Positions 1-64,000 of a stretch of DNA of 64,000 nt are shown piece after piece; within the stretch, counting starts at the first letter, position 1, and every line of letters starts with the position of its first letter. Made by a program: the position numbers and the translations under genes. Under the pieces are notes generated by a model. That model saw only the letters and a program-made list of their open reading frames with translations. It was not told the DNA's origin and did not search any database. This stretch comes from Thuidium tamariscinum (lineage: Eukaryota > Streptophyta > Bryopsida > Hypnales > Thuidiaceae): positions 28,660,347 through 28,724,346 of the forward strand of contig OX344753.2 in assembly GCA_947034885.2 (NCBI GenBank), read 5' to 3'.

Positions 1-522
1 AAATTTGTTTCTAATCTTAATAGAATTGGTACTTGAATTGTATAGTTGTATTCAACAATTCAAGAAGGGTTTGTTGTGTAATATTTGGATCTATATGGTA
101 AATGGTCGGTCTCATCTAGGCTCATATGGTCTCAATTTTTTGGTGATTTTTTGGAACTTTTTGTAAAGATAAAAACCATATTACCTTTCTAGGAATATAA
201 TTTTAATTCAATTGGTACCTTAGAACAAAAGTCATGCCACCCATCTAAGCCCAAATAGAGATCATTTAGTAGGACAAAAAAATTACCAAAAATCAAAGTA
301 AAATTTTCAAATTTTTGATTCTTATCGAATTGGTAGTTTTGAACAAATTTTGATGAAAAAAGACCTTGAAACACTATAGGGAGTAAGTACATGATCAAAG
401 ACTAAATTGATAATCAAGGAATCTCAATATTTTCTAACAATGCAAGTATTTGTTGCCGAACCATGGAAACTTTTTCCATTGGCCATTTCATGAAAGACCT
501 CAAATTGAAGGTGAAGTAAAGT

Positions 523-1133
523 AAAAACACCCAAAAGTGTCCATATACCTACTCTTGGGTCGGGGTGAATTGATCTGCATGCTTGGCCCCTCTAGAAAAC
601 ATTGAAATCTTTTTATTTTCCATATATGAGGAAATTTGAAAAGTTTGAATTCATATTTGCAATCTAAGCCCCAATTCTATTGTGAGGGATGTATAAGATA
701 AATTAATCAAGTACAAATTAGGGAGCAATTTTTTTACTTGCACCCTTGGAATGACTCTTGGAGGATTTAAGTCTAGGTGAGGTGACCAATTCAACCAAAC
801 CCACTCTTATACAGTAGGCTTTCCAAAAAATTCCCTTCAAAAGTGCCATCAAACAATTCCCATACTTAATTGCCATTAGTTGACTACTGATTTTCTAAAT
901 TTCAATATCAAAACCAAAGAACTTTCTCTAGAATGTGGTTTGAGATACCTTAGGGAGATTTGCTTTGTAAATTCTTAGAATTTAGATGCCTTATCCAAAA
1001 ATTCTATTCTTTTTTTTTGAAAATTTATAATTTTCAATTGTTAATAGAACAAAAATATTTTTTTTTTGTGTATAGGTGCTATCAACTACTAGTATGCTGA
1101 ATTGCCTATATTGATGGTTTTAGATGTTTCCAC
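523..1133. mobile_element. Short-TIR element, family D copy 1
   Basis: The left end contains AAACACCCAAAA and the right end reads TGATGGTTTTAGATGTTTCC, a degraded complement. The right end (ATGCTGAATT then GATGGTTTT) and the interior TTGACTACTGATTTT have clear relatives in a second copy at 33228-33603. It is non-coding. Superfamily and target duplication could not be determined. Confidence 0.4.
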
Positions 1134-1203
1134 CTCACTAGAGGCATTTGTTTACAGTGTCACATACAGGAAACTGATTTGTCATCTCTTCATTGGCTAT
1201 TAG

Positions 1204-1405
1204 CACTACAAGAGAAAGGGGTGTTTTAAGTAGTGTCCTAGACATCACGTCTTTTAAATAATGTCTTTTAAGTAAGGTTTTAAGTAAGATTTTACTAAAA
1301 GACTATCTTTTTAGTAAAATCTTACTTAAAACCTTACTTAAAAGACATTATTTAAAAGACGTGATGTCTAGGACACTACTTAAAACACCCCTTTCTCTTG
1401 TAGTG
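1204..1405. mobile_element. CACTA-ended palindromic MITE, 202 bp, TSD TAG
   Basis: The element is a near-perfect palindrome. The left arm begins CACTACAAGAGAAAGGGG and the right arm ends CCCCTTTCTCTTGTAGTG, with only a few unpaired bases at the centre near 1305. It is flanked by TAG at 1201-1203 and 1406-1408. CACTA termini with a 3-bp duplication are diagnostic of the CACTA (En/Spm) superfamily; the hairpin form means it must rely on a transposase made elsewhere. Confidence 0.88.
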
Positions 1406-1450
1406 TAGGAATTGGACAGTCAATCAATTCAATAGCAAGTCCTATAAGGG

Positions 1451-1662
1451 AGAGGCACCCAATGGTGCACATGTACCCAGTGCCATTCATTTCTACAACA
1501 TACAATCATTTTAGGCTATAAATGTAGGTAGGCAGTACATGGCTTATTGCTTTTGACTTAAAACAATAAGCAATCTACAATCCTACTACATTTATGTTCT
1601 AGAATGAATGACTGACTTAGAAATGGACGGCATTCGGTGCAGGTGCACCATTGGGTGCCTCT
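1451..1662. mobile_element. Palindromic MITE, 212 bp, superfamily unknown
   Basis: The left end AGAGGCACCCAATGGTGCAC is the complement of the right end GTGCACCATTGGGTGCCTCT. Pairing continues inwards with interruptions (CCATT/CATTTCTA, ATAAATGTAG, GCTTATTGCTTTTGACTTAAA) to a centre near 1555. No clear target duplication was seen. It sits only 45 bp from the CACTA hairpin before it. Confidence 0.7.
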
Positions 1663-1719
1663 AAAAGAATTCTGAAACTTCGAGGAGATCATTATTTTTT
1701 GTTTTTTATCCATGCTTAA

Positions 1720-1941
1720 CCCTTAAACGTCGAAGAGGACGTTTTGCGTCCGCAGAATGAGAGAGAATCTTCCCTTGTAGAATGGAAGTGCAACTATTGG
1801 TCCTCGGTTTTAGGGGTGGAAAGGGGAAATCTTCTACAGGGCTTTGACTTCCAATAAATATATTTGGCTTTTCCAAAGTAGATGATGTCACACGGAATCA
1901 AAATGCATGATTTCCACAGTCACCAGTCCGTTGTTCAAGGG
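1720..1941. mobile_element. TTAA-flanked MITE, 222 bp
   Basis: The element starts CCCTTAAACGTCGAAGAGG after TTAA (1716-1719) and ends CCGTTGTTCAAGGG before TTAA (1942-1945). TTAA targets with CCC...GGG termini are the style of the piggyBac superfamily. The interior is moderately GC-rich and encodes nothing recognisable. It belongs with the other TTAA-CCC elements listed for this window. Confidence 0.6.
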
Positions 1942-1945
1942 TTAA

Positions 1946-3137
1946 GGTCCTCAAAATGCATCACAATAATATGCAGTCTTGACAGAAAGTTGTTTGTTGG
2001 AAACTCCTTGGAGGCTTGAACTAGCGTTGTTTTTTTCATTTCTTTTGAAGTGTCAAAGTGGCCATACTTCATTTTAATGTGGTGCTCCAAATTTCAACAT
2101 TCATCCATATATTAGATAGAAAATATCATATTAGCATGTGATACATATATGTCATCCTATTTTCATCCATTATTTGGCAATTTCATTCAATAGTTTTTAA
2201 AAAATCGAAATTTATTAACAATTTCATCCAAAATTGTACTGTTTATTCTCTATAGGCATGGTGCCAGGCAAAAAAATTGGTGCAATTTTGCTCCAAATCA
2301 CCGGAAAAAAAAACATTGGCTTGAACATGACTCTGCTTGAGGAAGAGCTAATGATGCAATAGTCAAGGACATGGAGGTCAATCTAGACTAAGCTCAACCC
2401 TTTAAAGACTGTGGTTGATTTGGGAGGTGGTTGCAATTTTCTACATACAATTTTTGAAAAGTCCTGCTATTTTGTGATCACTCTATGGATGTAATTCTAA
2501 ATCAATTTGTATGAATTGATTCTACACGACAAATCCTTGAACCAAAAAAAAAATGAAAGTGATTCAACGGTTCACATCCTTGTAATTAATCTTCAAAGAT
2601 CGATGTGTTGCAAACAACCTTTGTCACTCATGCTAAATATAATTTGCCACAATTGGGCATAAATTTCACTAAATGCTTTAGAAATTGATCCTAAACCTTC
2701 CAACTAGTTCTTTCACACATATACAAGTAGTCATCTTTTATATTCATTATATATTTTTTTGCAATATTTTCACATGTAAAGAATTAGACAATTCAAGTTT
2801 AGACAAGCATAGCTAATGCATTTTTGCACACATTTCCTTAAAATTGGCTTTGTTAGAAGTGTACAAAGACACTCTGATTGTGTTGTTCTCTCGATTTTTT
2901 GAAATGAGATGTTCCATGAACAATCATAGACAAAAAGTCCCAAAATCAACCAAAAACTTATCAACCTTTAAAGGGTTAATCAAAATTTTAGCCAAATACA
3001 TGTATCATGACAAATCAACAACTTGCTTTTCAAACCCGCATACTTTTAATGGCTTATAGTCAAAATCTTAGCCTTTGAGTCCATAATTCATCAGATCTTA
3101 GCCTTTGGAAAACCTCAAGTTGATCCATTACGACCTA
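1946..3137. other. AT-rich intergenic DNA
   Basis: I see no gene, RNA or clear repeat here; the short open frames have no recognisable motifs. Confidence 0.5.
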
Positions 3138-3309
3138 CACTATAAGAAAAAAGGGTGCTTTAAATATATTTTTAGTAGCATAGTCCTGTAATCAATGACC
3201 TTTTAGGAGATTTTTAGTAAAATAATTTTGAAAGCTCTTATATCTTTAATAATAAAGTTTTACTAAAAATATGGGACTATATTTAAAAAATAACCCTTTC
3301 TCTTATAGC
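3138..3309. mobile_element. Degraded CACTA-ended MITE
   Basis: The left end CACTATAAGAAAAAAGGGT and the right end ACCCTTTCTCTTATAG are inverted repeats, and TTTTTAGTA / TTTTACTAAAAAT blocks pair inside. The right terminal bases have decayed and no 3-bp duplication is visible. It resembles the better copy at 1204-1405. Confidence 0.6.
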
Positions 3310-4133
3310 AATAGTACTATCAAAGATGAGTTTTTATTTGCTTTTCAATGGTCATCCAAGCAAAATGTTGATGAAACCTACCTTTTTTTGCAACAACAAA
3401 GAGGATATTTTATCACTCAAATAATCTTATAATTTTGTTACCTATTTAATAAAGTAAAGATATTAGAGTTGTTAACTCCTAAAAGTCCTTGGGAGGAAGG
3501 TATTGATATTGGATTAAATTTTTTTTTGGTAAAATCAATTATGGCATGAGTAGAAATTAGACATCACACCTTCATTTTTGCAAGTTATTTTTCTTCCCAT
3601 CTTTATTTGAACTCAAGCATAATGATCATAGAGTGCCAAGTGACCATACAGTTAATTCACTTGTATCATTGAGGATAATAAAATTGGTTTCTCAACATAT
3701 TTAGTTGAATGTACTTTATGTGTTTCAATTCCTATACCTTCAACAATATGTTCTTGAGAACTTTTTAATTAATTCACTTGAAAGTTGTTGTTTCTATTAA
3801 GGATTAAAGGCTTAATCTTGTCTTATATTATTATCTACAACAACTCATGTATTTTTTCATATCTTCATACACTTGGATAAATTTATAAGTAAATGGCATA
3901 AGCATAATTTATCAAAACATCTAAGTATACATTCATAATTTCTCATCTTGCTAATTGGTAGTCTCTCATTCCAAAAATGAATTCATATGCTTCAAATTCA
4001 TAAACTATAGATATTTCAAATGATAGATTCTAGTGTTTTTTTATAAGTGAAAGTTTTTAAGAAGCTTATGGGACATTCTCCCTAGTCTTCATTGACAATA
4101 CAAAACTTTCACAAATAGAAAATGAAATGTTAA

Positions 4134-5063
4134 CCCCTAAAGCCCTGAACATCGTTTTTTGAGATTATAAATTTTTTGGGCAGCTCACTACGGATGGAGT
4201 TTTTATTTTTATTTTTTGAAATTTTGATACAATGTGTGCCCAAGGAGTAGCTTTAAGGCCCAACAATTTTCATAACTTTTGACTTCACGGTTAAAAAGTT
4301 ATGGCAAGATATGTTGTTTTCTTTACTCGGCGGGCAGCCCGGGCAGCTGAAAAAACTTCTTCAAATTTTATTTTTCTTAAAAGTGAAATTTCAAATTGGT
4401 TCTTTAGGTTTATACAGACATGGAAAGCTTTGAATCAATCCATTCCGATCAATGAGTCAAAAGTTATGAAGATTTTGAGTTTGGAGTAGTTTGCAACCAG
4501 CTACAGAATCTCTACTGTACAAAAAAAGTTTGAAATTCTTCATTTAATTCAATTTTTCATATTTTTGGAGAAAAATAAAAATAGAAGATGTAGATTTTTT
4601 ATTACAACATTTTAACCATTGGGATTGAAAATTTTCAATTCCATGAATAAATTGTTGACAATTTAGTATTTTGGCTCATTTTTTACTTCTTTCTACTTAC
4701 TTATTTTTTCCTATATGTTGTACAATTCCAAATGGTTTGAAATTTTTTGAGAATGTAGCCAACTTGCATTGAAGTATGAATTCAAAGAGTAACCACCATT
4801 TTGAATTTTCTTTCACACAAATGTGACCTTGTGAAGTGCAGCTGCCCGGATTTTCGCAGGGATAAAAAAACAGTTTTTGTCAATTCAAATGCTTATATCT
4901 TGCAATCTACACGGTGGAAATTTCTGAAATTTTTTCCACATGTTTACAAACCACTTTACTACAAGATCCTATGGTTACATGAGTCAAAAATGTGTTTTAA
5001 AAAATTGCACTTGTATTAGAAATGGCAGTTTTTAGTGAAAACATAGTCAAAAATCTTTAGGGG
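4134..5063 (-). mobile_element. TTAA-flanked element, family F1 copy a (930 bp)
   Basis: Bounded by TTAA at 4130-4133 and 5064-5067, it begins CCCCTAAAGC and ends CTTTAGGGG. Its reverse complement aligns along its whole length with 14486-15478, including CATAGGATCTT, GCAGCTGCACTTCA, TTGGAATTGTACAACAT and GGTTACTCTTTGAATT. Two full-length copies with the same termini define a discrete transposed unit. It has no transposase frame, so it is non-autonomous. Confidence 0.75.
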
Positions 5064-5067
5064 TTAA

Positions 5068-5652
5068 AGTACTACGCAACAATATTAGAGATTAGTGCCA
5101 AGAGCCAACATAAACATTAGCTTGGTTCAAAAACCCTCTAGCTAAGAGAACTATATAGAAAAGTGCAAAATTTCATGAAAACAAGTATTTTGACATTTTG
5201 ATTTGTAAAAATAAGAAAAGAATTTCTTTAAAATTATAAATTAGTCATTTGGGAAGAATTGATGAAGATGAGATTTCACCAAAAGAATGATCTTAGAACC
5301 ACCTTCAATATTTAGAAATTATGTGCAATGAAATTGTTGTTTGAACTCATGTTCAACTATAAAATAATATGCTTTTAGATTTCTTTAGGTAGGCATATAA
5401 ATTTCCTACTATAAAAATAGACCATAAAAATTTAGCTTCAGATTATTAAATGTGGGTACCCTTAATAAAATATCTTAAACCTCAAAGTGTAACAAGTAGA
5501 CAAGATTAATTTTTAAATATGATTCATTTTTAATTTTGAAAAAAAGAAGTTATGATTGCCATGAAGTTAGGCCTCTCCAATAAAAAATTTTAATATATAG
5601 GAATTATGCTTCATAAGTCATAAAAAATGACAAGAGAGTCATGACGAAGAAT
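5068..5652. other. AT-rich intergenic DNA
   Basis: No gene or repeat recognised. Confidence 0.5.
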
Positions 5653-5662
5653 AGGACTGATG

Positions 5663-5931
5663 GTGCAGCATTAAATGATACCATCAAAGGTGGGCCCTGC
5701 AAGCCGGATTTACCCCAAGAAAAACGCTGAAATTTTTTATTTTTTGCACTTTTTATTTTTTTTCAAATTCAAAATTCAGATTCAGAATCAGAGATCCCAA
5801 ATTAGCTAGTGAGACCATGAACATACCAAAAAAACCCAACACAAATATAAACCCCAAACCCTTGTCAACCCCTAGTAAAATGAGATTTACCCCGCTGGGC
5901 CCACCTTCGATGGTATGATTTAACGTTCTGC
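5663..5931. mobile_element. Mutator-like MITE, 269 bp
   Basis: The left end GCAGCATTAAATGATACC and the right end (reverse complement GCAGAACGTTAAATCATACC) form imperfect terminal inverted repeats of about 35 bp that continue through AAGGTGGGCCC. The element is flanked by the direct repeat AGGACTGATG (5653-5662 and 5932-5941). A 9-10 bp target duplication with terminal inverted repeats is typical of the Mutator superfamily. It has no coding capacity. It lies about 0.7 kb beyond the 3' end of the oxidase gene. Confidence 0.8.
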
Positions 5932-5941
5932 AGGACTGATG

Positions 5942-6639
5942 TTCCTTGCAATGGCCCGCCACTGCTGTTTTCCTCAAACACCTCCTTAGTTTCTATTTGT
6001 CTTTGTCTCCGCTGTAACAAGGTCCTCCAGTCTTCGGCCGGGCACTGGGCACCTGATCATTGTGCAAAGAGTGACACAAATGCTGTACTGTACTGCACAG
6101 ATTTCCGACAACCCACTGAAGAAATTGCATTGGCGTTTCTTCCGAATGGAGGCAGTTTGCATGCCTCAACAATTTTATTGTAAAAAAACCCTCTTTGGAA
6201 TGTTCTCCTCGACTAACTGTACCTAGTAGTTGAAGAAAATGGGACCCCCCGCCGCCCCCGTTCTCACGGCGTGGGAGGCTCGGCTCTGTCATTACCAGAA
6301 GCCGATCGAAATCAAATGTCCAATACACAAATATACAGTCCCATGTACTACGCCGAACAAGTGCACATTGAAATACAGTGCAGAAGTGGTCAGGAAAGAG
6401 GAATCCTCTTATTCTCAGAAAAGCTAGCTCTCTACAACCTCGTTAGCAGCTCAATGAAGCCGTGGAATTCATGCGCTACAATTGTCGCATGTGATCAAAT
6501 CGGTATGTACGTATCTTCATCACCCAGATGGTTCAATGGAAGAATTTTTCTTTCCGCTTAGACAGCACGTCTTGTGGATGGATGTGTTGTGGAACTGAAT
6601 TGGAATGTGGACTGTGGAATGGAGTGGAGTGGAGTAGGT
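5942..6639. other. 3' flank of the oxidase gene
   Basis: GC is higher than in most of the window and short open frames occur on both strands, but none shows a known motif. Part is presumably the 3' UTR of the oxidase; no clear AATAAA signal was seen. Confidence 0.4.
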
Positions 6640-9600
6640 TCAACCAATTTTCACCCACGCGGCGTAGCCCACAATGCCATCCGCCACTGGAAACAGCATG
6701 TAGTACCCTGCGGGTGCGAGCTGTGCCGACGGCGGAGACGTGGAAAACACATTGTAATCCCCGGCGCCATTGTCTGCAGGTGCCGACGCCGCCAATTGCA
6801 ACAGCCTCTGTCCCTGAACCACAGCAAGATCAAGGTGGATGGCTTAGTTGTAGAACTGTAGTGCAGAATACGGGATGCTGAACCACTAAAGGACAAAGGA
6901 TTCGAAGTTTGACCAGGGTTAATTCTGTTGATTGTAGTGTGAAAAAGATAATTCAGATGAGGCCATATTTTCTGCCACCTCAATCAGTGAAGACCATTGC
7001 TCGTGTTGGCTCAAAAATCACGAGGTCCTGGTCCCTTACGAGTTAAGTTGCAGGGCTCTCGTGACGATTGAAGCAATGCATGCAGAGGTGTTCATGTGGA
7101 TGGGTGTGGGTGGTGTGGTGATGGCGTACCATGGCGTAAGAATGCGTGACGAATGGCGCACTGAACAGATTGAGCTCGATGGTGGTCGGTGTGGTAGCCT
7201 TCACGACGGCGGTGAACGCCTCGCCATAGCCCAGCGCGCCAGGCAACGAAGAAAATCCCGACGGGTTCGCTCCGAAGTAGGGCGGGTGGAAAACCTCCAC
7301 GCGCAGCTCTGTGGGAAGATACCCCGTGAGCGTGTAGAATTGGTGCGTGTTGGACCCTGCGAGCAGAATGCGTCCATCTTGCAACAAATTCGCTGTGGAG
7401 TGGTAGACGCGCGGAATGTCCGTCCCCGCGAGCGTGGTGAACCTTGTGCCCGCGGCGTTGTACGGCTTGTAAAGCTCCGGCGCTTGCACTGGGTTGGACG
7501 CACCCCCCCATCCCTGCGCGCCGTTCGCGGCACCGTTGATAATTAGCACGTCGCGCGTGGGCAGAAGCACCATGTCTCCCATCGTGCGCTTCTGGGGGAG
7601 AAACTCCATGGCCCAGTCTGCGGCATCGGCTAACGGGGAGATGCGGCCACAGGTTTGGGACGCATCCGCACCCACGTTGGCGCTCATGTAAGCGCCGTAC
7701 TGTGCCCCGCCGCATACCAAAACCTCAGCGTTGGCGAAGCCCGCGTCTGCGGCTAACGGGAGAAGCACGGAGCTTCCCGCAGAAGGGTAGTTCCGGGGCT
7801 CGCCGGGGATGGTGGGGAAATTCTTGGCTACGCTGTTGGTTTGCCAGTCGAAGAGGATGGAGTCGCGGTTGGCGAAGATGAAGAGCTGGTTGTTGGGGAG
7901 GAGGTGAACGAAGGGGTACAGGTTGTCCATCTGCGCGTCGTTGGTCTGTGACAGAGTATTCACAAATGTAGCTAAATTTAGTAAAGCTTCGACAAAACCT
8001 TATTGCTTGCTACAGAAAATGTGACATATCGTAGTGTGTGGGGGCAGTTTGAGCTAATTATGGCAAACACATTTGGGGACACTAAGGTAGTCTGCGAGTA
8101 TCATTTGCTCCCATGTGAGAATTCACGATCTCCGTCACAGGTTCACGGCGAAGGAATCAAACACGTTGCAAATTTTAAGGCTGCAAGTCTGCATTCTGCA
8201 ACAGCGACCCGACCGGTACACTTATTAGTGGCCGGTCTCCAGGTAAGTTACTTGTCAGGTGTCACTGACGGAACTACTGCTACACAGAATTCCAAAATTC
8301 CGTAACTCAATTCTGTAGGCACACGAGTACGTGGTTCGTGCTAAGGCAGACACTGAGTTTTCCTTTTAAATTATTTGTCCGCGTGCGCACGAATCGTGAT
8401 TACTGGCCATGGATGATTCTATGGATACCTACTGTCTATATTACGGCAGCTTGTAGGAAAGCAACTCAAATGGGTCCGAATTAAATTAACCCGACTGTCC
8501 GACGCATAGAACATCATTCCTTGGAGATTCGATGTGGATCACGACGATTCGATTCTCAACGGCATCTTTCGAGTTCACGAACTATATGTGAGAATGCATG
8601 CATGCGCTGCTTGCTTCAATGGAGTCCGGAGATGGTGAGGGTACCTTGGCCAGGAGGTCGAGGAAGACGGTGCCGCGGCCATTGGCCGGGACGTACTCGA
8701 TCGTTTGAGTGCTGCGGCCACCCACGACGATCTGCGTCCCGTCGGGAAGAATCTGGTTGCTGGCGTACCAGCGTCCATTCTGTAATTGGGTGTCTTGCTC
8801 CACCCAGTCGCATGAGCCATCGCCGCATGGATTGAACGTCCGAATCTGCACACGAATGGTTGTCATTCAATTATCACTCGCGCGCTATTGAATACATTCT
8901 TCCATCCCTAAGTCGATGTCACGAAACAAGCTACAGTATGAACATAACGACGGTGATTTATTCACATTGACGGCATGCCGTGGGATCGAAGAGATAATAA
9001 AAGATTCGGTTACCTTCATCAGCCCATCAGCGTCACCCCCTGTTTGCACGAGCTGGCCATTCGCATCAAACTGCCCAGAAGAGCACCACGTGTCCGTGAA
9101 GACGAAGAGTGGTCGAATTGAGTTGGAGTCTGGCGTGTACAAAGCTGAATGCGCGGAGCAATCATGCGGCGCCGCCTGCAGGTATCAAATCCTTGTATTC
9201 AACGAACGAACACATTTACAAACAACACACGAAACCTCCACCACAATCTACTCTACACGTACGAATCTTGGCCATAACCCACCACAGGTGCCCAGCAATT
9301 CTGCTCAAATCCGCATTGGCCCGTGCGAATTTCAAGTTTTGGATCGCTAGCAATCACGCTACTCGACTATTCCGGTATCACGATCTCGACAAATCCAAAC
9401 CGTGCATCCATTCATTGCAGAAAGCAAGTGAGGTAAGTAGGGCTGACAGAGAAGCTGAGCAATCTCGTACCCGATCCTCAGCGTTGTCCCGACAGACACC
9501 ATCCGGAAGAGCAAGCTGCGAGGGGCCGATATTGGTTCGATCCAACAGCACCACATTTCCGTAATGCGTGACCGCCGCGTGCATGGTCGAGATTCCTGCA

Positions 9601-9698
9601 TTAGGCACCACCACTTCGTAATACCCCTGCGCTGCCACGGTATTCATCGTCCACGCCACGAGTACTACTACCAGTACCACCACATTCATCGCCCCCAT
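6640..9698 (-). CDS. Secreted glyoxal oxidase / galactose oxidase-like copper-radical oxidase (five exons, complete)
   Basis: Exons, in order of translation, are 9698-9471, 9175-9014, 8845-8645, 7945-7130 and 6813-6640, giving a protein of 526 residues. Every intron has GT-AG ends and every exon length is a multiple of three, so all introns are phase 0. Residues 1-23 form a signal peptide (hydrophobic VVVLVVVLVAW core, likely cut near VAA-QG). The family's Cys-Tyr cofactor pair is visible as Cys107 in TDTWCSSG and Tyr157 in RWYASNQ. The copper ligands are Tyr378-His379 in IPRVYHSTANLL and His465 in PFVTHSYAM. The N-terminal glyoxal-oxidase beta-propeller spans exons 1-4, and the C-terminal immunoglobulin-like domain (DUF1929 type) ends in APAGYYMLF...AAWVKIG. 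Family members oxidise aldehydes or primary alcohols in the cell wall and release H2O2; which substrate applies here cannot be read from the sequence. Exon 4 is much richer in GC than its surroundings. The length and intact active site suggest a working gene. Confidence 0.93.
8846..9013 (-). other. Intron 2 of the oxidase gene (168 bp)
   Basis: The donor follows ATGAAG as GTAACC and the acceptor is GTGTGCAG before ATTCGGACG. Joining here gives GLMK-IRTFNPC, matching the usual family alignment. The other introns are 9176-9470, 7946-8644 and 6814-7129; none contains a feature I recognise. Confidence 0.85.
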
Positions 9699-10150
9699 CG
9701 ATCCTCCTCACTCAATTCACAGTCATGCACACCCTAAACTCATCCACAAGCAAGATCGCAACTAGCTAGCTGCACCCAGGCAGACTCGCAGATCCTCCAC
9801 TGGAACTTTAGTTCTCTATGTCAAGAGCTAGCAAGATTGCAAAACTCCAATCCCCCTCAGCTTGAGGCTGCTGCAGCCCGAGTTGCGATATCACGATATG
9901 TGCGTGCAGCCAGAATAATGAGAGATATGTCAGCAGAGCTACTGTCCCTAGCGAGAGAGCAAAACTCCAAGCTCCGTCGAAGCTGCTGCAGCCCGATCTG
10001 GAATTGAAGAGGACTGAGCGTGCAGCCAGAACGATGTGAGATTTTCTGGACAGCCGAGCGAGCTGCAGGCGTTGACAGCGGCGAGCTGCAGGAGTGGCCA
10101 ACCATGTGAGGATTGTAGTGGAGTGGCAGGCGTACTTAAAGAGGCCTATC
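9699..10150 (-). promoter_or_regulatory. Upstream/5' region of the oxidase gene with a diverged tandem duplication
   Basis: The sequence upstream of the start codon contains a unit of about 120 bp present twice in direct orientation (about 9826-9945 and 9945-10065). Shared blocks on the plus strand are GCAAAACTCCAA, GCTGCTGCAGCCCGA and GCGTGCAGCCAGAA, each repeated 116-120 bp later. On the gene's strand a TTTAAGTA stretch near 10135 is the only TATA-like element I noticed, about 430 bp from the start codon. Whether the duplication lies in the promoter or the 5' UTR is unknown. Open frames across it on the minus strand (about 9808-10105) look incidental. Confidence 0.5.
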
Positions 10151-13100
10151 TCGACTCATGAGCCTCGCCATATTCCATGAGCAGTGCGCAGCAGCTGCGG
10201 CTTTCAGCGTGGAGGGTGACGGGCCTTTGAGTCACCCACATGACTCAGAAAAAGCGATGCCCGCACTTCCAACGCGGCCAAGCTTGGCCAAGTGAAGCCC
10301 CTCCCGGTGGGCCAGCTCTTACCTGCCGTCCTTGAAGTCTAGCTCCCCACCCAGTCCATTCGAGTCCCTGCACGCCAGGTGATCCCCCAGCCCACCACTG
10401 TCTGAACTGAAATCATTATTAAGCTTACTCTCTCTCTTCTTTTGCACTCCACGTAGCTTTGCATTCTTAACCCCCTTAATCTGACTGCTTGGAAAATAGT
10501 CGTATTCAAGGTCAAATAGTCTGAATGCCAGGAGACAAGTATGCTTTCTATTGATGATAATGCAGCAGGCGTGCGAACTACGATTCCAGAATGCCATTGA
10601 ATGGAGGATTAGATTAAAGAGGTTTGAGTGTACTTTGGTTTTCATCGTAGTGGATTGAGTGGCTGCAAGAGTGAGCGGCGAGCCACAGCCTTCAATTCCA
10701 ACTGTAATCCACAGTAGCCGCATGGTCCAATTTGACAGGTAAGTAACCGGCCTGCCTTTTGTACTTCGACCTACTCATCAATTATTGGTATATTTTGATC
10801 ATGAATTGATTTCCACTCAGGGCTTTCTAGGTGACTTGCGAGTCTAGTTCATGGGTACCAGTGGGCCCAAATGTGATTTTCACAAACAGCTGCAGTTGCT
10901 TAAAGCCCTCCTAGATGTGCCGAAAATTTGAATTCAGCACGGCGGTGTTCACACTTTCTGTAGCTTTTGCTAAATGCAGTCACAGTTCACGGGTACTACA
11001 GACTTCGGTTGTGTCGAATGATTTGTTCATCATAATACATCAATAATAAATGCCTGGAACTTCCTTATCAGAAGCTTCAGGATTTGCCTCTTGATTTCAA
11101 GCTCTCTCGAGTGACTGTCATCGATCTTACTGCAAGCAAAGAAGAGTATCATCCGATTTCGTTCCCCTCTCTCGCCATCCAATGATAAGAACCACTGACT
11201 CCAGAAAAAAAGAAGACGTTTATAAAACTCTTTCAATCTGATTGTTGTGACCAGTTGTCCTATTCAACCAGTTTCTACTGTTAAAGAAAATTCTTGTCCT
11301 TGGGAGATTATTGTACCGGTGGCATGGAGGAATGGCTGCCTATGCTTTTCTTGTGCTGCTCTTTTAATAGTCATATCTTTACTCCGCCCGAAACCATGTC
11401 TTGTAGAGCCACATTTTCTTGTAATCTCTACTGTAGGTAATTCTTCAAGAAAATGCGTCTCTACCAGCAGATTTGCAAGTCTGCTTTCCCTGGTAGGGTG
11501 TCACTCATCCAAAGTCATATTTAGCACTCAGCTGCTTAAAAGGGAGGAGGGCGGGTCATGGATGTTATGTTGCTCAGGTGCTATCACATTGACTTCCATC
11601 TTTTTGAGGTCACGGATTTTTGCTCAATAATTCGGTTCAACGTCAGCGGAACATGCAACCAGGCACTGTTGTCTTCATTCGAGAAAAGGGTGGTGTGGTT
11701 GAGGCTTTGAAAGTCTGCAATAAACTTGTCCGTTGAGGGCAACAGCCCGGCCGGATGAAGAGTCTGGCCCAAAATGAAAGAGCTTCCAGAGCAGTGCTTG
11801 AGCCAGCTGGCTAGGGGGTGGGATGAGTGACTGTGCCTTGGAGGTCAAGCACAAACAGCTAGACTTGCTAAAGATTGATTTTTATTAGAATGATGTTAAG
11901 AAACTAAAACGCTTGAAAGCGACATTACCCAGTTGTCTGCTGATCAGGTTTGCGTGTTGATTTCGGATAGCGCCAGTGCCCCTAATCATGTTCAATCGCT
12001 GGCAACTCAAATATTGCCACTTAACTTAATTGCAGAGAACTTCCTTTGTTTGCGTCCAAAAGTGAAAATGAAATTCAGGACTTGCATCTGTCTATTGGAC
12101 ACAGCCACATATCATTCTGAGAATGCACTTACACCACACGTTTTTTGCAATTCACAACCATGGTTGTCAGTCAGTAGTTCTTTTCGATAGCACCAGTACA
12201 TAAATGCAGAAACCTGCCATCTTCTCTCTCCAAATTCGTCAGTTCATGATATCCCAATTTTTGTGTCAGACTTTACGCATACGTTTTCCAATAACCCTCA
12301 GTTTCGAAGCTCTTCAACACTTACCAAATTGTGATCAGGTTTCTGGTTGCTAACAACTGCAAATTTGGTCCTATTTCAGCAAAGGAGTCCAACCCAGCTT
12401 AGTTAGAACTCATTATTAGTGGAACTAGCTGCTTATTAGTGACTAATTCCAGTTTAGTAGTCAAATGGACTCCTTGGGCAGGGAGCGGACATGATTTAGG
12501 GTAGACAACTCCGATGTTGGTCCTGAGGCAGTGTTATTGAAACCCATAGAGTTAAAAATTGTGCCAACCAGGTGATTGCACGCACAGGACCAAAGTGAAG
12601 TCACAATATCGACTAAGCTTAGTAGAATCGGAAGGATCATTCGGAGTTTTTGCGCACCAAACTCCATTACGCACCACAGCTTGCTAAATTTGTGTCGCAG
12701 TTGATTAATTAGGCTCTGCGCGCGGCTCTAGGGTTTTTCCTGGATCGAACTAATTCTATTGAAAGCTCATCTCTGTCGATCCGTTTTTACTCATTGGAAG
12801 AGTACCTAGCTACACACATAGAATGTGTTACAGTGATGGCGGAAAGAAAAGCGAAGCGACCCCAATGCATGAGCGCCTGCTGCAGAAACTTCCCTCCTCG
12901 CTTTCTTGTTTTTTCTTTTTTTCAATTCTTTTCCCTTCTGCTCCCAACGTGCAGAAACTTCTATTCATGCTACAGTAGCTAGTCTGGTCCTGGCAAGGCA
13001 CTCAAGGAGGGGTGCCGGTGCATAAAAGCGGGGCATACTCATTCGAATCATAACTTCTGGACAGCCCAATTGAGAATGTCCTTGTGAGCTGCTCCATCGG

Positions 13101-13655
13101 TCCATCCGTGTGATCGATCGATGTACCGGCCTTGGCTTGGCTCGGCTCGCTCGCTGCCAGGCAACCATGTGACACAGACTAGCTCCGTGTCAGGCTAGGG
13201 TCGGAAGCGCGAGATCAGAAAATCTTTGTCAATGGGGAAGTGGGGAAGTGGGGATGGACCAAACAGACCCGCCGGGAGTCAGTCCGTGCTTCAGTTGGCA
13301 ATCCCACTCATTTTTTGGTAATACAGAAATAGAATCAGGCTCGCTTCTGGAGGTCTGGCAACTGGAACCACCAGGACAGACTGCAGCTAACTTACGGAAC
13401 TCTCGAAATTCACTGTTGTCCTGCGGCCAGAGGCATCAGGGGTACACTTGCAACGACATTTCCGGTTGCAACCCCATTCCAGCAACTAGACCAACCCATT
13501 TCCGTCCCTCTAGTTTTGGCCCCATTTTCAACTAAAATCTCCTCAATTCCCTTCATTCTATGACAAAACCAAGGTTCTTAGGACAAAATCAGGATTTTCT
13601 TGGACAAAAGCAAAGATTTTATGACAAGTTGGGATGACATGTCACTCCTTAAATA
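10151..13655. other. Relatively GC-rich stretch without a recognised gene
   Basis: This 3.5 kb has base composition like the gene-proximal DNA. Open frames at 10319-10723 (minus, 134 residues), 11247-11630 (plus, 127 residues) and 11933-12190 (plus) show no domain I recognise. A textbook plus-strand splice donor (GACAG then GTAAGT) occurs at about 10741. It could hold a non-coding transcript or a divergent short gene, but nothing supports a specific call. Confidence 0.3.
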
Positions 13656-13659
13656 GAGC

Positions 13660-13940
13660 ATATCTAGTTGTTGATTAGGTGGTTGTAGGATGTTTATGAG
13701 TTGTTAATAAACCTAGTTTAGAGGCGGTTTTGTAATTTTGGGTTGACCATTTCAAAATTCAAAATTCACAAAAATTAAAGTTTTGATCAGAAAACTATAA
13801 TTCCACTTGGGTTTGATTTGTGAAACATGCACACACTTTCAAAAATATGTGTGCCATTTGGAATTGGCTCCAACATGGCCGAACTGCAAATCAAGTTAGT
13901 AATAGGCATGTCTACTTTAATGTTTGAAGGTAGGAAGGGG
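13660..13940 (+). repeat. Left arm of a long inverted repeat (family E)
   Basis: Blocks such as TTTGATTTGTGAAACATGCA, AATTGGCTCC and ATAGGCATGTCTACTTTA recur, diverged and in opposite orientation, at 17920-18200. The two arms enclose about 4 kb that includes two TTAA-flanked elements and a TA microsatellite. Confidence 0.65.
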
Positions 13941-14485
13941 CAAAAAACCACCTATTTAACTCCTAAAAGGCTAAAAGTTCAAGGCCTTTGGAGGTTTAAA
14001 AGCATCATTGCTTTTAAAGTGTTATAGATCAAATGTCACTAAGGTATAGAAATTACAACCACCGTAAACTCTTGTAATGTAAATGTTGTAGATAACGTGA
14101 AGCAAAATTTGAAGTCATTTGGCCACATAGATTATTTATCAAATTATAATGTTTTAATGTTGAAACAAGGTGTTGAAATTTTCCTACAAATACATTTTGA
14201 GGTCAAATTTGATTTCTAAGCCTACCACTCATTGTATCTGCAAAATGACTTTGAAATGTAGCAAGAAAGATTGCAAGAAAACACAAATAAGGTTGAACCT
14301 CCTTCTACTAAAATGCTTCTTTATCATTTATAATTTATTGGATTAATCTAAAATTTTAGCTACACAAACTAAACTAGTATGTACAACTTGTTCCCAAAAA
14401 ATTATCAAAAATAGACACCATACAAAGAAGAAACAAGAGACCAAAGTTTGCTAGAGTCCAAAAATGTCGAGATTTTGAACTTTAA

Positions 14486-15135
14486 CCCCTAAAGGTTTTT
14501 GAATATGTTTTCACCAAAACTGCTCCAAAACTATCACTTCTAGGACAACTGCCAAATTTTAGAAAAAAAACATTTTTGGAATAATTTAACCATAGGATCT
14601 TTTAGTGCACTAGTTCAAGAAGATGTAGTTAAAATTTCAGAATTTTTTTGCCGTGCAGATTTCAAGATATTAGTGTTTGAAGCTACAAAAGTCCTTTTTT
14701 TACCATTGCGAAAATCTATGCAGCTGCACTTCAGAAATCAGAAGGCCACATTTGTATGCAATTTTTTTCAAAATGGTTGTTACTCTTTGAATTAATTCTT
14801 CAATTCAAGTTGGCTACATGCTTGAAAATTTTCAAATCATTTGGAATTGTACAACATGTACAAAAAAAATAGTAAGTAGAAAGAACTAAAGAATGATTCA
14901 AAATACTAAATTGTTAAGAACTTATTTGTGGAATTGAAAAATGCCAATTCCAATGGTTCCAATGTTGTAATAAACAATCTACATCTAATTTTTAAATTTT
15001 TTTTCAAAAAAATTGAAAATTGAGTAAAATAAAGGACTTTAAAGGGTTTTCTAGAGTAGAGAATCTATAACTACTTGGAAACTAAAATTCTTCATAACTT
15101 TTGACTCATTAATCCAAATGAAATGATTCAAAGCT

Positions 15136-15213
<78 letters not shown>

Positions 15214-15478
15214 CCAATTTCAAAATTTTATTTCCAAAAAAAGTGATTTTTTTTATTTGCCCAAACTGCCCAAGTTGAGAAATAAACAACATACTATGCA
15301 ATAACTTTTCAACCATATAGTCAAAAGTCACAAAAATTGTTGGACTTTGAAGATACTCCTTGTCTCCTTGTTCACACCTTCTATTAAAGTCTGATTCCAA
15401 AACATTGAAATCTCTAGTCACATGTTCCTGCCCAAGATCGTTATGTTGCCAAAAAAAGGCACTCTAGTCCTTTAGGGG
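14486..15478 (+). mobile_element. TTAA-flanked element, family F1 copy b (993 bp)
   Basis: Bounded by TTAA at 14482-14485 and 15479-15482, it starts CCCCTAAAGG and ends CCTTTAGGGG. It aligns end to end with the complement of 4134-5063. A run of about 36 TA units (15140-15212) sits where the other copy reads CATGTCTGTATAAACC, so the microsatellite arose inside the element. No protein is encoded. Confidence 0.78.
15140..15212. repeat. (TA)n microsatellite
   Basis: About 36 TA units inside TTAA element F1 copy b. A minus-strand frame across it is low-complexity and not a gene. Confidence 0.98.
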
Positions 15479-15549
15479 TTAAATTGTTCCCAAATATTCA
15501 AATCAAATTGTATTGACTTAAAAGTTTTATCACAATAATTGGACATTAA

Positions 15550-16465
15550 CCCTTAAAGGACCAAGGCCATTTTTTTATCAAAGACTCTGAAAACCACCAT
15601 TTCTATTGCAATCATTTTAGCATCACCATACAATTTTTTTTAAAGAATCTAACCATAAAACCTCGTACTTAACTTAATTGAAATCATGTAATAAGAATTT
15701 CATGAAGTTTGACCATATAGATTGAAAGATATGAGCATTAGAGTTGGAAAAAATTATTTATTTATTTGTAGTTTGTGATTTCAAATGATCTTAATTTCCA
15801 TTTATAAAAAATTGCACTATAGAACTTGAATTTGTATTTATTTGTGTTAAGAAATTGAGTTGAGAATCTAGGGAAAAAAATTCTCAAAAAAAACACTTGA
15901 TTTCCATTCTTTGAAAAATTGTTGAGTAGATTCAAGATTGAAAGCAAAACTAAATGGTTAATGGCTTTAAGATGGGATTAAAATATAATAATTTCAAAAA
16001 TGAGATTGTTCTAGCAAATAAATGTAACCTTGTCCAACAAATTTTTTTGAAAAATTGTAAAAATTACATTCAGAAATGAATCCTATTAGTTATTTTTTTC
16101 ATGAAGATGTTTAGATTGCTTGAAAAACAAGATTGTCTATAATTTTCTCACTGTAAGTCCAAATAGAATGAATAGAAGCTTTACATATAATCAAAAATAT
16201 ATTATTTGAGAAAATTTTCATTTAATTTAATTTTGACTTTTTGGAAGAAAAAAATTGTTGCCATCCGAATGAAAATTTGGGCTTTTGTGGTATAATTTTT
16301 TCTCCTAGACGCCAATTGAAATAAAAAATTATATTCCCACTAAGTTAATCAATTTTTTCATCTGATGAGAAAGTTTCAATAGGTTTCTCCAAAAATTGAA
16401 GTCACATGAACCTACCCAAAATCCATTGTGTCTTCCAAGGGGACAATGGTCCTTTTAGAACTAAA
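15550..16465 (+). mobile_element. TTAA-type element, family F2 copy a (about 0.9 kb)
   Basis: It follows TTAA at 15546-15549 and starts CCCTTAAAGGACCAAGGCC; the right end is degraded (ATGGTCCTTTTAGAACTAA). It is homologous to about 38470-39152 over most of its length (AAGATGGGATT, GAGATTGTTCTA, AAATTACATT, ATGAGAAAGTTTCAA). The order of conserved blocks also recalls family F1, for example a ...TGAATAGAAGCTTTACATAT-like segment where F1 has TGATTCAAAGCTTTTCATAT. Confidence 0.6.
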
Positions 16466-17217
16466 AGAGAATATAACTCAAAAAAATTTGATTGAAAACA
16501 AACATTGGATGAAGGAGGTACAAGCCCTTGAAGTTATAGCCATCAAATGCAATTTGTTGAATTCAAATAAAATGTGTAAAACTGTAAACTTTGATTGGTT
16601 TGGACTTGTAAATGTTCATTTATCCACCTTTGGTAAATAACCAAGTATAACCAAGTTTTATTCTGCATATGTATTTTTTGTTGATTGGATTCCTAGGCAT
16701 AGTCCATCGTGCCCTCCAAGCAATGAATCTTTTTGTGTTTCCTTTTGTATACACTCACTTTGCCACAATTGCCAAAAAATCTATCTTAATTACAAAATAT
16801 AATATGATTGCATAAGTAAATCAAGCCATGGTAATTTTCTAATGAAATAAAGACAATAGACTTACAACATCACCAAGTTATAGAAAATTCTATACCATTT
16901 AAAAAAATATATAAGTCCTAAGAAAATCCAAAACTTCTATAAAAAATTATAGATGATGAAGATTAGCCTTTGAAAGGCTTATTAAACTTCATCCATAGAT
17001 TTTCTAGAGTTCTCATTTTAAAAATTGATTCTTACTAAGGTAAAATTTTGGACCTAATTTGATCATTCTTTAACGAATTCATTGATCCTTTGTTCCAAAC
17101 TTTGACCTCCATTATCTTTTGGAGTTTGCTGTGGTTTTCTAAGCACAAAATGGTTTTACAATTTTCTACACTTCTTTTTAGAGAGGTTACCCTTGAACTA
17201 CCATTTAATTATTGTTG

Positions 17218-17291
<74 letters not shown>

Positions 17292-17919
17292 TTTAACCCC
17301 ATTTTTGGAGGCTTGTAACTTCTATTGTCAATTTATTATTTCTAAAGTTTTATATTTTTTCTTTGAAGAAACTAAAATTAACTATCTTAAATACTAAGAC
17401 ACTTGAGAATTGGACTTTGTTATTGAAAGTTATAGGTGGATGAAGTTTGACCGCTAATTAGTACTTCAAACTTCATTCGCTAATTTTAACACTTTACAAT
17501 TCAAAACATACTTTGGTTTTCACTTTTGAGTTGTAGATATTACCTATTTTTTATATTCCTACTTTTATTTCGCTTCAAGATTTCTAACTGTCTAAGTTTC
17601 ATCTGATTTAGATGATAAACTTCATCTACTTGTAACTTTCTTATTTTAACTTCAATCTAAGAATTTTTTATATTTTGGAAACCTTAAGGTGTATACTTTG
17701 AGGTTTAAGACTAATATGCATTTTGAAATTTCTCCTTGATTGTCTAACTTAATCTTAGCCCTCAATCCTAATTAAAACTTGTTGATTAAAGAGTTTTGGA
17801 ATGGAATAGTGAGGTTTAGTGACATACCTCAGAGTTGGCATCATCATATGGGCATAGGCATTCATCCTTGTAGATCTCATCATGAGCCATGTTATTTTGC
17901 AATTTTATCATATTTTTTT
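16466..17919. other. AT-rich DNA containing a (TA)n tract
   Basis: No gene recognised. About 34 TA units occupy 17220-17288. Confidence 0.5.
17220..17288. repeat. (TA)n microsatellite
   Basis: An uninterrupted run of TA dinucleotides. Confidence 0.98.
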
Positions 17920-18230
17920 AATCTTTTTCTTTCACTAAGGTAGACAAGCCTATTGCTATCTCAATTTGCTATTTGAAAATCTTGGGGCTAATTCCAAGAA
18001 GGACACACAATTTTCAGAGGTGTGTGCATGTTTCACAAATCAAATTCAAGTAGAATTATAATTTTCCAATCAAAATTGCAATTTCTACAAAATCTATGAA
18101 GTGTTTATTCCTAAATTACAAAAGAGCCTATGACTAGGGTCATGAATGCCCTTATAACAATCCATAACCACCTCCTTATGTACTGTAAACCCTCAAATTT
18201 GTTTTTTGGTCCATTTGACATTGTAGTGTA
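17920..18230 (-). repeat. Right arm of a long inverted repeat (family E)
   Basis: Reverse-complement partner of 13660-13940, sharing for example TTTGATTTGTGAAACATGCA and ATAGGCTTGTCTACCTTA when read on the minus strand. Confidence 0.65.
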
Positions 18231-19945
18231 AAAAGAACTTCAAAGTTGATTGATTCACATTCTTATGTCAAATAGCTTTGTGAGATTTATTGTATAATGA
18301 AAAAGCAAGCTTAGAAGATATAGAAAGGACAATTTGGTAGAATTGAAAGGGTGGCTATTTGGCTTAGTGTCCATTTAGATCAAATAACGGAAGAGTTGTC
18401 ATGCAATATTGAGGCTATATAGCTAATGTCCATTAGTCTTTGCTTTTAGTTCATATCAAAGTTTATTTGAAGAATATGACTCATTGATGATTTAAATATA
18501 TATCCTTCAATTGATTCCATTCTTAAATGTATGTAATTGTAATTGTGTATTATCAATTTGTCTTGTGTGAGAAGGTAAAATTGAGTTTGTATTAGCACCT
18601 TGTGGATCCGTAGATCCCTATTGAATTCAAATCGTCAATTATTTGTTTATGCCACTAGCCTGTGAGAGGTCTAGGAGAGCATTTTTAAGTCGACCGCTTG
18701 CAAGTAAATTGGCAAATTGACATGGCAAATCAATTTGTTAATTTTGCGAATGGCGAAGTCCAAGAGGGATTTAAAAGTGAAGCTGCTTGGTTGACGGTTG
18801 AGTCGGGCAACGTGAAAGTCAAATTGCGAGAGAAGTTAAGTTGATAAACTATACAGGAACAATTGAAGAAGATTGAAATTATAATTGTATAATGGCCATT
18901 TTCTTTGTTTAAATTGTATGAGTTGATATTGTTGATTTATTATTGTGGAAGTTGTAATTGAGCAATTAGTTTGAAATTTGTCTACAATAAATTGTAGTGT
19001 CTAATGGTACATAGAAATTAACAAATTTATAGGTTTGTAAATCATTGAGTCTACTTGAAAGAAGTTGGCAACCAAGCTAGTTGTACTTGAGAATCGGCTA
19101 GTAGGTTACTAGATTTGGCAAGGGACTAATGAATCAATACTCTCAATTACATCATTTGTAATAAGTTCAATTCTATTGGTATTGATAGAGAAATTGCTAG
19201 TTATAAATTGGTCCAATTCACTTGTGGCATTGTCAACAAGCCTCGTGATTGTGTCTAATTGACTAGTAATTTAGAAATCAATAGAGTCCAATTTAATTTG
19301 TTGCAAAATTAGGTAATAGACTATGTAGTATCTAATTGCTAACATTGAGAAGAGTGAATTAAAGTATTTTGGGACTAATTGGAAAATAAATACATTTCTA
19401 CTATAACCTACTATAAAAGTGACCCTAGACACATCAAAACGATAGACTACTTGACCTTTTCCCCCAAAAGAACCCCTATACTAGTATCTTGGGTTTTGTC
19501 CTAGGGTAGGAAAAATTCAACTTACATGTACCTATTAGGATCTAAGCATTTACCAATTCATCCATTTAATCATTAGCTTAAATGACATAAATGAACTGAT
19601 TTTGTCAGATTTCTAAACAAATTCGGCTCATTTCTAGACACATTTGGATGGTAGAATGGGGCCAAATATAGGGTGACAAAAATGGGTTGCAAACAAAATG
19701 GAATGGTCTCCCTTACTATTCTATCCTATTTTGAATTTTGCTTCACTTTTTCCCTAATCTTCTTTCTCTTTTAAAAAAATGCATTATATGCTTGATGTAG
19801 CATCAATATCATGAAGGAGATGCATTCAGAAAGAAGAAACATCTGAGAAGAAGAAGATAAGGGCAAGTACAACACCAGGAACTCAGAATAGAGGCTTGAT
19901 CAAATTCCTCTAATCTAATTTTTACAACTGAGAGTTTATAGCATT
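18231..19945. other. AT-rich DNA, no recognised gene
   Basis: A 40-codon open frame at 18722-18844 (plus; MANQFVNFANGEVQ...) has protein-like composition but no known motif. Nothing else is supported. Confidence 0.35.
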
Positions 19946-21035
19946 TACTAGAAGAAAACAAAGGGTTTTGCAACTACAGTTTGCAACTAGTTTTGTAGTT
20001 GCATCGGGATTTTGCAACTAGGTGACAATTTAGAGACTGTAGTTGTAGTGGACAAGTTGCAATAGTTGCAAACTAGTTGCAAATATGGCAAAATTATTTC
20101 TCATCCGATAGCCTCTGAAGAACTTCGTTGATGAACTCTTCTGACGTGGTTACTAATGTGGAACTTGATTGCCGTGACTCATTTGCAACTAGTTTGTAAT
20201 TGGTTTGCAACTCGTTTACAACTAGTTTGTAATTGGCTTGCAATTGACTTACAACTAGCTTGCAACTTGTTTACAACAAGCTTGCAACTAGATTATTTAT
20301 AGATTTCAAAATTTTAATCTCAATGATTTGTAGATTTCAAAAGTTTTAATCTATCTTCTTTTTTAAATTAGCAATCCAAATATTTATATTGATAGATTTT
20401 ACTACTTTAGAAAATTTTACAATGTTGCAGATTTTTACAATCGGTAGATTTTTGTAAACTATAGAAATCTATAAATTGTAGAAATCTACAATATATAGAA
20501 ATAAAATAGATTTTCATCATTAGAATTCATTATACAAGATTGCTATAACTTATGATTCTTATATGTTTAATCTAATGGTACTCCTAACAATTGATATGGG
20601 ATAATTGATATAAGACTTAATCCTAGTTGTTTCCTAGTTGTAACGTAATTGTTTACTAGTTGAATTCTAGTTGCATAGTAGTTGACAACTAGTGGCATAG
20701 TTGCACTGTAGTTGCACGGTAGTCGCACAGTTGCATAGTTGTTGTACAATCGCAAAAAAGTCATACAAATGCATAGTAGTTACACAGTAGTTGCACATTT
20801 GCACACATACTAGTCAACAATTGTAATAAACATTGGATGTAGAATATCTTACGATTTTTTTTTCATTCCTATAAACACTACACTTCATTTTGCAACTACT
20901 ATGCGACTACTTTGCAACTACAATAATGTAAATGCCGATTTGGTGCAAATACATAGGATCGTAGTTGCACAACAGGTGCATGGGACATGTAGTTGCATTG
21001 TAGTTGGTTGCAGCGGATACATTTTTCTTCTAGTG
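19946..21035. mobile_element. Non-autonomous CACTA element, 1.09 kb, with subterminal repeats
   Basis: The left end TACTAGAAGAAAA and the right end TTTTCTTCTAGTG are inverted repeats, and ATT flanks both sides (19943-19945 and 21036-21038). Both subterminal regions are packed with variants of GTTGCAACTAG / CTAGTTGCAAC and GTAGTTGCA in both orientations: roughly 19970-20295 on the left and 20620-21015 on the right. Arrays of short subterminal motifs are a hallmark of CACTA elements, where they bind the transposase. No transposase frame is present. Confidence 0.85.
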
Positions 21036-21098
21036 ATTTACAATTGGCATTTACAGCTGATAATATGCAGGGCAAAAACTTTGTTGGAGTGCGATGTA

Positions 21099-22860
21099 TT
21101 ATACTAGAGGGTTGGACTCATCCTCTTGCCTTTTGGTATTATCTTCTTGAAGCACCCATTTTGAGCTGACTCTCTGGCATTTCTGTTGCCACAAGCTGTT
21201 GTGGGCATTTGCCGATGAGGCAGCAGATGCTTCGCCTTTCTTCTGAATTCTAGCTTCAACTATAAGTTGGTCCTCTCCATCTATAGTGCATGTTACATTT
21301 GATTTCATTGCTTGTTCATGGAAACGATGTTGTATAATCCAATATCAATGTTGATAAGTTTGCACTAGGGGATTTTTCTTTGTTCTTCCACTTCCATGTT
21401 GAGTGTGACATTGGTAGGCAATTTTTGCCATGTGATGGGAGTATTCCATGCCTTGGTAAGACTAGATGGAAAGACTACCATATTGAGATACAAACCAAGG
21501 TGCGTATTTGACGAATGCATGCTGCCATAAGCAACCAATATATTAGTTGTTTAAAATCACAAGTTTTGTTTGCTAGAGTTCTATATTCCAACTTTGTTGA
21601 ATCATTGAAATTTTGATTTATATATTGATTATATATGATCTCATTCTTGAATATGGCAGTAGGATTGGCATCCATCTTGGTAGTGTAATTTAATTGTGTA
21701 ACCTAAAATCATCCATTCAATTGACTTGATCTATAGGGTCAAGGAATAACTTACAATATAGTGAGTTACATGATGCTCGCCATATGCTCTTATGAACTGT
21801 CGCCCCCATGCCTCTGCCAAACCTTGAAATTCAGCCTTCTTGTCATGAGTAAGAGATAATCCCTCAAAGTATGGCTTGAGTTTCTCTAAACCAATCCACA
21901 CATCTAGTTTTTCTCTTTCTTCTCAAATTCATGAAGTTCTTCTCTGCTATCACTACGTTGATGTATAATTTGTTTGTACCACCGAGAAGCTTTGAAGGCT
22001 GAAATAGTTTATTAGCGTGAGCACCATTGAATGATGGTTTTGATGGAATACTGTTTTTCTTTCCAAACAATTGGTCATCTTTGAATATGAAGACGTTTCC
22101 TCCATGCGCACCAGTTGAAGAAAGCACATGCAATATGTCATCAATGGCAGTCTTCTAGGTGTTTCTATCTTAAATGGTCTTGATAAACTGAAAATGGAGG
22201 TGGATGGTTTTTTCAACAATTCTATTAAACGCATGGAGGGTGCACATGTGCACCCTATCCATTGGAATACAAAGAATGGGCTTCCAGTGCCCCTTTCCTT
22301 CTACCCTAGTGATTGGTTTTGCTCCATGTCATGTATTGAATAAACCTCCTTCTAATGTAGTGGCTCATTTAGAGAATATTGTTGATGCTTGTTCACTGGT
22401 TCCAATTGTTGGCTTCACTCATTCCTGAAGTTAGATAATAGATACAACTTTGTTTTGCACAGGCTCCATGATTTAAGCCATACATAAATTTGATACTTTT
22501 TATATCTGCAGAGAGGTGCCATTCTACTGCAAAATTGCCAATTCCAAGTACTGTAAACTTCTTACCAGCTTCTTGGGCACCTATTAGTGCAGGAATACGA
22601 GTTTGGTGAAACACCGATGATAAAACCTCATGAGATTCTTTATGTATTTAAAAACACCCAATAGGCCAAATTTCCCTTTCAGATTGCACAGCAAAGTACC
22701 CCTCACTCCCAATGGAAATATTCAGATTGAGTACTCGATTCATTAAAGTTACATTGATTTGTTCCAGCTTTTGTGAATGAACAATCTCTGCTTCATCCAC
22801 CTTTATTACAAATATGAGAGGTTTTATGTCCAATTTTGTGATACAATGAAGCAAATTACA
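21099..22860 (-). pseudogene. Decayed gene of an unidentified, possibly transposase-like family (C-terminal part)
   Basis: Read on the minus strand from 22860 downwards, protein-like blocks succeed each other: KLDIKPLIFVIKVDEAEIVH, then VEWHLSADIKSIKFMYGLNH with a following C-x4-C pair, then VHMCTLHAFNRIVEKTIHLH (about 22245-22185), GLEKLKPYFEGL and AWGRQFIRAYGEHHVTHYIV (about 21885-21755). A basic tail follows near 21308-21099. They lie in different frames with stops between, so this is a broken gene, or one whose introns I cannot place. The HLSADIK...GL pattern recalls RNase H-like transposase cores, but I cannot name the family. The coiled-coil region at 23968-24693 is probably its 5' part. 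Confidence 0.5.
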
Positions 22861-23073
22861 TTAATTTTTTTCTTGATTATTCAAAATTAAGAAAGTCTCA
22901 GATTACACAAGTACACAATAGATGCAAATGTAAATTTTAAAAACATTAAAGACAAAAACTAGCGAAAGGGCAAGGGTGGAAAAACTACTATTTCTTTGGG
23001 ACTCTAGACTTTAAAACTAAACAAATCTAAAAAAGCCAAGCAATTCATACTACAAAACACAAACTCATTCAAT

Positions 23074-23302
23074 CACTAGAAGAAAACCATGTTAAAATCC
23101 TTGAAAACATGTCATGTAGTTTATGTTGAGTTCATGTTTCTAAACGCAGTGAAAATGCAGTCAAAACCCAAAAAAACGCAAAAAAATGCGTTTTTTGCGT
23201 TTTTTGGGGTTTTGACTGCATTTTCACTGCGTTTTGAAACATGAACTCAACATAAACTACATGACATGTTTTCAAGGATTTTAACATGGTTTTCTTCTAG
23301 TG
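23074..23302. mobile_element. CACTA-ended palindromic MITE, 229 bp, TSD AAT
   Basis: It is a near-perfect hairpin from CACTAGAAGAAAACCATG to CATGGTTTTCTTCTAGTG, with a centre rich in GCGTTTTTTGCG near 23190. AAT flanks it at 23071-23073 and 23303-23305. The termini match those of the larger CACTA element at 19946-21035, so one transposase may have moved both. Confidence 0.88.
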
Positions 23303-23349
23303 AATATTGCAACTCTATTAATGCTACACATGTAGAACTTGAACTTTAA

Positions 23350-24009
23350 GTTACAATGGTTTTAAATTTAGAATCAAAAAATAAAAGAGTGTTTATTAAA
23401 CACTAGTAAAAAGAAGATGATTCTAAACAATTACAAGTATATGTTCAAGTAGTTGAGGCAAATCTAGAGTTTGTAGTGTTAAAGAATAGAAAAGATTTCA
23501 TGCAAATGTTGCACACTCTACACCAATTTCTTAATGGGTACTTTGTATGAACACAAATCTCCATAGTACAACCTCATTGTAAATTTACAGTTCAATTCTT
23601 TTGTCTTGGAACAAAAGATTCTTACATGCTGTAACATAATTGGTATACTTAAGGAAAAATTTGTATGTACAAGCTAGAATTATTTATTGAAAACAACAAA
23701 TTTCCTAAAAAACATCCTTAGATTTATTAAATTGTGTAAATTTTATCATTCAATTAAAAAGTTTGTTTACATCTATACTCATTGTACTACAAACTTTTTA
23801 TATGAATTCTATTTGTAAAGGCTAATTTATTAATAAAAATTCCTACTAAATGATGTTTATACATAGCCTAATTTATATATAATAGGATATGCGACATTTC
23901 AAGAATCCTATAGTAATCCTACATATATATAAAATTTATCCCCTTTGAATTAAATAGACCCTATCTTTTAACTCACGTAGTTTTCTAAAAATCGTGAGTA
24001 ATCTCCCCG
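23350..24009 (-). mobile_element. Mutator-like element fragment, related to 57947-58620
   Basis: The stretch is the reverse complement of about 57947-58620 with high similarity (TTTAGAAAACTAC, GATAGGGTCTATTTAATTCA, AGAATCATCTTCTTTTTACT). Its right end AATCTCCCCGGG corresponds to the terminus of the element at 57947. The homology stops near 23350, so this copy lacks the other terminus. Confidence 0.7.
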
Positions 24010-24693
24010 GGTCTCATATTCGACCTTACAACTCTGCTTGAATACTTGATGTTTCTCCGCATTTTCACTAATCATTAAATCAATATCTGATTCAAGAGTC
24101 ATCTTGGATTGTAAACTCTCTTGAAGATTTTTGTTTAGATTAGCTATCTGAGCTTTGTACTCTCCTTGTAAACTTCTTAATGTACTTTGCAACTGATAGT
24201 TCTTACCATGCAAGATCTAGATTTCTCTCTGATACATTTATGATTCTTGTTTGTATCTACTCTCTAGCTCTTGCAAGTTGTCCAATTCACTATCTTGATC
24301 TTGTAAAGATAAAATCAAGCTTTGTGTACATTCTCTCAGGTGTTGAATTTTTGAATCGATGTATTGACTAACCAATTCAGCAAGTATCATAGGTGGTACG
24401 TAATTTAGTAAATTGGATGTGTAACCAAGCAATCCATTTTCTCCTTCCCCAGTGAATTCTAATAAGCTCTTCACATCTGTAAACTTTGGTCATTTACGTG
24501 ATGAATCCATGGGATAAATTAAGCCATCAAGCCACAAGTTGATATTAGTTTTTCTAGCTTTTCATTTATTAGGAAAGGTCGATTGAGGAGTCTACTCATG
24601 AAGCAATCGACCTTGGAGAATTAGAGGCCAATATTTGCCATCAATTGTCATTTGAACCTTGTATGGCAAATCGTTTGTATGCTCACTTGCCAT
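23968..24693 (-). pseudogene. Decayed coiled-coil coding region, probably the 5' part of the same gene
   Basis: A start codon at 24693 opens a 33-codon frame (MASEHTNDLPYKVQMTIDG...). After an acceptor-like TTTACAG near 24477, about 160 codons of heptad-rich sequence follow (e.g. LILSLQDQDSELDNLQELE, IANLNKNLQESLQSK), interrupted by a few in-frame stops. The last residues (GDYSRFLENYVS) are read from the end of a Mutator-like repeat at 23350-24009, so that element now supplies the C-terminus of this frame. Function unknown. Confidence 0.45.
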
Positions 24694-25088
24694 AATCTAC
24701 AGTTTGTAACTACTAGTGCTAGTGCTTAACTACTAGTGCTAGTGCTATACTACAGTAGTGCTACCAAAGAAATTTTGCTACTTAATTGGACATTTCAACT
24801 ATAATTGGATCAATTTAAACAACTATGCTCCATGCATTAAACAACTATATTCTTCACAGACTCTGCTCATCAAAACCTACATGATCACTACTGTATCACT
24901 CAATTTTTGACTCAATACTATATCAAACAATTTCTAGCTCACAATTGAACCAATCTCTCATGCACTATGGTTTCAAAGCATGCAACTATGATTCTCCTAC
25001 AGTCAGAAGTGCTTTGGCTCCAAAGAAGGTTTAAAGATTGGTGCGAAGGAAGCTTTGGATGATAAAATTCTTGACAGAAATCCGAGTG

Positions 25089-25165
25089 CACTATAACAAA
25101 AAGTGGTTAAAAAAACCGCACTCAATTTTGAGTGCGGTTTTTTCTTACCACTTTTTGTTATAGTG
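25089..25165. mobile_element. 77-bp CACTA-ended hairpin MITE, TSD GTG
   Basis: CACTATAACAAAAAGTGGT pairs with ACCACTTTTTGTTATAGTG, and AACCGCACTCA with TGAGTGCGGTT, leaving only a few loop bases. GTG flanks it at 25086-25088 and 25166-25168. Confidence 0.85.
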
Positions 25166-25169
25166 GTGG

Positions 25170-28100
25170 CAAGCAACTGGCAAATACAATGATTGTGATA
25201 CGAGCAGGGGTTGCATGTGATGCAATCCCCACCATTGATTTTGGTGTTGAATTGCCCACTAAGGATGTTGCCTGACTGTGATGTGAGTGGCTATATGGGA
25301 AAACAACTTCATCAAGAAGTTGTACAATACTTTTTATTAATTGTTTAAAGGCCTTATATATGGCTCCTTTTTCTTCTAATGCTATTCATTCTAAGCAAGA
25401 AAAAATCTATTTGAGGTGCAAATTTTCCCTTTGAAGAGAAACTCTCCATAAATTGACGAGCTCTTGTCAAACTAGATGAAGCCCTGATTTGCAATAGGAC
25501 GCATGATAGCCCCTAGCCTAGCTGCTGCAAGGCTCTTATGGCAAGGAGGCTCCTTCCCATATGTAGGATCTTCTATTCAATTGGATGTCCTAACAGAAAG
25601 GCCCCTTGCTAGCTTGAGCCTTAATTAGGGAACCTAGCTAGCTCCAGTGCTACTTCTAGATTAATTATTGGGTTGAAAGGTTGGTACTGGACTAGTTACT
25701 AGTCAGGGTAAGGGAGGATTTTATTTTATTTATTTATATTTTTTGACACCTTTGGGGTTGGCAAAAATTGGCAAAGGAATTAGAAAAGAAGTAGCAATAA
25801 TTGAATCTCAACTTCTATCAACTAGCACTTTTAAGAGTCTTGGGTCTCCAAAATTCAATAGTCAAAGCTTTTTTGTTTATAAAAACTGAGTCTATAATTT
25901 GAAAACAAGATAGTAAACACACAAAAGATATGAATTGAATAAGCAGGTATATTAATATGAACACATAAATATATTTGTACAAATATGTGTGTATATTTCT
26001 ATAAACAACTTGTTAGTACAATAACTTGTTTCCAACACATTTATTTAGTGTACATGACAACAACAAAATTAACACATAATTGCACTAGAGGCCCCTCAAA
26101 GTTCAAGGTACGGTAGGGGGGGGGGGGGGTCTCTAGGATTAGTACAAAGAAAAAAACAAAAAACAAAATAACTTGAACAAAAACTTTTAAAAAACACAAC
26201 AACAAGTTAGTGCACAAAACCTCTACAAAGCCAACAATAAATGACATTAGAGGCTTTCTAAAGTTGTATCGCCAAGGTACAATGGAGGATGATCTCTAAG
26301 GTTACTACAAAATATAAACAAAAATTCAAAACTTGACAACATTTTAAAGGTTAGTATAAAAAGAATTCTAACAATACAAAAATAAGTTAGCAAGCTTGAA
26401 GGGACCCCAAAGTTCTTCAAAACTTGTACAAAAATGCAACTTGGAGTTTGAAATGTTCCAAAAAACACATGTTTTGCAACATGGGCTCAAAATGGCCAAC
26501 AAATTTAAATAAATGGGTTAAGATAAATAGAATGCCAAAGAATAGCTACAAGAAGTGAGAAGAGAGGAGAAAAAGCACTCTTAAATACCCTCTCAAGGGT
26601 GCTCACCCCCTCTTAATTCTTTGTGGTAATCTTATCATTTAATATTTTCATCTTAAATTACCAATTTTGACATGAAAAAAAAAATTAATTTTTGAAGAAA
26701 GACTCCAAGTTACAAATGGATTGTTCCATGAGCTTTAAAAGTCTATTTTAGACAATAGAACGACACCTCCTTTTTCATCACACAAAAAATGCAATTAAAC
26801 CTAATAAAGTGGTGAAAATTCAACTTTTGGAGATTGATTTTTCTAAAAAAAAGTAATTAGACTAAACTCTTTGGTAGGTATGAGAGATTAAAAAAAGATC
26901 CCATTTTGACTTCATTTTGATTTTGTATGTTTATAAAATTGTGAAGCATTGGTCAAACTCCATCATATTCCTTAAATTTGTTGTCAATTGGAGAATTTTG
27001 CCAATGCAAGCACTTCTCAGTATTGAATGTCTTGAAATTTGTTGAAGAGTCTAATTAATATTAAGAACTATACTATTTTTTAGTGAGACTTTAATGTAGC
27101 CTAGATAATTTCTAGGAATTTTTCATCACAAGTTAAAGTGGTTGACCGTCTAAAAAGACACCTTGTGAGTATTAGAAAATTACAAAAGAAATTGTGGAAC
27201 CTCTCATAGAATCTTGCAAAAGACATGCAAGACCATTTTCTTGCTTTGCACAATTTTCGATGGCAAAATAAATCCTACTACCTCCTTTAATTACTAAACT
27301 CTAGAAAAATCTTTCACACTAAGAAGAATCTTGACCAAGTGACTTTGCCGTTGAATTCCTAGTAAGATTTCAACCCTATATAATCATCCTCTAGCTATAA
27401 ATTTCCTCCACTAGTTAATTATGAGTTTCTTCAACTTGCAAGTTAACAATTGGGAGTTCTATAGAATTTGAAATTTTAATTGGGAACTTGAAATCTATAT
27501 GTGGGATTGTGCTCTAAGGTTTTCACCAAGTTCTCTTAAAACAATTTTGCCATTTTTTGTCAGATGAATGGTATTTTAGGCCATTTTGAGTAATTATACT
27601 CAAAGATTGATAATTATTGCAATATTTTTTTCAACCTATTTACTAGTTGGATTGGATCTATTTTGATAAAAAAATTTGAAATATGACCAAATACTATATT
27701 GGCATATAATAGACCTATTTTGATTTTACACTCCCTATGAGTGGGTGTTGTACAAATTTCTACACTTAATTTTGCAGAAAATAAAATATAGAACAAGTGG
27801 CAAAATAGGGTCTCTTGGGACCAAAAACAGTGTACAACTTAGATTGATCTAAAAACTTTATAGCACAAACTAGGAAAGAGGGCACAAATTTTCCAATGAG
27901 TTTGCTTGGATTTAGACAATCAATGCAAAAGTTACAATGCTTTGAATTGGACTTGAAATTGCATAGAGACACTTTTGGTCCCTTAGGTCATATAAGAGTT
28001 AAGAGCTTATTAAATTAGGATCTCTTCTATGTGCATTTGGGCATTTTCTAACAAATTTCTAGGGCAAAAGAGAGTAAAGCACATTTAGTGCAATTTGATT

Positions 28101-31100
28101 TATAATTTAAAAAAATTTAAACGGATTAGATATGATTTTTTGAAACTCACAAGAATTATATACTATTGAAGATTGACCATAGTTACACTCATTAAATGCC
28201 AAATAATTGTTCATCAATGGTATAAATGGAGTTAAAAAATGAAGGCATGCAAATCTGAAATTTGAACATGGTATATGTAATTGCTTGGGATGGAACAAAA
28301 TATGCCACCATTCATAACTCCACATTACATATACAAAATTCTTTTTTAATGCATATAGAATCTACAAAATATATATTTATCTCTAAAAAACCAAGGGTTC
28401 AAATTTGAACAATAGATGAATGAATATACATTTCAAGCATACAAAAAACAAATTTTTTTAACAACTAGCCATCAATTTTTTTTGAAGATTCTTGTCTTAG
28501 TTCCTTAACATTTGTATAGAATAGATTTTGAAAATTTTGCTTTACAAGTCTTTTATAATACAATATAAACTAGTAGGTCTAGCATCAAGAAAAAAACTTT
28601 ATCAGTTCTAAAAATGACCCTTCAAATACAACTTGAATAATATAAAAAGTAAAATATCATTAAAACCTATAAAAATTACTATGATTAGAATGTGATGTTT
28701 TGAACTTCAAGAAAAAAATACTCTTGTAAAAATCATAAACATTCAATCAACAATCAATTTTAGGACAAACTTCCAATTATTGGATTCAAATTTTATTGAA
28801 AAATATTGGTTTGTGTATAAATTAACCATATAGATATGATCTATAGGCCATATTTTACAAACATGGTTTGTGAGTCATCATCAAACTATTATTCCAAATT
28901 GCACCTTACAATACATCTTCACAATTTTGGTAATTTGGAATACCTCTAATCCTTAAGGGATTTAGTACTTTAGTATAGGTATCTGTTCATGAGCATTTGC
29001 ATGGTATGGTGCAAGAGTTTTGGTTGCAATGTTTTTCATTATTTCCTAGAATTTTTGAATTTTCAAATCATCACTCATTAAATAGTTACTGACCATTTTG
29101 AAAAAAAAAAATTTATATACATAGAACATCTTATCAATTACTTGAGAAATTTGAAAAGAAAATTGTAATAGTTTAAATAAACCCTTCAACAAATAACAAA
29201 TGCATTGTATCACATTGCCTTTACTTAAACACTCCAAAAGGATTAAAAAAATGGTGGATGAAATTTTTAGGTCTAAATTTTTCTAATATACAAATGCATG
29301 AATGGAATCACACACATAGATATAGGTAGATATATGATTTTTATTTTAGATGAATCATTATATTTTTATATTAAATTTTGTTGATGATATATTTTTTAAA
29401 TGTGGTTTAGAACTCAAATTCTTAGGTAGGATTTGTAGTGAAAATTTAAATATAAAATCCAAATTAGGATTTTGGAATCTCAAAGGATTGTCATTGTTTG
29501 TTTGTTTGTATTACGATATTATTAAACACTAAAGGGACTATAGCACTATACTTTAGGCATAAATGGTTAATACAAACAATTTTGAAGGCAATGAGAAAAA
29601 ATGTAATAGTAGTGGAGCTCATGAACCAAATTTCTTGGTCGACAAGATAGAGGTAGAAACCTTTTTTTAGTATCAAGAATCCTAAGGGTAGTAAAGTTAA
29701 TAGAAGCACTCACCTCACTTTTAAATGAATTGCTTTAGGATGAGAGTTTTCTTCTTCTAATCCATTCTTACATTGTTGTGAAGTGAAGCTGAGCAATCTC
29801 AACTATGTTGGCCACCAAATGCTATTGAATCCTATTTTGATACCTTTGTACCACTCATATTGCATGTCAAGCTTTCTTGTCCCTTCTTTTAGACACTAGC
29901 GGACCTAATCTTCTCACTAAATGTTCCTATAGACATTTCACCTTCATTAACGATGATAATTGCAATAAAGTATAATCTAAGTAAAGTGGACATGAATTCT
30001 TGTAGCTTTCATTGCAATGAGGTGATGCTAGAATGCAACAAGCAAACAAGTAGTAGCAAAGCATAAATACAATCATGAATAACTAAAGATAAGAGAAGAA
30101 GGACAATACAACACAATAGTAATGCAATAAACTAAAGAAGAGGCAAATGAAGGAGACAATATAGTAGGATAGTCACATCTCAATCAGGTGATTGCAATTT
30201 AAATGCTTCAAACAACTCTAGCAATAGACAAAAATTCAAGTGGCAATCTCTTAAAGATGAATGCCTAGATGGCGAATTTCATTAAATTAGTGACATTCCA
30301 TTACTTTAAACTTCTATAGTTCAAATTGCATGGTATGAATCTAAACTATTTATAGATTGTTGAAATCTGTATGGATCATAGATGTCTAAAATCTATACCT
30401 CTCCAAGATGTTTTAGACCTTGCGGTCTAAAATCTCAATCTATCATAGATCTTTGAGATCTATATGAATTCTAGATGTGTAAAAATCTACATATGTCCTA
30501 GATGTTAGTATTTATATTAGACCATGTAGTCTAAAAAATGGCATATGGAATACCACCATTTTAATAAAATCTTGCTATCTAGTGATGAATGTGCTTTAGA
30601 TGACACAAGATGCAAGACTACAACAAAGTGGCATGAATGCGGGAATTTCCAACACTCCAATGGTGACAACCTTGGCAATTGTGGCAACTAGGGCACCACA
30701 TGACAAGAAAGCATCATTTGCAATAATAGGGCAAAAAAGTCTTACGGAAAAAAAATAGAATTAAAAAAAAAGCCAAAAGAAAAGGTTGGTTGATAAGGGC
30801 TATAGACTTGGGTCTTCATAGATTGAGATTCTACTATACACATGTTTTTTTTTATATAGTTTCATTCTACTAGTTGTATCTCATATTTGTTATATATCTA
30901 ACAAAATTTTGAGGTTGAAGAGGAATATGGCAAATGGTACTTTAAGTTGCTCAACTTCCTTGAAAAACTTTAGATATCTTAATTTTTGATCTAATGACCT
31001 AAATAAACAAAAAATTTGCCATTGGCATATAGTACATGTATACATGTTCACGCCACACTTTGTGTCAAAATCTCATAGAAATACATTCAAAATTGATTTT

Positions 31101-31700
31101 TATGGAACCTACTTGAATTTTTAGTTGGTTAAATAACAACTATTTCAATAATTGGTCCTTCACATATTGGATAAATGAGAGGTTTTAAAATTTTATATCT
31201 CTAAAATAACTTATGTTAAAAAATAAAAACTTGAATCTCTCCTTTATTTATACATAAGACTCAGAGTTGGTCCTTTAAATTTTGTAGTAATACAATGTTG
31301 AGTATTTTGAATATGGTTTGAAAATCAAGATTCAATTAATCAAAATTGTAAAGAGTGCACTTTGACTGCTCTAGAGTGCATAGAAATCTTATTTAGAGGC
31401 TAATAGACTATAATTTGCAAACATTATCTTTTCAATAAAAAGCATAGTTTTTTCACTTTCAAATAAGTTCCAACTAAAGATTAGGCAACTTAATAATAGC
31501 AACTATGCTCAATTACTTATTTGCATGCACTTAGGTGTACATAGGAACCTTATATCATTTGTAAATGTTCTATAATATAGGCTAAAATAGGAGTTTGTGT
31601 TAGTTTCAATATTATTTTTAAGTATTTTGCATTATTTTTAACTTAATTGTAAGAAATGAATATTTCAGATAATAGAAGATACACCAGTAGTGCTAGTATG
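25170..31700. other. AT-rich DNA without recognised genes
   Basis: Only two weak repeat zones were seen. At 26086-26420 a unit of about 155 bp is repeated in tandem, diverged, and carries a run of about 13 G near 26116. At 30350-30545 short motifs like AGATCTATA and TAGATGT recur irregularly. Confidence 0.5.
26086..26420. repeat. Diverged tandem duplication with a G-run
   Basis: CACTAGAGGCCCCTCAAAGTT (first copy) corresponds to ACATTAGAGGCTTTCTAAAGTT about 157 bp later, and CAAGGTAC...TCTCTA(A/G)G recurs in both. The 13-G tract in the first copy is absent from the second. Confidence 0.55.
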
Positions 31701-31704
31701 TGAG

Positions 31705-31954
31705 CACATTAGGTGAAATTTGAGGGCATTGGTAGACTACAAGTTCCCAGATTGTAGAAACAGAAATCCTATATGGTCGTGACCTTGCCATACAATTAAA
31801 TTTTTTTTTTGAAATTTTTTTGATATTTCAAGACCCCCCAATTCTTTTTTAGAAGGGGGGTAATGCTGGCCTGACAACGGCCAGCGACATTGGGAATCGT
31901 TTCAGGAACAAACCCAAAACAGCCCTGTAATGCCTTCAAATGTCATATAATGTG
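31705..31954. mobile_element. MITE family B copy 1 (250 bp)
   Basis: The left end CACATTAGGTGAAATTTGAG and the right end CTTCAAATGTCATATAATGTG are imperfect inverted repeats. It shares with 42725-42976 the blocks TTCCCAGATTG / AATCCTAT, GGCCTGACAACGGCCAGC and a run of C. No clear target duplication. Confidence 0.6.
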
Positions 31955-32180
31955 AAAGTGTAAGCATATGAGTCTTGAGCATATACATAAGTGTGTATCA
32001 TGCAACCATTGAAGGTGTTTATAACATAAACACTTATAATATCAGTACTTATAACATATATACACTATTAACATAGAAGGTTACCATAATATAAATACTT
32101 ATATCATAAGTGTATAGTCTTCTAGGTTCATAGGCTCAGATTTTTATGCTTACATAATAGTAACCCTCGAAGATACACTA
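31955..32180. repeat. Hairpin-rich repeat C, copy 1
   Basis: Shares CATGCAACCATTGAAGGTG, ATAAACACTTATAATAT, ATAGAAGGTTACCATAATATA and CATAAGTGTATAGTCTT with 39330-39606 and, more weakly, with 41800-42125. It contains several short self-complementary motifs (ACACTTAT...ATAAGTGT). Confidence 0.65.
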
Positions 32181-32748
32181 GTCATTTGTAAAGTGACAAA
32201 GATTCAAAACAAAGTTCTTGTGTATCCACAATTGACAATGCCCTAAAAATTAATTGATCTTGAATTCTATAAAATAAATTTAGAATGGATGCCTTTCAAA
32301 CATTTGACCCAAGATGTAAGCTTGTACCAATACATTATAAAAATCATGTTTTGATGATAAAAGTATTAAAATGTTAAAAATAAAATAAAATTTTACAAAT
32401 CAATTTCTTTAAGTCACATCAAGCTCTTTGTGCAAAGGCAAGTAACTCAGTTAGTATGTGCTAAACCTCTATTACTTTTTTAATTTGGTAAGTATATACC
32501 TAACTCTGTAACTAACCTGATTCAGTAAGCAAAATAATGCTCAACCAAAAAAACTATTTGTATTACAAATATTTCACCCCAAAGGTAAAACATTTATTAA
32601 AAAAGAAGTCAAATTTTGTCAAGTGAACTATGTTGGATTAGGCCATAAATAAAGCTAGCTTTATATGCCATAACATTGCAATCTATATAAACTTGGATAT
32701 GGAAGTTGACTATCTACACCTTAACATAACATTTAGTAGCATGCCATG

Positions 32749-32843
32749 CCTCTACAGTGATGGTGTGGCATATTCCACTCTCAACCAATTAGTTACTTAC
32801 GAACACTGCTCGGTGTGGCATATTCCACACCATCACTGTAGAG
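32749..32843. repeat. Inverted repeat, 19-bp arms
   Basis: CTCTACAGTGATGGTGTGG (32750-32768) is the complement of CCACACCATCACTGTAGAG (32825-32843). TGTGGCATATTCCAC occurs on both sides of the loop in the same orientation. Possibly a small MITE; no target duplication found. Confidence 0.6.
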
Positions 32844-33227
32844 CCAAGGCAATGCCCGCCATGTTATGAAGACATAATGCTTGTTTGTTTTGTTTTGTTT
32901 GTGACATTGGGATCTTCCAGCCCATGTGTTCCTGAGTAGCATGTTTGGTATCATCATAAAGCTCTCGGCAAGGAAGGGTGCATGGGCTTGGTTTCATGAC
33001 ATGTCGATTGAGAGTGAGGAAGTTATGGATTTTTGAGTTATTTTTTACTCTAAAAAATTAAAAATTATTTTTACTTTTGTTTTGGCTATGGCAACAATAC
33101 AGGGTACACTAGTCAATATGAAGGTATTTATTAGTACGTAATGCTTCTTTAGGGAGCAAATTCAAATTTGCTTAAATGAAACAATTGATGTAAAAGATCT
33201 ACCAACCATTCTACTCAAAGTAAGGGA

Positions 33228-33603
33228 GAAACACCCAAAATTGTCCCTGTACCTTGCAGCGGACCCTCAACTCATCCAAACCATCTCTAGACTGTAGTCA
33301 ATGTGTTTGTCAAACACTTCACTCTAATTTGCTCACACATATTAAGGACACATACCATAATGTGATTGGCTCACTACTGATTTTAGTAGCGTTTAAATTT
33401 TGGAGCATGTATTGAATAGTTCCAATGGTCTAGGGAACCACCACTTTAGAAAATCATAGAAATTACATACAGCATCTGAAAAATCTATTTTTAAAAAATA
33501 TTCATGATTTTCACTCACTACTGCTAAATGTTTTTATAGTAGAAAAAGCTGCCTTCCTCCAGCTATGCTGAATTCCTTATTCGGATGGTTTTGGGTGTTT
33601 GCA
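33228..33603. mobile_element. Short-TIR element, family D copy 2
   Basis: Left AAACACCCAAAA pairs with right TTTTGGGTGTTT. The right part (ATGCTGAATTCC, GGATGGTTTT) and the interior (CTACTGATTTTAGTAG) are related to 523-1133. Confidence 0.5.
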
Positions 33604-34306
33604 CCGTAACAATGAAATGTCAACATCCAGTTGTGAACTGAGTGTATCATGTTCCCAGTGAGTGCAGTTCCACTATTATCTTCTTTTTACCAATTTTGCC
33701 ATGTGTTTCAAAAAAGGAAAAAGAAAAACTTTCCAAGAGTAAGTTGCTGGTAGTCTGCAAAGCCCTTTTTTCATGAGATGAGATATTCCAATCAGAGGAG
33801 TCTCTGTCAATCATTCACCGTCAAATTGGCTCTCTAACTTACAAACTTGGGATTCTTGGTCATGCAATATGGAAGGATTCTTCTCATCCATCAGTCTAGT
33901 CTCTCATGACTCCGGCGACACTCTGGGAACTTACCTCTAAGTAGAATGACTCCAGTACTAAGAGCATCCCCACGCCTGCCCAGTGAGGGACGCAAACTGG
34001 GTATATGGGCAACCCGGGATGGAAGAAGTTTCCCACAGCATGCAAGTTGACGCTCAGCAAATGACCGGCCACAGCAAAATTTACCTAGTACACAGTGAAA
34101 TGGCGTGTGGCCGGCCTCGCCTGGCAAGGGGGTTGACTATACTTTCAACCTCAAAATCGAGATTGAAATCCCAACTGTCCCTCTAATTTGAATTCTTTTT
34201 AAATGAAATGCTTAAAAGCAATTTCACTCATAGAAAATAAGACTTTGTTAGTCCCAAAAAAGATGAAAATGAAATTCATCTAGGTTTGAATTTCTATGTG
34301 AGAAAT

Positions 34307-34464
34307 AAAACTCACTATATCCTCTTGGAGTGGGAAAAGGTTTCCCAATCCATGTGGGACAAATGTGAGTATGAATTTGAAGGAGTTCCTTCAAATTCAT
34401 ACTCACATTTGTCCCACATGGATTGGGAAACCTTTTCCCACTCCAAGAGGATGTAGTGAGCTTT
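34307..34464. repeat. Palindrome 1 of 3 (158 bp)
   Basis: The two arms, about 78 bp each, match almost perfectly (CACTATATCCTCTTGG...CCAAGAGGATGTAGTG), with a 2-base centre near 34385. It shares CCAATCCATGTGGGA with the related CCAACCCATGTGGGA of palindrome 3. Confidence 0.92.
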
Positions 34465-34473
34465 ACTCCTCAT

Positions 34474-34607
34474 GGAAACTCATACCTTCCTCTATCCACA
34501 TGAAGTGGATGGACGAAACACATCCTTTGGGGTCCCCATTCATAGAGACCCCAAAGGATGTGTTTCCTCCACCCACTTCATATGGATGGAAGAAGAAGTG
34601 AGTTTCC
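34474..34607. repeat. Palindrome 2 of 3 (134 bp)
   Basis: GGAAACTCA...AAACACATCCTTTGGGGTC pairs with GACCCCAAAGGATGTGTTT...TGAGTTTCC around a loop of about 12 bases (34536-34547). The inner stem is perfect and the outer stem carries a few mismatches. Confidence 0.9.
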
Positions 34608-34613
34608 AATGGA

Positions 34614-34847
34614 ACAAGGCACATTATATCCCCATGGGGTGGTGGGAGGAGCCCCAACCCATGTGGGATATATATGATTTCCAAGAAGTTGGAATTAGAA
34701 ATGCAAATTTTGAATTTAAAAAAAAATTTAATTCAAAAAATTTCAAAATTCAAAATTTACATTCTTAATTCCAACTTCTTGGAAATTATATATCCCACAT
34801 GGGTTGGGGCTCCTCCCACCACCCTATGGGGATATAATGTGCCTTGT
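34614..34847. repeat. Palindrome 3 of 3 (234 bp)
   Basis: ACAAGGCACATTATATCCCC pairs with GGGGATATAATGTGCCTTGT. Pairing continues through GGGAGGAGCCCCAACCCATG and TCCAAGAAGTTGGAATTA to an AT-rich centre near 34730. Confidence 0.92.
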
Positions 34848-35639
34848 GTCATTGCAACCTCAAATCATTTTAAGTTCTTATCTAGCAAAGACAAAGAGAC
34901 CTCAAACAATAGAAAACTAATTCTTTTGGTGTTCAAATTTAAAACAAAATAAATTGGAAACTTTCATAAAATTGTTTTTTACTTTTAGAGGGTTGCCTTC
35001 ACTGTTTTGCTGTGGGGCAAATCATTGTCAAATGGCTTGGCCACAATTTTATGGCCTCGCAAAGGGTCTGATTTTGAGTCTTTGTTGAGTCCAAGCGTGG
35101 GGATGCTCTAAGTAAGGTAGGAGGTTCTTAAAGTATTCAAACTGTAAAATCACCCACCTCTCGAAATGTAAACTACTTGTACATGTTTCTTAGCTTTCAA
35201 CAATGTACAAATAGTGCACATTCTAAGAGGTGGACGATTTGAAAGCCCTATGCCATTTCAACTTCAAAACTTTAGAACTAATTCTACGAAGCTCTAAATT
35301 TTTTTTAAACTTGGATTAAATGCTAATTTCACTTGCCTTTCAAGAAAAATTTTCTAAAAAATATTACAAGATGTTTCACCTCTCCAAAATTTAATTCTAG
35401 ATCTTAAATGGTCAATTTATGCACCTCCTACCTTAGGCATGAATAAACAGTTCATTTTAGTTCAAGATTCAAAATCAAAGTCGCCATGACAAATGACAAA
35501 GGAAGAGAAGGATAATTTCAAAACTATTCATATTTCTTCTCATAATACTTCCAACATATATGATTATCACCTTATATTTGTGAATATTAGGGTTTGTCAC
35601 ACCTTTAGTGTGGATGCAATTCCCCGAGAAAGTACAAGT

Positions 35640-36510
35640 GGTGTTTCTTCAATAGGGGTAGTCATAGCTCCTACGAGAATCAGATTTATATAAAGTTGGA
35701 GAAATCAACGAGACAAAAGCAGAGCCAATTGTGAGTTGTTCCATGTAGAGGAGGTTTGACACCCCTTTTTGTCAATTGAAGTCATTCTCCAGGAATTTCT
35801 AACCTGCACAACTAAGTGGGAACTCTGCTTCTAGCACGGAGCCAAGAACTTCAAGAAATTCTGTAAGAACTTTTTCAAAAACGTTGATTCTTCACCAATA
35901 GAGAAGAAATGGCACTCCAAATTCTATGAGAATTTTAGCTCTGCCTTGCACTCATGGTGCACCAATGCACACCACATGTTCATTCTCAGGGAATGCCTAG
36001 GGCTTCAAAGGTGTTGTGACAACCCCTATTGGTAGTTTGTGGTAGGTGCATCTTGGTTTCCTCAAGAATTCAAAGTGTTGTTTCTTTTCCTCTAGACGTG
36101 AAGAAACATTTTCACGAAAAAATTTCTTAAGAAATTTTGTAGTTTCATTGATTGAGCTTGATTTGTGGAGCTCCGATAAGCTCTGCAAGAAACAGATTCC
36201 TCAATAATTGCTCCAAACAACAAAAGGGGTGTCACACCTCCTTCAAGTAGAAATCATGATTCAACATTGACTCCTATTTTATCTTGAAAATTTCTTTTTT
36301 TTCTGGGAAACACATGGACAAATTCCATTGCAGAGAAAAAAAAAGTGCATAGAATCACAGGCCAGAGCCTTGGCGAGTAAATTTTTTTTTTTCTTTTTCT
36401 AATATTCAAAACAAAAAACGAGAGAAGCCCAACCGACCAACTTGAAAACTTCTCTGACTACATAAAATTCTCCTTCTCAGAGGAGGTGTGACTACCCCTA
36501 TTATTGTACC
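35640..36510. repeat. Large diverged fold-back repeat
   Basis: The outer arms CAATAGGGGTAGTCATAGCTCC (about 35650) and GGAGGTGTGACTACCCCTATT (about 36482) are complementary, as are the inner GAGGTTTGACACCCCTTTT (about 35753) and AAAAGGGGTGTCACACCTCC (about 36220). Between them AAGAAATTCTGTAAGAAC-like and TTTCTTCACG-like segments also pair. The related motif GGTGTTGTGACAACCCCTAT lies near 36010. Probably an old long-TIR element or nested copies. Confidence 0.6.
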
Positions 36511-36878
36511 TGTGTTTGTCCCCAAATAACTGATTTGCCCATGACATTTACATGGCCACAATACAGTTGGCATTATTGGGTCATCTTAGTCCATAATTTC
36601 ACAGGATAGAAAACTCAGCCTTCAGTTGGGTAAACAGCAATTGAAAGTGGATTTTGACATAAAGTTGAAGTATGGTATCACAGTGTTTCTGACTGAGACT
36701 TCAAACCAGAATCCAGCTCTTGAGAAGCTGGATTCAAGTTATAAGTTGGATGGAGAGAACAGGAGAACTGAATTGACAAGCTAGAAACCACTTTGACCCG
36801 TAACTTTGATAAATGTTGTTATGGATTTTAATTAGGAGAATAATTGCTAGTTGGGTGTTGCTTGCAAGGCAATATATA

Positions 36879-37150
36879 AGGTGGGTACACCTAAAAGTGC
36901 CACTTTTTGGTACTGTGCCTAGTAACTATTACTGGTATGATCAAATTTTCATATAGTCTTCTTGGCAAGTGAAAGCACGTTCCAATGCACCAAAAAAACA
37001 CAGCATTTGGATACAGTATGCAAAAGTATTAAGGTTCAAAGTCTGATTCTAAAAGCACTCCAGCCAAATAGGTACATAATGAAATTTAAAAATGTACAGC
37101 AACTATAGATGGCACTTTTAGGTGAGTTGCAATTTTAGGTGTACCCACCT
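36879..37150. mobile_element. MITE with TA duplication, 272 bp (Tc1/mariner-like?)
   Basis: The left end AGGTGGGTACACCTAAAA is matched by the right end TTTTAGGTGTACCCACCT, both flanked by TA. GTGCCACTTTT on the left and GGCACTTTTAGGTG on the right extend the symmetry. A TA target suggests the Tc1/mariner group, though the ends do not look like classical Stowaway. Confidence 0.65.
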
Positions 37151-38469
37151 TATTCATTGCGGATGAGTGGGGTTTTTTACCAGTGATTTATGCCGTGAAT
37201 TTGCACCAAAACAATGAATTTTGCTCAAAGTCCTTGCAGCATGAGTAGTAAAATCTTAAATGAAATCATTAAAAAAAATTTAAAATTAAAATAATAATCT
37301 TAGATGAAATTTTTAAGTTGTGGATGAGAATAGAATTATGGATATGTGATATGTGCTCATGTGATTATTTTTGTCGAGTTTATGGATGAATGTTGAAATT
37401 AGGATCACCACCACAACATTTAATATTTTCCACCGTAGCACTTCATAAGAAATGGAAAACAACAACCCTTGTTGTGGCCCCTCTCTCTAATTGAGTTCTT
37501 ATCTAGATGAATCCTACATTGTAGTCCTTGAAATGTCAGAGAGATATAACTTAGATATGGATACAATAGGGAAGAAGGTTCATAATGGACATGCCTCCCT
37601 TATGTGAAGCTTTATAATTAAATATGTATTATATTTTGATAGTGGCTTGCAACGATAGCCACGAATATGAAATATGTTCATATATTCAAACAATAATACA
37701 CATTTTAGTGTCATTCTTTTTGTCACATTCAAAACATTCCAAAAAAAATGAAGATAATTTTTTTCCAAAATTGATTAGCCCATTACCAACATGTAGTAAG
37801 GTAAACCAACCTATAAAATGCCAATGACAGACACCTAGAAAATGACCCTATAGTTATAGTCTTATATCTCTCCATAGTAGGCTTCTTACTTACTAAATGT
37901 TTTTTTATATAAATGAGATTTGGGCTATATTAGGTTGTATAGGTGCCTATGTGCACAATTCTTGTATTATATGTAGGGTCATTGTCATTAAAATAGCCTA
38001 GCAGATGGCTTTTGTAAAAATTATATCAAATTAAAATGACCAAAAAGTTAGGTGAGGACCAAATTAAATATTTCATAAAATATATACAAATGCATAATTT
38101 CATAAAATCTCTACAAAAATTACCTCTAACAAAAACTAAGATACATATGCATTGTTTTATTTATAATGAAAACTTAAATGTTTACTAAAATCCCTTTAAA
38201 TTGGATAGCTTTGCCAATGATACATGCAATTCAAAAAACCCTCATATAATTAGAATTTTAATGCTATCATCAAAAAATATTCATTTCATGTAAATAATTA
38301 CATTTTTGGATTCTTTGTCAAAAGGGCTACAAGAGTCTTTTACATTAAAACACTAATATATATCCTTTGAGATTGAACTATAATGAATTATATAATTGAT
38401 TGTAATCAAGATCATCTAATATGGGAATTGCATACCTAAGAGATTTTTTGAATATTGGCCTACAATTTT
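37151..38469. other. AT-rich DNA
   Basis: No gene or clear repeat recognised. Confidence 0.45.
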
Positions 38470-39152
38470 AGATGACTTTGATTGCCGTTTGTGGAAAACT
38501 TTTGAAAGTCTATGGACTTTGAATTTTAAGAAAAATGTTGAAAAATTGAGTTTTAAAATCCAAAATAAATATTAAAAAAAAAACATGCTTGATTTTCATT
38601 CTCAAAAAATTTGTTAAGCAGAAGTAGATCCAAGTCTCAAAGAAAACCTAGATAACTAATAGCTCTAAGATGGGATTGAAATGCAATAATCCTAATAGTG
38701 AGATTGTTCTACCAAATAAACTGAACCTTGTCAAATAGTTTTTTGGTTTTTAATTGCAAAAATTACATTAAAAAATGAACCTTGTATATTATTTTTTCAA
38801 GAAGATGTTCAAATTGCCTTGAAAAATAAGATTCTTAGTAACTTTCTCATCATTGATTCATATGAAATGAATCAAAGTTTTATATGTAGATAAAGATATA
38901 ATTCATATGAAGAAGAAAACTTTAATTTCAAAATTTTGTAGATTTTTTTTGCCTATCAAGTTGAAATATGGGCTTATTGTAGTACAACTTTCGCTCCCAT
39001 GCACCAATTGAAATACAAATTATATTACCAAGAAGCTAATAATTTTTCTATCTTATGAGAAGGTTTCAAAAAATTTTACTAAAAATTGAGATCATAGGAA
39101 CATGTCCAAAATCTAGTTTGTCCACCATAGGAACAATAGGCCTTCAGGGATT
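38470..39152 (+). mobile_element. TTAA-type element, family F2 copy b (left end unclear)
   Basis: Homologous in the same orientation to 15780-16460. The right end GGCCTTCAGGGATTAAT is a degraded form of ...CCTTTAGGGGTTAA. The left terminus could not be placed, so the copy is either truncated or too diverged there. Confidence 0.55.
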
Positions 39153-39278
39153 AATTTAGGAGTTAAACCTATCTCTTTAGTAATTCAAAAGTTTATAAGT
39201 AGTTGTAGGGTTGATTAGTACAATATATATACACTAGTTACTATTGAATATAACCTACAAAGTAGTACATACACAAAT

Positions 39279-39371
39279 AGCCAAAATTAAGTACAAAATT
39301 TGAATTTTTTCATTCAAACAACCATACCATAAACATTTATGGACAAAACAATGTATGTGAGTATGTGAGCC

Positions 39372-39433
<62 letters not shown>

Positions 39434-39710
39434 TGCAACCATGGAAGGTGTATGTAGAATAAACACCTATTATATAGGTATTTATAGCATGTATGCACTA
39501 TTATCATAGAAGGTTACTATAATATAGACACTTATATCACAAGTGTGTAGTCTTTTAGGCTCATGGGTTCACACTAATAAGCTCATATAATAGAAACCTT
39601 CATGAATAAAGTCAAAAAGTGTATACATCATGAAAGTTGTATTGTGCAATATACTCCATATTACTATAGAAGTTTGAAGAAAAAATCAATTGTGATTTGA
39701 AAGAAAATTC
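39279..39710 (+). repeat. Left arm of an inverted repeat, split by repeat C
   Basis: Apart from an insertion at about 39330-39606, it is the complement of 40354-40526 (AGTACAAAATTTGAA, AACAACCATACCATAA, GAAAGTTGTATTGTGCAATA, GAAAAAATCAATTGTGATTT). Confidence 0.72.
39330..39606. repeat. Hairpin-rich repeat C, copy 2
   Basis: It lies between two halves of an inverted-repeat arm that are contiguous in the partner arm, so it behaves as an inserted unit. It contains a (TA)n run at 39377-39431, then CATGCAACCATGGAAGGTG and the hairpin-like AAACACCTATTATATAGG. Confidence 0.65.
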
Positions 39711-40353
39711 TTTTCATAGTTAGCTATGTCTAAAATTTGTTTTTGATCACCACCTCAATCACTGTGATGTAGATTTACTTTATTCAAAATACTCCCAATT
39801 TTATGAGTATCAATTTAATTCTTGGCAAATTTTAATATTTTTAATATATATTTTAAGATAGTTTAAATTTTTTGGGTTTATTTCATCAATTATGTGCACC
39901 ATGAATTTTACTATTTTTACAAGAAAGTTGAATCCAAAAAAGCATCATGTGATTGTATTTAAATATAAATTGAATACATTGCCTGATTCTACAAATATTT
40001 CAAATGCAAGGGCATTAAGATATAACCAAATGGTCCATATTGCAATCTACACTCTTTCTACAATGACCAATGCAATTCTATGCTTTCAATTCTAAAAAAA
40101 AATTCACATGTTGTGAGAACCAACATCATTTGTACGTTTGTTCAATTGTTAATATTTCAAATTATTATTTCTATGAATGTGCATTTCCTTCTATTTTTGA
40201 GTACAACAATTTGAAATGATGTATACAAACATGCTAAAGGCCAAAAAGTATTTTGGAAGTTCTAAAACAAATACCAAAGATAAAGTAATTTCGCGTGATA
40301 GTGATCCAAGGGGTATTCAAAAACAAGTTTTTGATATGGTTAACTTTGAAACT

Positions 40354-40526
40354 AGTTTTCTTTCAAATCACAATTGATTTTTTCTTCAAACTTCCATAAT
40401 AATATGGTGTATATTGCACACTACAACTTTTGTGTGTACACTTTTGGACTTTATCCATTAATGATTATGGTATGGTTGTTTCAATGAAAACATTCAAATT
40501 TTGTACTCAATTTTGGCAATCATTGT
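40354..40526 (-). repeat. Right arm of the inverted repeat
   Basis: Complement of the left arm at 39279-39710 without the repeat C insertion; it shows the uninterrupted form (GGACTTTATCCATTAATGAT). Confidence 0.72.
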
Positions 40527-41799
40527 ATATAGATACCATATATCAAGCAATTCATACAAATGACTTATACATGTACAATTTAAGAGAAAATCCATAGATA
40601 TTCAAAATTTGACAAGTGATATTATATTGGCTAAGCTTAACTTACACATCCTATCTTTAAAAAAAATACCCACCACAAATCTAAATTGGAACAAATATAT
40701 AGATTACAACCCAAAATGATATTGAAGTAATTCATTTTGTCTATTTGTAGATGGAAAATGGAAGTTTCTTATGCTATTTTTTTTCCCTTCATTTTAGGTA
40801 ACTCACTAGATAGATTTATGATTTTGTATTGTGGATCACTATTATGTACAATATAGTAGTTGTAATGCAATATGCTTAAAAAAAGCGATGATATTGTAGC
40901 TTGAAATTTCTTAAACTATTAGCTCCAATCTTTTAATATGAACCTATCCTATAATAAGTCTCATATGGTTTCTAAAGTAATCATTACCATGCACAAAGGT
41001 TAGATTAAGTAAAAATTAAATCATTTTTGAAAGAAAGTGACATGTCTCATCTTGTAAATGGTATGATGTAATGTGGACCTTTGAGAATATGACATAGAAA
41101 CTCAATTTCAACACTTGGGGGCAAATTAGACATTTATGTAGTGTAGTGAAGTACCCAAGAGATTGCAATAGAAACTTCCACCTTTTGACTAAAAATTAAT
41201 CTCAAGAAGAAATTTTTTAAGCTAATCTTAACCAAGAACTTCAAGAAAAATGATTTTAGATACATCTAGTCATAATTAAGCAAGTGCAATCAAAGAGGAA
41301 GATTAACTCTTGTTTGAAAGACCAATGTATATGAAGTGCCATTGGGAATGGGTAAAGTATTTAGTCCTAATGGACCTTAGGCAGTTGGAATCGCTAATAT
41401 GCTTTTGGATCAAGAAATCTTCACTACCCATTTTAATTCAATTAGCATTAGGCACACTATTTGTTTTATATTGCATCTTTCTACTAGAAATTATTTTATT
41501 TTTATTTGTTTAGTGGCATTTGGAAGAAGGTCAAATAGAATAGTCTTCTTTGTCCTAAAGTCCTCAAAATTTTGGTAAGTATTGTTCCAGTAGAAAACAC
41601 AATGTAAAACAATAAATGCATATCACACAAATTATCTCCTTGAATAGTAGAACACGACAAAGTATCTTAAAGCAAGGTTTCCTATTTCATTCATTTTAGA
41701 TAGAAGTGACTATAATAAGAATTTACACCCATGGTCATGTATCAACAATGCTTGCATGTGAACATGGAAATGTGAACCATGAACCTTCAGCATTTGTTT
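40527..41799. other. AT-rich DNA
   Basis: No gene or repeat recognised. Confidence 0.45.
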
Positions 41800-42125
41800 A
41801 AATAAATACTTTACAATTATTGAAGATGCTCATAGTACACTATAAGAAACCTATGTTTTAGGTGACAAGATTTAATTTTTCTTGACATAAAAACATGGAT
41901 TTTTACATTCGATATCTAACAAAATCCATCAAGAAAAATTAGATCTTGTCACCTAAAACGCAAGTTTCTTATAGTAGTATAAACACCCATAATATGGGTA
42001 TTTATAGCATAGGTATCTCATAGTTATAGAAGGTTTCAATAGTATAGACACCTATAATTTAGGTGTATAGAATTCTATATTCATATGCTCAAAATTATAT
42101 TTCTAAGTTCACAAAATTGAAACTA
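41800..42125. repeat. Hairpin-rich repeat C, copy 3, split by a MITE
   Basis: ATTGAAGATGCTCATAGTA (before 41838) and TATAAACACCCATAATAT (after 41976) are adjacent in the other copies. Downstream ATAGAAGGTTTCAATAGTATAG and CACCTATAATTTAGGTGTATAG match copies 1 and 2. Confidence 0.6.
41838..41976. mobile_element. CACTA-ended MITE inserted in repeat C, TSD GTA
   Basis: CACTATAAGAAACCTATGTT pairs with the right end (reverse complement CTATAAGAAACTTGCGTT), followed by a perfect TTTTAGGTGACAAGAT / ATCTTGTCACCTAAAA stem. GTA flanks it at 41835-41837 and 41977-41979. The empty-site sequence is visible in the other repeat C copies. Confidence 0.8.
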
Positions 42126-42724
42126 TAGTACAAACTACATTCATGCAATCATAAAATGTGCTAGAGTAGGAATATTATCACCAATTTTTCAATTATTGAA
42201 TTTGGAACTTGAATTCCTAATTGGAGTTCTAAAGCTATTCCATTAGTGCATCCCATCCTAATTGTAATAGTCACTCAAATTATTCCTTCAATGTCTAAGG
42301 CACCATATTTTAGTGTCAATTCAATTTGGAAGTTAAATGAATTCAAAATTGAGTGCTATTTTTGGGACTATATGTTTTTTTAATTGAATATCTTTTAAAT
42401 TTATATATATATATGTAAAATTCAATTGTGGAAAAAGTTCCTTATGATTTTTTGTTTTGAAGATTTTACGCAAGGGTGTCTATTGCAAATCTTGATATTT
42501 TAGTGGCAAGAGCTCTTATGAATGAGCCGGGGGTGCTATTTTGTAAGCCTTGGAGCTGAGCATGTGAGCCTAAGAGCCTCCAATTACTAGCATATTTTTT
42601 TGGTAATTTTGAAAATAAATACCTATGACCGTGGTTAAGAGGCAAGGCAAATTGCAATTACAAAGCAAAGTTTTTTTTGGCAATTCAAGATACTTGATTA
42701 TAACAAAAGGTAAAGAAAAAATAC

Positions 42725-42976
42725 CATTAGAGGATTTTTGAGGCCATTAGAAGACTGTGGGTTCCCGGATTGGGTGAACAAAAATCCTATGTGGTTGAGA
42801 GAGTGCCACATCATTTTTTTTGGAATTTTTTTTTTTGGAATTTTCAGGACCCCCCCCCCCCCCATTTTTTTGTTTTTTTGGGTAAATGTTGGCCTAACAA
42901 CGGCCAGCAGTTACGAGAACAGTTTTGGGGAATAGCCCCGAAACGGCCCTTTGGAGGCCTCAAATCCCTTCTAATG
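42725..42976. mobile_element. MITE family B copy 2 (252 bp)
   Basis: CATTAGAGGATTTTTGAGGCC on the left is matched by GGCCTCAAATCCCTTCTAATG on the right. It contains a run of about 14 C near 42850 and GGCCTAACAACGGCCAGC as in copy 1. Confidence 0.65.
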
Positions 42977-43049
42977 ATTATAGAAAAATAAAATATATCA
43001 TGCTATAAATAAACATCAAATTCATGTAGAAATATAGTAGACAAGGCTT

Positions 43050-45560
43050 ATGGAGTAGATTTGTGAAGAGTACAACTAGAAGATCTAGATGCAAAGCTTT
43101 CATCACTAGACTCTTTAATGGAGTCGTCTATATATGTCAAAACATGTGGATCTACCTTACAGGCTTTGGAAGACAGTTTAGAGTTATGGGATTCAAGGTG
43201 CACTACTACTACTTCAATATACACTGGTAGTTGAAAAGGTTTAGAAAGACTACAGAAGAATGCCAGATCTCCAAAGAGTAGTCAATGCCTTACCATTTTC
43301 ACTCATTTAGCCATAGTAGTTATGAATGAAGACCAAAAAGATCATTGATATAGTGAAAACTATCATCTTAAACGTAAATATAGAAAACACTAAGAGAGGG
43401 ATAAGTTGCAATACCTATATAAGATCCACTTCATGATGTTGGTGGAGCCCTTGAAGTCTTCAAACAAATCTCATTTTTTGAATGCCTCAATCCCCTTGAA
43501 GACTTCTATGAAAGCGTGATTCTACAACTTCATATGCCAATTTTCTATATATTCTACAAGGGATTTTTGCTCTTGAGCCACCTCTATATTCAATTGAATG
43601 TTATCTCATCAAATTATGTTCTCATATATTTCTAGAGCAGAATCCTCAATTTGCCAAAGAAACAAAAACAATAAGGTAAGTATTGGAAATAGAAGTCTAA
43701 CCTTCCAATTAAACTTTTCTTCATTAGCTCATCTTAGAGAGAAACGGCAAGCCTCTCAAATTGGATAGGAAGAATTGAGCCCCTCAAGCCACTTGACTTT
43801 TTGGTTGGCACTTGCATTTGCAATAGCAATAAGTTGAAATTTGTTTAGGCTCAACTCTTGAATATAATACAAACTCCAATGTTGCTCAACCTAGAAATTA
43901 CCACAAGAATTTTAGTATCCTCAATAACAACATTACAAGGAAAAAAATGCAGTGAGAGAATCCATGGAAGTACCTCTTCAAGCCACTCATTGTCCAAGGC
44001 TAGATGAGCTACAAAAACAATCATAGAAAGTTTTTGTAGAGTTTCTCAATTGATTCCTTTGTAGCCACCCACATTGCCATTGCAACCCCTTGAATGGTCA
44101 CCTCTTCCAAAGGTATTTCCTCGTGAAACTTGCAGACACTAGCATCTGCCATTTTTGCAATCTCTTGCTACAAAATGAAAATGATCAAAAACATATGAAT
44201 AATCAATGTATAAAGTATAACAGAAAAGTTGCCATCTCAACAACAAAAACATACTAAAAAGAATGCAAAATAGTAAAATAATAAAAGTCTTACTTGAAAA
44301 ATAAAGAATGTAAAGACATCCAACGGCATAGAATACCATATCTTTTGAGTATTCTATTGACATGCTTTTATATCATTTGCACTCAAAACTTCATTGAACT
44401 TATCAATAGGCATAAACCCATACTTCTTAATATGATATAAAGTGTGAACTAGGTTTGTCTTCACATGCAAATGCTGTGTGTGCCTATACAAAAGGTAAGA
44501 TTCAACTGATTACCTCAAAGCAACTACAAATGAAACAAATTTTAAAAATAATAAAAGAGAAAAAAAGCTACTTGTTAATATCTTGCATAACCGGTATCAT
44601 TGCACCAACTTGACCTATTGTATCCAAGACAATGGAGTCCACACAAATGTACCAACTCTTCTTTAATTTGTAGAGCAAAATGGCTTAATATGCCTCATTC
44701 ATGCAATACATTATAGATTTCCGTCGCAAATATAGAACTTTGCATCCACTAAATGTTTGAACTCAAGTATATTGTTGGATAGGATGTTGAAATCATTATT
44801 CACATCAGGGTTTTTTTTGGCTTTCTGGTGCCAATTTGCACAAAAAAAATAATCTGGCTAAAAAACACCCAAAGAAATGCCGAAAAACTTGGATGAAATT
44901 TCCAGACAACTTTGAAATAAAGAAAAATATTAGATGAATTTGCCTAATTTTGGATGAAAACCATACTATACATCCAAGAAATGGATGAATGTTGCAATTT
45001 GGTGAATCCCTATAACATTTTGTATTGCCATTGTGGCTATTCTACAAAAATGAAAAAAAAACCCTGATTTATAGTATTCCATAGGGAACTCCAGTCGTCC
45101 TTCTCAGCAACAAAAAACACTTCAAACTTCCCTTTTTCATGTGACATCGAGACATAGAATACTTGAGCACCATCTTCATACCCTTGGATGAAGTCCTACT
45201 TAAACTTTGTTATGTCACATGATAATGTAGGCCGTACCATAGGCATAGGAACAAGATGACACAATGGAATTTTTAATCGTCAGAGGTTGTATGGTTTCAA
45301 TCTTAGACTAAATGTTGTTGATACAAAATCCAAATTTTGTTTCTTGTAAGCCGCATTTTTCTCGTCTTCCTTGTCCCCCTTATCAATATCTATGCCTTGT
45401 ACAATCGTCTTCTCTTACAACAATCAAAGTATGTGCATTGTACAATCGTGCATTGTTTACAATGTCATTGATGGCCAATGACATTGGAGGATCACTGTCA
45501 ACTTGCAATGTAAGATTGTACAAGCACAACATGAATAGAGTGAAAACAATGTTGAATTTT
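43050..45560 (-). pseudogene. Second decayed gene, family unknown
   Basis: Protein-like blocks on the minus strand, in order from 45280 down, are CHLVPMPMVRPTLSCDITKF, GYEDGAQVFYVSMSHEKGKF and FFVAEKDDWSSLWNTIN (about 45280-45075); SWYICVDSIVLDTIGQVGAM (about 44655-44595); EIAKMADASVCKFHEEIPLE (about 44160-44100); LALDNEWLEEVLPWILSL (near 44000); and a C-terminal SKACKVDPHVLTYIDDSIKE (near 43150). Frames change and stops intervene, so it is broken. Some intervals may be former introns. No domain could be named. A hAT-like element sits inside it at 44816-45066. Confidence 0.5.
44816..45066. mobile_element. hAT-like MITE inside the decayed gene (251 bp)
   Basis: The left end CAGGGTTTTTTTTGG and the right end AAAAAAAAACCCTG are inverted repeats starting with CAGGG, as in many hAT elements. 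The coding blocks on either side (WNTIN and NNDFNILSNN) are in the right order, consistent with an insertion. A clean 8-bp duplication is not visible. Confidence 0.55.
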
Positions 45561-46079
45561 CAACTAACCAACAAGACAAGAATGTAATAAATACATATGA
45601 TTGTCATAAAATAATCTAGCTCAAGGTTTAAACTACAATCAAAGTTAAAATTACTTTAGTAGGCTTTAAAGCAATGAGAGGCTATCAGTCAATGAAGTTC
45701 CCTAAAGCATATCAAACATCAAAAATTGCAATGTTTAAATAACAAATACAATTTTGAGACACTAAGTACTAGTCATGATGGGTCCTAAAAATTGAGCAGA
45801 TGATTTACATCCTTTATACATGTCTCTAAAAATATACAAGAATATGATTATAGTTCTCTAATCCATTGAAAGCAAACAAGGAATAAGTGAAATGCATTTC
45901 TAATCTCTCTTTCTCTACAATACATCCCCTTGGATCAATGATATATGTTGCAAAAGAGAGATTACATATTTCTTCTCTCGCTAGCAAGAGACATCGTTTA
46001 GTAATGGAATGTTGGACTCAGGCAGAAAATGTAGAGCAATCCTATTCTACTTTCAGAATGAAGTGCTTATATTTTTAAA

Positions 46080-48600
46080 GCATTTTCTTCCTATGATTGG
46101 AAGATAGGGCTATATGAATTTCTATCTCAGTGCTAAGATCTAATATAGTTATTTACAATGTTGAAACTACATCACTAGTTTGAAGCACTTGGTCTATTTT
46201 ATTTACTCAAATCTAAACGGACTAATGCAAGAATTTGATAGTAGTCCTAAAGTCATAAGAAACAAAAACACATTTTTTAATAGTTGTTTTTGGATATACT
46301 GAGAGGCCTTTGGCAGGGAGGCTTTGAGCTTTTAAGTTTTCTTTTTGAGAATCCGTCCAATGATGGCTTGCTTCATCTATTTCTCCTACTATTTTTCCTA
46401 AACTATTTTTTTACTTTGTAAACTATCACCCTACCTCTAAACCATTTTCTAATGGTAATCTAATGGTAATCTTTAGTTCAGTCCTAAACCAAGAGCTTAA
46501 TTGAAAAACCAAGTCCATATTTGAGCCTAAAAGTACTTCTCCGGTCAAAATGAGTACAAATAAGACCTCCTTCTAAAATTGCCATGTGGCTCCTCTTACC
46601 TTGGATTCATAAAAAGTTGAAAGGCCCCCCTCTGCCTAAGCCCTTTGGATACCGAGAAGCTTATCTTAGAGGCTAAGGTTTGTGACACAATACCATATAC
46701 AATCATCAAGAAGATCACAAACACTATCACGTCACTACCAAAATATAATCTCAATGACACCTATGAGCTTTAGATTCACAAAAAAAAGCTTAAAAGATCA
46801 AAGCCTTCCCTTAGCACAAGGCCTCTCAATACCAAAAGTCCTTCCTCTTAGGGTTGGCTGTGTAACAGAATAGCAGTACATTGTTCCCAAGAAACAACAT
46901 TTAATAAAAATGATGAATGTGTTTAAGGGGCCAGAGAGTGACCCATACGTGTAGGAATAATTTTAAATTCTTATATATCAACTGACTGGACTCTAGGGAG
47001 AGGTTTCCCTTATTCATTTTAATGAATTTCCAGATGGTATTCTTGAGTTTAGTTTAACTTCATTCCAACATGTTCTCTTTGAATATATTGTCTCAGTAGT
47101 AAGAGGAGTCTGTTGCCCAGGGGTCCTTGGGCCTAAAATTTAAATTGGGATATCCTTTCTATGATGATTATAGAGTCTTTTAGGATTAGATTCCTAGTTT
47201 TTTCAAAGACAATCTCAAAAACATATGCCTTACTAGAGAATATAAGAATTTTAGTTTGAAAAGTTTGATTTAGGATACTTATACCATAGATTTTGCAAGA
47301 AAAATATTTTTCTTTACAAAATTGATTATAACTTGAGAGTCCATTTCACAACCTAAGGCTCTAAAATTTCTCATCTTGGTATTGAGAGAGGTTTTTATTG
47401 AAGAAAGTATTGCATATTTGCATGCGAGATTCTAGAAACTAAATTACTAATTCATATTGAATCTCATTCATAAAAATATCATCACGACTTATGAAACCAC
47501 ACAGAAAGCTCTCGGTAGTGAAAGATCTTTCATGATCACTTGACCTTGCAAATTTTTTAGCTATTTAGGCCTCTATTGTTGCAAGGCAATGAGTGAGAGT
47601 TCTTTATCTCAATACTGAGAGATTCTTGTTAGGTATAAAAGTTAGGCTAGATTTGAATAAAGTTAGGGTGGGTTGAGTTAATGATCTCATTATTTTTTGA
47701 TATAATTGAGTTATTTGTAAAGTCCCCCCCCACTTTGGGCATGACTTTTTTTGAAATTGAGAAGGAAATTATAGTTGAAGGATCAAACTTTTTTGCAAGA
47801 TACTTATGTCACACGACTTCAAAAGTGGGGACCAAACTTTTTTAGGCACCATTTTGATGGAAAAATAAGTTTCATACCCACTTTTATTTTGATTTTTTTA
47901 ACTCAACCGGTTTTTTCACAAAACTCATGGGTTTAAACCCCAATTTAGGTACTTTACAAATAACTCAAATGGACAAAGACTAATTTGAAAAAGTTTTCAT
48001 TGCATTAGAGCTTTTAAAATAGTGTTGTGTCTTGGTAGTGAATGCTATCCAAATTTTTAAATTATTCATTCTTGCACATTTTATTTGGTGATCTCAGTGA
48101 CTAATTGATGAGAGTAATTGCAAAACAAATACTACAATTGTGTCACCACCATTGTCACCCTAGCTCCTTCTTGGATAAGTGATCCGACTATTGTCAACCC
48201 AATTTCATCTCTCGGTACCGAGACATCTTCCCCCATTGAGACAAATTGTGAGCATCAAGACCCTAAGTTCTTCTCAAAATACCAAAGATTGAATCTTTAA
48301 GGATCATCTTATAAGAACCAACATCAATTTGGGTACTAAGAGCAACAAGTTACTTTGCTTCAGCTGTGAGCATCAACACCCTTGATACATTTCTCGGGAT
48401 GTAGAACACACTCTCACTCTCGTCAACCTTATAGTATTTGAACCACAACCACATCTCTTGATGCTAAGAGCTTAATCTCATGCTAGTTGCACTACCAATA
48501 TAGGCACCATGGCCACATTTCTCCGTGTCGAGAGCTCAAACAATTTCCAGTATTATAGTAAGAATCGACACCCAAGTCACTTGACCCCCAAATCTAATTC
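46080..48600. repeat. Very degenerate repeat array with a GGTACCGAG-like motif
   Basis: Variants of CTCGGTACCGAGA recur near 46125, 46295, 46648, 46825, 47092, 47375, 47511, 47608, 48031, 48211, 48331, 48455 and 48523. Around 46621-46700 and 46808-46890 longer blocks align (AGGC...CTCT, GATACCGAGAAG/AATACCAAAAG, TCTTAG, GTGACACAATA/GTAACAGAATA) with a spacing of about 187 bp. TGTGAGCATCAA occurs twice, about 130 bp apart, near 48247 and 48366. No gene recognised here. Confidence 0.35.
47706..47968. mobile_element. TIR element, 263 bp, superfamily unknown
   Basis: TTGAGTTATTTGTAAAGT on the left is perfectly complementary to ACTTTACAAATAACTCAA on the right. A run of 8 C follows the left repeat. 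No certain target duplication. Confidence 0.6.
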
Positions 48601-48639
48601 ATCCATGGCACAAGTGCCATTTCTTTGAATTGTGAAAGT

Positions 48640-49008
48640 TGAAACAGGAGATCCAATTGAATCAATTGATGTACATGATTGTTTTAGTATCAATTCTACG
48701 AGATGAAAATTTTTTAGTTCGATAGTTGAGTTATCAAGTAATTCAAAAGACAAACCAATATATGTTTGCCCTTGTTCTTCTACATCTTACTGAACAAATG
48801 CTTCTAGGTTGTTGGTTTCAGTACAATTTGGTAGTACATGTGACAGTAGTGCTAGTAGTTCAATTCTATCACGTCCTTCATTCTATCCAATTGGTCGGGA
48901 AGTTTTCTATTGTAATGCAAGGCTTGAGAAAATTAGGGTCTATTTGTGGATCCAAAAACAAGCTTGCTTCTCTTGATTTTGATTCTTTAAATTACCATAA
49001 GGTTCAAT
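48640..49008 (+). pseudogene. Decayed gene, part upstream of the Copia insertion
   Basis: Weakly protein-like sequence in shifting frames (for example FYPIGREVFYCNARLEKI) runs into the retrotransposon target site. It continues at 54409. See that entry for the more recognisable part. Confidence 0.35.
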
Positions 49009-49291
49009 TGTTGATTCAAACGACTTGTATTGAATGAGATAAGAATGTCAGGAGCATTCATTTATACATTAAGCCAGTAAGCAGTTCCTACTCACAGCAA
49101 TCTGAGTAAGTAACAGCTACCACTAACCCACTAACATTGTACAGTCTATACGTTTGTAACGTCAGTTACATAGGAGGTTAATTTGATTATGGCAATTAAT
49201 TTGACTGAGATCAGTATGACTAATTTAAGGATGACTGATTCAGTTGTGTGAATGAACGTTGCATGGGTTTCGAAGAGCGCTTAATTCAACA
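49009..49291 (-). repeat. Copia 3' LTR (283 bp)
   Basis: Partner of 54121-54403. It is preceded on the element's strand by a purine-rich GCGAGGGAGGG, the likely polypurine tract. Confidence 0.96.
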
Positions 49292-49349
49292 CCCTCCCTC
49301 GCTCAAGGAACCCTAAATTTTTTTCTCGCTTTCTTTTCCTGTGTCACAT

Positions 49350-49904
49350 ATGGCTCGATTCTTCTTGCTTCCGGCGGAGGTCGTCCACGACTTCGGGAAT
49401 TGTGTAGACCGTATGCCATTGGCAAGCTCCTCTTCAACATCTACTTGTGCTTCCTTTGATCGCTTGGTACGATCTGTGTCGCAGCGTTCTCACCCGGGTG
49501 CTTCGATGCAGGTTCAGGTCGGAATACTGATTCTGTGGTTGCTCGCCAAATTTGCCCGTCGAATTTGTGATGGGATTCTGCACGTCTGCACTTGCATCTG
49601 GTGTGCGATTCAAGGCGAGTTCAGTCGAATGAGGGCTTGTGATGTTTGCGTGCCGATCAATCTTCACCAGGATGCGATTGGAGCTTCAGCGGCGAATACT
49701 GCTGCAGTTGTCAGCAGCAACTCCGGCGAGATTACGGAGTCCTTTTGGAGGCATCTGGTGAGCAATCCTGACGAATGGTGGGACAATCGAGAAACACGGA
49801 GAAATCCAAGAGCCCCAGATTTCAAGCACAAATTATCTCGGAAGGCTCTGTGGTTAGATAATTGTCAAACCCCCGATTGGGCTAGGGCCAGATTTCAGCA
49901 GTGA
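49350..49904 (+). CDS. Antisense ORF with an OSB-type PDF motif, captured inside the Copia element
   Basis: This open frame of 184 codons lies between the end of pol and the 3' LTR and runs opposite to the retrotransposon; its last codons overlap the pol end by about 10 bp. Residues 131-181 read SFWRHLVSNPDEWWDNRETR then RNPRAPDFKHKLSRKALWLD, followed by W176. This matches the PDF motif of plant organellar single-stranded DNA-binding (OSB) proteins, with its WWDNR, PDFKHK and ALWL elements. In OSB proteins this motif of about 50 residues contributes to ssDNA binding, usually next to an OB-fold; no OB-fold is recognisable here, and residues 50-120 resemble no known domain. The first 50 residues are rich in Ser, Arg and hydrophobics and could be a former targeting peptide. 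I infer a host gene fragment picked up by the retroelement. Whether it is expressed is unknown. Confidence 0.72.
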   Translation: MARFFLLPAEVVHDFGNCVDRMPLASSSSTSTCASFDRLVRSVSQRSHPGASMQVQVGILILWLLAKFARRICDGILHVCTCIWCAIQGEFSRMRACDVCVPINLHQDAIGASAANTAAVVSSNSGEITESFWRHLVSNPDEWWDNRETRRNPRAPDFKHKLSRKALWLDNCQTPDWARARFQQ

Positions 49905-52900
49905 CGCATCGTGTAGGGTATAATACCTGCTTGTTGTCGGTTTTGGACAAAGCATTTGTGTGGCAGTGGCTTTGTTAGGAAATCTGCAAGTTGGGATTCA
50001 GTTGGCACGTAGCTGACTTGTACTGCTCCAGCCTTGGCTGCTTCACGTATAAAATGGTGTTGTATTTCGATGTGCTTTGTCCTTGCATGCATGATTGGAT
50101 TCTTCACAAGCTTGATACATGATTGATTATCACTGAGGAGATTTGTAGGCTCCTCTGCAGGTACTCCAAGCTCTTGTAGCAACCTTCTGAAATGAATGAT
50201 GTCTTTGGCAGCATCTGTTAGGACCCTATATTCAGCTTCCGTACTAGATAGTGACACTGTTGGCTGCATCTTGCTGCTCCAGTTTACAGGAGAATTTCCT
50301 AGTTTATGTAGGATTCCAGATGTTGAGCGCCTTGTATCAACGTCCCTTCCCCAATCTGCATCAGCGTAGGTGTAAAGGGTAACGTCGTCGTCTGATGTCA
50401 TGAGTATTCCATGGTTTAGTGTCCCACTCAAATATCGAAGAATTTTCTTGGCTGCTAAATAATGTGCATGTTCTGGTTCTTGCATATATTTGGTCACGCA
50501 GCTGACTGCGTAGCAGATGTCAGGTCGAGTGATGCACAGGTAAAGGAGGCTCCCCACCAGCGATCGATAGTTCTCAGGGTCTGTTTTCTCTGTACCCATA
50601 TCCTTCTGCAGAGTCTCTTTGGGGTCCATCGGCAGCTTTGCAGAGTTGCAATTCTTCAATCCGAATTTTTCAAGCAGCTTCATAATGTAGCCTCTTTGGC
50701 TGATGAATATCCCGTTTTCTTGTCTATTAATCTCCACGCCAAGATATTCGCTAGCCTCACCTAAATCAGTCATTTCAAACTCTTCCTGTAAGTCTGTCTT
50801 GAGCTTGGCGATTTCAAGTTGGTCGCTACCTGTGATCAGCAGGTCATCTACGTACAAGAGTAGGATCGATATTTTTCCATTGCGTTTGAGATAGAAGAGG
50901 TTTGGGTCGTTTTCACTCCTGACTAGTCCTCGATTTTGTAGCCATGCGCTAATGTGATCGTACCAGGCCTTTGGAGACTGCTTCAGTCCGTAGAGTGCTT
51001 TGTTAATCCTACAAACTTTTGTATTGTCCTCTGCACCAGGGAATCCATCAGGTATCTCCATCAGGATCTCTTCATCAATATTCCCATTGAGGAATGCGGT
51101 GATCACGTCCATTTGGAACAGGGGCCAGTTGTACTTGGCTGCTAGCGCTAAAATGAGACGAATGGTCGACCACCTCACCACAGGGGCAAACACATCATGG
51201 TAATCAATACCGTGTTTCTGTTGGAACCCTCTCGCAACAATCCTGGCTTTATACTTGATGATTTCCCCTTTTGAATTTCTCTTGATTTTAAAGAACCACT
51301 TTGCTGTGATTGGTTTTCTATTGCCTGGTCGATCAATAATTTCCCATGTCTTGTTTCTTAGAATTGAGCTGATCTCACTTTGGATGGCTTCCCTCCATTC
51401 TTTCCTCTGCGCAGCTGTTTGGAAGTCTAGAGGTTCTTCGAGTAGTTCTGAAAATAGCGTCCAGTAGTCCCGTAGTCTTGTCGATGGGGCTCGGTTTCGA
51501 CATGGGTATCGCCTGGCTGCAGGCCCGGCTTGGCGATCGACGGGGAGTGGTCGCCTTTGGCATGCTGGTGATGATGAAGGTTGCTCAACGTCAACTAATT
51601 CAGGTCTTGCTGTTGATCTCTCGTCAATCAGTGTGGGATTGGGGTCCTCAATTGGGGTTTCGACTTCAGGTTCTAACGATGGAGTGCTATCTATGGTCTC
51701 GTTCTGAGTGTTCTCGGTTCCAGAAGAGCTGAATATGCTGACGGGATTTTCTACTGGTTTTGCGAAGTTGTATCCCACCTTGTTCTCATCGAAGACAACG
51801 TCTCGACTGATAATTACTTTCCCTCTAGTGTAGTCAAATAAACGATAAGCCTTAGATTCACTATCGTAGCCTAGGAATAGACACACCTGTGTCTTACTAT
51901 CCAGCTTCTTTTGATGCTCCTTAGGCACATGCAGATAAGCTACACATCCGAAAATTTTCAAGTTCGATACATCTGGCTTTGTTCCCGAGTATTTGGTTTC
52001 AGGGGTCTCACCTGAGTTTGCTCTAGTCGGGCTTCTGTTGATAAGATAATTAGCATGAGAGACCGCTTCACTCTAGAGATAAGTTGGTAAGTTGCAGTCT
52101 TGCGAGATGCTGCGCGCTCGCTCCATTAAGGTACGATTTCATCTCTCTGATACTCCGTTTTGCTGTGGTGTATTCGCTTGTGTCAACTCTCGACGGATTC
52201 CGTGTCTTTGGCAGAAGTTTATAAATTCATTTGATGTGTACTCGCCTCCTTGGTCTGAGCGCAATACTTGCAGTCTGTTTCCTGTTTCAGCTTCGATTCT
52301 TTCCTTAAACATATAGAACCTTGACATAGTCTCGCTTTTGTCCTTCAAAAAATAAGTCCAGCTTTTTCGTGAATAGTCATCAGTGAACACGAGCACATAT
52401 CGGGACCCTCCCAAAGATGGTACTTGCATCGGGCCCATGAGATCGGAATGGACCCGTTCTCCAGGCTTGGTGGCTCTTGTCTCCGTCCTTCTGGGAAAGC
52501 GTTCACGGTGCTGTCGACCAGCAAGGCAGCAGGGACAGATTCTCTTTTGTGGTAAGATTTGCGGTAGCCCAATTACATTCGCTGTCTTGGAGAGGTAGGT
52601 TAATCCCGCGTAGCTCAAATGCCCCATACGTCGATGCTACAGTTTTGATATGTCACTTTCCTCCGCAGATAGGGCCATTTCTTTCTTTGTGAAACAATAT
52701 AAACCATTCGAGGGATCTCTATGTCCTGAAGCAACTAAGTGGTTGTGATCGTTTGTGATCCAACATCGTTGGCTTGTAAATACTACTTGATGGCCCATGT
52801 CTGCAATGACTCCTACAGATGCTAAGTTTTTCTTCATACTAGGCACATACTTAACATTCTTCAACTTTATTTCTCCATTTTCAGTGTGTACAGTGGCTGA

Positions 52901-54108
52901 GCTAGTTCCCTTCACAGGGTGAGATTCCCCTCCTCCGGTTTTTATCTCACTGATTTGCACACCGGAGGAGGTGGGATAGTGATCTAATTTCTGGTAGTAT
53001 ACTGCTACGTGGCCTGTTGCCCCACTGTCTAAATACCAGGGACCGTTTCCCCAATAGTAGTAGGGGTCGTATCCCTGTGCTAAGTGTGCGTCAAAAAACT
53101 CTGCTGAGTTTGCGTACTCAGTGCTCTTGCTTGACTCTTTATCAGAAAATGCATTGGGGTTGCGTGGCATCCGACAATTTCGGGCAATATGACCCGGTTT
53201 GAGACAATTAAAACATACCGGTGGTGGGCGCGGGGCTCCGTAGATGCCTGGTGGGAATCGAAACATCCCATATGGTCCTCGTCCTGGTTGACCGCATCCC
53301 CTTGAGCTCTGTGTTGAGTTGTCTCCGCATCCTCGTCCTTGTCCCTTGACCGATGCTTGTTTCTGGAAGCTCGCCGCAAGAGCTTCTTCATCACCGAGTT
53401 GTTGCGTTCGATGTTGTCGCCTGTGTGACTCGGACAATAGACTTGCGCTCAGTCTGTCAAACGTCATATTGGGGTCCAGGTGCGTAAGTGTCTGTATTGT
53501 GCTCTCGTACGATCTCGGCAGCCCGTTCATGATGATTTGATTGACATTTCGATCAGTTAATCTCTCCCCCATACTGCTTAATCGATTCTTCAACTCTCTA
53601 GCCTTCTTGATGTAGTCTTCGATGGAACTTCCCTCCGTCATTTTCAGGGTCTGAAGTTGTCCCATCAGCGTCAAGATCTGCGATTGATCTCCTGAGTGAA
53701 ACTGGTTCCTCAGGGTCCTCCATACGATGGCGGGGTCCGAATGATCTGCGATCAGATCCACAAGGTCGTCAGCGACCGATAATAAAAGTAATCGACAAGT
53801 GAGCGCCTTCCTTTTTCTAAGCTGCGCCTCGGTAAATGCTTCTCCGTCTATCGTCACCGGAAAAGCTGCAGGAATCTGCTCCGTCTCTGTAATGGCCCAC
53901 TGGCCCTCTGCTCTAAGAACTGCCCTCATCTTCAGGGCCCACACATAGTAATTGGAAAAGCCTTTTAGCTTATCTCCCTCCCTGAAGGCAGAATTTGGAT
54001 TTTCTGCCATCTTTCACTATCCTCACTCAGTCGACTCTTCTTCGACTCAGGTACTGTGCTCAGTACGCATCCTCACTCTGTTCCGATCCTATCGAGACTG
54101 TCAAGCTC

Positions 54109-54120
54109 GCTCTGATACCA
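54109..54120 (-). other. Copia primer-binding site (initiator tRNA-Met type)
   Basis: TGGTATCAGAGC immediately follows the 5' LTR on the minus strand. It is the sequence complementary to the 3' end of plant initiator tRNA-Met, used by most plant Copia elements. Confidence 0.92.
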
Positions 54121-54403
54121 TGTTGATTCAAACGACTTGTATTGAATGAGATAAGAATGTCAGGAGCATTCATTTATACATTAAGCTAGTAAGCAGTTCC
54201 TGCTCACAGCAATCTGAGTAAATAACAGCTACCACTAACCCACTAACATTGTACAGTCTATACGTTTGTAACGTCAGTTACATAGGAGGTTAATTTGATT
54301 ATGGCAATTAATTTGACTGAGATCAGTATGACTAATTTAAGGATGACTGATTCAGTTGTGTGAATGAACGTTGCATGGGTTCCGAAGAGCGCTTAATTCA
54401 ACA
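54121..54403 (-). repeat. Copia 5' LTR (283 bp)
   Basis: Begins TGTTGAATTAAGCGC and ends GAATCAACA on the element's strand (TG...CA). About 98.6% identical to the 3' LTR. Confidence 0.96.
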
Positions 54404-54408
54404 TCAAT

Positions 54409-56220
54409 TTCTTCCAACTACTTTTGATGGTAGCATTGTGTTTGACTTGCCACCATATCAAGTCAGTGGCATCTTGTAGTTCTTCTAGGAACATGAATGG
54501 CATGAATAAACGCTACAATGGAAATATATGGTGTTCCACTATAACCTCCAATATTCACAATGATCTTGGTTTAAAATTCAAAAAGTTAGTTATTCAACTT
54601 GTGTTGGTCACTTGACATGCGCAAACATTACATGTGACTACTTGAAGCAATGTTCCAAGAGAAATGAAATTGAGTGGTCACATAACACGAGCACTTCCTT
54701 TCTAGTAGGCACAATTTTCCCACAAGACTCAATATTAGATTGTAAAATTTGTAAGGTGCCTCCTACTTGCATAAATTTTTGCAAAGACAAAATTTACTAT
54801 GTTATAAGTTCAACTAACATGACTCGGGCTTGCATTCATTTAGGTAGTCATAGTCAGCTAGAATTAGATGGTTTGTATAGGGATTCCAAAGACACTGTAT
54901 GAGGACTTATTGCTCAAGAGGTTGCTAGGACCTCTACAGCAAAAACAGTAACCATTGCTTTGGCTATTGGTAAGGAGTTTTTGGGTGTATTCCTAGCTTG
55001 TATACAAAGAAAAAGGACCTAAAGAAATGCTTCAAGGGAGGCTGTTGATGCCGTTATAGAGAAGTTTCAAGTTCTTAATTCTTGAAATGTTAGAAATATT
55101 ATTGCCTTCTTCTATAGCATTAGCATAGGAATGAGGGAGATTGACTACATACTTGCTATGAAGAAACAAGCAAAGATTAAATACATTCACAATAATGTGT
55201 TTTCAAGCCAAAGTCAGGAAAAAAAATATTTGTTTAAGATTCTTGTCAATCTTATAAGGTGGATGCAACTAGAGCAAAATATTGAAAATTATTGGTTTAT
55301 ATTCAACCATGTAAGACATGTGAATTGTGAAGGGGTGGACCACTATCCAGATAAGGTTAATTTTTCTCATCCTCGAGAGCAAATGAGATTTATAGAAGTT
55401 CCTCAAGCAATTTCCATATATGTCTCTTGACCAATACATTACGTGAAACATGTTTTAGGGACAAATTGCAACCCTTCTAAGTAGCACATAGCCTACATAT
55501 ATGTTAAGTCGAAAAAAAAGTGTCATGCCGTTCACTCATAGATGGAAGTGAAGTGCAAGATGATCATAGTTAGAGGCTCCAAAGCCACTGCTGCTTCACT
55601 ATATAAGAGTCAGAAGCAGGAGTTCAAAGGAACAAGAATAGAAATAGATGGATTCTCGTTTTGCTCATATGACGTCAACTACTGTGTAATGGGTTCGAGG
55701 AGGTTTCATGTACTAAGTCAACTACAAATTTCCAAGATTTGCCTAGTAATGATTGATACTACCCTAACTATGGATGAAATTATATTCTTTGAAGAGGTGG
55801 GGTTCTATCTTTAGGAATGACCATCCTTGTCTTTGCAACACCTATTCACATCTTCAAAACTATTTGAGGTTATTGAATAGACTTACAGAAGCCCCTTTCA
55901 TACTGACACGCCTCTATGCACTTGCAATGAGAAGAGCATTTACAAGAATGAAAAGGTACCTACTAATGATCATCAAAATCAATGGAAGAGTGCTTGAAAA
56001 TGCCTAAATGTGACGGGGGCTATTCTAGGAGTGAACATCTTGCTATACTTGGGACTTAGATGTATCATTGCACTACAATCTGACGTAGAACCTCACCACA
56101 TGGTTAATTGGATGACTTTCCCAAATTTCCTGGCTTGCACTTGCTTGTACTTTACTAGCACGGTGTCTACATCCATTAGAAAGCGAGGATAATATGTTAA
56201 TTACAAACACCTATACTATA
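54409..56220 (+). pseudogene. Third decayed gene, Cys-rich family, split by the Copia element
   Basis: Protein-like blocks in order are IVFDLPPYQVSGI; MNGMNKRYNGNIWC then TSNIHNDLGLKFKK; CVGHLTCANITCDYLKQCS (about 54600-54660); LDCKICKVPPTCINFCKDKI and RACIHLGSHSQLELDGLYRD (about 54740-54890); EVARTSTAKTVTIALAIGKE; NCEGVDHYPDKVNFSHPREQ (about 55325-55385); and more weakly 55540-56190. Cysteine pairs followed by an IHLG-H pattern suggest a zinc-binding N-terminal region. From memory, similar proteins form lineage-expanded, transposase-like families in non-flowering plants, but I cannot verify this. Several stops and frame changes show that it is broken. Confidence 0.5.
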
Positions 56221-57588
56221 ATTTCCATTATTTATGTAAAGTAGACTCCAACAAAGACAAGATCATTCATGTTCCAAACTCAACATGGATGAGGTGATGA
56301 ACTTTCTTAATTGAGAATACAGGGATGATAAAGTTGAAGGTGTGGTATTGTAGTATGAATATAGAATGGATGATTTACTCCAATATGCTATTTTTTTGAG
56401 TATTTGTGTATCCAATTAGCAACTAATACATATTATATATTTTGCAGTTTCAATTTATTTATATTTCTTTGATGTCTTACATGTGCAATCATGTTTTCAG
56501 ATAGTGTCTTTTATTTTGACCAATGTCAAAATATGGAATGGTAAATACTTTATTTGCATGCAAGAGTATAATTACCCTTAATTCTAATCTTAGAATGACT
56601 TTGAAAGGGATTTTTGTAGAGACTTGTGTGGCACCAAGACTGCAATTTTAATGAATTTATAGCCCTGAAACAACTAAGTTTTTTCATAATCTAAGGTCTT
56701 TCATATCATATATTACCTTTTTGTGATTGGTACTATAGTTCCACGCCCTCATATGGCATCTTGGTACTGAGATAAATTTGAAGTTGTTCTTTTCTCTTAG
56801 TAAACCTAAATATTTTTTTCTTCAAGAGATTGAATAATAGGAGTAGATTGATTTTCCTAATGAATAATCAATGATAGAAATGGGGCCTCTTTATTATGAA
56901 CATGTAGATTCCTTCAATGGCAAATGATTTCCAATGACAATAGGCAAGGATTTAGACTTTAGAATCTAGACACCTAATGTCACATCATTCAAAATATTAC
57001 AAGTCATATTTTGATACTAAATTAATTTCATTTATGCGGATTAAACCCTTCAAATATTATAGATCTTAGTACTAAAATTAGTTCTAAAAATTCATAGTTC
57101 TATAAAATACATACGATAATGATTATTTTCATGAAAATCATACAAGTTGCAGAATAAGATTGTCCATCATATTCTAACCCATTCATTCATCAATTGTGGT
57201 AAGACCATGGCAATTTTTCATGGTAATAGGTCCACATTTTCATGTTCAGTTATTTAAAATACCTAGATTTTCCTTAAAACATTAGAAAACTTGAAACTTT
57301 TTTATAACACATGTTTGGGCTTACAAAAGGTATGTTCAAAGCTCTTGAGCTCATGCTTTTAGGCTCAAAAACTAGCATTATTGTGAATGAGCCTCAAATA
57401 CATTGGATCTTGGGAAAAAATTATATTAGAAATTTTTCAAAGAAATTTTAATAAGAGTCGATGTTGAGAAGTTGTAAATCAAGTGTAGTTATATATGTTT
57501 GTTAACCATTTGTAATTTTATCATGACTTCAATTTTAGATTTGACAAGTAAAAAAGAAGGTTGAAAGATTGCAAATGACTTTACAATT
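56221..57588. other. AT-rich intergenic DNA
   Basis: No gene or repeat recognised. Confidence 0.45.
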
Positions 57589-57592
57589 TTAA

Positions 57593-59519
57593 CCCTGAAA
57601 TGCCGGGCCTATGACCACTGGTTTCAGGCCGCATTCTCTGCCACTCAGTTTGTTGCCATTTTGTAATCAGATGCGTATGAAAATTTTTATTTTTCAGAGA
57701 TGAAACTGCATGTCTTCTCTACTTCATAAAAATTTCAGATTTTTTTGAGGAAAATTGTATTTTCTGAAATTTTTTGAAGGAAAAATGAAGGAAAATTCAT
57801 ATCAAATAGAAAATAACCTCAAAAAATCTGAAAATTTCACCATGTGCGAACATTATAGTTAAAATCATCATGATGTAAACTAATTTACCATGTACATCTA
57901 TAATGAGAAATTAATGGACATTAAAAATGCAGCCAAAGTGCAAACTCCCGGGGAGATTACTTGCGATTTTTAGAAAACTACATGAGTTAAAAGATAGGGT
58001 CTATTTAATTCAAAGGGGATAAATTTTATATATATATAGAACTACTATAGGATTCTTGAAATGTCACATATCCTATTATATATAAATTAGGCTATGTATA
58101 AACATTATTTAGTAGGAATTTTTATTAATAAATTAGCCTTTACAAATAGGGTTCATATAAAAGTTTGTTGTACAATGACTATAGATGTAAACAAACTTTT
58201 TTAATTGAATGATAAAACTTACACAATTTAGTAAATCTAAAGATGTTTTCCAGGAGAGATTTGTTGTTATTATAAAATAATTTTAGCATGTACATACAAA
58301 TCTTCCTTTAAGTATACCAATTATGTAACAGCATGTAAGAATCTATTGTTCCAAGACAAAAGAATTGAGCTGTAAATTTACAATGAGGTTGTACTACGGA
58401 GATTTGTGTTCACACAAAGTACCCATTGAGAAATTGGTATAGAGTGTACAACATTTTCATGGAATCTTTTCTATACTTTGACACTACAAACTCTAGATTT
58501 GCCTCAACTACTTGAACATATACTTGTAAATGTTTAGAATCATCTTCTTTTTACTAGTATTTAATAAATACTCTTTTATTTTTTGATTCTAAATTCAAAA
58601 CCATTGTAAGTGCATATATAAAAATAAAATATATAGTCTCTATATTATAATAGAGGTCATATTTTTGGGTTAATCTACAATGTTTTTAGAATGTCAATTT
58701 TTCATGTTGTTCATGTTATATTGCTAGTATTGGTGTTTTTCTTAGTTTTAGTATCATAACTATATTTAATGTTTCTATGATGTTTATTATTCACCATATT
58801 AGGTTGTTTAGAATACATAGCATAGAATTTAGAATATTTAAAACTATTGTTGCATTTTACATTTTTATTTGTCATTTGAAATTGTACTACAATACAAATA
58901 GTGCATATATTAAAAAAATAGTGTATATGTAAGACACTACTTTTATAGTGTGTTGTAAATGGATATGAAAAAATTAGACATATAAATTTTGTATATAAAA
59001 TAGCCTAACTATAAAAACCAAATGATTGAATTTATATGTAAAAATACGGTCATTTTAATTACTAAAATGAAGGTAAATAGCCCTATGTTAAATACCCTCT
59101 TAACTCAAGTGTATGCTTAAAATTACAAGGAGTGATCTCCTCGAGTGCAAACTGCACTAAAATATTCATTTTTACAAATTTTTACAAAATTTCAATTGGA
59201 GTAGAAACCGGAGGAGAGGACCTTCATTTCATTAGGTGGGCTCTAGCTCAGAAAATGTCATTTTCAAGGAGAAATTTCAGATTTTGTCAATTTCTCAAAA
59301 TACACTAAAATGGCAAATTCTGTCATTCGTTTTCTCTAATTACTTCTCAACTACACAAAAATAAACATTAGTTAGACTAAAAACTCAATTGGAGACTCTT
59401 TACAACTCAACATGAAAGATCACTAAAATAAAATGAAGAAAAAAAACTATTGTTCACTTCCTCTTGGCCCCTGTGAAGCCTGCCAAATGCCAAAAATTGG
59501 CGCTGGCAGCGCTTAGGGG
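57593..59519. mobile_element. TTAA-flanked element (1.93 kb including a nested insertion)
   Basis: TTAA at 57589-57592 precedes CCCTGAAATGCCGGGCC, and GCAGCGCTTAGGGG precedes TTAA at 59520-59523. Removing the nested element (57947-59143) and one copy of its target duplication leaves about 0.72 kb of non-coding element. The right end GCGCTTAGGGG closely matches that of the MITE at 62776-63009 (GCGCTTTGGGG). Confidence 0.62.
57947..59143. mobile_element. Mutator-like element nested in the TTAA element, 1.2 kb
   Basis: The left end CCCGGGGAGATTACTTG and the right end (reverse complement CGAGGAGATCACTCCTTG) are inverted repeats, flanked by the 10-bp direct repeat AGTGCAAACT (57937-57946 and 59144-59153). 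Its left 670 bp are the complement of 23350-24009. No transposase is visible. Confidence 0.78.
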
Positions 59520-59523
59520 TTAA

Positions 59524-61870
59524 TACTCTCTTAATTAAACATTACAATCTTTCAATCGATAAGTGACATTGTTGTAATTGTGAGGTTGTATTTTGAATGT
59601 ATAGTGAGGTACAAGTAGTATGCACTCAAAAGACAACACCCAAAAAAAATTTAAATTTAAAAAAGAATTCCCTCAAAAATGCCCCCCTAGTTTTCAAATA
59701 ATAATTTAAAATTAATTTTGACCCCCACCTCCCCCATCCAAAAAAATTTAATTGTTAATTGTTAAGTTTTTCATATCCCCCCTTCCTTCCCAGCCCCTTC
59801 CTCCCCTTTCCCTTGGCTTCTTGTAATTCTCAGAAACCGTATCCTTGACAAACAATATGGGATTTCATATTTGTATGTGTATGCGTATCTGTATTTTGTA
59901 TTATATAATATGTGTACTATATTAGTATCCAATATCATTATATATTCATATTTGTATACAATATCATATCTGTATTTTGTATTCATGTTTGGACGGCTCA
60001 AATTACATCTCATAAGATCAATGGTTTGTGGTTTTTTTGACAAATCAACGATAAATTTAATGGTAAGCATTTAAAAAAAAAAAGAATCAACGGCCTATAA
60101 AATTTTTGAGGAAGGGGGGGGCAACTAATAGTATCTTTTGTAATCATAGAAGATAGTGACATTGTTGTATTTTCTCTCTTTATGTGATCTACAATAGGTG
60201 TAAATAGTTTGAGTTTATATAGTTATAATTTTTTTCAAGTTGATAAATCTTTTCAAATCATGAGCTTTGTGTTTAGTTTTGCCTTGAATTTTGAGTAAAT
60301 CCAAGATGCTCAAAAAGGCCTTATGCATTTAGTGGATAAAGTGAGTATTATATAAATTTGTAAGGTATGCTATTATCATTGTATTTAGAATAGTTGATAT
60401 AAAATAATCAGTATATTTATATTGCAATATTCCAAAGACTATCATTCCATTTTCATCTACTTCAAAACACATTCATATAAATTTCATCCAAAATTTTAAA
60501 ACACATTCATCCAAATTTCATTTGATTTACACTATTTGAATTTTTACACTAATTGAATTAATCTTAGGAATGATATATTCTTTACAAAACTTGTAAAATT
60601 ATTATATAGAATCATAGGTCATAATTGAAATAAATTAAATATTTTAAAGTCCAACATATATAAATCCAATGCTCATTTGACTGAATAATTGATTTAGTTA
60701 AGGCGTGCATAATTTACCTAGGTAAATAGGAGTTATTCCATTGAAATATCAATGATTGACACTTGTTCCTAAAAGATGAGAAAAAAAATACATAATGAAA
60801 CACAACATCAATTATTCAATTGATTTCATCTTCAAACTTCTATATCTCTGCATGTATAACTCCAATGATACATTTGGTTCAAGATTTAAATTTGCAAAAA
60901 GGCAATTTCTTTTCAAGAATATAAACATTGAACAAATTTTCATATCTACACATACTTTTAGGACATGAAAGTAAAAAACACAAGGTAGAAAAACAATGGA
61001 TTGATGAATTTGCAATTAATTATATTATCATTAGGGTTTTGTACAACATTATGTAGGATAGATATATTTATTTTTGTAAGTGATTGCCTATGTGGACAAT
61101 TTACAAAAATGAGGAGTTGTGGCAATTGGATGTAAATTGTCACAAATGCGAATGTACTAATGCCAATTCTAAAATTGGAAAATAGAGCAATACATGGGTA
61201 TTGATGAAAAGGTAGAATTGGATGAATTCATACAGATTATTCATTGATCTAGAATTTGGATTCATGTGACATTTATCGGAGTGCATTCTCTCCCATTAGG
61301 ATTTTGACATTTAACAAGAAACAATTTCTAAAAATGTGTCCAAATAAGATTTTGAGCATGGTTCTTACTATTGAAATTTTAATTTTTTTTAACAAGGTTT
61401 GCTAGTAATTGAAAGAGGATTCTAGTCTCTAAAATGTGTTTGTTGGAATTTGTACACATGAATTACAAATTTTCTAAATGTTGAAAATAGGTGCACCTAA
61501 AATTAACCTTAGACTATAATGTATGTATGACAATTGTACAATTTTAGCAAGAATCTAAATGAGACACTTTTGCAAATGGATTGCAATTATAGTCAATTTC
61601 AATATAATGGCAATATTACATATGCCATTTTTTACATTGTGTAATCTTAATTGTAAAAGTGACATATAGGACACTTATAGATTACCTACCATGCGGTTTG
61701 AACCTTAAAAGTGCCAATATAAGTTGTGTAATAGCCAACCATTTTAATGGAGTATCTCCATTTGAATGTAATTGTATTTTGTTACCTTGTGCATGATTGC
61801 AATATCATAACTTAGTTGGGCTTGTTTGCAAGTGATGTATGTTTTCCTTTGGGTTTGTAGATTAGTTTAT
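59524..61870. other. AT-rich DNA with low-complexity patches
   Basis: At 59860-59995 the phrase TATCTGTATTTTGTATT occurs twice amid ATATTTGTAT-like words. C-rich and G-rich tracts flank this patch (59680-59800, 60110). No gene recognised. Confidence 0.4.
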
Positions 61871-62078
61871 TTTTTCATAAATCAGCTGTAGCTACTGTCT
61901 GTTTGACAATCTGCACACTCTTGGTCATGAGATCTCAAGAGTAGGAACAAGAGCGTCTCTTCACTGCAGTGGAGAGAATTTCTAACTGAGAAGCAATGCC
62001 AAGGAAGGCATCAAAGCTGATCGATGACGGTTGCTTCCACTACAATAATGGGAGAATGTTCAACCTCAGCTTGAAATT

Positions 62079-62363
62079 TCAACTTCTACTTTGGTCAATC
62101 AGATGAACTCGGAGCTGCAAAAGGGCATCAATTGATGGTAGATGCTGTGAGCAGGTTTCCCAATTTTTCTTTGAGACAATTAAGCTCTGAGTATTCGATA
62201 AATTTAAAGGTAAAATCGATGTGACTACTGTTGATAAGGCAGCATCCAAATTTTTCCAGAAATCGGCTTGAAGATCATCTTCAAGCTTATAGAAAAACAA
62301 GGTTTCAGGAATAATTTTCAAGAATGCTCTAATTCGAACGGCTGTCTAGCTCTCTCGCGCCGG
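62079..62363 (-). CDS. Possible exon or gene fragment of unknown function
   Basis: An open frame with protein-like composition runs from about 62363 (...IRAFLKIIPETLFFYKLEDD) to a stop at 62079-62081 (...LLQLRVHLIDQSRS). It is helical in character and rich in Leu. The local GC content rises, as around the oxidase gene. No family or splice partner was recognised, so this may be chance. Confidence 0.25.
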
Positions 62364-62775
62364 CTAACATGGTTTCCAGATTCATGAGACCGGTTGTACC
62401 TAGTGCAAAACCCCAGTGGAAACGGCATTTTCCCCAGAAGCAAAGCTATTTGTGTCAAATTTGAGGATAAATCCTTTAAAATTTGTTTACAATTGCAATG
62501 AGAGCACCAATGGAAGTACTAAGCTCAAATTAAAGAGCGTGCGCAGAAGTGAATAGTTGAAGAATTTCAGTCATGGACGCCACATTGTGGCAATTGAAAT
62601 TTCTGTGTCATCATGTGTTAGTATACATTGTAGCCTTCAGGAGTTTCTGAAGCGCATGAAATTTAGCACATATTTGCTTTTACTGTATCTGAGTACAATT
62701 CTTCTAAATAGGTTATGAAGGAAGTTATTTTCTGAGAGATTCAACTAAAGAAACATATATAGCTACGAAGGTTAA

Positions 62776-63009
62776 CCCTCTAACGACCAAATCCCTTTTT
62801 GAAATTTCTAAGCACATCTTTGCTTCTAATGTATCTGAGCGCTATTCTATTATTTACCTCAATTCTTCTAAATTGGTTATGAAGGAAGTTTTTTTCTTCA
62901 AGATTCAAGAATTGCTTTGGATTCATGGGAAATTATTTGCACACAAAATTTAGTTGCCCAGAAGCACTGTGTTAATCACCCGGAACATGGACTTCGGAGC
63001 GCTTTGGGG
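62776..63009. mobile_element. TTAA-flanked MITE, 234 bp
   Basis: It starts CCCTCTAACGACC after TTAA (62772-62775) and ends CGGAGCGCTTTGGGG before TTAA (63010-63013). Part of its interior (TGAAATTT...GCACAT...TTGCTT...GTATCTGAG, GGTTATGAAGGAAGTT) is a diverged copy of the DNA just upstream at 62657-62750. Confidence 0.6.
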
Positions 63010-63260
63010 TTAATTATAACGCATTTCATTCCAAAATCTTGTGAACTGGACCTTGTGACAAAAGTGAATGCAACAGGACGGGACGTAGGCTAGTCGAAAT
63101 TAAAGCCGTTTGAACGCAAGGCTCTTACCTTTGAGCTTGAACGCAGTGCTGAGAGTTTTACAAGTAATACATATTCCGCATATTAAAAAGGATAAGTTTA
63201 TGTCACTAGGCTTTTGAGGAATTTTGACTTGCTATGGAAACACAGTCTCCAAATGATTGA

Positions 63261-63315
63261 AGAAAGTAAACCGACGTTCAGACTTCGTCATCTTGCAAAC
63301 GTCGGTTTACTTTCT
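63261..63315. repeat. Perfect 18-bp stem hairpin
   Basis: AGAAAGTAAACCGACGTT (63261-63278) and its exact complement (63298-63315) enclose a 19-base loop. It could be a tiny MITE or a structured RNA; no flanking duplication is evident. Confidence 0.85.
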
Positions 63316-63484
63316 CGAGATATCCATTTTAAGAGCAGATTGCCTTTTGGAGAAGCTAAATTCCATGAAACAATTTTCAGTAAATTTTCATAGGAAGAAA
63401 AACAGAATTGGCATCCAACCCAATTTGTTTCATATTTTTTTGGACTCCTTAGTAGAATTAGTTACAAATTTCTGAAGTTGAAAT

Positions 63485-63822
63485 CATAAGAGGATTTCTG
63501 GCCCCTAGAAGACCGTTTCAGGGGTGTTCCCTGAAACTGTTCCCACTGCTGCAAACCAGCCCCTTGCTTGTCTGAATTTTTGAATGTTGAAAAAAAAATT
63601 AAAATTTTTTTTCCAAAAAACTTCAGAGTGTATTAAAAAGCAAAAAAATGATTTAAAAAAATATTTAAAAAAAATTATAAATTAATTATAAATAATAAAT
63701 AATTAGTATTTTTTGACGTGGCAGTCGCTTGACCACATCAGCATTGCGTTCCCAGCATTACCAATGCGTTCCTAGTGTTTGGGAACTCACAATCTTGTAA
63801 ACCAGCTAGAAATCCTCTTATG
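63485..63822. mobile_element. MITE family B copy 3 (338 bp)
   Basis: CATAAGAGGATTTCTGGCCC on the left is matched by AGCTAGAAATCCTCTTATG on the right. The CCTAGAAGACC and GTTCC/GGGAAC words recall copies at 31705 and 42725. The middle is almost pure AT. Confidence 0.6.
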
Positions 63823-64000
63823 GCATTGGATTCTAAAAACACACCCCTTTCAAAATGTATAATGTTGGTACATTTAAAAAAGCAAAATCTTCCTCTGTAT
63901 TAGAGATCCCTTTTAAAGCTAGGTTCCTTTTAGAGCACCTTGCCTTACTATTGCTGTAGTAATATTTCATTTGAGAACTCTATATCATTCCATTTCACAC

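Follow-up and report, generated by a model that had tools for sequence, protein, structure and literature searches.

Results

A Copia element carrying an open antisense frame

The window, the whole 64,000-nucleotide stretch of Thuidium tamariscinum DNA that was analysed, contains on its minus strand a retrotransposon with the features of the Ty1/copia superfamily (Table 1). Pfam searches found gag, rve and RVT_2 in the order gag-IN-RT, with integrase before the reverse transcriptase, between LTRs that differ at 4 of 283 positions; a PBS, a PPT and identical 5-bp flanks, the target duplication (TSD), were also found, with TGGTATCAGA following the 5' LTR and CGAGGGAGGG preceding the 3' LTR. The family comprises four copies, the three others lying elsewhere in the genome with both LTRs and being 97-99% alike over the region. 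As each of the four copies has its own TSD, they represent four independent insertions. Elsewhere in the window, a long minus-strand ORF (7043-7963) resembles a galactose/glyoxal oxidase by eye.

Opposite gag-pol, a plus-strand frame runs to a stop at 49902-49904, with 187 codons if read from a GTG at 49341, or 184 codons from an ATG at 49350. The minus-strand reading of 49350-49904 was rejected, as it contains stops. The last pol ORF ends at 49895, overlapping the antisense frame tail to tail by 10 nt, and the frame therefore sits between pol and the 3' LTR (49009-49291); both this position and the antisense orientation had been given correctly by the initial annotation of the locus.

Table 1. 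Features of the Copia element and of the predicted antisense gene (positions in the window)
Feature	Position	Strand	Basis or remark
Copia LTR retrotransposon	49009..54403	-	5,395 bp; TSD 49004-49008 / 54404-54408
3' LTR	49009..49291	-	LTR repeat of 283 bp, 99%
5' LTR	54121..54403	-	LTR repeat of 283 bp
gag ORF	52637..54010	-	ORF list and Pfam
Integrase core ORF	52139..52627	-	ORF list and Pfam
pol ORF with RT and presumed RNase H region	49895..51961	-	3' end overlaps the antisense stop
Predicted exon 1, 24 codons (MARFFLLPAEVVHDFGNCVDRMPL)	49350..49421	+	Strict splice script and alignment
Predicted intron, 90 nt, GC-AG in the window family	49422..49511	+	Strict splice script and alignment
Predicted exon 2 with stop: hydrophobic helix, linker, PDF motif (130 aa)	49512..49904	+	
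Transmembrane-like hydrophobic helix	49512..49577	+	Kyte-Doolittle and model
PDF motif of OSB type (63-aa query)	49713..49901	+	WWDNR..PDFKHK..ALWL

Predicted splicing of the antisense gene

The antisense frame is predicted to be a spliced gene of two exons. A strict splice script, which required an ATG, a donor, an acceptor and a spliced frame open up to the motif, was applied to all 28 Copia loci in the pol tree, among them near-copies. A 72-nt exon 1 ending in a donor was identified in 14 of the 28, and the strict model fails in the other 14; most loci gave several acceptors, from which the homologous one was chosen. The predicted introns of the 14 modelled loci span 76-104 nt and are not a multiple of three in 10, and an unspliced intron would break the frame in 10 of the 14. 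When the 28 loci were aligned and read by eye, the donor was GT in 22 and GC in four (the window family), the acceptor AG was present in 23 and the ATG in 24; the upstream part of the gene was not recognisable in two loci (L042 and L045). The non-standard GC donor (GCAAGC, 49422-49427 in the window) occurs in 4/4 window-family copies; the remaining families with the intron have GT. It is because the window intron is open and 90 nt long that the initial annotation saw one frame: the "uninterrupted" 184 codons are indeed open throughout, but they read through the predicted intron.

Across seven cross-family pairs, intron identity was 0.44-0.57 with gaps and exon 1 identity 0.43-0.67 without gaps, the gap-free result being partly by construction, as fixed 72-nt slices were compared; exon 1 was no more alike than the intron in two of the seven. 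In the window, 58 nt separate the antisense ATG from the edge of the LTR; in 12 loci where the edge was called by pattern (that of L048 being unsure), the distance is 31-91 nt. This proximity suggests the 3' LTR, or sequence adjoining it, as the most likely place for antisense transcription to begin.

Presence of the motif throughout one Copia lineage

The 63-aa motif of the window was searched in a single genome of 363 Mb, where it matched 126 places; pol adjoins the motif in 27 of the 30 best motif-match loci. The corresponding pol query was a 136-aa piece from what we take, on the basis of its motifs, to be the RNase H region, with 150 of 157 matches listed and 150 of 471 candidates scored. 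In each of the best 32 of at least 157 pol matches (61% identity or above), the motif lies on the other strand, 49-160 bp past the 3' end of pol. Among the matches listed, those ranked 33-150 have it in 3 of 118 cases; one of these three has the motif 1,574 bp away, and one, weak and containing stops, was found only via the query from the single-copy locus L044 described below. Motif and pol also lie on opposite strands in four more Copia remnants (L039, L078, L097 and L098). Across 20 representatives, motif and pol distances covary (Mantel r 0.784, a value reached by 0 of 10,000 permutations), as expected for joint descent, mean distances being 0.425 (motif) and 0.359 (pol piece).

Codon-level constraint between families

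Selection was assessed by NG86 and Fisher tests on cross-family pairs, which share loci and hence are not independent. Nonsynonymous changes per site were fewer than synonymous changes in 8/8 pairs (Fisher p 3.7e-8 to 9.1e-20), with dN of 0.31-0.57; synonymous sites were saturated in six pairs, and dS was 2.2-2.3 in two. Among closer pairs, p fell below 0.05 in 3 of 10 (one Copia pair, L030/L034, and two pairs from the transposon-like repeat described below, L046/L075 and L046/L077), and in one of the six within Copia, with w of 0.31-0.85 where defined. Two closer pairs had no synonymous changes against five and four nonsynonymous ones, and a synonymous excess was absent from L021/L022, L027/L028 and L046/L047. 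Constraint was looked for in the window's four-copy family alone and none was seen: the gene is open in two of the four copies, L023 having a stop and L024 a frame shift, and the two open copies differ by one synonymous and three nonsynonymous changes. The initial annotation had proposed that function would be supported by the same frame persisting in independent insertions with dN below dS, which is borne out between families, but not within this one.

Two further comparisons extend to the other reading frames and to codon positions. Exon 2 of 13 Copia loci contains five stops in the coding frame, compared with 50 and 131 for the two remaining frames of that strand and 34, 43 and 86 for those of the sense strand, the low coding-frame count being partly built in because these loci were chosen by the open-frame script. 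In the motif alignment, which involved no open-frame selection, 16 of 28 Copia loci lack a stop and 12 of 28 contain one. Differences at the three codon positions of nine representatives were 0.427, 0.395 and 0.635, and those within the PDF part were 0.266, 0.236 and 0.557, an excess at the third position. By the cross-family pairs, codon-level constraint on the antisense gene is strong between families.

Predicted product and its relation to OSB proteins

The predicted spliced product, approximately 154 aa long, opens with 24 residues ahead of a hydrophobic helix, from which a variable linker leads to the PDF motif. The best 19-residue Kyte-Doolittle mean was 1.58-2.39 across 19 spliced products, and 1.71 in the window. 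An AlphaFold model based on 12 exon 2 sequences had a mean pLDDT of 71, with a helix at residues 2-42, blocks of 76-91 in the PDF part and 33-39 in the linker; 12 of the 13 invariant columns in the 12 exon 2 rows fall inside the motif. A fold search of the PDB with the exon 2 model returned no match at E 0.001 or better (best E 5.1). Hydropathy and the predicted model, of mean pLDDT 71 and without a PDB fold match, suggest a membrane anchor. Pfam placed no family over its cut-off on the window frame (US10, at E 0.19, falls below it) or on the L044 product; a PDB sequence search with the latter gave nothing significant (best E 0.26), and PHROGs gave no match for the exon 2 products of the window or L044.

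The frame ends, as annotated, in a PDF motif of OSB type. Residues 23-62 of its 63 match an exon at C1:35467345-35467464 (E 2.4e-4, 38%), within a region (C1:35467345-35468977) in which two exons over the Pfam cut-off for PF00436, the SSB fold, precede the PDF motif, and which we read as one host OSB gene; the annotated relationship to OSB proteins is supported. The product shares the C-terminal PDF motif with OSB proteins, but differs from them in having a hydrophobic helix, and in that an OB-fold or SSB-like domain (PF00436) was not found in the frame or the L044 product. The host gene's motif is split between exons after WWDNR, whereas that of the element is continuous, without the splitting intron, and the element gene is therefore no fragment of the OSB gene as it now stands. 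The PDF part of the element probably shares an ancestor with host OSB proteins, perhaps through a spliced copy. The PDF motif of AtOSB1 is described as sufficient for ssDNA binding (PMC6963530), making such a role, which the initial annotation had raised, possible for the element's product.

Other matches to the motif have different structures. Around 60 places, counted from the match list, match only about residues 29-61 and represent an OSB-like gene piece amplified about 60-fold, with a 73-aa frame in many. In the six of these places that were examined (L071, L072, L073, L074, L079 and L080), the halves of the motif are likewise apart, the upstream half being weak in L074.

The same layout outside the Copia lineage

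A transposon-like repeat family, found at 13 places (including L046, L047, L075-L077, L084 and L085), also carries a two-exon gene encoding a helix and a PDF motif. All five members examined have a 93-nt exon 1 and the motif, and four have the homologous acceptor. Similarity between distant copies of the repeat is largely limited to the PDF gene and an ORF on the opposite strand, with one more short piece alike in a single copy. Beyond the PDF gene, a same-strand ORF has a SWIM-like Cys/His pattern and MULE-like motifs; the repeat also has a convergent ULP1-like ORF. As Pfam has no family over its cut-offs for the ORFs around the 13-copy repeat, these are by-eye labels taken from motifs.

The layout recurs in L044 (C9:5756927-5760094), a single-copy, open locus with a 69-nt exon 1 and an 80-nt intron. 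A tblastn search detected no pol within 1.5 kb, and a DNA search with its 3.2 kb gave no second match in the genome. Its best matches are one repeat member and one Copia member, both at 42%, so that it could be either a host source or a domesticated element copy. In a PDF tree of 60 columns, too few to settle the clade, placing the Copia rows as one clade gave a p-AU of 0.378, and in the free tree L049 stands beside the repeat (support 91/73).

A pattern search of genome contigs returned 30 matches, with 0 relatives among them. A PsaD piece of the genome matched 9vfj best (344 bits, a chain of 698 residues matched three times), followed by 7ksq (187.5 bits), 8htu (186.4), 6l35 (185.1), 9lut (179.8) and 8wgh (170.1), with all others at 166.5 bits or below; 7ksq and 6l35 are photosystem I structures of the moss Physcomitrium, which makes a moss the likely host. 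In seven IMG/VR viral contigs (L088-L094), judged by eye to be phage-like, a small encoded protein has a PDF-type motif close to its end (L088 512-1096, L089 2632-3219 and L090 2464-3111, and likewise in L091-L094), that of L088 being WWDNRNSKRNPKAPDYKHK; the proteins adjoin ORFs labelled by eye as nuclease-like and DnaB-like helicase. A tblastn search of 50,697 phage records with the L088 protein and its motif found no relatives. The viral frames suggest that the PDF-type motif may occur beyond plants.

Discussion

A probable accessory gene on the antisense strand

Lineage-wide presence, a conserved exon-intron layout and between-family codon constraint are all evident in the sequences, and the antisense frame between pol and the 3' LTR is probably a long-standing accessory gene in a single Copia lineage. 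If so, the protein would most likely act in trans on the replication of the Copia element. Firstly, the PDF motif would bind single-stranded cDNA or other nucleic-acid intermediates. Secondly, the hydrophobic helix would hold the protein at a membrane. Were the gene accepted, the chances that it works by such membrane-held binding of single-stranded intermediates would be evenly balanced. Because splicing of the sense genomic RNA cannot remove an antisense intron, the intron should stay in the genomic RNA and survive retrotransposition.

An alternative is that the antisense protein or transcript restrains the element, and is kept because such copy-number control limits damage to the host. There are precedents, as Ty1 antisense RNAs are described as mediating trans-silencing, and antisense transcripts of LTR elements as able to feed dsRNA silencing (PMC12786077, PMC7264820). 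However, control by RNA only would leave the codon-level constraint, the 72-nt exon 1 and the variable-length intron unexplained. A protein inhibitor might fit, but we regard copy-number control overall as unlikely.

Somewhat less likely again is that a host gene with helix and PDF motif, such as L044, directly supplied the Copia lineage as well as the repeat, the function being the host's and the elements mere carriers. The open frame, matching layout and single occurrence of L044 fit such a source, but its equal similarity to a repeat member and a Copia member would fit a domesticated copy just as well, and the 60 columns of the PDF tree cannot decide the direction. That constraint extends over many Copia families favours a use to the element over a host function.

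There is little to recommend the view that conservation acts on the sense strand, through an RNA packaging signal, 3' UTR or sense ORF, with the antisense frame as a by-product. The region lies in the 3' part of the genomic RNA, and stops are fewer in two of the three exon 2 sense frames (34 and 43) than in either antisense off frame (50 and 131); yet this would not account for the third-position excess in the antisense frame, the antisense splice signals or the cross-family dN below dS. The initial annotation proposed a captured fragment. That this copy recently acquired a piece of a host OSB gene, which has since decayed neutrally, is scarcely credible despite the broken copies (two of four) and unseen constraint of the window family, since the motif is not unique to this copy but present in 32/32 of the best of at least 157 pol relatives, with covarying divergence, the relatives also share the exon 1, intron and hydrophobic helix upstream of it, and the host OSB motif is distant and intron-split.

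An accessory gene of the Copia lineage therefore remains our preferred reading. More tentatively, and with appreciable doubt, a spliced gene for a membrane-anchored ssDNA-binding protein could be an accessory module shared by the Copia lineage, the 13-copy MULE-like transposon and a single host locus; among antisense retrotransposon genes, it might then be the first to which a nucleic-acid-binding activity could be assigned, and it would have persisted through retrotransposition because the intron runs antisense. The function of plant antisense extra genes has been little understood, partly because their proteins resembled little that was known. As the present protein ends in a motif whose activity was tested in OSB1, the role of an antisense extra gene becomes open to direct assay. 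That an antisense intron of variable length is conserved strongly suggests, at the genomic level, that genes of this type are made into protein. Accessory genes may also pass from one kind of element to another, as the recurrence of the layout in a second, transposon-like repeat suggests.

Comparison with known systems

HBZ, the antisense gene of HTLV, is spliced, and its protein is not known to be related to the one predicted here. Its promoter lies in the 3' LTR (PMC7264820), a likeness to the location inferred for the present gene. Transduction of host genes by LTR elements, of the Bs1 type (PMC7264820), similarly places host-like sequence inside an LTR element, but the present gene differs in being found in a whole close lineage, in antisense orientation, with an intron and with constraint between families. 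In the titles and abstract openings of open-licence literature, no Copia antisense gene with a PDF motif was found, which is weak evidence, and six terms for antisense or extra ORFs are absent from PMC6317226. Extra ORFs are reported from most LTR-element lineages, in a passage that does not give their orientation (PMC12786077). A review of extra ORFs names Grande, RIRE2, Retand and PvRetro13 as elements with antisense ones; its account of these aORFs describes similar gene sequences as lacking outside elements, their role as not known, and their proteins as without clear similarities apart from SMC and transposase-28 domains (PMC7264820).

The closest parallel is with the antisense aORF-3R described from Gypsy elements of plants, to which Grande and RIRE2 belong; the antisense ORF of Grande is reportedly transcribed from its own promoter. 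The aORF-3R comprise Grande gene23, RIRE2, Retand ORF4 (TRP28) and pvRetro13 ORF2 (PMC7264820, PMC11963269, PMC4093653), Retand being Gypsy (PMC11963269) and pvRetro13 Ty3-gypsy (PMC4093653). The present frame likewise lies antisense between pol and the 3' LTR, occurs in most family copies, and is conserved similarly to the element's own proteins. It nevertheless appears to differ from known aORFs in three respects. Firstly, it belongs to another superfamily, Copia, where it occupies a region of approximately 600 bp. Secondly, it is predicted to be spliced from two exons around a conserved intron. Thirdly, its motif is common to a host DNA-binding family, and has a known biochemistry.
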